Positions 1 through 64,000 of a stretch of 64,000 bases of DNA are shown piece after piece; the first letter of the stretch is position 1, and each line of letters opens with the position of its first letter. Made by a program: the position numbers and the translations under genes. The notes beneath the pieces are model-generated. The model ran no database searches and was not told where the DNA came from. It saw nothing but the letters and a program-made list of their open reading frames with translations. Source of the stretch: Paramecium tetraurelia (taxonomy: Eukaryota > Ciliophora > Oligohymenophorea > Peniculida > Parameciidae); NCBI RefSeq assembly GCF_000165425.1, contig NW_001798993.1, positions 189,064 to 253,063 of the forward strand. Direction: 5' to 3'.

Positions 1-861
1 AATGGACACCTGAAGAAGATGAAGAAGTTAAGAGGTTAACGAAAGAATATAGGTTTGATTGGAAGGTGATTGCTCGTTTTCTCTCAAATAGAACTGGAAG
101 GCAAATTAGAGAACGCTATATAAATCATCTTGACCCACATATAAACACCAAGGCATGGAGTTAATAAGAAGATTTAAAAATATGGACCTTATACAAAAAG
201 ATAGGATCCAGATGGTCTGAGATGGCAAAGAAACTAAGAGGAAGGCCAGTAAAATTTTAGTTTATTCCCTTTTTAGGAGAACATGATTAAGAATAGATTT
301 TATGGATATATAAGAAAGAATTATGCCAAGCAAGAAAATCCTTATTATATAGTACCAAATCAAAGGAGACAACTCACTAAAGAGGATGATCAAGTTGAAC
401 TTTTACAAAATCAAAATACTCTTGAAACAGGTATTGAAGATATTGAACCACAAATCATCGAACAAATTTAATAAAATAAATCAATATAATAATAGGAGGA
501 ATAATCTTAATCCGGCATGCATTCCATATTGCAATCACTATAATCTGATAAGCCCAACTTCAGTGTGATTAGCAATCTTCACGATGCCCAATAGTTAGAA
601 CAATTTCATAAAATGTTCATAGAATCATCAGAAAATGAGTTTGCAAAACTTGATCATCTTCCTGCTCATTTTTCATCGATTGAAAGCCATATTCACAGTT
701 AAGCTAATAGTCATAACTAATTTAATTACACTCCTCGAAGAGACGAGGAGAATGATAATTTCCTAAATCAATTTTTATAAGTTGACGGTTCCTGTATGCC
801 TGTTGCAATGAGAGCCGATATATTTGAAGAGTTTTCAAAATTCTCCTAATTGGAGTATTGA
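1..861 (+). CDS. Myb-like DNA-binding protein, 5' partial
   Basis: The frame is open from base 3, so the N-terminus lies outside the window; 276 codons are present. Two tandem Myb/SANT repeats are visible. The first begins WTPEEDEEVKRL and runs to YINHLDP. The second begins KAWSQQEDLKIW and ends NRFYGYIRKNY. The spacing of tryptophans and aromatics matches the three-helix Myb repeat. An intron at 249-276 (28 bases) interrupts the second repeat, and its removal restores RPENMIKNRF. The tail (about 170 residues) is polar and Q/N/S-rich with no recognised domain. Such R2R3-type proteins bind DNA in the nucleus as transcription factors. A telomere- or snRNA-promoter-binding Myb cannot be excluded. 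The stop is TGA 859-861. Confidence 0.85.
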
Positions 862-1085
862 ATTCCCCAAACATAGACCATGATTACAAATCGAGTCATT
901 TAAATTATATTTATATATTTATAGTTAATTCAAATAGAATGAGTATTAGAAATCAATTCATAATAAATTTATTTTCGATTCCAATATAATACTGCTTTTC
1001 CTGCTGGAATTTCAAATTTTATTTGAAATTTGTGTATACGATGGTATTACAAATACTGAAATAATATATTTTAATCTAATTTAAA

Positions 1086-2338
1086 ATGAATTAATCAGAA
1101 ACATGTTATGATTCAGATTTATTTGTAAATGAATAATTGACCGGCTTAACCTGTCCAATAGGGTTGGGAGTTCTTAGAAATCCAGTTTTTGATTAGTGTG
1201 GACATGTATTTTGTTATGGATGCATCACGGATTGGCTCAAAAAATAGAAGCTATGTCCCATCAACAAGCAGCCATTAAATGAAAATTAATTAATTAAAGC
1301 AATACCCATTAAAAATATGATTGATGAACTAGAATTGAAATAGTGTTTATTGAAGTGTAATTGGAAGGGATCCTTAGACAAATATTGGACACACGATGAA
1401 AAAGAATGTCCTGAAAAATAGTTGAATTGCTCCAATAAAAATTGTAATGTGGTGATGAAAAGAGCATCTCTTCAATAGCATATAGAGCATGAATGTGAAC
1501 ATTAATAAATTAAGTGCGAAAAGTGTTAAGAAATTTTAATTAGATCTAATTAGAATCAACATTCAGAGGTTTGTCAAGGCAGAATGATTAAATGTGAAGA
1601 TTGCTTAAAGGAAATAGTATTTATGGATTATAATGATCATTAAACGATATGTCCTTAAAAGTATTAATTATCCATTTATTATAGAAAAATTTAATGTCCA
1701 ATTGAAGGTTGCAGTGAGAAAATCAAGGAAGTCAACTTAGAAGAACATGTATCTAATTTTAAGCATTTCCTAATACTTTAATAATAAATTAAACACTTAA
1801 AAGATGAGTTGGCTTTGACTAATAAAAAGATGGATAGCCAGCAAATCCCATATTTGGATGGATGGAGGACATCTTTGTCTAAGAGTGTTGAAAGTAGAGA
1901 GTGGCTATCAGTAAATTCGATGCATAAAATAAAAGCCCCATTTTGTTTGCGATTCGAGGCTTTGAATATTAATAAACGACCTAATCAATGGAGAGCAGTG
2001 ATAGGGGTATCTCAAGAGAAGCTAAAGAATAATCATTTATGGTATAGACAACAAAATGTAATCGAATTTATAATAATATTCAGTCTTTCGTGTGGATATT
2101 TGGAGGTTTTAAATGCAGTAGTCAAGCAGAAAAGTATGGTAATGAAGTGCAAGATGAGAATTTTCAGGCTAAGATGGTATTGAATCAATAGGGCGAACTC
2201 TCTTTTGAGCACTCTGGAATTGACATGGGTGTTGCATTTGTGTTGCCAAAGGAAGTCTTTGCAGATGGCATGTATTTGATCGTTTCTATAATTAATCAAG
2301 GAGAAATCAGATTGCTGTCACTGGATAGATTAGTTTGA
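1086..2338 (+). CDS. RING/TRAF-type zinc-finger protein, putative E3 ubiquitin ligase
   Basis: 408 codons after removal of one 26-base intron (2058-2083). Residues about 20-60 form a RING finger (TCPIGLGVLRNPVFDQCGHV, then CYGCITDW and CPINKQPL). The C-x2-C, C-x-H and C-x2-C pairs fit a C3HC4 finger. About 150 residues of repeated C/H clusters follow (for example CNWKGSLDKYWTHDEKEC, CQEIL, CLKEIV), as in TRAF-type zinc fingers. The C-terminal about 140 residues look like a SPRY or similar beta-sandwich (WRAVIGVSQEKL, then after the intron SFVWIFGGFK and MGVAFVLPKE). The RING predicts E2-dependent ubiquitin transfer with the TRAF/SPRY part binding substrate; substrates are unknown. Start chosen as the first ATG before the RING. 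Confidence 0.8.
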
Positions 2339-2452
2339 TATTTTCATTCATTTTAAAAATGGCAATAATCACATGGCTCTCTTTATTATCGGTAATAAGA
2401 CTGGTATTCTGTGACTCTCCTTTGAATAATAATAATATAAAAATAATTATTG

Positions 2453-3825
2453 ATGAAATCGATTACGAATTTATTATCTTCCTTGGTTTCGAAGTAACAT
2501 ACACCATTTGTGCAAAAATTGAATAGTTGTTCCATAATGTAGAATAATCCTATAATTTTGATGACAGATATATTGTATTTGATAGAATGCTTTGAAGGGT
2601 TTGGTCCAGAATGCAATGGAATTTATCTTACAGGGTAAGAATACTTGCAATAGTTTTTCAAAGCGATCACCAATAAACCAATGAATGGCTTCATTGCTAT
2701 TAAAATTACTTTAACTATCCATTTAATTCTCTACGAATTCTAAATTGGAGATTCTATTGCAGATGAAATGGTAAAAGAAGGGTCATCACTTCGCATTCAA
2801 GAAAATCAACAATTCAGTAATTTTGTTTAAAACTATCTCATGTATTTGTTGAAACTAGCATAAAATTTAAAATTGTTTTACGCCTGTAAAATAGGGCAAT
2901 ATCCAATCTTTGACTAAGATTAAACCTACACACAATGTTCAGAGAATACAAGAGATCAATAGTTTCAATAATTTCAAATTTTGAAAAAGAACAATAATTT
3001 CAGAGATACCAATTTGCAATACAGAAATTATCAACAAAAGAAGCTAGAGTTGCATATGCAATAGTAAACAGGGTGCATAACAATAGAACAGAAGATACTA
3101 TATCTATTTAAATTGCACAACTTGTTGAATCAATGCATTCAGATTTTGAATATTTGCATAAACACTTTAAAACAATTAGAAAATCAAGATTGCAAAAATA
3201 TATTCATTGAGATTAGCTGCGTTCTTTGGAATGATTGCATGGTAATGTACAAATTTGCTACACAAGAAGTACTATCATCATCTGATAATTTTAGTTGTGC
3301 AAACTACTTGATTCTTTTAGATTCATGCCCCTGCAACAATTGCTGTCGATCCAACAGATATATTGGGTTACGATCAACTCTTCCACTCAAATTAAATATT
3401 TATATAACAATAGAAAGTATTTTGACTAGTAAAACATTGTTAAATAACCATTTTGGTTCGAAGAAAATAAAAAGCTGTCTCAAGAAATTCAAAACAGTAT
3501 CATCGATAACAAAATGCTACAAATACCAGATTCAACTAGGAATGTAAATAAAGTATCCACCCCTCAAGCGTGTTAGAACCAAAAGTCACCAACCAATATT
3601 GCTTAACCATTCACTTCAAGAATCGGGAATTCTTAAAACTCAACCAAAACTACAATCCCCCTCCAACCCTACTTCATAGCCAATAAAAAGTTATCGCAAC
3701 AACCCTAACAGTTTGAAACCTAACAACCTATGAGCACAAGGGCAAAAAACTTTGTTGGAAGTATATTTTCCGATGAATAATTAACTCTTTCTCCAAGAGA
3801 ATCTACAAAATAATAACAACAATGA
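2453..3825 (+). CDS. ANTH-like clathrin-adaptor protein
   Basis: 448 codons with one 26-base intron (3269-3294). The N-terminal about 260 residues follow the helical order of the ANTH domain (AP180/CALM). After an opening helix comes MNGFIAIKITLTIHLILYE, matching the ANTH 'WKVVLKTLILIHRLLRE' helix. FSNFVQNYLMYLLKLAQNL (the 'FVR.YA.YL' helix) follows. A late helical pair ILYLFKLHNLLNQCIQILN and CMVMYKFATQELCKLLDSF comes last. The C-terminal part is low-complexity, rich in Q, N, S, T and P, as is usual for the flexible clathrin/AP2-binding tail. Family members bind PI(4,5)P2 and recruit clathrin. The basic PIP2-binding cluster is not obvious here, so membrane specificity is uncertain. An ENTH or VHS solenoid is the main alternative. 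Confidence 0.6.
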
Positions 3826-3897
3826 TAATTATTATTTAAATGATACTTTATTTATAGTAACATAGTATTTAATAATATAATTTAACTTAGTTTAAAG

Positions 3898-6694
3898 TCA
3901 TAAAAATTTGTCAATGTGATGAACTTCTTAACTTCTATCAGATGATTTGGATGACTAAGAACTAGAATCCTCTTAGTCATCGAATTTATCTGATTAAAAT
4001 CGCAAGAGTTTCCTCTTTTAAACTCTTTTCTACATTTTCTTTAGATCATTCTAATAATCCTTATCCAAGTTTTTATGGTACTTCTTCTTCCATTTTACCA
4101 AGTCCTCCAGCTCTTAATCTAGTAATTTCTATTGCTCAGCCTATGAATTGTTATTATATAAATATTACAGCTGGATTAGATACTTTCATTCCCTTAGGCA
4201 ACAACTACTTTCTTTCCTCCTTCCATTGCTCTAGTTCATCATTTATTAACTGTTATTTTTGCTCCTTCTCATATCTCTACTTACGTCTATACTTGCTAAT
4301 TGAAGCTGAAGACTTAGTTTTAATAATATTTGGACGAGAACTCTTAAGAATACTATTTAATCTATTATCTATGTCAGCAATCTTTTATTTCCCCTTTATA
4401 TTTGACTAATTTTCAGAATCTAACATTGTGCAATCAACTGTTCTATGAGTTATCGATAGATTAGTCTAACATGGAATAGTTGGGACAAAGGATTTTTTTC
4501 TTGAAGCTACGATATTTTCAAAAACTGTGTGAAGTCTTTCAAAATTAGGTAAACTCTTTGCTCTGAACTTTTCAAAACTCTCTGGCTTATATTTCTTCTT
4601 ATTCTGAACCCTTTTAAGGGATTTTCTAATCTCTTCCCTCTCTAAAGTTTTCTATAATTAGGTTGAATTTGCGAAATAATCAGCCCATTATGCTTTTTTC
4701 TTTTCTACATTGCTCTTCGATCTGGATCTCTGCTCTTCCATTATCATTTTAAATCTTGGATCTCTTGTGCTATCTGGTACAGGTCGAGACATGAATTTGA
4801 ATTCAATATCTTCTTCTGGTGGCAATATTTGTTTCTTCTGTTTTTCAAAGCTTTTAGGTTCCATCATACTTTGCATTAATCGAGCTTTGCTCTCCTCTTT
4901 TATTCTTTCCCTTCTCTCCTCTCTCTCCCTATTCAATTGATCATACAAAGGTTCCTTAACATACCATGGCACTGGATTAGCTTAAAACCGAGTATTGAGC
5001 TCTTTTAATAAATCTTTCTCCTTGTCTATTAACATCTTTTCAACTTCCTTCTACCTAATGGATTTCGCTTAATTTTCATTTTCCTTCCTACCATCAGGTA
5101 CTGTAATTAAAAAAAATCCATTATCAATTTTATTTATAGCTCCAAACTTTGTGTTTTCAACAGGGTTCTCCTTCTACTTCTTATTTAGAGTGTATTATTG
5201 CTTTAATTTCTAACTCAATATCAAAGGACGACCTCTTATGGTGAAGAAATCTATAAGTTCATCTAAATCGATGTATTCATCTGCCTCTTGCAATATTCGA
5301 TTAAGAGTTTCCTCTACAGTTTCTATAGGTAATTGATTGGTTTTTTCTCTTCTGACTCTCAATTTGAAGAATTTCCTTGAAAAGTCTTCATTGGCAATCA
5401 AATTATCAACGACCAATTTCTTTTATGAAAATCTTTCATTGCTCTTCCTTATTTGATTGAAAATCTTTTCCAATTCACTAAAGAAATTGGATTAAAGCGA
5501 TATTTCTTCATTCTCAAACAATTTATCATACTTCCTCTTTTTTGATATCTACGATGATTTTAAGATTATAAATTTGTTTGGTATCTCAAATAATTAATTT
5601 TGCCATTCCCTAAAATAAGATTTGGATATGGATTCCAAATCTAATCTTTAACAATACACTTCAAATTCATATAGCCACTTTTCAAATGGTATATTTTTAT
5701 TAATTTCTTTAAACGAAATAAAAGTATCAAACAGCTTTATTCTTGTTTCATATCTCGTCCTAATTGAAGCGATTAGTTTTAGAGGATTCACTTTTTCTTC
5801 GCAATCTAAATTGAATTCATCATAAACTTTTAGCAATATTGATTTCTATGATTCCTCGAATTCCTAAATTCCTTTAACAGGCTTCAACAAATTCAAGTCG
5901 TAATTATCCTTTATAATTAGGATCTTGGGATATAATGTGAAGTTAATAAATTCCTCTAATGTTATTTCTTCCTCAAATTAAGTGGGAAATTCATTCAATT
6001 AATCTTCTAGCAAATTCTTGTTAATGTTATAAGCATCACAAAACTTCCTATTCTCCAACATGTATGAGCATAATACTGATTTAGGAATGGACTTATTTGG
6101 GTATTCCAAAAATTAATTATAAAAATGTGTGACAATTACAAAGTCATCAGGCGAAGGAGTGGGGATTTCGAAATCGGGATTGAATGAGGCAGGTAACAAT
6201 ATGTCCTTTGGTCTTGCCTAAGGATATGAGTGCTTTTTTTTCAATCTCTCCTGAGCATTTAAATCTCGACGTTATTTTGCAGTAAAGGCAATTTGCAAAT
6301 TAACATCGTGGTCAAGCAATTCATCTTCACTTTTTTGTTCTTTGTCTTTGAGATATTTAAAAAATTTAATGAAATCTGGTTTCTTCATCTTTTTTTCAAT
6401 TTCTTCCAATTCAATTGTCTCTCTCTTTGATATTAGATAATGATTGAACTAAGTAAGATAGTTGTGTCGTTTTCCGATTTCGCAATCCCAAATATTCAAG
6501 AAATCAAATAATTCCCTTGTTTTCAATTTTTTAGGAGGCTTGGGTTATTCTTTTTTTGGCTTGGGTTTCTAGTAAATTTAAAAGTTTCTATAATTCTTTT
6601 CTTTCTTTATTGTCTTCTCAGTGTCCTCTAAATAATTTGGATTTCTCTAATTAATAATTGAAGGATGACATACTTCTGCATGGGGAATTAACAT
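3898..6694 (-). CDS. FAM161-like centriole/basal-body protein with long N-terminal extension
   Basis: 922 codons; one 28-base intron (4141-4168) near the 3' end. The C-terminal half shows FAM161-family signatures. RFQANPVPWYVKEPLYDQL is followed by a highly charged helix (REREERRERIKEESKARL), and 20-30 residues later comes EFKFMSRPVPDSTRDPRF. The paired 'F.A/S.PVP' blocks are typical of the family. FAM161 proteins bind microtubules at centrioles and the connecting cilium, so basal-body localisation is expected. The first about 550 residues (start MLIPHAEVCHP) are lysine- and glutamate-rich, contain acidic loops such as DEYIDLDELIDFF that resemble a degenerate EF-hand, and have no clear homologue. 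The C-terminus ends in coiled-coil and an acidic SSQSSKSSDR-type tail. Confidence 0.7.
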
Positions 6695-6846
6695 ATTCGT
6701 TATAAAATTGATTTTGATTATTTATATTAATATTTAAATTAGTTATATTATTATATTTGTTGGTCATCCTATTTAACTATCTCTTACACGTAAATAAATA
6801 ATAATAGACCATTGTTGACAAATTTTTAATAATTTTTGTATATGAT

Positions 6847-7806
6847 TCATTTTTATCCAAGTTTGTGTCTTAGAGATTACAAATCAATTTCTAGCTGTTG
6901 AATTTTTAGATCTTTATCATCGTTTAAACTTTGTTTTTCTTTTATTGATGATTTTTATATTTTTATATCATTTTTTAACTTCTCAACCTCTTGAGCACTG
7001 TCTTTATTTTATTATTCTAATTCTTAGACTTTTTAAGCGTATTATTGCATATACTAAGAAGCTTATGAACCATACATTTGATACGATTAACAGACTTCAT
7101 TTAATTAGCTTGAAATTTATGTAATCTAAGTCTAATATTAATAGATTTCTTATTGAGCTAATTAAGCTTATTATTAAAAAGCCTCTTAATATTTTTTCTC
7201 TTATTCTAATTTTTCATCTTGAATACTTTTGATTTTTAAATTCAGATTTTCAATATCTTTTTTTTATTGATTTATTTAGTTATTCAATTCAAGAATCTAT
7301 TTTTCAAATTTTACTTTATCATTAGTAGCCTATTATTTTGTTTATTGAAATTCATTTTCTAAATTCTATATATATTACTACATTTTTTGAGTTTGACTTA
7401 CCTTCTCATTTTAAACATCTTCCATAGTGTTCTAATATTAAGATTTAATTTATTCAAATTGTAATTTCTTGTCCTCCTCTAATTATAAATTTATTTAATT
7501 TAATCTTTGTATTTCTTCATTTGCATAATTTTTCAATTTTTCATTTTCCTATAAGAGAAATTGATTTTATTTAAATAGGGTGTTTGAATCAAAAACCCTA
7601 AATTATGTTTTATTTTAATATTTCTAAGCTAAATTGGTTTAGCTATAAACTTAATCATTATCATCTACAATAATTAAATGGTCAAAAGGAATAGTTAATT
7701 CCTTTTCTGAAACTTGTCTCTTAAAGTCCATCATATTTTATAAACAAGTGATTTTAACCATCTGACCATTGGTTGTTTGTACTTCGAATGTGTATGTATT
7801 TATCAT
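6847..7806 (-). CDS. Coiled-coil protein with N-terminal ubiquitin-like/PB1-like fold
   Basis: 319 codons, no intron. The first about 75 residues (MINTYTFEVQTTNGQMVKIT, then SEKELTIPFDHLIIVDDNDQ and TQFRVFD) have the beta-beta-alpha-beta spacing of a ubiquitin-like or PB1 domain. From about residue 80 to the end the protein is continuous heptad-rich coiled coil, rich in Q, E, K, N and I, with most glutamines encoded by TAA/TAG. A few cysteines or tyrosines interrupt the coil near residues 220-250. This suggests a structural or scaffold protein that dimerises through the coil, possibly with the N-terminal fold as partner-binding module. The cellular site is unknown. A standard translation would break it into many pieces, so it is missed without the ciliate code. 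Confidence 0.75.
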
Positions 7807-8212
7807 GATTTAGAAATGATATTAAAAAATAAAAATATTTATAATACAATAATTCTATAGAAGAAAATTAAATATCTCATTTATTTAAAAAGGAAACATA
7901 ATAAATAGGTTGAGAATACGGGAACATAATTTAATTACAATAATTATTGTTTTTTCTATTAAATTAAATTTCTTAATTCATTAGGAATAACATTATCAAA
8001 TAAAAATAGTAATAGTCATTATTATAAATGAAATTCAATGATAATGTAAAGATAATTTAAAAAACATACATATTAGATAATTTTTGGAAAACACTCTATA
8101 GAAATATATAGCCTGTAGTTTATAAGTCGATGAACATGTGACAAATGTGTAATAGAATATTGATTAAATTTTGAGAATAAGAATATTTAAATAATGATAA
8201 TGATTTTTAGAT
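7807..8212. other. Intergenic, AT-rich
   Basis: 406 bases between the start of the coiled-coil gene (minus) and the stop of the USP-like gene (minus). It is almost entirely A/T with short A and T runs. I see no reading frame with plausible amino-acid composition, no RNA gene and no clear repeat. It must contain the promoter of the coiled-coil gene and the 3' end of the USP-like gene. Confidence 0.6.
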
Positions 8213-10769
8213 TCATATACAATCTATATTTTCGCAAATATTATACATCTTGAAGCATTGATTCAAAATTATCCTAATTTCTTTAACCTTAATATTGTCT
8301 TCAAGATCTAAATCGAATGCTCTAATACATATATTAACTCAATTTACTTTAATTTAGAATTGCCTTATTCAATAGAAGATGAACTTACTTGAATAATGGG
8401 ACCTACAATACACTTTTAATATAAAGTACCTCCGCCATAAATTGAAACTAGCACTGTCCATAATTACTCACTTATGAGACTGTAATCCTTCTCAATCTAT
8501 TTGTCTTGGAGCAGTTGATGATTGCCATCCAGAAGTGGTAAATTATTGATTTCCCCAGGAGGAGGATTGCCAAATATGAAATTCTTTTGCAGTTGAGATT
8601 TTGAATTGTAGAGGTACCTTTACCACATTAGTATCCAATCCAGATTGATGATGAATTGTCTATCTGATTGGCAATTCTCATATTTTTAAATCAAGCTTCT
8701 CTCCAATTTTCTTCTCTTACTCATGTTCTGAGCTTGTTCAATACAAACGGTGCAAGTTTAGATAGTCTTTTATATTAAAGGGCCCCCGCCATATTTTTCA
8801 ACTAAGAATTAGCATATGGCAGTTGGCAATTAGACAGATTAGAGTTATAACTAGAAGTAAGAAGAGGAGTTGTTATTTTGCTACAAAATAATACTTTGAT
8901 CACAGACAAAGCTAGTGTTCATTTGTTCTTGTGAACTAACGTTTTCATAGGATTGTCTAAAGTCCCAATAGTCAGGTTTCAATTGATTGTGAAAGCACAG
9001 CAAATGCGATGTGATGATCATTTGAGGATTGCTTAGAGTCAAAAATTGTTCAAACCAGAAATTGGGCAAAAAGCTTAATTCATCGTCTTTTAATACTATT
9101 TCTCCAGTTTAAATTAGTTCATACTAAGTTAAGACATTGTGAATAGTTTTGTAATTAGTGGGTGAATCTACTTTTTGATAAAAGAGCATAAGAGCTTCAC
9201 TCTCCTTTACGTATTTGAGAGTGACTGGGTTAATTTGATCATCTCTGATTGAAATGAAGGTATTGTTAGGTTGTCTGACTATGGATTCGAAATGATCACC
9301 ACCAACATTGCTATAATGAACAATCAATCCAAAAAGTTGATAGTTCAAATCTCCTTGCATCTTTCAATAGGATAGTATTAATACATTCAGTAAGTTGGAG
9401 AAGTTGGTTTGTTCCACTGGAAAAGACACATAAGTTTGATCTTTTTAATGTTTATTTTTGAATCTTTATATGTGGATAGCAAGGATATTAGAAAATTTGC
9501 TAAATTTATATGTTCTTCTACCATTTCGCGATCCACATAGACATAGAAAATTAATTTCTTAAATGGGCTCATAAAACAAATCTAAACAATTTTGTAATGT
9601 AACGGCATCTTGTCTATCTTTTGTTAATTTATTGAAGAATTTAGAGATGACATTCTATTCGTTAATTTAGGGGATCTCTAGTGATATGGCTGAGTAGTTT
9701 TCATTCACCAGAGTAAGTCGATTGCAATTCAGACATTGCAACGTTGATTGCAGTTCTCCAGAGAAGACATTCTAGATGAACGAATAATCCCGAAATTTTG
9801 ATGCTTAACTTCTATCCCCCCTATTGAATTAATACAATTACAATAATAGCCAATCGTGTGGGATTGCTTCTTGATTCAAAAATGGGATGATGTTTTTCCA
9901 ATAGGAAACACTGTTGGTATATCGAAATTCCTCATGCAAAAAATTGATCAAATATTTAAATGCCTCCTGATGTACTATTAATGGTGGATACTTACGTAAG
10001 CGTCTTTTTGGCCATAGCCCAACAATTTGCTTTCAGATTGGGCAATGCTTTTGATGAGTTCTGTGGGATTGAGCAATTTCACTGATTTTGATTTGAGAGC
10101 GTCACTTATACAACAGATGTTTCTGAGTATTATTTTTTTTATGGATTTCACGTTGAAGTCACCTTTCTCCATTTCGGCATGCACTTTGGAGAGAATTTAT
10201 TAAATAGTAGGAAAATTGAGTAAAATTTATAAAACACTATTCATGAAGCTAAAATTAGCAATGTTTAAGATGCCGACATTGGGAGAATTAAATCTCTATA
10301 TACTTAACTCCTGCTTTTAAAAGTATCTGAGATATTCAATCCTAATTCTTTATGGATTAATCCATTAACTAAAAACATCTTCATTTCCTGTTAATCCGTA
10401 TTGTTCGAAGTCCAAGATCTCCAACTTACAAATTATACACGTCATTTAAGTGGAAAGCAGATTAATGAAAATGCAATGATCGCTTTTCTCTAGGTGTTAT
10501 TATGAGTAACTTCATACATTGGTTGTGATGATGGAGACACTGCTTTTCCAAGTCGCAAATGACTGCCTAGCATCTTAAACAGATATTCCCGACTTCAATT
10601 TTATATTAGCATTATTCACATTTTAAATTGTTTTTTTAGTACAGCACCTGAATAATCCATGATAAACTACTTATAACTTCTATATTTCTTAAAAGAATTT
10701 AGGCAAGGATCTCTAAAGCAGCACCTTGTGATAATGAGTACAAATATTTTTCTCTTTAATTGATGACAT
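8213..10769 (-). CDS. USP-family deubiquitinase homologue (ZnF-UBP, USP core, DUSP), predicted catalytically dead
   Basis: 808 codons; five introns at 10648-10670, 10490-10517, 9967-9995, 9361-9384 and 8322-8347. An N-terminal ZnF-UBP finger (about residues 8-105) has pairs CEQC, CLRC and CIIC plus an HHH cluster. The USP core follows. The C-terminus holds DUSP material: a first copy marked by VEKYGGGPLIQK, then a clear second copy with PPPGEINNLPLLDG, YSLISEQLWTVLVSIYGGG and so on. The order resembles USP20/USP33. The Cys box reads NVGILNIANFSFMNSVLQ; the family consensus has Cys where this protein has Ser (codon 10248-10250, about residue 157). The His box (GGDHFESIV) and following Asp region (SIRDDQI) remain. 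With no nucleophilic Cys it should bind ubiquitin but not cleave it. The start lies just before ICTHYHKV. Confidence 0.85.
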
Positions 10770-10835
10770 CAATATTGCTTGATTTAAATTAATATTTCAA
10801 TAGCAAACATACATATATATATAATAATTAATCTT

Positions 10836-12307
10836 TCAAATTGGTTCAAATACTTATCCATATTCATTCACCATACTAATATAGATGTCCTTCTTTATCG
10901 TATCCTTTCTATTCTTCAACCCCTTCTTCGCAGTCATCTTCAATATCTTTTACTCGATTATCCCAACCTCAGAAATACAATACAAATTGACTAGTAAAGA
11001 TATCAAATCATCTAAGAAAATGTACCCTTGTTGATTCGAATCTTGGAGCAAGTACGCAATCTCAAGTTTATCATGTTTCCTGCAGTTGGTTTAACCCAGC
11101 AAAGTAAGAAGAGTGTTTTTCAAATTGACAATCTAGTCCACGATGACATTATCCGAACTCTTAACATATTCTTCCCTCACTGGATTTTCATTCATTGAAT
11201 TAAATAGCAATTTCGATTGGTGATCTTTAATATTGTTGTATTGTTACTATCTAAAATGTCCAGATAATGAATGAAATCCTCATAAGTGCATGATTCCATG
11301 ATGTCTAGCTTATTAATTTTCTCAAAAACATCCAAGATATAGGCTTGATCGATCTTCTTCTCTCTTACGAACCTCATCGCATTATTTTTCCTCTACAGCA
11401 TTATTTCCCTTTGACTCAACGAAGACTTCTGTTTCGTCTATTGAGTTATTTAACCCTCTTCAGATCGAATTACCTTGAGATTCTACCCTATGACTTGTCT
11501 CTATTTCTTCTGAGATGCTATGTTGTTGATTGACTAGAACATAAGTTTGGACTATTCGTCTTAACCAAATCGTGGACTGGTCAATTCATTCTTCCTTATT
11601 TGTTCAACCATGTCAGGAGTGATTTTACCTTTTCTGGCAACCTCCTACACCTCCTTCTCCATCATAGTCTAATTGATTTAAGTACGCTTTTCCACTAATT
11701 CCTTTGTTGGTGGATGAGCCTATCCTAAAGTGGGCAATGACCAGCCACCAGCTAGATTTTTAAAATCTTCAAATTTTACTTCTCCACTCCCATCCTTGTC
11801 ACACATTCTTATCATTTCTTCTATCTCCTCAGATGTTGCCTTCTCACCAATAAAATCCAAGAAGAATGATAAATCCTCAGAAGTTATCCCTCCGTCCTTA
11901 TTCATGTCCAAGAAATTGAATGCCTCCTTAATTTCATCCTCTGTGAACATCCCTCTTACGTAATCATATTACTAATTTGATTCCTCAATCATATATTTCG
12001 TATAGCCTGGGGTGATCTTTGATTGATCACTGGGTCCCGTCTTCATCTTTTGCGATTATTGATCTTCTTGATATCGAAATTGGGAACTCATAGGGATTGA
12101 TTGATAACTGCTCGCATTCACCATAACCTTGGGTATTTGATTGATTTGGGGAGCTTGCAATTACTTCAGATCCACTGAGTTTTATGGACTCCCACCCCCA
12201 GCCTCATTGAAATCGTTAGACACATATGAACTTTTTAGTTTCTATTCGGTGTCATTCGATTCCTGTCTTTAAAAAATGTCTGGCTCTTCATTTTGTTATA
12301 TAATCAT
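10836..12307 (-). CDS. EF-hand calcium-binding protein
   Basis: 482 codons with one 23-base intron (11225-11247). After about 120 low-complexity residues come two canonical adjacent EF-hands: FNFLDMNKDGGITSEDLSFF and a second loop DKDGSGEVKFEDF, each with D-x-(N/D)-x-(D/G)-G and a loop-ending acidic residue. The C-terminal half is helical with one degenerate EF-like loop (LLQDSNQQGYIFLDDLISLL). The pattern of an isolated EF pair plus long helical tail resembles ciliary or axonemal calcium sensors. The start is the ATG at 12305-12307. An in-frame ATG at 12329-12331 would overlap the stop of the upstream gene by one base, so the shorter start is preferred. Only 23 bases separate the two genes. 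Confidence 0.85.
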
Positions 12308-12330
12308 ATTAATTATATTAATAAGCAACA

Positions 12331-13830
12331 TCAAGTTTCAATTTTTAATTGGATAGCCTATTTGGAAATTCTCTGCCTGGGAAACTTGGGAATTAATTTG
12401 GGAAAGGTGCCTTGACTCTGAAATGACCTAGGCAATTTACTCAATGTATTCGATAAGATATTTGGAGGTATCTGAGGCAATTCAAAGGTTGGGATTGTTT
12501 TTGCTGGTTTCACTTCCACTTCAGTCTTCTTTCTCTTGAGGAATAAGGGGTGATCTCTTTGATCCCTATTACCTTCAGTTTAAGGAATGAGCAATTCCTC
12601 GAATTATTGTTCACTTAATATAGAGATGGAACCATTCAACTTTTATATAATTGAGGACGAGATTGAATGATTCATGGTGGTCAGATTTTTAGGTGCCCTC
12701 TAACTTACGAGACTGTCATTTATATTTTATAGATCATCATTTTGCTACTAAAATCTAGTTGTAAATTAGTGTGATTATTATTATTAAGAATTTGAAAGAC
12801 TCATTTTTTTATTGTGATAGTTATTATTATTTTAAGAAGTGCTGGTAATTTATTCATATTCTATTTTAGACATTTGTACATTTTGTCTTTGCAATGTTTA
12901 CTGGAGTTAGAGGGGGTCTTTGATATCCATCAAGGGAAAGGTTCTGTTTTTCTTCTTCTCTTGTTTACCATCATAGAATGTAACACCTTCCTTCATGATC
13001 ATCAATTCGATTTAGGAGACTGAGGTTTTAATGGCAAATTAATTGTTTTATCCAATATTTTGACTATTCTTACTAGTCAATTGTATGAGTTCTGATTGCA
13101 CCTTGTGATTCGGGATAAGATCTCTCACCTCCACTAAACTTCGTTTTTCACTGATATTTTAGAATGATTTTGGATATCTCTCAAAATCTGGAGGTTTCTA
13201 GACAACAACCTTGCCCTCATAATCAAAAGTGTATTTGGATTTGGAATCCACATTTAATCTTTTCAATTGCTTCACTTGTTCTTGGACTTCGAGTACTTTA
13301 ATTTTGTCATTCTATTCTTTTTATTATTGAATTGTAATTTATCTCAGTTTAGCCTACCTTATACTTTCAATGTTTGGGTCGAATTCTTATTCATCTTCAG
13401 AGTCACCCATTTTGATAAGCTAGGAATCAAAGCATTCGCTTGGTCTGGAAGTCCGAATGGTCATCAATTTGGACATTATTTTAGTATCCTTTCTCTGAAT
13501 CACAGGAGAGTGGGAGTTTTCTTTAGACACACCCTAAGTGACTTGACCTTGACACCTCCTCCAATGTTCTATGTTGACAGCAATTGGCTCAGGGTCTTCA
13601 ATAACATTTTCTTCAACATTGTCACTTCTCAAATTGTACTCCTCCATCAATACAATAACCTACTCTCTGAACCAATTGTATCCCAATTGAGGCAGAATGG
13701 AGTTCATATGCTTGTTGACAATTATTGCAGAACTTTGTTGCACTATCAATTTGAGGATACTTTTGGTTATCCATTAGGATTCGACAAGGGAGATGCAAAG
13801 TTCTCCATAGATCGAGTCTTAGTCGCCCAT
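12331..13830 (-). CDS. Conserved-looking protein of unknown function, weak C2orf81 resemblance
   Basis: 499 codons, no intron, one uninterrupted frame under TGA-only termination. I do not recognise a catalytic domain. The N-terminus (MGDQDSIYGELCISLVESQW, then LIVQQSSAIIVNKHMNSILP) is followed by NVIEDPEPIAVNIEHWRRC. An N-terminal helical block followed by an acidic 'ED.EP....W' segment resembles C2orf81 (DUF4639), a poorly known protein. This is only a pattern match and should be treated as weak. The middle is charged helix (residues about 180-240). The C-terminal third is low-complexity, with a QQQQ run encoded by TAA codons, and ends in a basic, proline-containing segment. Confidence 0.6.
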
Positions 13831-13880
13831 GAGCAGAATATTATTATATTGATATTAATATAAAATAAATAAATTAAGCA

Positions 13881-16800
13881 TCAATTGTTATTTTTCTAGT
13901 ATTTTTCTTCTAAGTATGCATACCTTCTAAGTTCCTTCTCCACCCAATAAGGACAGTCAGGAATTGAAACATCAAGAATATATTTAATAAGTAATAAGAC
14001 ATGTTCTATTGCAGCAAGGAAGAAAGCACTTACGAGGGCATCTTGATTCCCAATGATTCCCTTGAATTGCTCCTTATTCACAGTCCCAATCACTATGCAA
14101 TTCATGAAAGTGGCACAATAATTCATGATTTCAAATATCTACAACCAAATTCCAATTGAATCTGCAGCCTACGCTCGTTCTCTCTTCAGAATGTGTTGAT
14201 AATTGTAAATTGACCATCTCAAATTGATGTAACAATTGATCATGAAAAACAAGGGAGCTGCAGGAAAAGTCGGAGCAAACATGGTCGTGTATCCGAATTG
14301 AATTGCAATACTTGTATACTCATCATATAGCACCTTCTATGGCTGTTTAATTCTACCAATCTCCAGTTCCTAAAGAAATGACAACTGTATTTCTGAATTC
14401 ACTTGATCTGTACTGAATTTTTAATTGCAAATGTTGGGCACTTACTTCCTCTCTGCCAATTTCGTTGTGAATATTCTCTTGAATTCTGAAAACTTCTTAG
14501 AAAGAATCACCTTCTCCTACTTAAATAAGAAGTACGGCAAAAAGTTACTCTTCACATTGGATATCACTCCTCTCGTTATAATAATGCTAGCGACTGACAC
14601 ACTCAACTGAGAGGCATTATTCTCAAATATAGCCACGTAAACCACAGACACATAAGAGATCAGAAACTCAAAAAGGAACACCTTCAAAATGTAAGAGTAT
14701 TCCTGTTCAGATTCATACATATGATTTTCCCACGTCACCAATGATGTACACAGCCGTTTGTATAAATCACAAAACACTGTCATCGAAACTCCATTTAAAG
14801 AATTGATCACTATAGGCATAATTTTATCGTCTTTCCATTCTTGTAACCACAGATTAAATGCATAAAAACTTACCACTATGATTGCTATCCCTATCAAAAT
14901 GACAGGCCCTTCTGCAATCAACCGTCTCTTAAACGTAGTAAAGTAATCGTAAATCTAAATCTTGTTCGTCGCCTCATTTATGATATACTGACCTGTGTAC
15001 ATCACTCTTTAGGGTTGAGATTGTCTGAATTTGTGCATGTCCCAACAAAATTTCAACTCAGACTCTCGATTCTTCCATTTCTCCATAAATAACGTAGACC
15101 AGAGTGTCATGAGTAAGGCGTAGAAAGGAACAATTGAAGAACTAATATACGTTTACTCGTTATTCATACTTGACTTCTTCTGTTATTATTATGTAAATTC
15201 CCAAAGCCGCTCCAAAGAGAGATGGTATCATGAGCCAACCTATAATTTGTACATTTAAGGCTATGTACCATGCAACAACTGGGCCAAAATATGAGGCTAT
15301 GGCATGCAAGGGTCTCAAAGCTATTTATTAAGTTTCGTATCGAATCGAATCGCGAATGCAGTTATTTTGCTGTTCATCCCAAAATTGGGTTATCTTTTCG
15401 CACTTCTGAATGTCTTCCAAAGGATAATGCGAGATTATCAGTTTCTCTAATACGAATTTGTCAACATCAAATTCGTCATTGAGAGTGTTCAGTATCAGCA
15501 TTTGCACCTGAAGATCCTTTGGAAATTCAAAGAAACCCCTCTTATCATAGTGAAATTAACATATATGCTACAATTAAAGATGTAACTTACTTTGGTTTTG
15601 AAATTGTAACATGATATCTGATAGAGGTGTGCCAATTGATAAACAGAATCAGGGGGCAATTTTAATACGTAATAATGAAAGAGTGATTTAACCTTGTTTG
15701 TCTTGGTGTTGTCATTGTACAGTTCCAGCTTATCAAGATCTGGAGCGTGGAATATTAGAAATTCGAAGCTCCATCCTCTCTCTGCGAAAGTCTGTCTTAT
15801 GTTTTGCAATTGCAGATACACGATGTCCTTATCTACACTCAGAGTACCCTTGGTTTGAATCACATACTAATATCCCAACTCAGTTAAACTACTGATTGAT
15901 TATTTGACTTGAATATTGTCTTTATAAAACTTCATAAAGTTTTGGTTGAAAGTCAATTCAAATGGTTTGAGACATCTACTATTGACTGTGTCAACTGATA
16001 CCCCATGCAAGATCAAGGTCTTCATGCACCCATACTTTTCCTATTCGATAGCCAAATGTAATGCGTTTGATGGATTTTGATCTGTCAGTATGTTTATGCA
16101 TTCTTTCTATAAAGTATAATCGCATATTAGATACCTTATCAAAGATTTAATCTTTGAGTTATTTTTTGTTTTTGTGATTGCCTTCGCCAGAATAATCATA
16201 ATATTCATAATCGTTTTCTAAGATGATTTTTAAGATCTTCAGTTTTCCCTTGAAGGCTGCAACATGAAGACAATTGAAGCCCTAATATACATTCAGGAAA
16301 GGGTTGCACTTCCTTTTTAAGAAGTAAATGAAAAATTCAGTGTTGCCCTGACTGGCAGACCAATACTGCAATCGACATTCATATATCTCATTTTTGGTTA
16401 GATTGGCTTTACTATGATAGATAGTAAACTTTTCCGATTCTTTAAGGGTTTGCCTCTCCAGATCGTGGACATTGAATTTATTGCTTTTCTGATGTTACCT
16501 TGGATGGATGTGTTTTTAAGGAGAAGATTCCTGATTTAGTAATAAAGGAGGAGGTTAGGTTATAATGATATTACATTAATCAGCTTAGAATTAATTTTCC
16601 TGATTGGTTTCAGTGTTTTTTTGATTTAGATTGGAAATCTTGATTTCTGGTATTTTCTCTTCTTCTGGTTCTTTCATCTCAATTCGAGAATCGTCGAAGA
16701 GAGGAATGTCAGCAATTTCATCGATATTCTTGGATTATATCTTTTGACAGCAACTCCTTTGTTGGAACTTAATCAGTATTTATTGACTGGGAGTCTGTTT

Positions 16801-17658
16801 TTGATTTGTTTTGGGCATATTATTTTTGGAGAGGAAGGAGTTCGAGGTTTGACTTCGATGATAATTGGAAATATTGGAATATGGTATTCCATTTTTGGAA
16901 GGTTCAGATTCTGGTGTTGATTCGTCCTCCTTGATTTAAGTTTAAATGAAGGGTTGTTAGCTAGTTATGATGGTAGCTTATCTGTGCTTCTTCCTCTTGG
17001 GTTTTCTATTCAATGTTTGTTTGGTAGTTGCCTGAGCATAATTGATTATTGTATTCTCAAATATTTCGCGAACTGCTTTTCTATTGGGTAATATCGAAAT
17101 TTATACTTGTATTAATCTGGTCTATTCTCCAAAAACAAGTAATCGATGGGATAATTACCTTGTTGGTCAGTTTCTAATTGAAGCTAAAAATTTTTTGAGA
17201 TCAGAAAATCTACTAATTCTTTGTTCCCATAATAAAATGCCCAATGTAAAGGATTTGGCTTAGACGTATTAGATTGGGGAATTTGAGCACCGTGATCAAG
17301 CAATAATTGTATTGTCTTTTCTTGTTTCTCCGGATTGTATTCCCCAGAATACCTTTAGAATAAATTGTGATATTGAGTACCCTTTGATGCTTGCTAATTC
17401 TAGGGGAGTGTAGGAGTGCATATCTCCTTTGTTTAAGTCGATCATCTACTTGTATTACTTACACCACCACTTTAACAATTTATATTATCCCAAATAAGCA
17501 GCCCAATGCACCACATTTCTGTTTTAATCATCAACCATAGAAAAAAATGCCTGCAGTTTCTATTGTGAAAACATTAACTATTCTTCGAAATGCTTTTTCA
17601 AAGTAGCCTTATTTCCATCCTTTACCCATTCTAATAATTAAGTTTGAGTAATTTGCAT
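13881..17658 (-). CDS. Ankyrin repeat-anoctamin (TMEM16) fusion protein
   Basis: 1204 codons; six introns at 17328-17352, 17081-17106, 16107-16134, 15568-15590, 15142-15169 and 14413-14445. Residues 1-530 carry ankyrin-type repeats (NVVHWAAYLGQYKLLKWW, PNPLHWAFYYGNKELVDFL, GFNCLHVAAFKGKLKILK, NALHLAIEQEKYGCMKTLIL), split by a polar insert. Residues about 570-1204 are an anoctamin. SYFGPVVAWYIALN opens the membrane part. GEMEE-region loops, VTWENHMYESEQEYSYIL, AIQFGYTTMFAPTFPAAPLF, ADSIGIWLQIFEIMNY and ALVSAFFLAAIEHVLLLIKY with IPDCPYWV match the conserved TM3-TM10 region. Anoctamins are calcium-activated channels or lipid scramblases. The ankyrin part could tether it to cortex or cilium. All junctions are in frame, so this is one gene. 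Confidence 0.85.
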
Positions 17659-17900
17659 ATATTTTAAATAATGGAATAAATATTATATAAATAACTCTAT
17701 TCATTCATCCTTTGTAACTGAACACATTCCAGATTCCATCACTCAAAGTTGTTCAACACATGCGAGTTTACAGAATTTTGGAATTCCGATAATGATTTAA
17801 TATATTAAGAATACGACACTTTTGCTAAAAGATTAAAATAGGATCGTTTTAATACATATTAAAAATCCTTGATTTGTAAATATTATAATAAAAATAACAA
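17659..17900. promoter_or_regulatory. Divergent intergenic promoter region
   Basis: 242 bases lie between the ankyrin-anoctamin start (minus) and the next gene start (plus). It must hold both promoters. It is very AT-rich with no recognisable motif; the assignment rests on position only. Confidence 0.4.
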
Positions 17901-18686
17901 ATGCTCACAAAGTTGGTTAGTTTGGGTAAGATCAACTCAATGTGCTTCAGATCAGTCTATCAATACAATGTCTTTGGTGCTCCTTTTGAAGGATTGGATC
18001 CAGCCAAACACATCTACATGAATAAAGGACTCTAAAATCGTAATATTTTGAATTAAGCCTTCTAGAATACGACGATCTCTTCAGATTGGGAGATTACCCA
18101 TATGTGAATGATTACCCTATAATGATCGATTCCCAATAGTATGTCCCACAAATTGCTTAATTGGTGGAATCTCACGTCAAATAGTAATTCGTAAGACTTG
18201 TTATCTATTACAGCAAAATGCAACATTTACTGCTGGCGAGTACAATAATGGCGATGTCTGGGCTGCAACTTGGAATGAGCTTGGAGTCAACAATTTCAAA
18301 GTCTTGGTTCCAAATCTCTTATTGAGACTCTCTGAAAGTAATCCCAATTCATTGATGTCATTCTAGCCATCGTTGTCAAAGAATCAAAATGGACATGGAC
18401 CAAAGAATAGAGATACAGATTGCATGTGACTCAAACCGTACTTGGACCATAAGATTATACTCAAATGCCTACTTACTATTTCATTAACGATTACAACACT
18501 GTTCTTTGGATGTTAGCAAGATAGTCCAATCAATGGACATCCCCAGCAATCAGAGGAGTCCAAACTCCATTGGAGAAATAATTGCTCCAAGACTTATAAC
18601 CAAAACCCAAGATTCAATCACTATTCAGAGACAGACCTGAAAATAATACATTCTTAAATAGGTTGTTAAAAGCAGTTCATCAATGA
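17901..18686 (+). CDS. Unknown protein, probable mitochondrial targeting
   Basis: 235 codons; introns at 18040-18065, 18191-18213 and 18338-18366. The N-terminus (MLTKLVSLGKINSMCFRS) lacks acidic residues, is rich in K/R/S/L and can form an amphipathic helix, as mitochondrial presequences do. The rest is soluble-looking, with regions such as FRLGDYPYVNDYPIMIDS, GDVWAATWNELGVNNF and MPTYYFINDYNTVLWMLAR. I recognise no family. It could be a lineage-specific subunit of a mitochondrial complex, of which ciliates have many, but that is inference. The three splice junctions each restore a single frame with good composition. Confidence 0.7.
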
Positions 18687-18902
18687 ATATCAATAAAATA
18701 CAGCATATTACATTATTATTTTTCATTATTTTTGTACCACTCTTAATTAATATCTTCTCATTTTAAATTACTTTAAAAATAACAATGCATTATATTAAAT
18801 ACTCATTCCCATGACTTTAATCCATCTCATTAAACAAAAGATTTCTCTAAGATTTTTCATTTCTTATAATTCATTTTATATTAAATTATTATTCTTCTAT
18901 TC

Positions 18903-20633
18903 ATGCTAGGAAATAAAAATAATTTAACATACGAAGGTAATTATCTTATTCAATAATAAAAGAGAGATATAATAGCGATTAAAAAATACAACAAAATATT
19001 GTTATCCTTTATTTGATATCCGTCTTTACTTATTCACTAGCAATTGTATTGCTTTCCTATTCGCAATATATCAATTTTAATTCCAACCTCCCCTCAGACT
19101 TTGGATTACTAATTTACAATTGGGAACAATATCCTATCAAGTCGATAAGGATTGCAGAAGAAACCGATCTAAACAAAGTTACTGCTACATTTGAAAATCA
19201 AAAAATTCAAACATATAGAATTGACAACGAAAATTTTGCATTGACTATTGAAAAGTTAGATACCTTCACCTTTGTTAACAACTATACACTTGATTCAGAT
19301 TGTGAATAGGAATATCAATTATGCGGAGGTGTTGAACTGAATTCCAAATATTGCATAAACATAAATTAAATTACCTCTGCTTTCGAATGCCCTTTTAATG
19401 ATATCCTAATTCAATAGAACTTCACTAATGGCTATCTCAAAAACTAGAGTGTTAGTCTATAAAACTTTACGAATTATTTCTATGAAACAAAATTGCAATT
19501 GCGCTAAGGATCTGTAAATAAAACCATTATGGTGTTGTCCTCCGTTTAATCGAGGCAACCTATAACCAATTTCAGATTTGGATTTAATGGAAAAGTTTGC
19601 AAAGATTCAGCTGAATTTCAAGTATGCTCAGAAGACTTATTGAACTACAAGGAAATTTCAAAAATGAAGGCTTCAGAAGTACTCGATCTCAATGCAATCA
19701 CCAATGCTAATAACATTACAATCAATGATACTATTGGATTGTACGCTGAAAGATATATTGAATTTAATATGGACTGCAGATACACTCTCATTGAAAGAGT
19801 CTTGGAAAGCCCTGGTTACTATAAGGATTTGGGCTACATATTGTACATTCAAACACTTTTTACTTTGGTATATTGCATATTTATCGGAATAATCCTAAAC
19901 TTATTACACTTTTTCATGCTCTCTGATTTCACCTTTATTCTGGTTCTGCCCATAATGAACCAGCAGCAAAGCAAAATCATTAGAAGAATAGTATATGCTA
20001 TTAGAATTATTTCCTTCTTATCTTATGGCACTATCATTTGTCTGTTGTACTTCTATGAGGCTCAATTTCATGATACCATTAATAGAATTGTGAAAAGTCG
20101 TTGCTTAGAGGAGGATTTCTTATATATAATGAGTGACACATTAGATGAGATTGATAAATTTAGATCAAATTAGATTGCAATCTTTTGGATATTTATAGTC
20201 AGCTTGATTTTAGAAGTGTTCGCCTGTTTTGTCATAGTCTATAGAGGAGCTAATGTTAAGAAAAAGAACTTACTATAAAAATGTATATTCATTTATTATT
20301 CTATTATTAGAATATGAACATGAATTAGAGATTAAGCATGATGATTAACAATATTTCTTTAAGACTGAGTAGAAATAACAATAGAATAGAGTTTTACCTA
20401 GACAATCCTTTACTCCAAATGATAAGTAAGCAATCAGATAATCAATGATATCTGAGAATTCCTCATCAAGAAGGAACAAAAATAATAACATGTTAGCTGA
20501 CATTAATGAATAGGATGAGTTTTAGAATCCAAGAGAGTCAATCAAACCTGTATTTTAACATAACTATTCTCCTCACAATACCATGCAGTCTCCAAACAAC
20601 TATTAAGGATAAAAAATTTAGTTTAACTCATGA
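18903..20633 (+). CDS. Multi-pass membrane protein of unknown function
   Basis: 558 codons; introns at 18937-18962 and 20283-20310. A short cytosolic start is followed by a first membrane helix (IVILYLISVFTYSLAIVLLS, about residues 29-50). A loop of about 260 residues with scattered cysteines and N-x-S/T sites (for example NFTN, NITI) is probably extracytoplasmic. Three more hydrophobic segments are GYILYIQTLFTLVYCIFIGI, VYAIRIISFLSYGTIICLLY and AIFWIFIVSLILEVFACFVI. The last about 100 residues are a polar, Q/N/S-rich cytosolic tail. The first ATG (18903) is supported because splicing the 26-base intron joins it to the open frame ahead of the first helix. No family is recognised. Confidence 0.7.
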
Positions 20634-21278
20634 AATTTAAATTTATCAGTCAATCTTAACTTTTATTTTAGTAATATATAATTGACACTTGAATTCAAAA
20701 GTAATTGGTCTAATCTCAAATATTTTCTCATCATTATTCATCTAGAATGGTTTTATATTTGTGTTTATTAATTTTGATCTTCTTTATTTAATATGTTATA
20801 TCCAGAAAGATTTGACAAAAGATTTAATCATAGTTGATTGCTATTGTTAGAAAATGGGTAATGATAATTAAATTATTTATATGTAGATTGCAGAAACCTC
20901 AATATAATTAAAGTAATATAACACCTACACCTTAAAAGAAAATTGTATTTATTTTTTAATGTTTATGTTGTTACATACTATTTTACCAGTTCATGAAAAA
21001 TAGCTAATTTGTGAAAAATCTTTTATTTAAAGTTCCAATAATCTCAAGCTGAGGATATACTTAACGTAAGTACATTTAAAAAAGTTAACAAATCATTATT
21101 TAGTATTGATATGTAATTAATACATAAATAATATTATCAAAATTAATAAATACTTCATAATAAGTCTTGAGAATCAGTAGAAATATTAAACATACATTTA
21201 TTCTTTTAAGATTACAAATACATAATAATATATAAAAGCAAATATAATATAATTTAAGCTCATATCTTTCTTGATCAT
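20634..21278. other. Intergenic, AT-rich
   Basis: 645 bases between convergent genes. Frames are open only because TGA is rare; composition is dominated by K, N, I, Y and L. One hydrophobic 20-codon stretch begins at an ATG near 20746 but has no continuation I can support. I see no RNA gene. Confidence 0.5.
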
Positions 21279-21548
21279 TCAAATTTCAGTTTAAACCTCA
21301 GATTCATCAATATTCTGTGAAGAATTAGAGATAATAATAGCTTTTCTTCGGATGTTTCTTCTAACATATATTACCTCAGTAATGATCTGATGTGAATGGT
21401 TTGGTGAATTAGGTGCTGCAGTTGCTATGCTTTTGCCATCAGCGTTATCAAAGCTGTTTTCATTTTCAAAATTTAATTGGTACTGCAAGCGATTGATGCG
21501 AATTATTTAAGGACAAGCATTCGATGTTCTAACTGAAGAGTTTCCCAT
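21279..21548 (-). CDS. Small protein with N-myristoylation-type start
   Basis: 89 codons, no intron. It begins MGNSSVRTSNAC: glycine 2 and serine 6 fit the N-myristoyltransferase consensus. No membrane helix is present. The body contains a short basic stretch (VRRNIRRKAIII), which could reinforce binding to acidic membranes, and ends in acidic and polar residues (NIDESEVQTEI). The next minus-strand gene upstream is another small protein starting MGC, so the two may be related in use. The sequence resembles no family I know. The gene is small, but its amino-acid composition is much better than that of the flanking AT-rich DNA. Confidence 0.6.
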
Positions 21549-21776
21549 TAATTAAATAATAATTTTTTAGAAATTTTTTCTGAATATAATGCAGAAATTT
21601 AAATACAAATTTTAAGTTTCAAATTTATACATTTAATATAAAATTAATGAATTTGAAAGAATTTATCGTATATAAATAAGTTAATTATGATTGAAATTAA
21701 TATACAAGGAATCAAATAAATAAGTTTTATTTTACACATAAAATATAGAAAGATCAAGGCACCAAGTCAAGTTTTG

Positions 21777-22079
21777 TCATCTTTTGATTAGTCTAATCAA
21801 TGTTTGTTAAAATTTGTATCGTTCATCACATTTCAACAGAGTGGTTTACTTTGAGTTTTTGTTATTGTTAAAAATAACTTCTTGGATCTTAATCTACTAT
21901 TACTAAGTCAAAGATTTAGAGTTTTATTAAGGAGAAGGAGGCTTAGAGCAGGTTGGAGGTGAATATGGAATCTATTGTTTAGAGTGATCATAATTTGATA
22001 ACAGTTTTGATAGAGACTTTTCTTTTGCACCAACCAACTGAGACTGATTTGGTTTCTGTTTCTGGATAGAGCACCCCAT
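21777..22079 (-). CDS. Small protein with dual-acylation-type start (MGC)
   Basis: 100 codons, no intron. The start MGCSIQKQKPNQ has Gly2 for myristate and Cys3 for palmitate, the SH4-like signal that anchors proteins to the plasma or ciliary membrane. The remainder is hydrophilic: a serine/proline segment (HSKQQIPYSPPTC), a run of glutamines encoded by TAA/TAG, and a basic C-terminus (LIRLIKR). No family recognised. It lies 228 bases upstream of the MGNSS gene on the same strand. Confidence 0.6.
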
Positions 22080-22649
22080 TCTCTTCTTTAAATAATTTAA
22101 TTTCGACAAATATTTGGATTTATAAATCAAATTTATTCATAAATTCATACTTTAATTCTAACATCGATATGGTTCAAAAAGTATACGATGATAATTTACT
22201 TGATCTTTGAATATAATAACAGAAAAATTAATTAAGATGTCAAGTAATAGGGCTTAAATTTTACATTCCTGAATAAAACTCTTAATAAAATTTACATTTC
22301 TTAGTGTTGTAATTTAGATGTTTAACCTTTATTTATTCCAGTTGAATAAGATTAAATATTGAACTCTCGATTTTAAATATTACTTTCATTTATATAATTC
22401 TCACAATGCCAATCAATAATTCGGCATGTAAACGTTTGAATTTAATATAATTTTTTATACAATTAAAACTCAATACTGGTTGAAAATGATAGTAACTTTT
22501 ATTTAAGTTTTGCTTTGAGTTATAATATTATGAATATACTATTCAATTTCCTTTGGATTGTGATAATTCAATAAATACATTATTTCCTTTTTTTTTTCAT
22601 TCTTTAATTTTTTTATATAATAAACACGAAACTGTTATTTTTTTATTTG

Positions 22650-23442
22650 TTTTAATTTTACTCCTAGTTATATGAATTATTTCTTAGCCTTCCCCCTTTT
22701 TGAGAGATCACTATTTTTTTGAATCTCCACAAAAGCATTTTAGCATTATTGAATTTGTTTTAACTTTTTAATTTTTTGGCTGCTCTCATAAATGTTACTC
22801 CCCTTCCTTTATGTCAATCATTTATATCTATAGCTTTAGAGATTAAAATATAATCCGCACAAATCCAAAATATTCCAATATGTCTTTAAGGGTCTTTATT
22901 TTCTCAATCTAATTAATTGATCCAAAGGCTCCTCAAATATTTTCTGAATTCCTTTCTTCTTTGACATAGCAAATAACAAAAAAAACTCTTTTTAAATGAT
23001 CTTACTAAAGATTGATTAAGTATTGCTTCTATTAAGCTTCTACTTCTTATATTTTACCGATCAACACCGTAGCTCTACTATTAGTTTAAAGTTTTCTTTT
23101 ATAGTTGTTTTATTAACAAAATAGATCTCAACCACACTGTTTCAATCTAATTATTTCTAATTCATATATCGCCATATTAATTGAATAATTTTCTACTATG
23201 ATGTTCCTAGCCTTGATAATCTAATTTCCTACTAATAATGTTTGCTCTATTTTAGAGGCCTCCAACTACTCTTTATTTTCTTTATTTTATTTTCCAGCCT
23301 TTAGTCATTTCCATCCTATATAACAAACCCTTAATTTTTAACACGAATCAACTTACATTTCGACCATCTCTATTTGCATCGAAAATAGATTGTTGGTTTA
23401 AATCTTTGTTTATTTTAAAGAAGGTAAAATAGAAGAAGGCAT
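22650..23442 (-). pseudogene. Probable decayed ankyrin-repeat gene
   Basis: Minus-strand fragments have good coding composition but do not join into one frame. The most telling piece reads CADYILISKAIDIND, then an in-frame TGA (22814-22816), then HKGRGVTFMRAAKKLK and NNAKMLLWRF, which is ankyrin-repeat spacing interrupted by a stop. Upstream pieces include IFDANRDGRN and KIEQTLLVGNQIIKARNIIV in other frames. I found no set of short introns that removes all TGA codons. A real gene with introns I missed is possible. It is not a close copy of the ankyrin part of the anoctamin fusion. Confidence 0.35.
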
Positions 23443-23619
23443 CTGTAATTATGGCAATAACTTATATTCATAGTATAACAATGTTAACTATTAAAGGAGA
23501 TACCAAATTCACTCTTTTGTTTATAGATCTTACCTGAAACTCTCGAGTATTTATGTTATATTATAGATTAAATTAAATTTACATTTAAAGCAAATTAAGT
23601 GTATATAAATAATAAAAGT

Positions 23620-23934
23620 TCAAGGATCATAGTTGTTATAATCTTCTTATAAATCTGTGTGTTTGACAAGTGAGGATTTGAACTTTGATAACATTGTGAG
23701 TATTAAATTAAGTTTACTCTGAATATATTAGTAATCTTTTTAAGAGTGTAGAACTAGAATAAATACAGTATTTTTTATTCCTTAACCATCTGGAGTTGTC
23801 ATTTCTACTTTTAAACACTGATTTTTTTTGGCTTATTTTATAAATCTCAAATCTTTCAAAGCTGTGTACATGTCTATCATAATCTAATTTAATTTAGATC
23901 TTGATATTTTTGGAAAGTCCTTAAAATTCTTCAT
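23620..23934 (-). CDS. Small unknown protein
   Basis: 104 codons, no intron, start MKNFKDFPKISRSKLNQ. The middle (VEMTTPDGQGIKNTVFILVL, then HSQKDYQYIQSKLNLIL) has alternating hydrophobics followed by a helix, and the end is acidic and polar (EDYNNYDP). The composition is clearly better than the surrounding AT-rich DNA. No family recognised. Another ATG upstream is out of frame. Confidence 0.5.
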
Positions 23935-24319
23935 TGCAACGACATGATAATTATAGTATCATAGAATTATACATAAAAACGTTAGGGTTTGATTCCATAG
24001 TTAGTATACTAATGACCTAAAAGACTTTCTAATTAAGTTTACACAAATAATTTAAGTCATTTGGACCAAAATTTCTTATATACTATTTTAACTGCATATC
24101 AATGTATTCTGGGGATATTATATTTGAATAGCCTAATTTACTTATTATTAATATATAGTTTATTATCTAATCTTCAATATTAATTTATCATAATGCTTGT
24201 TGTATTCTATAATTTATCTACACATATCCAAGTATTAATAGGAAAAGTCAGAGAAGCCAATTAAGAACTATAATTAATATATTATAGTTTTTTCTAAATC
24301 CTGGCAGTCATTAATATAA
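23935..24319. other. Intergenic, AT-rich, between divergent genes
   Basis: 385 bases with no supportable reading frame. It contains the 5' flank of both the small minus-strand gene and the VSR-like gene. Confidence 0.5.
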
Positions 24320-25743
24320 ATGCTTATACTTTTTATTTTATTTGCATCAAGTGTTGAAAAGCTCACATTAATTCAACCAGAAAGCCTTATTGATAAATTG
24401 GGCTCAGAAATTAAATATGGCATAGCCCATTTTGGGTATTAAGTAATTCATAAGTAGTGATATACCTTGGGGTTAAAGGATGATTGGTACACTGATTCCA
24501 ACATATCCTATTGATGGATGTGGTTCCATCTTACCTTCAAAAGACCATGACTTTATTTTTATTGAACGAGGAAAATGTACTTTTGTTACTAAAGTGAAGA
24601 ACGCTCAAAATGCTGGATATAAATTTGTCATCATTGGAGACAATGCCAATGAAGACATCGACAATTCATTTACTATGCTTAATGATGGATAAGGATCTTC
24701 CGTTCATATTCCTTCCATCATTATAGGTAGTAAATGGAGTAAAGAGTTTAAGGACATATTTAGTAATTATGCTACGATTTCAGAGTATTCAATTAAACTA
24801 CTTATGAAATTTGATGTAATCAAATAATTGAAGGTTGATGTTTTATTCTCTATTGATTTGTTAAACAATAGTTCACTTCAAATTCTCAGTGACTACAAAC
24901 CTTATCAATAATTATTCGATACCAATGAAGTGAAATATCAATTTTTATATCCTATTTACAGTTTGAAAATGAAAGAGGATGACAATGCTATTATTGAATC
25001 CTTAAATTGCATTTCTGATGGTAGATATTGTACTTATGACCCTGATGGAGATGATTACGGAACAGGATAAGATGTCATTGAAGAAATGATAAGATAACTT
25101 TGTTTATAGAAATTAGACATTGATGTATTTTTTAATTACATAGTATTAATATCGATATATTCTAGGACTTATTTAAAGATAAATGTAAGCTTCCTTATAT
25201 GTATGAATATTGTTTTTCTGAATTGCTTATTCGATTAAATTATTCAATCTAGACTGTAGAAAATTGTTATGATGATTCTTTCAAAAAGTTAATAAATTAA
25301 TCATAAAATAATTTGAATTTTTACAATGCTTTATTGGAAGAGTAATTAGAAATAATTTCTGAATTCCCTTATGCATAACTCCCACCTGTGATGTTGAACA
25401 ATCATGTTGGTGTAAAAAATATCACAGCCAAGAATATATTCATTAATATTTGCGAAAGTAATATTTGATCTTACAAGGTTTCATAAATCCCCCTGAAATA
25501 TGCAGTAATTAAAAAGATGACTGGCGCAGATAGGATCTCTCATAACAATCTAGTTCCTTCTTATAATTACTTATCATCCTATTGGCTGTTCTACTTATAT
25601 TTTTAGTCGTAGCAACACTAGTCTATAAAAAGGTTGTGAAGCGTGCTTCGCAAGAATAAACAACAGAGTAAGTGCACGAGCTAGTCACTTAATATATTAA
25701 TTTTGTGGAAACCAAAGCTTCTAAGTAGAAAAATAGTTAATGA
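24320..25743 (+). CDS. Vacuolar-sorting-receptor-like membrane protein with PA domain
   Basis: 452 codons; introns at 24436-24457, 25143-25165 and 25458-25477 (20 bases). A signal peptide (MLILFILFASSVEKL) precedes a protease-associated domain at about residues 40-150 (IPWGQRMIGTLIPTYP, FIFIERGKCTFVTKVKNAQN, GYKFVIIGDN). Next comes the VSR central signature CISDGRYCTYDPDGDDYGTG followed by DVIEEMIRQLC, then a thioredoxin-like region (FPYAQLPPVMLNNHVGV). A single membrane helix (residues about 370-392) leads into a basic stop-transfer and a cytosolic tail containing TQYINFVE. YINF fits the YxxPhi adaptor-binding motif, in the place of the YMPL signal of plant receptors. The EGF repeats of plant VSRs are absent. 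Expected role: sorting of soluble cargo from Golgi to lysosome/vacuole or secretory granules. Confidence 0.85.
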
Positions 25744-25807
25744 GTGAAATCAAATTTATAATTAATTTTTAATTAATAAAAATACTATTTTAATAAAATT
25801 CTAAAAC

Positions 25808-28800
25808 TCAAGTAAATATTTGATTTTCTTATATCTCATTTATTTTATCATATCTATCATTTAGAATTATCAAAGCCAATTCATTTGCTTTAGTAAAATC
25901 TAGCAAGAATGTGTTCCAATCCGAATGAGGATTTTCAGAATTTATTCTTTCTCCTAAATTATTATAATACAAGCATTTGAACTTCTAAGTAGAATTTAAA
26001 TCACAAATTAGAGTAACTGAACTATCTTAAAGGCTCACAAAAATTGAATTTCCCTCATGTAGATTAGTTGCATGATGCTCTAAGTTATTTTTATTTTTAA
26101 TTATGCAAGATTTGTTGCAAAATACTTTCTAACATAATAAACAAACAGAGATTCCTGAATATGAAAAAATTTTTTCTTAAAATTTGCAATAGTCGCATTT
26201 CTCAGAAAAATATTTACTATGAAATTATAGAAATGTCGGTCCAAGTTTATTATAAATTTTTTTAACGGCTTAACTCTAAAGAGTTTGATAAAAGTTTAAA
26301 GTATAGTCTTCTTTAGATATATTTTATACTGCATTCAATTATTATTCCATTATAGCTTCTTCTATTCCAAAAGAGCTTAGAAACAGTGAGATTTCATCCT
26401 TACTTAATTACTTACTCTTACTGATTAGCTCAATTATATCTAATTTTAATTCATTAAAACTAGATTAATTTGTCAAAATGTTGTAAATCGACCTCACAGT
26501 ATTGAATACTAAATTATTTTTCTATTTTGGAATCTATACTTAATTCAACATTTCTCTGCTATTTTAATCCATTTCTTAAATAGTTTCATAAAAGCAAATA
26601 AGTAATTATTTGAACAAAACATTCTTTTGAGCCCTCCTATAGTTCTCTGCATTCATAAATAACGAGGTCACCAAATCAAAAAATAAATTAATGTATATTT
26701 ACACTAACTTATTCATCTAATCCTATTCAAAGTCTAAACCTAAATGATCATTTATCAAAAGTAAATCTGAATTAAAACTCTTCAACTTTTGTTTGTCTAT
26801 ATCATCAATAGGAAATCTCTATATTACAGACTGTTTACATATTGGGCAATTCAAATCTAATTTGTAGTATCCAAAATCTTAATTTCTAATTTAATCGCTT
26901 TGAAAGTATTTAGTTAAACATTAATTATGAAAGTAGTGCTAACATGTTTATATTCCTAAACATAAATTAAATTTTAATAAATTTTCAAGCTTCTCATGAG
27001 TCCCATCATACATTTATGGTTTTGGTTTAAGAAAAATAGATAGGGTCCCCACACTGTTTTAAGCTTTCAAACTAAGTTTACAAGCATAACATAGATTCTC
27101 ATCTTTTATTGCTATTTCTTATTGTTACTCTTCATTTAACATTTGCTATATCAAATTTGAAGATTATATTTAATTGAACTTTGCCTTATATCTGTCCTTT
27201 TAAGCTTAAAATTTCAACTTGGTTTATTAATTTTCTTATATCTATGATTTATTCAATTCATTAATTGATGAAATAAGAACTTTTATCTTTTATTACTCTT
27301 CCTTTTTTAAATTCATATTGTAAATTTTTTCCAATTCAACTCTAACAGTATCTACAAATTCTTAGAATAAAATTTAGTTAAATGTATTATGAAAGGCAAG
27401 TTGAGCATAAATAAGTTGGCACATCTCTTATAGGAAATTGGTATTTTCATTTAATAACGTCATTTGTTTTGATTTGGCAGTTTCCTATAAAAATTTTAGA
27501 TTTTTCAAAAATAGACTATTTTGGCAAAAATTCATCAATATTAAATGCTATAACACTTTATACCTCTAATTTGAAAATTATTAAATGTCCCATATAATCC
27601 CATTTCCCAGTAAAATTTCGCTTTCAGATTTTTGTTTTTCAATTAATCTTTCGATGATTTGAGTGTTCAATCCTTTTTAATTTTATATAAGGCTAGGCTC
27701 ATAAAATATTTGATATTCAGCTTTTAGCTTTAATTTTTTTGTTGTCTAGTCAAGTTCACATATTTGTAAAATATGGTTTGAAAAATTTTTAGTTATAAGC
27801 ACTCCAGATTTTTAGAGTTTTTCTAAAATATCTCCATACTCTATTGAGTTTGAGATAATAAAATAATTACCCACCATTCTCACTAAAGTCAATTTTAAAT
27901 CATTTGATAAGGTAGTTAATAACGGGCTACATACATTATATAGATCCAAGTCTGTTAGAATCATGCTAGCAAATAGTTACCTAATAATAATTAAGATATT
28001 TACTAAATTATTCTTGTTTAATTTGTAACTTTGAATATTCCGTCATTTACTTTGAACGTCTCCAACATATTCTAAAATTAAGAAAATCCATGTTCACCGT
28101 ATAAAAATATATATAATTTAAAAAGACAGGTGTCTACTCTATGAAATTAGGAATACTCTATGAAATTTTCTGCTCCTTAATAAACGCTTTGTAGTTTTTT
28201 ATTTTGATTGCAATGAATTGTCAAATAAACCTGAACAATATTACCTAATAATGAGTTAAGAAAATTTTTAAATTCTTATTCGTTTTCATCTAAAATATCA
28301 AGTAAAAAATCTAGGAATAACCCTCCATTTTTAAATTATGTCGTACAATATAAATGGGCTAAATAAGAAATAAACAACTTCTGTATTACCATACCTTATT
28401 TAATTTCTTTCTGGGTGTTATATTCTGGATAAAAATTATAATTCTCTAGTAAACATAGGAGGCGATCAGCGATGTCATTATTGATGTGCTTATTTATGAA
28501 AGTATTATTCTTCAGGATCTAATACGTTTAATAAAAAAGGAGTTTTATTATGTTTTTTTCGAACATTTCATTGCTATATCTTTTGAATAGATTCTCTAAA
28601 CCAACACGAATCGCACTATAATAAGTTGCCTAATCTATAATATAATGAACAACGTCAGCTAGTATAATTTCTTGATTTTATTTATTTTAAGATATCTTCA
28701 TAATTCCCTTCCCTAAACTGTTAATTAATGTTGTTATTGCAAAATTATTATAGTTGAATTAATATATTAGATCAAATTTAATATCTTATTTTGCAAATGA

Positions 28801-30098
28801 ATCAAAATTGTTTTTTAGTATTTCTTTTAATTAATCTAAAGCTATTTATCCAAAGGCCTTATATTAAAATCTCCTTCTAAATAATAATGGAAGTGCTAAT
28901 TAACTTTGAGAACATAAAGCACCTGAAGAATAATGTAATTTTTCCATAGTAACTATTAAGTCCTAAATATTTTAGTTTTACGAGAAGAATTATTTTTGCA
29001 TTTCGAAAGATACAAATTAAGATTCAGTTATGAGTAAATTACTAATGTAAACAAAATTGATTAGACATGAATTTTATTTTAAAGCTGAATTTATTTGATA
29101 AACATATAGAGTGCATAAAGTAACATTTAAGTTGTTAAATTTTACTTTTGAATCATACTTGGTTACTCTGAAGGTGTCAATCCACCACAATTTAGAGAAA
29201 TTCTTTAAGATAATAGAAAACAGAAATCTTTTAGACTTTTCATCAGCATAAAGTTAATAAAGAATTTTATCTATCTTCATGATTTTGAAATCTTGAAACG
29301 GTTCAAGATAAACTTAATACTTCAAAATCTTTTCTAAATATGTGTATTTAGAATTCTAACAATTCTTCTCCGAAAGGAAATTTTAAATAAAAACTAAATA
29401 TCTATATCTATAATTAATAAGAGAGCCAATTGTGTTAAATATAAGAGTATGAATATTTGACGCCTTTTTTATTAGTCTATAAGTTGATTCAATTGGATAC
29501 TTTTCCTCTATGGTTTACATTAAGTCTTAATTTTATGTTAATGTAGCAAAATGATAGAGAATTAGAAATGCAATTTGGTTATTTGATTTCCCTTTAATTT
29601 ATTTCATCGTACTTGTGAAAGTAACAATGAGTGATTAAAGAATATTAGTGATCTTCTTTTGTACCTTAATGGAAATATTTTTTATTTCATCATCATCGTC
29701 TAGAACATAATTTCTATGTTTGGAACAAAACCCTTGTTTTGAAATAATTGATTCACTACCACAATCGCACAATCCCTTACTTTTTCCATTAATAATACAT
29801 TAGTGGCCTAATAATTTAATAAATATATTCTACCTAAATGTTGGTTAGGATCAAAACACTCTTAGCAATATATATGTGTTGCTTCAATTCCACATGTAAA
29901 ACATTAAAAACTTAATTCATTATTAGAAATTAATGCTTAGCAATTCTATTTAAATTCTTTTGGTTTAATAGTCCAACTTTTAACTTTATATTGATCTGGA
30001 AAAATAGATCTGAATAATATAAATGGTCCAAATTCTGAAAAGTCGCCTTCATAGTAGTTAAGTCTATTAATATCAAATTTTTGTTTGGAATTCTTCAT
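25808..30098 (-). CDS. UBR-box N-recognin type E3 ubiquitin ligase
   Basis: 1413 codons; introns at 29808-29833 and 27981-28003. A UBR box lies near residues 50-120: NCQALISN, CFTCGIEATHIYCQECF, NQHLGH, then GLCDCGSES and GFCSKHRNY. The first intron falls within it. A RING-H2-like finger follows around residue 1010 (ENLCYACKL, CQHYFHNQCL, LNCPICKQSV). The C-terminus matches a UAIN-type domain (CDYCKF, GISVCLLCQKVFCNKSC, LEHHATNLHEGNSIFVSL, RYDKINEI). This order is that of UBR1/UBR2, which bind basic or bulky N-terminal residues and ubiquitinate the substrate. The long middle is helical and divergent. The start is the first ATG before the UBR box. Confidence 0.85.
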
Positions 30099-30830
30099 AT
30101 TTGTAAGCAATAATTAATTAATACAATGTAAAATGTTCTAATTCTATTATGGAAAAGATTAAATAGAATTATAGAAATATTTTATGTACTTTGATTATGA
30201 AATCATTTTAATCAATATTGCAAGTTGATTGAGAATTTCTAATTATATACGATTTTATAAGGAATGGATTTGAAGAAAATTTTATTAGATAAAGTTTAAA
30301 AAATAAAACAAATTTTTTCATTTTTCTGTTTTTCAGAATTTTAATTCTTTCGTATAATTGTGAAAATACGTTATAAAAGAAAATATTATTAATTATCACA
30401 GTGATTCTTACAATAATGTGCTTTCTATTTATAAATAATCTTTATATATAATATAGTTAGTATTAAGAGATAATCATTTTGTTATACCATTCGCAGAGAA
30501 ACTATTAGGAAGTAGCGTTATTCGAAAGCCAAAAACAATATTTTCACTAGTTTGATATGATAGTTAATATCTTAATTGTCATTTAATTTAAAATTTAGAA
30601 TTTTAATTACTAAGGGGTTTTTGGAGTAAAAAACTGCTAAGCTAAAACTTGAGTAATTTTATACTAAAATATCCTTAAGCTATAATAATAATTCAAATTA
30701 AAGATATGCATAATAAAGAAATAAGGGTCAATTTTTACAAACCATCTTTGTTGTAGATTCTTTAGAAAGAAAACAAATAAAGTATATTTGCGAAAGATAA
30801 TAAAAATATTTATGCATATATAATAAATTT
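30099..30830. other. Intergenic, AT-rich
   Basis: 732 bases between the UBR gene start and the DENN gene stop, both minus. It is rich in A/T runs. I see no frame with credible composition and no RNA gene. It contains the UBR gene promoter by position. Confidence 0.5.
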
Positions 30831-32076
30831 TCATAATTTTAGTAATGTTTTTGTTTAAGGAAAGTTCAAACTATTAAATATTTAGTTCCTTTGTGGTTTT
30901 TTATTTTAAACCTCATGAAAACTAAAATCTTATGGTCTCATTATAGGCTTAGCTTTCAATAACTGATTTTATTTAGCCATATGAGATTAAGGCTAAATTG
31001 GTATTAAAGGTTTTTTAGCTTTCTTATTACTTTTTCTCACTCTTTCTCGAAATTGTTTAATTTTATCAGGAGGATTATAAAATACATCTTTAGGCATTTC
31101 TTATAAATGGAATAACTCTTGGCTTATTATATTGCAATGTCCTTCCTGTGTTGATTCATGAGAAATGAAATTCATTGAAGGGATGTGTTGGATTTTCACA
31201 TTTTCATCAAAATCTAAATTCGATATAACTAATCTATATTAGTAATATGCATACTATTTTTATGCTTAATGCTAAACATTGAAAAATTCAATCAGATTGG
31301 AGAGCTCAAAAGATGGTAATCTTAGTAGATTTTAGAACAATTCTTAATTTATAGTTAGCAATTCATTCAACAGTTTATTATTCTGTTATGAATTAGTTAG
31401 GGTTTATATGTATTGTTTATTCAAATAATGTGATCTATTTTAGTCTCCTAGTTTATAGACTCATAATATACTTGAAAGTTGTTAATTTATAAAATTTACT
31501 AGTGTGGCTTCACATCCTGTTTCATTTTAATTGGAAACGACAACTATGGATTTTTACACATATATGCATATATTCGCATTATTAGAGAGTAATGTTGATT
31601 TAATAGCTGTCACTTGTTTGCTGTTAATTAATGCTTAGATATCAATTTATGGAGACCACGTGATAATCTTTGTTCTTTTACCAGCCAAAGTTTCAATATT
31701 TTAGATGTATGCTTATTCCTAATAAATCAGATCATCATTACATAAAATGATAACACATGGCAATATTTATATGTAGAGTCATCTAACTGAACCTAAAATT
31801 AATGGATTTTAGATGATATTCCAATGTCTTTCGAATTCAATTTGGTTGGATGGATCAACTTGTTATCATGTGAATATAAAGAAGGTTGTCCTTAAGAAAA
31901 ACACTACGATATTGAATGCGAAATCAATGGGGATTTTTTAAGATGAGAAGGATAAATTTCTAATATTTCTGGCTCGTATTCATTTTTTAACAACATATCC
32001 AAATTTGGCTCTAATAATGTATACTTGCATTACTTTTATCAATATCATATCCTACAATAGCACATAATTCAAACAT
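30831..32076 (-). CDS. DENN-domain protein, putative Rab GEF
   Basis: 391 codons; introns at 32011-32033, 31719-31741 and 31448-31471. The start MFELCAIVGYDIDK is the usual DENN opening. The uDENN block has PEILEIYPSHLKKSPL, then FQVQLDDSTYKYCHVLSFYE (aromatic-rich 'Y..C.vlsFyE' core). The cDENN part contains CIYVQKSIVVVSNQNE and KLLNELLTINQELFQNLLRL. DENN proteins catalyse GDP-GTP exchange on Rab GTPases. A Rab gene lies about 6 kb away at 38417; this is suggestive only. The protein is short compared with multidomain metazoan DENNs, and the dDENN part looks reduced. The basic C-terminal tail (KSNKKAKKPLIP) has no domain. Confidence 0.75.
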
Positions 32077-32596
32077 AGATGTCGATTAATTATTTTAAAT
32101 TATATAATGAAATACTTGAATGAGTATCCGTTGTGATTTTTTGTTATTAAATTATAATGAATTAAAGAAATTTGCACTTAGATTAATCAATCTAAAATAT
32201 TACCCACCTTTTTTAAGTCTCATACTCACATTTCATTGGAGGAAAGTTGGCCAGTGAAGTGGAGAATCATAAGATTAAAGATATTTTTCGAAGCTCTCCT
32301 TTATTATTTTAATGATCATAATTAAGCTAAGAATTAAATACTAATGTCTAATCTTTTATTTATAAAAATAGATTTTAATTTATTATGATCCTTTCCATAA
32401 ATTTAAGCTTAAATTCTATTCTTTATATTGCTTTATTATATCAATTGTTTGGATTCATTTTAGTTTTAATCTATGATTTGTATGCATTTCTGAATTGGTG
32501 TATTGGAAGAATATTATTTATTTATAACATGATTGAAGCAATATTTATGCGAATCAAAAATAAATTATATATATATCATATTATTTAAAATAAAAA
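32077..32596. other. Intergenic between divergent genes
   Basis: 520 bases. A hydrophobic open frame begins at an ATG at about 32385 and runs through 32588, but its composition (I, L, Y, F, N) is what AT-rich DNA gives by chance when only TGA stops. It overlaps the start of the next gene in another frame, so I do not call it. Confidence 0.45.
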
Positions 32597-33197
32597 ATGG
32601 CTATCAGAAACAGATTGTTCTAGGCTTTCAATACCGTCCATAGGTATATTAAGTAGATAATCTTAGAATTTTTAACGTTGAGGCCAAATTCTTACCATAC
32701 ACCTGCACAACTAGAAATGAAGCCTTAGTACAGAATCATACCAAACATCAATCCTACTTACAGTATTAATTTTTCTATGAAATAGCTATGCCAATAAAGA
32801 TTAGAATCTCTAAAATATCACTAGATCCACATTAGATGAATTCTAAAAATTGGAATTTAATGTCATCTCCCAATTTTAGAGAAAGGGACTAAGTATAATT
32901 ACATATGTCATAATAGATAATCCACATGTGGACCCACATTAAATCATATACTAGTTGGATAGAATTGAAGTCTTAAGAAAATTAAAGTAGATATTTTTAT
33001 TAACTTCTAGAGTTTTGGAATAAAATGCAGGAGCATTTCCAAAAGATGAAGCTGAATGCTTAAAACTTATTGCCAAAGTCCACCTAGAAGAACCAAAGTA
33101 AAGCAAAATTATAACTATTAGCGCTTAAGAAAACTTAGATAAATTTATTGAGGCTAATCCACAATGTAGAAGATTATTGCACCTTGGATAAATTTGA
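32597..33197 (+). CDS. Unknown protein with probable mitochondrial presequence
   Basis: 184 codons; introns at 32644-32666 and 32763-32785, each 23 bases and each needed to hold one frame. The start MAIRNRLFQAFNTVHRIF is basic, lacks acidic residues and can form an amphipathic helix, as mitochondrial presequences do. The C-terminal half is helical (STLDEFQKLEFNVISQF, IIYQLDRIEVLRKLKQIF, FPKDEAECLKLIAKVHL). No family recognised. It overlaps nothing and converges with the coiled-coil gene downstream. Confidence 0.65.
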
Positions 33198-33389
33198 GCA
33201 TGATCAATTATTACAAATAAACAACAAAACATAAAATAATATATGTAATTGCATTTCTTTTCAAAATCTATGAGTTCATTTACAGAAAATTTAGCAAATA
33301 TTAATTTTATTAATTAATAATACCATTACCTAAAATGTTATGAAGATTTCTTAGAACCAATGTAGGATTATTTAAATTAAATATATTTT

Positions 33390-35498
33390 TCATGTTTGTT
33401 CTACTCCTGCTCAATAAAGATTGTTATTGTACTAGCGAAGATTAGATTTTTGTTCATTTTTGGCATCGCATTTTCTTTTGTAATTTATTTTTGCTGAAAC
33501 TAATAATTATTATCTGCATAACTACTTCCGATTTTTTAATTATTTATGTCTTTCACCAGTTGCAAAATATCTAAAGTGGATTAAAATATACCTTTCTTTT
33601 GATAATTTAAGTGTTCATATTTATTTTAATTTTTAGCTTTATCTGTGCTTAGTTTATGAGACTCTTCAGATTTTATTGTTTCTGATTCTTTCCGTGAATT
33701 CGAATAGGGTTTCAATGAAAATAGTCTAATTTAAAAAACAGAAATTACTATCTGGTTTTAAACTAAATGTCGTCGTTGATGTGAGGAGAATATTGCCTAC
33801 AATATGCATCCTTGTATCTAGATTTTTTCAAATCGCTTCCTGAAAATAGCAAACTAGCATATGATTTTTATTTATCAGAAATATTGTTTAATTTTGAATC
33901 TAAGGTCTCTTTAAACTTTTATGTTGCATGAAGATATTTATTTGGCGAGTTAGGAGCAGCCTTTTTCATCATATTTTGTAATATATTTGAATAATTGGTA
34001 GGATCTTATCTTAAAATATTCAATTCACCAACAGATGTAGAGTTTTTTGTGCTTCTAAGTAAAATATCGATTTCATACTGTATTTTTCTAATCTACTATA
34101 AATTATCTTCTTTGAAATAGCCATTTTTTGTTTAATGCAAAGTCAAATTTTTGTGAATTGAAGTAGATACTTCATTTTTGTTGGCTTAAGGTGTTATCAC
34201 ATTTGAACTAAGATTTTGTTTAGTAGAAGAAATACAAGTTCATATTTTTATTCTAATCTAATTATGAGTGATTTGCACTTAGGTTTAAGAATGATTGTTT
34301 CTATTACATCATGACGCTTGCTTTTATGTTTTCTTTTTTATTATAAATTTAGGTAGGTTGTTGAACTTCCATACCTAAGTATTGTGGAACTTAATTGATA
34401 GCTTATTTATCCTGATTATGGTTTTAATTAGCATTGTTTTGGTTAAGAATTGATTGAGTTTCAAGCATTTCAACCTATTAATTTAAACTTTTTTTACATT
34501 ATTTTATAATTTGATTATCTCATAATGTAATTTAGCATTCTGTGTTGATTTAACATTTAGTTTTTCAATTAAATAACATATTTTTTCTTTATCATTTAAA
34601 TTATTGTTATGACTAAACCTTAATTATTCTTTATCCTACTTTTGATTAAGTTAATTATCAATTTATGAAATAAGATTTGATAATTTTTGATTTTATTGTT
34701 TCAACTGCATTTATTCTTCCTACTCTATTTCTAATTTCGTTTATAAATCTTAGATAAGGGCATTTAATTCAACGATTTCAAGTTCATACTAATTTTTAAT
34801 CCTATCTTTATCATTTTACAATTAAAATATTTATGATTTTAATTCTAAATCATTCATTTAATTTTATTTTTATTATTATTTTATCATTGTTTATTCATAT
34901 GAACTAGTGATATTTTGTTTAACTTCAGGAATTGCAATTTATATTTATTTCTTCACTTTTGATAAACAAAGATACTTACATCCTGCCATAGAAGATCCTT
35001 TTTGTGGAAAAGTTGACTTGACTTTATCTTTATTTTTAGGTGCTGGAGGCTCTTGAACCAATTTAGAATTAATATTTGATAAGTTCTCTTATTAAATTTG
35101 AGTATTCTCAGAATTATCTCTATTTCCATTATTTTATGGATAATACTCTTCAAAAATAATCTTTTAAACCTTTTCATTGTCATCGTCTTCGTCTGGAAAA
35201 ATTAACAATAATTTTTATACTGATTGGTAAGTGTATAGGTTTGGAACTGCTTGATTCATCATTTTAACAGTGTTCAAAATTCGATGATTTTGATTGATTC
35301 AATGGATAAAGTTCTTTTTTTTGTGATTATTGTTGATGTTGATTGAAAATATCATCAAATTAATTTATTTCTTAAGCCTTATTAATCACATTGTTTTACT
35401 TCTGGAAGTATCTCTTTTTAGGGTTACTGGTTTTCCAGATAATCCAGTGTTAATCCTATTGGCTTTTTTGTTTTAAATTTAAGCTAACTAATTTTCAT
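33390..35498 (-). CDS. Coiled-coil protein of unknown function
   Basis: 644 codons; seven introns at 35378-35399, 35193-35220, 34956-34979, 34475-34497, 34208-34235, 33726-33748 and 33407-33432. The start MKISQLKFKTKKPIGLTLDY lies in a short basic N-terminal region. An acidic segment (INEDDDNEKVQKIIFEEYYP) and a proline-containing linker follow. A long coiled coil runs from about residue 150 to 300 and is rich in Q, N, E and K. The C-terminal third is low-complexity with serine/asparagine blocks and a moderately conserved-looking stretch NILQNMMKKAAPNSPNKYL. The 24-base intron at 34956-34979 and a possible 21-base one in the last exon are multiples of three without TGA, so their boundaries are less certain. 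A cytoskeletal role is plausible but unproven. Confidence 0.65.
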
Positions 35499-35577
35499 AA
35501 CCTTAGAAAGTTTGCTTATGTTTTAAAATAAGTTAAATAAATGTTTAATAAGAAAGACTTTAATACAAGAATAGAAA

Positions 35578-36366
35578 TCAATTACAATATCCACAAATAT
35601 ACTCCTTATCGTCATAACATCCATCTATCAAATCCACACATTCGAAGTGGTACCATTTCTGACATTTATCACACTAAAAATAAAATTTAAAATTTACTTA
35701 AATGTAGTTGAGTTCAGGATTCCATGGTTATTGACATAGACAGTACAACTAGATTTCATTCATATTAGTAAATTTTTTATTTTCAACATCCCATTCAAGT
35801 CTGTTATAATATGTAGTCAGATCACTGTTTTCGAGATTCACAAACTCATCACAATTAACTACTTAGCACTTCTAAATTATGGTTTAGGCAAGAATATAAT
35901 CGTTCTTTTTGGTTGAAAATATTTCTTAAGTTCCAATCCAACATCTAGCTCTTGGCTTATGATTTACAATTTCACTCTTTTTCAAGAACCATTAAACTTG
36001 ACACAGACAAATTAACTTGTTAGTCTATGGTTCTAAAACAGAACAAATTTTCTATATTGTTCCAACATAATCTTCGACTTTATGATCACCATTTTTTATT
36101 ATGACGTTATCATTGATTTTTAATATGCTGCCTTGAATCTTTATCTCGTCATACTCTTCATAAAGATCTTCATTGCTTTTCTAGGCTTTAGTTACTATTT
36201 CAGCTAGTTTGTTCTATTTATATAATGACTTGTAAGTAGTTTCCTACAGACCCTTTTCGTTTCTCTTTTATATTCTTTTGCGTATAGGAGGCAATGTTTC
36301 TGAAGATTGCCTATTGAATTTTGATGGAGATTCATTATTAACATTTGTCCAGTGAATCACACTCAT
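35578..36366 (-). CDS. BAH-PHD chromatin-reader protein
   Basis: 254 codons; one 24-base intron (35674-35697) inside the PHD finger. Residues about 70-195 fit a BAH domain (GSILKINDNVIIKNGD, DYVGTIQKICSV, CQVQWFLKKSEI, EIFSTKKNDYILAQTIIQKC). The C-terminal about 50 residues are a PHD finger: LYCLCQQPWNPELNYIQCDK, then CQKWYHFECVDL and DKEYICGYCN, giving C-x-C, C-x2-C, H-x2-C and C-x2-C ligands. The same BAH-PHD order is seen in plant SHL/EBS-type readers of H3K4me3 and H3K27me3. A histone-tail reader in the nucleus is the expected role. The aromatic residues flanking the PHD ligands (W and Y) are consistent with methyl-lysine binding. Confidence 0.85.
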
Positions 36367-36628
36367 TTTTTTTTATTTTAATTGAAAATTCTAATTATCA
36401 TTTAGGCAATAAATTGCCTCAAACTTGTTTACTACCATTAACATCGCTTTAAAATTTTATTGAAATAAAAAAAACCCCTTTCTAGTACTTTTGCTGATTC
36501 TCAATTAACCTCAATTTTCAATTTGAAACTATGTTCTATATTTTGTGTTTTACACAAATAATAACATAAAATTGTAATTGATAATGGAATGTAATTAAAT
36601 TAAAATTATTATTTTTAAAACCTATTAT

Positions 36629-38224
36629 TCATTAGTTATTCAAAAATTATTCTTTATTCTATTCAATAACTTTTAATATATCTTCCCTAGTTCCATTTGG
36701 ATTCATAGCCTGCCAAATCAAAATATTTTATTTCACATCCTTTATTTATTTTGCTTCTACTTTCCAAATTTACTTTATTTCATTGCCCTAAAATTTATTA
36801 CAGATGTTACATCTATCAATGCTTTTGCATTATAAAATTCTTATAAATTTTATGAATAGACGAAATTTTAAAATTTCTCATTCAATTGAGGTGTCGCCTA
36901 TGGATCATTTATGTATTCTTATAAATAATCTATGTATAGAATTAGTTCCCATTATTGTTTAGCATCTTGTAAGAAGGTGACTAAAATTAAAACAATATAT
37001 ATACCAATTCTTCTGTAATTATTAATTAGTTCTTCTTTTTTTAACTAGTTGAATTGCTCCACCAATCTACATGCATTATAAATTTCATCAGTTGACTTTC
37101 TTGTCATCTTATAGATATTTAATATATAATACTTTTAATGACTCTGCCAATATATAGATGATAGTGCTTTCTATATTCTTTCCTTTTTTATAGGTTATTT
37201 TCTAATAAGGCAGGCAAATGCAACTTAGATTTAGATACAAGTTTAGTTATTACTAGCTCTCGAAGCCATGGATTTATGGAAATTTAGGAAAATATTTTAA
37301 ATCTTGTAAAGTTTTTAGATATTTAAATGACTCCAAATGATATTTTCCTTAATCCTCCACTTTTACATTGCACTGGTTCTGATTTTGTTTTGGCAATTCA
37401 AAAATTATACACCAAAGTCCAAGTTCATGATAATTTTTTAAACCTTAAAGACATTTTTCAGATTTTAGCATCCAATCCATTTCAATGCTGATTCTTTCTC
37501 TGCTAACTTTATTTTGCAATGCCTCTTTGATATCTTATAATTCTATCACTTTGATGATTTCCTCAACAATTTAAAAATTAAATCTAGTAGCGAATCTAAA
37601 TGTTCTTAGTATTCTCAAAGGATCATCTTTAAATGTGATGTAAGGATCTAAAGGAGTTCGAATAATTCCATTTTCAAGATCTTGCAATCCCATTTTGGTA
37701 AGATCCTCTATTTCTTAGGTGTTTAAATTGTAAAACATTGAATTAATTGTTAAATCTCTTCTAAAAGCATCTTATTCCGGAGTACCTACCACAATTTAAG
37801 GAGTTCTTGAGTTTTATGTGTAGGTCTCTCCTCTCAGATTAACAAAATCAATAGATTGATCAAGTATTTTAATGCAAGCTGTTTCCAGATGCTTTGATTA
37901 TTCAGGGTTTAATTTAGTTACTCCAAAACCACTAACTTTGATATTTTTAGATTCAAAATAGTCTTTCATTTTGAGTACAAACTATTCGCCACTCATATTG
38001 TCAATAGTGATGTCAATATCGTGAGATTCATTGCCCATTAATTTATCTCTGACCCATCCCCCTGCTACTCTCAAAACTGATTAAGTATTGGTGTCATTTC
38101 TAAATTACATAATTGTGTTGAAAATTTGATTCTCTTTTTCTGTTATATGGATTCTTTTTACGACTTAAGATTGTTACATGTAAATGAGATTATTTAATTA
38201 CTTTTTAAAAAAGAATTTTAACAT
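36629..38224 (-). CDS. CCA-adding tRNA nucleotidyltransferase
   Basis: 507 codons; introns at 37108-37132, 36981-37004 and 36788-36810. The class II nucleotidyltransferase signature is complete: LRVAGGWVRDKLMGNESHDI followed by DITIDNM (the catalytic DxD). Next come DFVNLRGETY, DAFRRDLTINSMFYN (motif B) and the helical DDPLRILRTFRFATRF motif, then the ERISIEMDWMLKS helix. The enzyme adds or repairs the 3' CCA of tRNAs using CTP and ATP. The first 30 residues (MLKFFFKKQLNNLIYMQ) are basic and hydrophobic and could target mitochondria, as in other eukaryotes where one gene serves two compartments. It is divergent from the Rab gene, with 192 bases between starts. Confidence 0.92.
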
Positions 38225-38416
38225 TTAATTCTTTAATTATAAATAGTATTATATTTCATTTCTATTGAATACCCATCCATAAAGAAATTTTTACATCTTT
38301 TCCACCTTTATCGATAAATTTAATTTATGATAATATAATTTCAATATTCTTATCTTCCGATTTTATTAATTCGTATTGTTTCAGCTATATAGACAATTAT
38401 ATACAAATATTAATTA
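38225..38416. promoter_or_regulatory. Divergent promoter region between CCA-adding enzyme and Rab genes
   Basis: 192 AT-rich bases separate two divergent starts and must contain both promoters. No motif is recognised; the call is positional. Confidence 0.4.
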
Positions 38417-39130
<714 letters not shown>

Positions 39131-40540
39131 ATATCATCAATAATCACTCAAATCTACATTATCAATTGCACTCAAAGTTCTATTATTCTATTATCATATT
39201 AAAAATTAATCATACTTCTAAATAATTAACTCTAGTTTCTGTATCCCTAATAACTTCAATTTATTCAATAGACTTTTACTAAGACTACTTTCATAAACCA
39301 TGAAATACTGGCCATTTACTCTGTAATTATAATGTGTTTTTTTATTATATAAATAAGTAAATTCAATTATTATTTATTCTAGTTATTAATAATTGTTCTA
39401 AGTTTGATAGTTTGATACTTGAAAAATATGAAAATTCATAAAATTAAATAGAAATATATCTTTTCATGAGCTGATTTTATCATTTAAGGTACTTCCCTAT
39501 GTAAACTTTTAATACTATATGTACATTAATTTACTCTTCTCATTTATGATTTGATATTATATGTATTGATCAGCACATATGTTCTCCTGTGCTCCTGTTA
39601 GAATATAATATTTTTTCATGTTCGCCCATCTTCTATAATATTGAAGAACCTAATTTGAAATATTGTGATTTGAATTTACAGATGTGTATATTCTATATCA
39701 TAAAACATATAATTGTTTAACAATTTTAAAAGATAGAATGCTCATTTTAAAATTCCTTTAAAAACAAATAGTGTTGATCCACTACAGAAAAATATAGTTG
39801 AACAATATTATTCAGAAAACAAGTTCAAATGCATAATAAAATATTGGAAAGAAAAACCTCAAAAAAGACTCGAAATTATATAGGTCAGTTTATCCTTTTA
39901 AAATCAATTGTGTAATTTATTGTGAGTATAATGCAATTTTATTTATCCTTAGTTAAATAAGAAATAGAAAATTATCTAAATATCTAATATAGATTTTCTA
40001 AATAGGATTAATAGCTAATAATGCAGATTTTAAAATTAATGCCTATTATGAATAATTAATTTAATGTTAATTAAAATATTAACAAGTATCCTAATACTAT
40101 TAATAATTTTAAGTTTTCTATTTTCACTTCTATAATAGGAGGAGCCTCCTTAATTCTAAATGAACGATTCTATTATCTGATAGATGCATATATCACTGTA
40201 AATTTAATGTTTAAAATATAGGAATATCCCCATTTATTATTCCTTCATATATATATAAAACACAGCATTTTCTCTTTAATTTTATCTACTTAATCACAAT
40301 TCAATATAAATTTGCGCCCAGTTAGAAATAGATAAAACTGTTTTATATTAAATTACTCCACTTTTTTTAATCCCATCATATAACAAAAACATCAGTTAGA
40401 AGACTTCTTTATTTTGATTTTTAATGTATGTATTAGCCGAGAGATAGATTCAACAGAGCAAATCTAGTTTAAGCAAGTTTCATGTGTTATTAATTGAATT
40501 ATATCAATTCAATTTAAGTTGCAATATAAAATATTAATCA
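39131..40540. other. Intergenic, AT-rich, no supported gene
   Basis: About 1.4 kb with long open frames of poor composition on both strands. A 35-codon minus-strand piece (MVYESSLSKSLLNKLKLLG) near 39180-39300 looks coding, but I could not extend it. Confidence 0.45.
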
Positions 40541-41350
40541 TGAGTGAGATTCTCAAGAAACGCTCATAATCTGTTTTGGTAGTGAATTTAAAATTCAACT
40601 TTTTTATAAAATAAATTTAAACTCGCTTAAAATTAAGGATAAAATTATCTGCATCAATAAAGAATAACATATTGATAAAATTAAAATAAACACCAAAAAA
40701 AAATCTAAATTATCTGTGCCAAAATCCATGAAAGGGATATACAAATTTTTTAAATATAGAGATGAATATCACCAAAGATGTTTTTACAACCAGATAATGA
40801 AGAAAATCAGTTTGGACCATAATAAAACTAAAGAAGTTAAATAATGATAAATGAATACGAAGAGGTTGAATATCAAATAGATCAAATCAAAGAGGTGTAT
40901 ACGAAAATATATGATATTAAAATGATTTCATAATTTATAATCTAAAGTTTCTGGAAGGGCTTATTAATAATTATAATATTTTATATAGTTATGAGAAATA
41001 GTTATTGTTAATGTATATTTAGCCTTCTTTATCTTTTAAATCAAGTCTTGGGACAACTCACCTATGATTCGGGAATCTTTACTGGGTTTAGTTTGAAAAA
41101 TTTACAATAAAGCAAATCTTCGATTCAACCTTGAAAGCTTCAGTGCATCTAACTATTTTGCAATTCAAGATTTCATTTAAATAAAATAACATTTTGGATG
41201 TTCTTTAATTCTGTATAATTGAATAAAATGAATAATTAAGGAATGTCAAGATTATAAAGTTGCTGTAAACGATTATATTTTTCATGATGAATCATAGTTA
41301 AACAATATGATATCAACAAAAATATGTGTTACAGTGTTTTCAAGTAAGTT
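40541..41350 (+). pseudogene. Probable decayed gene, family unknown
   Basis: Coding-like pieces alternate between frames: ETLIICFGSEFKIQLFYKIN to YRDEYHQRCFYNQIMKK in one frame, MFLQPDNEENQFGPQQNQRS and INEYEEVEYQIDQIKE in a second, and NLKFLEGLINNYNILYSYEK then FGNLYWVQFEKFTIKQIFDS (separated by an in-frame TGA) in a third. No combination of 20-33 base GT-AG introns that I tried joins them all. Either a degenerate gene or one with introns I mis-read. Function unknown. Confidence 0.3.
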
Positions 41351-42145
41351 TTAACAGCAGTATAATTTTTATATTTAATTTATCTTTAAAAGAAGTGCTA
41401 CTCTATTAAAAATATAATCCACTATTGGTAAATAATTACTGACTATATAAATAATTAAGTATTATTATTCAATTTTCTATAATAATAATACCAACGTCTT
41501 AAATTTTATTTTTCTCAACATAAACTCCTCTTTTAATATAATTCAATTCATAATTAAAGTTCTTTCATTTTGTGTTTACAAGATAGAAAGTAATTTGTTA
41601 GTCGCAACAAGAATTAAATAATACTGTAACTATTAGATTTTTAGTATTGATGTAATGCAGAAAACAAAGATCTTTATAGAATTTTACAAAGAAACTAAGG
41701 ATGTAATTGTGAAGCGTTAAAATTCTTAACTAATATGCAATCTATCTTAAGAATTTTATCCTTCCCAATTTATTTTATATATTTTAAAGAACTCTTAGAG
41801 AACAAAAGAAACCTTAAATTCAAATCAGTCATTTGGTAATTAATGTTATTTTAGAATAGAATAATAATAGCAAATTATATTAATAGCTCTTATAGATTTT
41901 CAAGAAATAATTTATTCACTATAAATTTATTTTAATTTTCCCAGCTCATTTCCCTCGGTTTCAATCATATTATTGATTATCTATATATAAGCCTGTTTGG
42001 AGTCTAAAGGCTATAGAATTTAATACTAATAAATTAGGGGTAGATCTAAAGAGAAATTTGAAAATGATGGCTCATTCTCTTTGGAAGTTAATAAAATTTT
42101 ATTGTAATAATTAAACCCCCTAATTAAATTCATACCAAAAAAAAG
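41351..42145. other. Intergenic, AT-rich
   Basis: About 800 bases with homopolymer runs and no supportable gene or RNA. Confidence 0.45.
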
Positions 42146-42502
42146 ATGGATATTTCCAATAATATTAATCTTTTATTATATTATATGGTCTAGAGTCTTT
42201 AAAGATTGGATCTAGAGTCTTCATAGAGAGGTGGTGTACATCCTATTGTGGTTATGAGAATTGTTTCTGTAAATGGAAAAGATATTAAACTTTCTGAACT
42301 GGGTATTACTCCATCATTTTATTCTGATTATTACTTTAAGTAGAACCCATAAGCTTGTCTGATGTCGTTAACTATGCTTGATGTGGAATCATAATCTATT
42401 CCACCAGAAGGTGTGTCTATTCTCTTGATTACTTTTGAGAAAAGTATTGTTCTATTTAAATTATTCATTGAGGATTTCTCAAATCTATGCATTTATGGTT
42501 GA
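42146..42502 (+). CDS. Small unknown protein
   Basis: 118 codons, no intron. The start used is the ATG at 42146-42148; an in-frame ATG at 42185 is an alternative. The body (GGVHPIVVMRIVSVNGKDIK, LGITPSFYSDYYFKQNPQAC, EGVSILLITFEKSIVLFKLF) has clear beta/alpha composition and low repetitiveness, unlike the surrounding DNA. An 11-base direct repeat, TCTAGAGTCTT, occurs near 42190 and 42210 within the coding region. No family recognised. It could be an exon of the following giant gene, but a TGA and 403 bases separate them and that gene has its own signal peptide. Confidence 0.5.
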
Positions 42503-42905
42503 GTTTTCCGATTAATTTAGAATCTAATTCAAATATTAAATATAATATAGAAATATAATTTTTGAACTTAAATTATTTAAAAGTGGATTTGGAGCGACCA
42601 ACATTTAAATATTTTTATTTTGTAAAATAAAGGCATTTAGCCTTTAACCAATTAGTGTTTTGATAATTAAATAATATGCAAAATGAGGCAAATATCAATT
42701 ATTAAACATACAAAGAAATAAAATTAATTCTGGTTGCATTAGTGAGTATTTTGAGTTAATTCCAAAATTTGTATTTTAAGAGCAAATTCGGTTGCAAAGG
42801 ATGCCTATCCTTTTGTTTATTTTTCATTTGAGTTACAATTTTATTTGTTATAAAAATTACCTATTTTAAATGTCTAAACTGTAGATTTTCACATTATTTA
42901 TATTA
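42503..42905. other. Intergenic before the first giant gene
   Basis: 403 AT-rich bases, presumably the promoter of the giant surface-protein gene. No motif recognised. Confidence 0.45.
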
Positions 42906-45900
42906 ATGATTTAAGCATGCTTCGCAATAATTCTTTATATGAATTGTATAATCAAAGTTTTTGGAGTTAGAGAAGTGGTATCGACTTCATTTTAAGAAAT
43001 TACTTTTTCTGATGCGGATAGTAATAATAATGATATTCATTTAAATTTAGATTGGGTTGTAAATGGAGCCTAGCCAAAGCTCACTAAATGTTCAGGCTAT
43101 ACATTATTTGGAGGTTATAGTGTTTTTGGACCAAATACTGTAGTTGCAAAGACTTTTGCACTTCCACCTCATTATATGATAACTTTGCAATTTGGATTTT
43201 ATAGAATTGATTCATGGGATAATTAGAATTTTACGATTGTTATGGATGGGCATCCAGTAAGGTAAATCATGGCTGCAAATGATGGATCTTTTTATTGTGG
43301 GAATCAAGCAATGGCCGACAGGTTCTATCGTTTTAATATAGATTTTTATCATACAAGTCCTTCAGTTGTAATTTAGTTTAAAAGTAATTTAACAAGAACA
43401 GCTTATTATGTAATATAAATAAGATTATTTTTTAAGAATTCTTGGGGAATTAGAGAAATCATTTTATTTGTTGAGAAATGTCCTGAAAGATGCATTTTTT
43501 GTGATATCTTCAAAAATGGTGTTTCATGTTTAGCTTTATCTGTATTTTATAAAAGTTGGACTTAACTAAATGCAACAGAGATATCATCTGATGGTTGGAA
43601 TGTATATCTAGGAATTGCTGAATCAACATCCTGTGGATGTATATAAAAATGAATATGAATTAGCTGTTGCTTTATTTGGTGGCTATAAAAAGATAGGAGC
43701 CAATACAGTCCTCAAACAGTCTTTTTATAACATTCCAAACCATAACGAATTGTGGATTGAATTTTTTTTCGCTAAAATTGGTTTGTGGGAGAATATATAT
43801 TTATATCTTATAGTAGATGGTGTGCTTCGTTCAAAATTGCACTCTTGGGAGGATGGCGGCAATGGGTTTATTTGTGAAGATTCACCATAAAGTCAAAAAA
43901 CATGGTTTTATAGAGTTCGTTATTATATCAGTCATACGAGTAGTTAATTAGATATTTCCATTTATATCAAAAACAATATAAGTGGCATAATTGAGGATGA
44001 TTCAATTGGCATCAGGGACTTTTTAATTTATTATAATGATTGCCCTGAAGGAACTTATAGGAATGGGACCTATTGTTATTGTAATTGTGTCTTATTTTAA
44101 TTTAGCTTGCAATAAATCATGTTTTAAATGTGATGGTCCAAATTTAGATGACTGTACTGATTGTGGAGACCCAATAAGATATTAAAAATAATTAGTGGCT
44201 GGCTAATGCACATGCTTAGCAAGAATGGTTGAATATGATAACATAGATGGGACTACTTCATGTTAAAGTATTTTACTTTGAGTTAAATTTTAGCTTGCCA
44301 CCCTAAATGTCAGAGGTGTTTTATGTATTTTGATAATACAGTTAATCAATATTGCACAATGTGTATAGCAGGATAGAATAGAGTTGTTTCTTCTCAATAT
44401 ATGTGCGTTTGTGGAACAGGTTATGGTGAGGATGGCATTTCTGAAGTTTGCTTTAGTAATTATTTTCTTTATGTTAGAATGCTATTATACATGTCTACAT
44501 TGTAATGGTCTCTTAGCAAATAATTGTACAACTTGCTCATCCTAATCTAATCGTATTTTGACTTCTGATAGTCAGTGTTTATGCAACTAAGGATATTTTG
44601 ATACTGGAATAAACGAAATCATCTGTGAAAGTAAGTGATTAAAGATCTCAATTTATAGAAAATTGCCATAATACTTGCTCTAGTTGTGCTTCACCTAGCG
44701 CAGATTAATGTACAAGTTGTCCAGTTACAAGAAAACCTGATAGAATAGGAACAACTTTTGGATGCTTGTGCAATGATTCTCATAAATATAGTGATGATAC
44801 ACAATCAGAATGCTAGGAATGTCATTTCACTTGCAAAACTTGTTATGGGGCTGAATATAATAACTGTTTAACATGTGATGAAAATGCTTTTCGAAATTTC
44901 TCAATGAGAAAATGTATTTGTTCTGGTGGATATTATGGGGAAAACTAATTACAATGTCTCCGTAATTATTTTGAGTATTAAAAGCTTGTCATTATACATG
45001 CTTGACCTGCTTTGGTCCAGCTGAAAATAATTGTTTAACATGTGCGGATAGTAACAATAGAGTATTGAAAACTAATTTGTGTTTATGTCGAGATATTACA
45101 TATATGTAAAAATAGATTGGTGACGCTATGTGTTACAGTAAATAATATACTCAATACTAGAATGCTCATATCGTTGTTCCAGTTGCAGTAATGAAATAGA
45201 AAATTGTACAGCTTGTCCACCCTAATCTTATAGGGATCTAGGAGTAGATAATTCATGCTCTTGCCTCGCTAAGATGTATGACCAACCTAATAATCCAATT
45301 TGCATTCGTATATATGTGATTTAAACTAGCCTGTCATTACACTTGCTTAACATGTAATGGACCTCAATCAAATTAATGCACAGCCTGTTATGCTGAAATT
45401 ATGAGAGTATCAAATCAGTCAGGGTCTTGCTTATGTATGGATAAATACTATGAAGCTGGTAAACCTGATTGCTTACGTATAAATCAAATTAAATTTTAGC
45501 ATGCAGTGCCAATTGTTTGACTTGTGTGAACTCTGCGGATAATTGTATATCTTGTAAATCAGATAGATATTTATAGGGGAATACTTGTATTTGCCAGAAT
45601 AAGATAACTGGCGCCCTTATAAGTAAGTATGAAGTTAAAGGAAAAACCGATTGTCAAAGTGATATCTAATTAATTTAACATAGGTTGTCATTATTCTTGC
45701 TTAGAATGTTATGGATCAGAATTTAATCAATGTACTAAATGTTTGGATCGTGAAAGTAGAATTTTATCTAATTCTACTTGTGTTTGTGCTGGACACTATT
45801 TTGATATTGGGCAACCAAAATGTAAATGTATAATTGTAGACATAATTAATAGAATGCCAATATACTTGTGAAACTTGTGGTATGTCTACCACTTGTTTAA

Positions 45901-48900
45901 CATGTGCTCCAAACACTTTTAGAACTTTATCAATTTCACGATGTATTTGTTAATAAGGATATTTTGATGATGGATCAAATCCTATATGCTAAAGTACTTT
46001 AGAATAATATGATTTATAGAATGTCACTATTCTTGTTCTTATTGCTCATCCATTTCTACAAAATGTGATACATGTTCGTCGACATCCAATAGAGTAATAA
46101 ATCCATCAATATTTACTTGTGATTGCGTTGAATCTTATTATGATAATGGAGTTGAAACTTGCTCAAAATGTCATTATTCTTGCTTAGCTTGTAATTAATT
46201 TGGAAATTAATTTTGTCATTCTTGTAAAGAAAAGTCAATTTCTTTTAGAGTTTTTAATTAAGGATTCTGCTAATGTTTACCTGGATATTTTGATGATGGA
46301 GTCTCTCCTGTTTGTCAGAAATGCTTGATTTCCTGTTTGACTTGTTTAAACACTGCAACTTATTGTACATCCTGTGAATCAACAAGAAATTTCGAAGGAA
46401 ATAGTTGTATATGTAAAGAAGGTTATTTTGAAAAAAATCAAATTTCATGTGGTAAGTGTGATCAAAATTGTTTAAATTGCTCAATTAAATCTAATATGTG
46501 TACTAAATGTGATTAATCATTAATGAGAATTCTAAATAATGTAACTCAAACTTGTGTTTGCAAGACTGGAACAACTGAAATAAATGGATAATGCCAATAT
46601 TGTGATATTACTTGCGATACATGTTCAAATTTAATCACTAATTGTACTTCTTGCAAATCTTTGAGATTTTTATCTAGCAATAAATGCAACTGCATAGATG
46701 GTACATATGAGAGTAGCAGTGATAAATAGTGTCTATATTGCAATAAAACTTGCAAAACATGTATTAAAAAAGAAAACTATTGTACATCGTGTTCAGATGA
46801 TCTTTATAGGATATTTTCTTCAGGGAATATTTGTGTATGCAAAAATGGATATTATGAAGACTCAGTTTCTTTAGATTGTAAACCTTGCGATTCGTCTTGT
46901 TTAACTTGTAATACATAACCTACTTATTGCCTAACTTGTAATGCTAAGTACAACCTCAGTCTGAATGTCTATAATAAATGCGTTTGTTCTACAGGTTTAT
47001 ATTTTAACTCTTTAAGTTTAAAATGTGAAGGTATAAATTATTGATATTCATTCAGCTTGTAATATAAAGTGTTTGGAGTGTAAGTAATAGTAAGAATGCA
47101 TAGAGTGCGAACAATTTACTCGATATTTTGACCCAGACAAACTAGAGTGTCCATGCAAAGACGGATATTATGAGGTTAATGCAAAGACTTGTTAATGTAC
47201 AAAATTTAATAATAATATTAGTATGTGATTATGGATGTAAGACTTGCTAAACTTCAGCTACAAAATGCTTATCATGCGAAGCTCTTTATTATAGATTTTT
47301 AAACTTTAATAAATGTATTTGTTTGGATGGTTATTATGATATTGGGATTGAGATGTGTTAACAATGTGATACAATTTGTTTAACTTGTTAGAAGTCTTCA
47401 ACCTAATGTACTTCTTGTAACTAAACCCAACACTTTAGATCATTGAGTCTAAATCAATGTATTTGCTAAAGTGGATATTATGATATTGGTTAATTGGTTT
47501 GCCAAAGTAAAATTATGATTAATATTATAGAGTGCTCCAACTAATGTCTCACTTGTACAGGGTAGAAGGATTTTTGTACAAGTTGCGATATTTTATAATA
47601 AAGAATTGATCAATCTATTATAAATAAATGCCCTTGTTTAAAAGGTTTTTATTAAGATGTAAATGACTAATGTTAAAGTATTATTTGTTTATATAATCAG
47701 AATGTCATTATAAATGTTAAACATGTGTTTAATAGAATGATAACTGCTTAATTTGTACTTATTCAAAAACCTCAAATAGACTAAATATCTCTAACAATTG
47801 TATTTGCAAGGATGGGTACTATGATAATAACTTGTAATTGGATTGCTAAAAATGCAGTCCACAATGTAAATTGTGTTAAAACTCTTCAAATAATTGTCTA
47901 ACTTGCTATGGTGATCTGAGATAAGAACCTCCTACTTGTAACTGTAAACATGGTTTTTTTGAGACTATCCTTGGGTTTTGTGAACGTAATCAATTATCCT
48001 TATAATATAGCTTGTGAAAATTAATGTTATAATTGTGATAAAAGTCCTTCTAATTGTTTATCATGCAAAGAAGGGAGAGTCACTCAACTTTGTATATGTT
48101 AAGAGGGGTATTATGAAATCGGATAGCCTCAATGTGATTGTATTTTAATATTTATACTCTAAGAATGTTCGTTTTAATGCTAAACATGCAAGAATTCCGC
48201 CATAAATTGTTTAAGTTGTAAAGGAGATCGTATCAACATGCCTATTTGTTCATGTCCTGATGGTTTTTATGATGATTACTTGAATTATTCTTGTTAGGTT
48301 TGTAATTGGTTATGCTAAACATGTAACTTAAACGGCTGCCTAATATGTAAGGCAAATAGGATCTTATCTCCTGAAATGACTTGTGATTAACCACTAGATT
48401 CTGTGAGTTACCCTGATACTCCATGGTGTTCAAGTATTAATTTCTATTAATATCAAAGCTTGTTAAGTTGCTGTACTCAATATTAGGTTCTCCGATGATT
48501 TGCTGTCTATATAAGTTAAATTCGACTTCCCCTTAAATCCAAGTTTTTTCATTAATCAATTCTAAGAAAATATTTGTTCAAGAATATTAAAGGATCAAAC
48601 ATATTAATTACTTGGTAAGAATCCTAATTGTTATATTGATTCTAATGATGATACAATAATAATGTTAGGGGTAGGAAAAGATCCTAAGATTCTTCTAGGA
48701 GATCTGATCTTATTCTAAGAAAACTAAATTGGTCATCAAGGTTGCGATTCACTATTAATTTATTTTATCTTTAATGAAATTAAAAGCCCCTTAAACCCAG
48801 TATCTCCAATTCTAATTTACGATGAACCTACTTAGTTAATAAATCCTTGTGATGATAATATAATACCCTTGAAATCAATATTAAATGATGGACTTAGAAG

Positions 48901-51900
48901 TTTGATTGAAATAAAATGGACCTATTTTGTAATTGGGTCAAATGGCAAAGGTAATATTGACAACTTTATTGCTTCATAAACAAAATACTAGATTTTAGAA
49001 TTAGTTATCCCAATCTAAACTCTACCAAAGTAGTCCAATATTACCTTTGAGATAGAATTTAAAAATTTTGTTGCAGAATTTGGTGTAAAATCAATTCGAT
49101 TTTAAACTCATTCTGGTCTTTTCCCCACTATCCTTTGGGTTTCCAAACCTATCTATTATACTTTTGAACCTATTGCTATTGAATTTAAAATAAAAAAAAA
49201 GGTTTGCTTGGACACTGATGCTACTTAAGTTGATAAATCTTAATACTCTTTATCCTTAATTGAAGTGCATAAGAACGATTCTAATTCCAGGTCATCAAGA
49301 GTGAATTATTCAGAAATCACAAGTTAAAACAGTTTTATTGTTACCATTGAAAAATATATTTTGACTCCAATGGTTGCATATACTTTTGAATAAACAACAA
49401 ACGATTTAATACTTAACTTTTCAACTAAAAAAAATATTACACTTGAAATTAGCTCTGGAGGTATTATGTGTCAATTTAATGGCACCAAAAAGATTTAGAA
49501 TTTTAGAAAAGATACTTAAATATTCATATCTTGTAAAGACTTAGATACTTAATATGACTGGAATTAGGATCCTAATATTGAAATTGATATCAATTGTGTT
49601 GACTTTAATAGGAATTCCCTCTGTGTGGATTTATAAAACAAAATAATCCATATCAATAAAACTGATCCTTTCCAAGTCATTCCAAAATACACAATATCTC
49701 CTTACACTATTTAATGTTGGACAGTAGTAGCTAAAAAACTATCACGCTCATTTAAATTTTAAGTTAAAATTGTCTATATAGATCAAAATTTTGAATTATT
49801 GAATGTCACTTATAGTTAAGGGTATTTAAAGAGACCAGTCAATAACTATGAAAATTTGGAGTTCACCATTAATATTCCTTTTCAAGATAGGTAGTATCTT
49901 CTTGAATATCAAGTGGCTATCATTTATAATTTTGAACTCATAAGGATTTTACAATCTGAATACTTTTAATTCTAATTTAATATATTTGATTAATTTTAGA
50001 AATTTTCAGAAGGAAATACAATTAATTTGAAATTTTTGGCTTAGTTTACTAATGAGATCATACCTTGCCAAGAGGATTTATAATTAACGGTTAATTTACC
50101 TCCTTCATGCACGGTGAGTTTGAGTGAATAAATAGTTCAAGCATTAAAACCGTAAAAGATTATATCAAATTGCCTTTTTTCAAATGCAGCTCCTTTTACC
50201 TACTAATTGAGATATTTTCTTCATAATTAAGATTTAATTGATTTTTTGAGTAGAAAAAATGATTATTCATTAATTTTGAGTCCTTATTCAAGCTCAAATA
50301 TTATGGAAGGCTCTTTTCCATTTTCTGATGGCTTTCTTCTGATATAAGCAATGGATTCCAAAGGATCATACTCAAATATTTAAAGATAGTTAAATATAAC
50401 TTAGATTGTGCTTAATTGTTCCTAGATAAATATTTAGCAATATCCTTTAAGATATTAAATTTCATTATTATTAGAAGTTATATTGAACCATCAAGATTAA
50501 TAAAATTGTATTGATTTTTCCTAATAGTTGTATTCATATATCAAAGCCTTTTTAAATGCTGAGGATGATGATGATTAATTCTTAGTTTATCAGACCGTGA
50601 AAGTGTATAAAAGAATAATTAGAAATCGTAATAATTTGAACACTTCAAAGAGATTATTAGAAGATAAATAAGAGAGTTGCTTTTAGAATTCTTCAAAATC
50701 ATTTTATGTCTAAAGTACACTGTTTAATAATTCATCATTTCTAAATGCATCTAGTTTGCAAGCAGATTTACAATATATTATGGATACTGTTTAGAAAATG
50801 ATAAAAAAGTTAACTGACATTAAAGATTAAATTAACAAAAATGATTTGTTCTTGAATGAAAAACTGTATTAGAGCAAAGTAGCCACTTTGGAGTCTTTAT
50901 TAATTGCTTAGCTTTTAATAGATGATATTTATCTTAAGATTCCTATGGCCAACATTAATTCTACTTTAGATAAAGAAAAGATTTTTTAAATAGCAGAGGG
51001 ATTAATAGGTCTTTTTGAAGTGATTTCAATGCATGTTAACGATTACGCAAAGGTAAATGGCCCTCCTTTAATTAACGATGGGGAAATCATAAAATGGAAA
51101 TTATCCAAAATTACTAAGGTATAATTTAATAAACAATTTAACATTGAAAGAGATTAATTAGATGAATTGATTGAATTCGTTCAAAAAGAACAAATAGAAT
51201 TAAATTACAATTATTTAAATCTATCTCAACAATTATAAACATAATTGTAAGACTTCTATAATGTTACCACTATAAAAATATATGAGAAGAAATAATAGAG
51301 AGTTTATCTATAGAATCATCTTTATAATAATCGTTCTCTACATTATTAGGATCCACTTACAACATACATAATCGATATGATTTAAATTCCTTACTGCTAA
51401 GAATAGGTTCCTTTAGAAAAACTCTATACATATGAGTGTGTTAATATCAATCTGAAAGGATAATTATTTAAATGTGATTTTATAACAGAGGAGATTGATA
51501 ATAAAACTATGGTAATATCTTGCAGATGTCAAAAACTAGGAAGTATCTTTTTAATTTAATACCACAACAACTCAGCTCTATTATAAAATGACACTTTTAA
51601 TCCTTAGGAAAATAGAATTGACAATTCAAATGAAAAACTAGATTAGTAACCAATTTTATTATTTCATGGCATTTTCATCGTTTTTTCTTACCTCATCTAT
51701 TATGAATTACTTTAAATTGAAATGAGATCTAAATAATTACAGATAGAATCCAGATTAGAAACAGAAAATAGTGTAGATCCAGCTTTTTTCTACGTAAAAA
51801 CTCAGTAAATCATCTTTTATCCAGGAAATTTTGCTTTATTCAAAAAATACTTCAAAGTAAATAGCATTATAAATATCTAGTTTATTCATGAAGTATTATC

Positions 51901-52441
51901 CTGCTTTTATATGGATGATCCTATACTTCCAAAAAGTTATCGGTTTTTGTAGCTATCAATCAAAATAAGTATTTTCATCCTATTTTCATTTTTGTAACTC
52001 ACTCTGATTGATATATTTCCAATATCCATAATATCATTTGCCAATTGCGGAATTTACTTACTTATTAGAATGATTCTAAAAATATTTTAGTCGATTTACA
52101 GATTTGGTGGGAAATGTAGTAATTCTGTTATCATCTTTTATCTACTAATACATTTCTTATGTTATCTAGGGCTTGTTCTATAATTGAAGCAATGGTAAAT
52201 ATGAATTAATCCTTTTAGTTAAACAGAAATTTAAATAATCAACCTTAAGGTTTCCATTATTACAATAGTTTCACTCCTTTAATTTTATGTCATAATCGAA
52301 CCATTTATGATATTCTCAAGAATATTTCTTTTTAGGCATATTGCCATGTAAAGTAGACATTAAATAATTACTCCTTTGAATTAATTAATCTACTTTTTTG
52401 TTAAGCATAACACATTAGATGAACATTTGAATAATTATTGA
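42906..52441 (+). CDS. Giant cysteine-rich surface protein (lectin-like repeats, furin/EGF-like repeats, REJ/GPS-like region, membrane helices)
   Basis: 3017 codons after removing 20 introns of 19-28 bases. A signal peptide (MIQACFAIILYMNCIIKVFG) is followed by two tandem beta-rich repeats, residues about 30-240 and 245-380. Repeat one reads YTLFGGYSVFGPNTVVAKTF and repeat two SVALFGGYKKIGANTVLKQS. Residues about 386-1698 are Cys-rich units of about 50 residues (CHYTCLTC, C.CxxGYY), as in furin-like and growth-factor-receptor domains. A long non-cysteine region with beta-sandwich character ends in VISCRCQKLGSIFLIQ, a GPS-like Cys pair. Several membrane helices follow (PILLFHGIFIVFSYLIYYE onward). 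This order resembles polycystin/REJ-type receptors. Introns are at 43639-43663, 44087-44105, 44268-44293, 44456-44477, 44631-44658, 44962-44984, 45138-45160, 45308-45329, 45477-45499, 45659-45683, 45828-45852, 45994-46019, 47031-47055, 47197-47221, 47507-47530, 47678-47700, 47986-48010, 48140-48163, 48434-48458 and 52195-52218. Confidence 0.85.
44106..48458 (+). repeat. Tandem cysteine-rich repeat block with introns at unit boundaries
   Basis: About 25 related protein units, each opening with C(H/N)xxCxxC and closing with a C-x-C-x-x-G-(Y/F)-(Y/F) turn. Eighteen introns (44087-44105 through 48434-48458) lie in phase 1, one or two bases before the first Cys codon of a unit. The block 46020-47030 keeps about seven units uninterrupted. 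Confidence 0.8.
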
Positions 52442-52779
52442 AATATATTATATTCACATAATATAAAATTTTTATGGAATCTATCTTCAGGTTCTTCAAA
52501 TTTATTTAATTATTGCACTCACTGTATTGGATTTTAATGAGGAATTAATTAAATCTGTGTAACTCCAGAAACCTATTTTTTTTTTTTACACAATAACTGG
52601 ATTTCTTAACTTAAGTCAAATCATAATAGAGCTTCTTATAGTTTCTAATATATTTAACAAAATATCGTATATGCTTGCAAACCCTTTTGTGGATTGAGGT
52701 TGAGAATTAATTTATAATTTTATTTGAAATTTATAGATGATTCATTATCGTTATAATCAATAGATGTTAAGTATTAAAT
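52442..52779. other. Intergenic after the first giant gene
   Basis: About 340 AT-rich bases with no supported feature. Confidence 0.45.
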
Positions 52780-54573
52780 AAAGTAAGATATTGAAGTATT
52801 AATATTATATAAGATGAGAAATAATCTTCATAATCCTTGCTAAGGATATTCTCTATAGTTAGGATTTTTCAAGAATAATACACAATATCAATATCTCTCC
52901 AACGCTTGGCTCCTTAAACTACATAACCATAGAATTTAAAATATGGTTAAGCTTATTTGATACAACCAGAGATTCATCCTTAATCAAATCTTATACTGTA
53001 AAGTTAGATTTGAGTGTTTCAAACAAATTTAAAGCTCAGTAATTTTTTCTCAAATGATTCTCTAATATTCCTTCAGATCCCATATTCGTTGTTCAGATAA
53101 AAATTATCATTTCTTTATCTTATTAGATTTTTTACTTCTTCACAGAATATCCATTTAAAACCAATATATAAAAATAATCCTAAAGTTCCTTTTTGTCATT
53201 ATCATTTATACTGATATCTATCATATACACCTTGCTTTCCTTTCCTTTCCCAAATAAGCTATCCTTATCTCCTCAGTTCTTTTAATAAAAAGGCCAGGTA
53301 CACACAGAACTAGTTTATTCTGTATTTCCTAATAATATTGAAACCTGGTCATGAATAATTCCTCTAAAAAAATAGATCTTGTGTGTAACTCATTTAAACA
53401 AAACTCAATCAACAAAAATTATTAGCCTCGCCATTCTTTAGATAATATAACAATAAAATTTCTTTTTAGTTATTCACTTCTGATTAAATTACCATCATTA
53501 AGAAAATTTCATGTTTTCGATCAATTACTTTTATTGATTCGTTGATCAAGCCGTACTTTAGCCAAACTAATGTTTATTTTGCATACTCCTTAATCTAACA
53601 AGTATGTTTATACGCATGTTATTTTACATAGTCTTCTAATATATTTATTTAATTAATTATATTGAAAGAGTCAAGAATTTTAAGTTGTATTTCTCATTCA
53701 TAAAATATATTGATAGATGTCATATAAGAATTTGTATTCTTATTAGAATTTTAAGAGTATTTCTAATAGAATTGGAGGATACATTTAATAATTTGAGAAA
53801 TTAAAAAATTGCAATTTAATTTTAAACCATACTATTTAAAGATGAAAGCCACCTAAATTATTCACAATTTATTCTGAATAATATTGAAACAACTTTAAAG
53901 AAGGCTAGTCTTGCTTAGAAATACAACATTATTCTATCTTATGACTTTATTCATCTGTTTTTCATTACTTAAGAATCTTTAATTATAAAAATGGTTGCCT
54001 TTACTGGTTGTTGAAACTCAATTCTCTGCATAATAAATTTAAATTCCATACTATTCAATTATTTTGAAAGTTCTAAACCAATATTTCAAAAATAAATTAC
54101 TTTGTCTCAAGGATTGTAAATATTTCTTGATGCTTTCTTGAAGAATCAAATTTCTTTGATCATAAGACATAGTAAATACGTTATTACATCAATCATTTAT
54201 ACTTTTAAACCATTTCCTATTCTTCAGTTTTATAATAATCTATTAACTTAGTTGTTGAATCCTTCATAATATTTCTTCAACTTCACTCTCAATTTCATTT
54301 CCTACTAATAGTAATATATTTTATTTTGTGATTCATTTGCAATATCACCTTTTCCTTTCAACTCTTCTTTCAAGGTTTTTTCTTTGAACTTTTTGATTTG
54401 CAATCATCCTTACAATATCCTTTTTTATTTAAATAAACTTTCACTTGTTTTACGAAGGTTGATCTTAACATTCTAGGTTTAAACTTCATAAATTAGCAAT
54501 TTTGATATAACATTTTCTTAGAAATTTTAGGAGAGTTATCGATGTTATCTTTATTTTCTTCTTTGAATCATTT
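52780..54573 (-). pseudogene. Probable decayed gene of unknown family
   Basis: Minus-strand pieces with good coding composition follow one another, but frames shift and TGA codons intervene. From 5' to 3' they include KPRMLRSTFVKQVKVYLNKK, ESQNKIYYYQQEMKLRVKLK, MSYDQRNLILQESIKKYLQS, RIEFQQPVKATIFIIKDS, LYFQARLAFFKVVSILFRIN and LLIEFCLNELHTRSIFLEEL, the last leading into KLVLCVPGLFIKRTEEIRIA. After a plausible 20-base intron come KKELQDYFYILVLNGYSVKK, TGA at 53093-53095, MGSEGILENHLRKNY, TGA at 53036-53038, then ALNLFETLKSNFTVQDLIKD. Some breaks can be bridged by GT-AG introns, but the two TGA codons cannot. A pseudogene is the simplest reading; a functional gene with introns I missed remains possible. 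Confidence 0.4.
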
Positions 54574-55144
54574 GGATTTATATACTACCTAGTGGCCATA
54601 TATATGGAAATAAATGAAATATAATTAAATAATAATATAAATTATATATTAATATTTTCGCTTTATAAAATTTATTGAAAAAAAAGGGACATTACTTTTG
54701 ATAGTCTTAAAAAGTGGTGTTTGTTTCAAATTTTTGAATGAATTTCAAAAAAGATAATTTACATCAACATATGAATACCAACATAAGTACTTTGATTAAA
54801 TTAATGATAAGGTCTTTGGAAAATAATATTTATGAGTAAATGAGTTCATCTATTTTAATAGTAGAGCTTTATAATGTTTATAATGTCAGAGACTTTTCTT
54901 AAATTCATTGATTGTTTAATTATAAATCCTGAATTATTTCAAAGATTATCAAATATATTTTTAAATTTTTTCTTAGTCACTTAAATACAGTAAAGACTTG
55001 TTGACTTTCTAAAATAAGAATTTATCATCTAAAACTGTGACAACTGATTTTTATAGATATTATTATTAGGAAAAAAATTAATATTATGCACAGAATGAGA
55101 ATTTAAATGGAAAGATATAATCACATTTAAATAATTATATTAAT
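54574..55144. other. Intergenic, AT-rich
   Basis: 571 bases upstream of the second giant gene; no supported gene or RNA. Presumed promoter by position. Confidence 0.45.
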
Positions 55145-58100
55145 ATGGTTTTTTTAATAAAGGCAATTATACTCTTATTACCCTTGCTAAGCCTAGCATA
55201 AAGAGTAAAACTTTAAGGATCGAAGTCTATACGTATGAATTGCAGAGAGATAGACAAAAGTTTAAAAAATTAATTTATTTTAGCAAACAATGGCTTTTTG
55301 GGAAGTTAGTACTTTTATCAGTCCCTTTCATAATCTAGAACTCTGCAAAATCTTGATAAGATTACATTTACTTTATGGATAAACGTTTATGAATAATCCA
55401 AATTAAATGGGAAGTAAATTTTGTTTGCTTTTGTTGATGGCAACACAAATAATCCTGTAAAGTATTTATTCATATTAGTATCTTAATTTAATGTTGTATT
55501 ACTAATAATCTACAGGAAATTATAATATGACATTAACGAATTAGAGATAGTCTCCAGAAATCCTTAACTTAACACGGTATAAATTTTATATATTCAAGGT
55601 AAAATGATCTTTATATTGGCAGCTGGTATCATATAGTTTTATCTATAGATTAAAGCACGAACCATACATTTATTAATTTGAAATTTTTTTCTACGATAGA
55701 TTAATAGATGAATTCAATTTAGGAGACTCTAGTGAATTAAAAGTAAATAATTTCATTAGTATTAGATTAAAATATAACTTTGGGGTACATTCTAGAATAA
55801 CAAATGAGTAATTATTTGGCTCCTCTACTGATTACAAAGCATGTGTCAACATTGCTAATTTTTATTACCATAACGGATGGACAACTATGGATTCAGAAAT
55901 TTATTTGGACTATGATTTAGAACTGAAATTTTTTTTAAAACCTTATCAGTTAAAAGGTCTAAATGTTTCAGATTAATATATGAATGTAAATCTGAGATAA
56001 AAGTCTAACCCAATAATTTATAGTGATTCTATTGGATTGTTGTTGTTTAAAAATACACAGATAGTGTACACATTTATGGAGGATCTAGTTTCCTTAACAA
56101 TGATGTTTTGGATTAAACCATAAAATATAAAATCGCTTTTTTAGTTTATTTCTTTGACTGATGATTCATTGTAGTCGACAAGCTTAGGTTTTGGAGTAAA
56201 TTTAGATTATTAATTATAATTTCATTAAAATTATAGTAATTATTTCTTAGGTTTACTTGGTAATAAAACATGGTTTCATGTGACAGCAGGTGTTTTGGAG
56301 CTAAGTTATAATGCTGATTTTATTCCAACAAATTAAAAAAAGCTATTAAGAGTTTATATTAATAGTGAATAGGTTTCATAGAAAATCATATACAACATAA
56401 GATCATACAAAAGATTAATTTTTGGACCACTATTTATTGATACTATTGGAGCAGAAATGATTGATATTTAAGATATCAGAATTTTTAAAGGTTATGGCAT
56501 TTAAGAAGGTCGAGGAGATTGCTTACTATTTGTTGGGTCATATTGTGCATTCTGTTAACCTAATACTCATTATTGCTATGAGCAAGATCCAAATGATGAT
56601 ACAAATATTTATATTTGTGCAGCTGGCTTTTATGAAACTTAGAACGGCTGTTATCCTATAACGATATAGAATTGTCTTAGACAATAAAGACAATAGTGTA
56701 AAATTTGTGCAGATAATTACAATTTATAAAACGGATAGTGCTATTAGATAGATTCTTTAGTGTCTCCATATGCTTGCTAAGATTCTAATGCAATATTTTG
56801 CATTAGAAACATATTGAAATCTATTGCTGAGAAGACCATTATTGAAATGAGCAAACTTTGTAAAACTAATTTTAACACTTAGAATATTAAGGCTCATTGC
56901 CAAGAAGATTTATCAAATAATTGCTTGTAGGCTCAATACTTTTAAAAATGCTTTAAATGCAGAAAAGATTACTATTTAACAGAATTAAATACATGTGAAA
57001 AGACTTGTACACAGGATTACAGATTTTCATATAATCAAGTTTGCCTAAAAAAGTGTCCAGAAAAATATTTATACGAGTATGATTGTAAAAATACATAATA
57101 ACAACTTATATACACATGCAACAGTGTGAAAAATTGCAAAAATAACGTAAGTAATATCAGTTATTATTGTCTAAATGATATCGAATTAACGGGTAAGTAT
57201 TTAAAATGTGATCATCCTAATTCAAACTAGGATAATAAAAACTAACTGGATTGCCACTTATCTTGTAAATATTGCTTTGGTGGAAAGGAAAATCAATGTC
57301 TGGGCTGTTATGAAGATTAATTCTTTAGTCCTTATGATACAACTTGTGTGAAGGATTGCAATAATCTTAGAATGTTCAAATATAATAATAGAGATACAAT
57401 GGTTTGCGAAATAGAATGTCCACGACCTTATTTAACATAGGAATTAGAATGTGTCAAGAATTGTAAATATGGCTATGCTATTTATAATGCTACAGTATGT
57501 CTTCCAAAAACTAAAATTACAGATAATTTCTTAATGACTTATTATGATACTTCCCAATAAATAACTATATTTGTTGATTGTCCTGAAGTTTGCTAAACAT
57601 GCATAAGTGAAAAAATTTGTACTAGTTGTCTAAATCATTATATTTTAAACGACAATAAATGTCTTACAACATGCTATCCACAATATCTCTATGTTAATAA
57701 AGATTATGTCAATCATTGCTTAAATAACTGTGATCCAAATGATTTTGTATATGATAATGTTAATATTGACGGATATTCAATTAGACAATGCTTCAAACTT
57801 AAATGTGGCTCTATCTAGATTAATAAAAAGTAATAAACTTATTTACATTAAACGAAATATCGTACTTGTGTTTATCCATGTGACGATCAGTATTATCCTG
57901 AATAAAAAACAAATTAATGCTCTAAATGCAACTCACCTTGTTATAATTGTTAAAACTCAGCTAATTTTTGTACTAAATGCTTGCCAGGTTTATTTCTATA
58001 AGATAATAGTTGTATAAATCCCTGCATTTCTAAATTTAAAAATTATATCAATAATCAGTGCGAAGACACATGCTCTAGCGGATTTACAATTAACGATAAA

Positions 58101-61100
58101 ATTAATGGCATTAAATATCAAGGCTGTGTTTCTTTTTGTGGGGAAATATTTTCTATGTTCCTTTATATACTCAATTTTTAATGCTACCAGACTCCCCCCA
58201 TTGGAGCGTATTGCATAGGCTACTAATGTTACGATTGCTATTATTAATGCAAGACTTGTTCTGGTCCCTAACAAAATGAATGTTTATCTTGTTATGATAA
58301 CACATTTTTTTTTGATAATTAGTGTGTAGTAGATTGTGATACTTAGTTTCATGATTTATTAAATTGGAAATGCGTCGATGTTTGCCCAAGCAATTCATAC
58401 ACTACTACATCTCTCAATATATTAATTAATACAGAAGTTAAACTAAAAATATTCTGTTCCTCCACGTGCTTACATAATTAATTCTAATATTAGGATTAAT
58501 GTACTGATACCTAACCAGAAGGAACTTCCTGTGTTCAAAAGTCTGATTATAAATTATGTGATAAATGTGTAACTGAATGTGAGGAATGTGTTGACCACTA
58601 TTCAACTACGTGTTAGAAATGTAATCCAGGATTTTATTTATACAATACTACTTGCTCATAGGAATGTCCTGATGATATTCCTTATAAAGATACACTTAAA
58701 AATATCTGTGTTGATTTTTGTGACAATAATTATTATCATTAAAATGGATTTTGCGTTGCTAGCTGTTTAGAAAATTATTACAGATACGATGCTCAGAAAT
58801 AATGTTATGAATTTGATTGTCCAAAAGGAACGTATAACAAAGTTTCTACACTTAATTGTTACGATTGTTCTCAAGGATGTGCTACTTGTCAGGATGGAAA
58901 ATCAAATTCATGTATCACATGTAAAGAAGGATATTTTCTGCAAGGTACTTCAAGATGTACAAATGTCTGTAATGTGAGTCCAGATCTTTATTAAGATTGG
59001 ATTAATGGAAAATGTGTTAACTAGTGTCCAACTGGAACATACTTGTAAACTTTACCTAGTGAGTAACTAGCATGTAAAAACACTTGTCCTTTATATTATT
59101 ATTCGAATCTTTGTGTTGCAATATGTCCTGTTCAATCTTTTCTTGAAGGAACAACTTGCACTTCATGTGCAGGAGCTTGTAGGCTGTGTTATGGTAGATA
59201 AGCTAACCAATGCACATAATGTAATTCTGGATATTATTTGGCTGATACTACTTGTGTTGAAATATGCCCAAATGCAACGCCTTATTAAAATCTAGCTGAT
59301 TAAACTTGTGTCTCAATTTGCCCACAAAATCATTTCTTGTATTTAGCAAAAAAATACTGTTTTAGCTATTGTCCAAGTACCTTAACTATTTATCAATTAA
59401 ATGGTAAAAATGAATGTGTTGATTAATGTTATTCTAACTCTTATCTATACTCAAGAACGTGCTATCCATGCCATAGTTATTGTTAAGAATGCTATGGACC
59501 AAAAAATGGAAATTGTTTATCATGTTCATCAGAATACTATTTTTATGAATAAAAATGTGAAATATCTTGTCCATCATAATTATACACTGATTTACTAGAT
59601 AGAAAGTGTAAAGTGTCTTGTCCATCCACTACTGTTATATAAGGTTAGTATTGTAAAACCAATTGTGATACAAATTATTATTAATATGGCTAACTTTGTG
59701 TCCTAAACTGTCCACAATTTACCTACAAATTAAGTGACAAATGTTTACTTTGCAACCCTCTATGTAGGTCTTGTAGTGGACCTTTAGCAACTTAGTGTTC
59801 TTCCTGCTTAGAAAATTATTTATTAAAAGGCAGTACTTGTACACAAGCTTGCCCAAACCTATATGATTACGAGACATAACAATGTGTGAGCACTTGTGAT
59901 AAAAAGCATGAGTTAACTGATTTCAAAAGTTGTGTGACAACTTGTCCTGCTGGATATCTATAATGTAGTGGAAAATGTTTGAAAACTCCACCAGATGGGT
60001 ATTATTCAGATGGAGTATATTGCATCTAATGCAATAGCAAATGTACCAAATGCACATCCCTAAATATATGTTAAGCGTGCAGTAGAAACTACTTTCTAAC
60101 TTTGTAGACCTGTGATAAGATTTGTACTAATAAATATCTTTACATGGATCCAACAACATAGACTTGCGTTACAAAATGTCCACCCTAACTTTTTCATTAA
60201 GAATCTTATGATAAAAGGAGTTGTGTTTAGGATTGTTTTTTAGGCTTTAAATTTAATGATTAATGCGTTAATTCTTGCCCAAAAGGAATGTATATTATGA
60301 ATAATTTCTGTACAAATTGCCCTTAGAAATGTGAAGAATGCACTTCAGTAACAAATTGCACTGCATGCTCTCAAAATTATTTTTTGGAAAATGGAAGGTG
60401 TTAGTTAGGTTGTTTGGTTGGCAAAATGGATTATACCACTCATGAATGTGTCTCATAATGCGATCCATCATTATTTGAATATCAAAACTCATGTTTAGTT
60501 AGCTGTCCCACAAATCCAGTATTATATTATCATTCAAATATTTGTATGGATGCATGTCCAAAAAATACATTCTAGAATAATTAAGAATGTCTTGATTGCG
60601 ATGTGTCATGTTCATCATGTATTGGCCCATCAAACAATGATTGTCTAGTTTGCAAAGAAACTTATTACTTGCATGACTAATAATGTACTCTCACTTGTCC
60701 TCATTTATATAATGAAGTAGATAGATCTTGTGTTATTTCTTGTCCTCCAAATCTTCTTTTAGATGGAAATAAATGTATTTTGATTTGTAGATAGTACATT
60801 TACTCTAATGCTTGTTTGTCAAACTGTCCACCTGGAACACACGATGCAAATTTCATATGCTACGATTGCTCTTAGGATTGTCTAGAATGCGATTCTTTTG
60901 GCTGTATTAAATGTGGCAATGGATCATTTTTAAATGATGGAATTTGTAGTAATTTTTGCCCATACTATTACAATATTATTTTAAATCAATGTGAGGAATA
61001 ATGTCCTGAAGGAACATTTCTTTATATTGATCAATGCTATGCATCTTGTCCAGCTAATACATATACATATCTGTAAACATGCCTTTTAGACTGTCCTTGG

Positions 61101-64000
61101 AGAACAACTTTAATAGAATCTATTTGCTACTAATGTCCAGAGAGATGTTCAGTTTGTAAAAATTAATATGAATGTCTTAATTGTGATGAACCTTATTACT
61201 AATATAAAGGAGAATGTGTTGTGGCATGTCCGATTGTACTTCCCTATTAAAATAAAATTTATCATGAATGTTAATCGGAATGTTCACCAAATACATATGA
61301 AAAAGGATATGAATGCGTTAAAGAATGCGATTTAATTATCTATTAGAATAAATGTTTAAAACAATGTCCCTATGGTTATTATGGTAATACTATATGTAAG
61401 GCATGTAAATTAGAGTGCAAGGCTTGCACTGATTTTAATATATGCACAGAATGTTCAGATAATTTTTACCTTGAGTATAACTCATGTGATACATAATGTA
61501 CAAGAATCATAGATTTGAAATAAAAGAAGTGCGTTGATTCATGTTCTTCTCTTTTGTATCAAAATGTGTGCTATGAAACTTGTCCTATAAACACCTATTA
61601 ATATAAAAATACTTGTCTTCGAAAGTGCTTAGATGGATATTTTGGTTCTATAGATTTCAAATGCGAAAAATGCCCTTTTTAATGTATCACATGCATCTCA
61701 TTTAACATTTGTAACAGTTGTAACGTCGGATATTATTTATTTCAAAATTAATGTTTAGATTAATGTCCTGATAAATTATTTTCAAACCCATTAATCAGTC
61801 AATGTTCATAATCATGTCCAGGTAAAACATTCACTTTTAAAAATTCATGCCTGTATCAATGTCCAAGTGATTATTTTAATGACACCGAAAGTTATAAATG
61901 TGTTTCATCTTGTGGCAAACAACAATATCCTGATAACAAAAATTGTTATCCCTGCTCATTTTAATGTGACTAATGCACAGCATATGGAAATTAAAATTGC
62001 ATAGCATGTGCGGCTAATTACGTTTTAACTGAAGATGGACGTTGTTTTGGAAAATGTAAAGATGGTTATTATTAAACGTCTAATTCCTGTGAGCAATGCT
62101 TACATAAATGTCTGACTTGTTAAAATGGCACAGAATGTTTATAATGCAGAGGAATGAATAGAGAACAAATTGACTGCTCATGTCCAAGAGGATTTTATGA
62201 TGATCCATTCTATGATAATTGTTAATAATGTCCTTGCGAGGAATGTACTTCTGAATCTGAGTGTTTAGTCTGCAAAAATAACCTATAAGTACCCAACTGT
62301 TCATGCAACAGGAGACTTAATAATGATTGGTGTATTACTTGTTTAATAGCATCTGTCAATATATATTATTCGGATGACCTAAATTCAATAATAGTTTATT
62401 TTGGATATTTAATATCTGTTAATTTAATTAATCCGTTCGAACCCTCAAGCTGTTCTTTTTGGTTTAATAATGCTGAAATATTTGGACAAGATGCTTAATG
62501 CTACTTGTCATGGGACAGATATGCAGTTCACATCTTATTGGAGCTTTACGCTTCTGTAAATATTGGAGATGAATTAAGTTTCTAATAATCTTTTTACCTA
62601 GATGTAAATGAAGGTCTTTGTAATGGATAATATATTGAGACATTTATTGATAGTACTGTGAAGGCACCATCATCTTAAACAAAACCTTATATACTTTTTG
62701 ATGTACCATCTGTTGTAAGTACTTGTAAGACTATTGAAATTAAACAAATATTACTCGAAGGAACAGCAAAGAAGATTCAAGAGGTGTTATTTTGGACCCT
62801 TCATGAAATGGAAAATGATGATTACTATTTTGAAATGGAGGCATTCTTAGGAAATTAAAAAAATGAATTCATCATTCCTATAGGTACCCTAGCTTCTAAT
62901 GTTACATATACCATAACAGCCAAATATATTAATTTCATAAAAAGAGTGAATTTCACAACATTCACATTCACCACACTACCAGATCTTGTTCCTTATGTCT
63001 TTCTATAATATAATCCTTTGATGGCTAGGGTCTATGTTTTTGATTGTAAAGTCACATATTCTGACATGAAAAATGAATTCAATTTGACTATTTAAGTATC
63101 TGATTCCAATAATAAAACTTATTTAGTCATAAAGCAATCCATTAATCCAATTTATGAAGTTCTATTAGACGAATCTCTTTTACCCAAAGAAACACCATTA
63201 CTTTTTATGGCATCAACAGGAAGCTCTGTAATTCATGAAAAGATATGGCTAAAATCAAAAAGGATTGAAATTTAATTCCATTAAAAGAATAGATTTATTG
63301 GATTAGACAATTAAATTAATTCAAGAGCCTTTGATAGAAATATATAAGATGTAGTGTTAAGTACTTTAAATATTTAATATTAATGGTAATGTAATAATTT
63401 ATTCAATTTATAACCTTGTAAGACAAAAGAAAATAAAATTATGGAATTTCCATCCAGAAGAATTGTTGATATCCTTGCAGATAGTTAAAATACTACTTTC
63501 GTCTTTTTTGTTAAAGCATCTAAAGACACGAGATGGACAGTAAAGGAATAGTTGATAGTTGTCACAGATTTTGAAATCGAGGAAGAATTCGTATTAAATT
63601 AAGAAGTACCTCAAAATACTGTGAATCTAAATAATGAAATAACTATTTTAATTAAAAATAATTAAAAATATGCTTTCATTATGTAAGAATTCAAAATTTT
63701 GGCTTCTATCAAATCTAAAGACTCAACTTTAAAGATTAGGCTCGCGGGATTGACAACCAATTATAAAAGTCCTGTGTACATATATCTAGTTCCAGGCAAT
63801 GAATCTATATCATTTCAACTTAACAGTCCTCCTTCTGAAGTTTAATTCAAAATTTATCCTTTTGTAGGTGAATCTTTAGATTACTTTAACTATTCAATCC
63901 AAAACCTACAACCTGGAAACAATTTTAGCATTTATTACTATTTTGAGATTTATATTCTCTAAATTGATGTAATTCAATAATCCATCGATTATGGTATTCC
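55145..64000 (+). CDS. Second giant cysteine-rich surface protein (LamG-like domains, furin-like repeats, REJ-like region), 3' partial
   Basis: The frame is open to the window end, about 2921 codons. The signal peptide is MVFLIKAIILLLPLLSLAQ. Introns used: 55260-55283 (unusual GTTT donor), 55457-55478, 55577-55598 and 55743-55765. After these no intron occurs for 8.2 kb. Two concanavalin/LamG-type domains are seen. The first has LDKITFTLWINVYEQSK and IGSWYHIVLSIDQS. The second has SLTMMFWIKPQNIKS, NKTWFHVTAGVLEL and LRVYINSEQVSQ. Residues about 420-2370 carry dozens of Cys-rich units with CPxG(T/Y) and C.TC turns, typical of furin-like repeats. From about 2370 a Cys-poor beta-rich region matches in style the REJ-like part of the first giant protein. 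Membrane helices would lie beyond the window. An alternative splice of the first LamG domain is possible. Confidence 0.85.
56500..62340 (+). repeat. Intronless cysteine-rich furin-like repeat block
   Basis: About 5.8 kb coding for continuous Cys-rich units (CPxGTY, C.xC..GYY, CxxCxxC patterns). Units vary from about 35 to 60 residues and carry a shared CP(x)nC spacing. No TGA and no needed intron occur in the whole block. Confidence 0.8.

Follow-up and report, generated by a model that had tools for sequence, protein, structure and literature searches.

The locus considered here raises the question of whether introns that coincide with the borders of protein repeat units, as they do in a giant gene of Paramecium tetraurelia, reflect duplication and shuffling of those units or have come to lie there without any unit being moved. 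The window that we analysed, a stretch of 64,000 nucleotides, contains a predicted giant secreted or membrane protein gene (gene 1; 42870..52441, + strand, with the end at 52441 resting on one model), which was modelled with code 6 and with GT-AG introns of 18-38 nt allowed. Gene 1 starts at 42870 with MSKLQIF, a signal-peptide-like beginning, and continues through an array of 27 cysteine-rich units of eight cysteines each and a region of approximately 1,130 aa to C-terminal hydrophobic segments. Within the 1,130-aa region, a GPS-like CxC motif ahead of a hydrophobic segment was spotted by eye. The C-terminal exon gave no GPS/GAIN match in Pfam (ARMC9_ARM alone appeared, below cut-off) and no match at E 0.1 in a PDB sequence search. 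No Pfam model scored above cut-off in the seven-unit exon, one single-unit exon, or the N-terminal and C-terminal exons, the furin-like models PF00757 and PF15913 included, and a furin-like family search across the genome was uninformative, since its controls, too, gave zero matches. Telomere repeats were absent from the five contig ends inspected, and a subtelomeric placement of the family is therefore not claimed.

A preliminary description of this DNA had counted 18 tiny introns in gene 1, all in phase 1, and both points hold: 18 predicted GT-AG introns of 22-28 nt lie between 44081 and 48458, and the intron list and exon lengths agree on phase 1 for every one. The range was originally begun at 44087, while intron 1 is better placed at 44081..44105 (25 nt), where it has a GTA donor; the alternative donor at 44087 is also in phase 1. 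The remaining phase-1 introns, like the first on the + strand, are predicted at 44268..44293 (intron 2, 26 nt), 44456..44477 (intron 3, 22 nt), 44631..44658 (intron 4, 28 nt), 44962..44984 (intron 5, 23 nt), 45138..45160 (intron 6, 23 nt), 45308..45329 (intron 7, 22 nt), 45477..45499 (intron 8, 23 nt), 45659..45683 (intron 9, 25 nt, with a GTG donor), 45828..45852 (intron 10, 25 nt), 45994..46019 (intron 11, 26 nt), 47031..47055 (intron 12, 25 nt), 47197..47221 (intron 13, 25 nt), 47507..47530 (intron 14, 24 nt), 47678..47700 (intron 15, 23 nt), 47986..48010 (intron 16, 25 nt), 48140..48163 (intron 17, 24 nt), and 48434..48458 (intron 18, 25 nt). Their common site is the C8-x-x-C1 linker joining the 8-Cys units, with 17 introns ahead of a unit and the 18th at the array exit, before TCQVAV (CS|TCQVAV). 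The split codon was said to stand directly ahead of the cysteine, which is correct for 17 of the 18; at intron 4 one extra codon intervenes. Exons do correspond to repeat units with symmetric 1-1 phases, in that each of the 17 internal exons comprises one unit (129-162 nt), two units (270-303 nt), or seven units (1,011 nt), all lengths being multiples of 3.

Where introns were said to mark almost every unit, the real figure is 17 of 27 junctions. Six of the ten intron-free junctions fall within one 1,011-nt exon (46020..47030, + strand), which indeed holds the roughly seven intron-less units reported earlier; their first cysteines (C1) lie at 46169, 46322, 46457, 46601, 46739, and 46886. The other four are scattered along the + strand, at the C1 of units 5 (44820..44822), 21 (47365..47367), 24 (47853..47855), and 27 (48301..48303). 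Shuffling produces six consecutive intron-free joints in 1.3% of cases, such that the block is somewhat unexpected. The tail of the array repeats the order intron, intron, none three times over, which was considered as a trace of a three-unit duplication and rejected: tail units three apart are not more alike than others (0.55 vs 0.61), and such a pattern appears somewhere in 6% of shuffles.

The strict DNA pattern of the junction occurs on the + strand of the window in 15 intron-bearing and 26 intron-free instances (10 in gene 1 and 16 in a second gene, gene 2) and is absent from the - strand. In 20 mononucleotide-shuffled windows it averaged 0.0 intron-bearing and 0.05 intron-free instances, a rarity which indicates that the pattern in gene 1 is not due to chance. 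Judged from the sequence, the introns would be ordinary, constitutively spliced, tiny spliceosomal introns, a component of the best explanation developed below, which we consider somewhat probable as a whole. All 18 have GT-AG ends and lengths within 20-34 nt (22-28 nt), while the 266 introns counted in the gene family described below span 19-29 nt, with exactly one of 19. The very improbable alternative is that these segments are in-frame spacers, or internal eliminated sequences remaining in the assembly. Two of the 18, introns 14 and 17, would permit read-through, having lengths divisible by 3 (3n) and no in-frame TGA, but retention would shift the frame at the other 16, and the ends are Paramecium-like, with a GTA donor in 283 of 294 and a TAG acceptor in 216 of 294 introns of the conserved columns. 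Moreover, only 54 of the 266 family introns are 3n in length against an expected one third (binomial p = 3e-6), and depletion of 3n lengths is a known mark of real Paramecium introns (PMC11334263).

As a stand-in for other Paramecium species, we assembled a family matrix from gene 1 together with 16 paralogs from its own genome, scoring each cell by a junction rule that requires the second linker codon to be split after its first base. This rule replaced the reading of the gene models, in which most apparent intron absences in paralogs proved to be 3n introns that had been read through. At the 17 intron junctions, the 17 genes offer 270 readable cells, of which 266 carry an intron; the four that failed the rule comprise two unclear cells and two clean losses, in C71a (unit 10) and C186 (unit 22). 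At the ten intron-free junctions, all 162 readable cells show a direct C-x-x-C, including unit 5 in 16 of 16 readable genes and the six block junctions in all 16 or 17. The cysteine directly follows the split codon in 257 of the 266 introns, and one extra codon intervenes in nine. The array-exit intron is modelled at a shared column in 15 of the 17 genes, being absent from the model of C171, while the sequence of C71e stops before the site.

Unit number appears similarly constant as far as it can be read. Exactly 27 units without extras were found in the alignment for 10 of the 17 genes, and C16 and C144, for which unit loss was considered and rejected, reach 27 on inspection of the DNA. No gain or loss of units was seen: 12 of the 17 genes have 27 units, and the other five (C71a, C71c, C71e, C207a, and C207b) are incomplete or partly unreadable; these match the pattern wherever they can be read. 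C71a, C71e, C207a, and C207b miss parts of the array at the start or end of a stretch or in a run of N, and unit 22 of C71c is unreadable. Unit 6 of C16, unit 13 of C144, and unit 12 of C207a fit the pattern in the DNA and are counted outside the 270 and 162 cells. The matrix omits C47 (a fragment lacking the array), C160 (a truncated copy), and unit-start columns 273, 368, and 544 upstream of unit 1, where N-terminal regions align poorly; further matches not used include C220, C225, C167, C60, and C91. As far as the genes are readable, the intron pattern is an old, fixed feature of the family and not a mark of recent unit shuffling.

This result does not support the suggestion that units are duplicated or lost along with their introns, because the same presence and absence recurs across 17 genes with no change in unit count seen. 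The intron-free block had been attributed to local intron loss or to duplication of spliced units, an account that likewise finds no support, as the same junctions are intron-free throughout the readable family. The proposed check of unit phylogeny against the preceding intron gave no support either: a unit tree from 5 of the 17 genes needs, as a raw count, 12 changes of intron label. Intron-free units did not group by similarity in a permutation (p = 0.17; contrast, 0.51), nor did they when each unit was labelled by the junction after it (p = 0.08 for the intron-free group and 0.34 for the contrast). Taken together, the shared pattern, the absence of visible unit turnover, and a similarity independent of intron state imply that the block goes back as far as the family itself. 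Introns from one gene had a similarity of 0.427, those from different genes and joints 0.420, and shuffled ones 0.413 (random 15% of pairs), and with no clear residual similarity among introns of different joints a common source cannot be demonstrated.

More distant relatives, as far as they were read, have related arrays whose junctions are free of introns. Gene 2 (56596..64000, + strand, with a start from one model and continuing beyond the window end) has furin-like repeats (PF15913, 53.5 bits against a cut-off of 28) and no intron at any of its 16 strict C-x-x-C junctions. The same holds for the fetched stretches of C134 (0/22), C89 (0/39), C198 (0/7), C215 (0/6), C174 (0/7), and C134b (0/7). 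Gene models agree, the lone intron modelled in C89 being in phase 2 with a score of -14.6. A Pfam search of C134 yielded no usable family. With C134 showing at least 22 strict junctions and C89 showing 39 in the stretches read, these arrays are comparable or larger in size, and multiplication of units thus does not need introns. Nor do C134 and gene 2 look like intron-free retrocopies, since they retain the 3' phase-0 intron of the family. This intron, modelled in gene 1 at 51857..51880 (+ strand; FK|FIHE) outside the array, occupies a common column of the alignment in 12 of the 17 family models and, in a separate five-gene alignment, one column in gene 1, C16, C186, C134, and gene 2. In an unrooted C-terminal tree, 16 intron genes lie on one side of a branch (94/96), and the branch to gene 2 is long (support 80/66).

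Counted from the array end, family units 27, 26, and 22 are the best matches of their C134 counterparts, so that the diagonal holds in 3 of the last 7 places; elsewhere the best-matching family unit is 24 in place of 25, 14 in place of 24, 21 in place of 23, and 22 in place of 21. Across the last eight units the anchored diagonal stays positive, and upstream of them C134 gave no one-to-one match. The matches imply that at least two introns, the one ahead of unit 26 and the one following unit 27, occupy joints that were already present in single copy. Outside the C-terminal family, C221 carries seven phase-1 introns at the same joint in the part read (six modelled and one seen by eye), and C155, with which it is paired, has two in 900 bases.

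To account for these observations, we lean towards intron gain at the module joints in one early episode, followed by stasis, with both its direction and its singleness inferred. The family ancestor would have acquired phase-1 introns at a single repeat site, the C8-x-x-C1 linker, in one episode that placed them at the entrance of 17 of the 27 units and where the array ends, and whole-gene duplication would then have passed on the pattern almost unchanged, ten intron-free joints included, leaving exons that are modular in form yet unshuffled. At approximately 24 nt, the introns probably offer too little length for recombination within them. Rates also bear on this reading: based on two losses within the family over a tree length of 6.92, the probability of losing all 17 introns independently along a branch 2.0 changes per site long is about 2e-25 (3e-16 at the upper rate), and gain proceeding steadily at its upper rate would yield approximately three introns, so that a concerted event is needed whichever the direction. 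With the root placed on the family stem, a single concerted loss among the relatives would fit just as well. The joint introns of C221 and C155 fit an older origin or a recurrent target and count against an origin within the family only, and the weak collinearity with C134 also counts against early gain. How so many joints could gain introns at once might be explained if one intron copied itself into the matching joints of the sister repeats, either through gene conversion among them or through reverse splicing at a repeated joint followed by return to the gene. This tentative and rather unlikely route would produce 18 introns in one episode without moving a unit, and would have been repeated in the C221 family.

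An appreciable but lesser chance belongs to a different history, the one suggested in the preliminary description, in which each unit carried its intron as the array was built by duplication of exons (unit plus intron), with the absences being later losses, in part concerted. In its favour, phase and position are identical at every intron joint; a second gene pair, C221 and C155, has the same joint introns, and most of the array could postdate the split from C134, given the lack of one-to-one matches above the last eight units. Unit similarity, however, does not track intron state, and of the 12 C221 units compared, only six share the state of their best-matching family unit. The account also requires full loss in the read stretches of C134, C89/C198, C215/C174, and gene 2, even though the 3' intron was kept in C134 and gene 2 and family losses amount to 2 in 270 cells. 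Independent insertion at a recurring proto-splice site (most commonly TGY TAA A|AA TGY) is improbable. Such a target does recur in the array, the split codon being AAA or TAA in 132 of the 257 introns directly before a cysteine, and the C221/C155 pair was struck at the identical joint. Nevertheless, AAA or TAA is at least as frequent at intron-free joints (96/162), where no intron occurs in any of the 162 cells, and introns common to more than two genes are confined to the Cys-rich and N-terminal part, save for one C-terminal column.

Agreement between exons and modules is usually taken as a trace of exon shuffling, and here it occurs without a sign of shuffling in a deep set of paralogs, as follows from the fixed pattern, the intron-free arrays of comparable or greater size, and introns that are probably too short to recombine. 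Placement of introns at module borders is thereby separable from movement of modules, two steps that are usually inferred together, and this genome allows the former to be studied alone; the 17 genes, each with as many as 27 sites to compare, offer material for estimating rates of intron gain and loss. If self-copying did occur, a repeat protein would have been modularized with no exon shuffling involved.

Compared with known systems, the introns resemble the tiny introns described for Paramecium (approximately 25 nt, GTA...TAG, depleted in 3n lengths), whereas roughly 2-3 introns per gene are usual there and gene 1 has 18 in one array at one repeat position (PMC11334263, PMC9612004, PMC12862383). 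No report of unit-aligned phase-1 introns in Cys-rich Paramecium genes appeared among the open-licence literature matches listed. The leucine-rich repeat (LRR) arrays of Tetrahymena are likewise a ciliate repeat family with unit-sized exons and nearly all introns in one phase, explained by clonal expansion and exon shuffling. They differ in having a fixed 90-bp exon in phase 2, as opposed to Cys-rich single-unit exons of 129-162 nt in phase 1, introns of approximately 56-260 nt rather than 19-29 nt, and exon numbers that vary among close paralogs, while the gene 1 family has intron-free joints (10/27) and no copy-number turnover was seen among its paralogs. A likeness also exists to the class 1-1 modules of animals, which are disulfide-rich, extracellular-type modules with phase-1 introns on both sides (PMC8001218); phase-1 bounds on both sides are found in 17 of 17 internal exons of gene 1, with the ten joints inside exons lacking an intron. 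According to the same source, exon shuffling is practically restricted to animals, and the modularization hypothesis holds that introns enter at domain borders ahead of any shuffling (PMC8001218). In contrast to those animal modules, the modules of this ciliate family are bounded by introns of approximately 24 nt but show no sign of shuffling.

The array structure given in the preliminary description of the giant gene for a cysteine-rich protein (gene 1, 42870..52441, forward strand) is confirmed. A code in which TAA and TAG specify glutamine fits Paramecium, as do introns some 24 nt long; a signal-peptide-like stretch opens the gene near 42870, and its end lies at about 52.4 kb in one model. 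Its middle consists of 27 units of the form C1-x3-C2-x2-C3 ... C4-x2-C5 ... C6-x-C7 ... C8, followed by two residues and the next C1, and eight cysteines are found in 419 of the 430 units extracted from the family (after trimming at the eighth cysteine). All 18 introns (22-28 nt, within 44081-48458) are in phase 1, 17 standing before a unit and one at the array exit. Each of the 17 exons that they enclose has a length divisible by three and holds a single unit (129-162 nt), a pair (270-303 nt), or, in one case, seven units (1,011 nt). Introns are absent at ten of the 27 junctions, where C-x-x-C is read directly in the DNA. Retention would shift the frame for 16 of the 18 introns, while two (47507 and 48140) would read through. 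From 47031 to 48458 the junctions run intron, intron, none, three times over, an order for which a three-unit duplication does not account.

A DNA-level search of this genome (69 Mb, 231 contigs) gave at least 50 matching places, from which 16 array-bearing relatives were retrieved, gene-modelled, and aligned with gene 1. Each junction was scored on DNA, either as lacking an intron (direct C-x-x-C) or as carrying one (a stretch with GT-AG ends that stops two bases short of C1, later widened to up to five, with a cysteine codon shortly upstream). By this rule, the 17 intron junctions carry an intron in 266 of 270 readable cells (one junction in one gene) across the 17 genes, and the ten intron-free junctions read C-x-x-C in all 162 readable cells, one of which (in C209; loci are labelled by contig) also has a GT-AG string upstream. 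Two clean losses were identified, before unit 10 in C71a and before unit 22 in C186. Before unit 9, C202 and C71e have a stretch that resembles an intron, with its AG three bases upstream of C1, such that canonical splicing would break the frame; exonisation of an intron, or an error, may explain it. Ten of the genes have all 27 units, none of the 17 has a unit beyond the 27 alignment columns, and the units absent from the C16, C144, and C207a models were found in the DNA, each with the intron state of the family. Additional phase-1 introns shortly after a cysteine border N-terminal non-array domains in C63, C2, C209, C202, C71c-e, C207b, and C186.

The intron-free block of gene 1 (46020-47030, seven units and six junctions) had been suggested to reflect local intron loss or duplication of spliced units. 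As far as read, the same block is intron-free throughout the family; it is therefore not local to gene 1, and is ancestral to the family. Exon shuffling, which the symmetric phase-1 exons had seemed to permit, is likewise not supported within the family, and introns of 24 nt would probably be too short for intronic recombination. Mean similarity between unit pairs within genes did not separate units by their intron state (permutation p = 0.17 for the intron-free group and 0.51 for the contrast), nor did it when units were labelled by the following junction (p = 0.08 and 0.34). A tree of 135 units from five of the 17 genes, built on 45 columns and with most deep forks open, sorts units by position (34 changes vs 115.6 when shuffled); the intron label requires 12 changes, a figure that has no shuffled counterpart. 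Unit 13, which directly follows the leading unit of the intron-free block, is most closely related to units 12 and 10, both of which bear introns.

More distant genes, located by a search with the C-terminal region, had no junction introns by strict count in the stretches read: C134 (0/22), C134b (0/7), C89 (0/39), C198 (0/7), C215 (0/6), C174 (0/7), C70 (0/10), C108 (0/3), and a second place on contig C2 (0/3). The same count is 0/16, within the window, for gene 2 (56596-64000), a distant relative that lies near gene 1 on the same strand and shares C-terminal similarity with it as well as having furin-like repeats (PF15913). By eye, the family shares with C134, C134b, C89, C198, C215, and C174 a terminal unit in which few residues separate C3 from C4. 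Towards their 3' ends, C134 and gene 2 keep a phase-0 intron in the same alignment column as gene 1, C16, and C186. In an unrooted C-terminal tree of 23 regions, a branch with support 94/96 sets the family apart from the other genes, and gene 2 sits on a long branch.

We cautiously favour a gain of introns at module joints, whereby phase-1 introns would have been acquired in one episode on the family stem, after which the pattern would have remained in stasis. An ancestral joint intron with concerted losses elsewhere is possible but less likely. The weak unit-by-unit match of the family with C134 slightly lowers our confidence in the gain and slightly raises that in the ancestral intron. Counted from the array end, scores along the C134 diagonal are 82, 46, 8, 11, 12, 26, 15, and 7, and lie close to zero further on. 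Averaged over 16 places, the score is 12.7 at offset 0 and does not exceed 4.0 at offsets 1-10, but the final two units account for most of this signal, and in only three of the last seven places is the best-matching unit the one on the diagonal. Joint introns also occur in C221, which was not among the C-terminal search matches and has a weak DUF4215 match (22.4 bits vs a cut-off of 27). Six modelled phase-1 introns lie there at the C8-x-x-C1 joint, a seventh of 27 nt is visible in the DNA, and other joints have none. In C155, a relative of C221 with 45% identity to it in the next exon, 900 bases were read; they contain two junction introns whose places correspond by eye to those in C221. The joint intron is therefore not confined to the family. 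This counts against the favoured reading, making it more probable that the intron predates the family or that the joint is preferentially targeted. Of 12 C221 units with a known intron state, six agree with their closest family unit, a result that sits poorly with introns having travelled together with units.

Rates bear on both the favoured gain and ancestral introns later lost. Two losses were counted across a family tree 6.92 changes per site long; at that rate, the probability of losing all 17 introns one by one along a branch of 2.0 changes per site is about 2e-25 (3e-16 at the upper rate). Zero gains at ten sites bound the gain rate such that about three gains would be expected on such a branch at 27 sites. 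These figures are rough, as branch lengths were taken from a single region and the 2.0 branch is assumed (C134 lies 3.1 from the common node of the family). By these rough estimates, the change, whichever its direction, was concerted rather than a steady trickle.

The 1,130 residues C-terminal of the array are conserved in the family, with six other sequences 33-66% identical to gene 1. This region of gene 1 gave nothing above the cut-off in Pfam, nor in PDB by sequence; a CxC motif ahead of a hydrophobic stretch resembles a GPS site by eye. A putative cell-surface receptor is the natural guess for the product. As for genomic setting, five family members in both orientations lie on contig C71 (128500-215326). 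The copy at C160:1-9000, which lacks the part matching approximately 46686-48536 of the window and has an in-frame TGA within its C-terminal match, looks like a relict. Contigs C160, C71, and C207 start or stop inside family members, and no telomere repeats were found at those of these ends that were looked at; perhaps the copies hinder assembly.

The modularization hypothesis (PMC8001218) holds that introns are inserted at domain borders, with phase 1 favoured. Set against that account, the family would represent the first step, insertion at borders, in the absence of shuffling as the second. Among ciliates, the closest precedent is the Tetrahymena LRR family (PMC6564038), in which exon number does vary.
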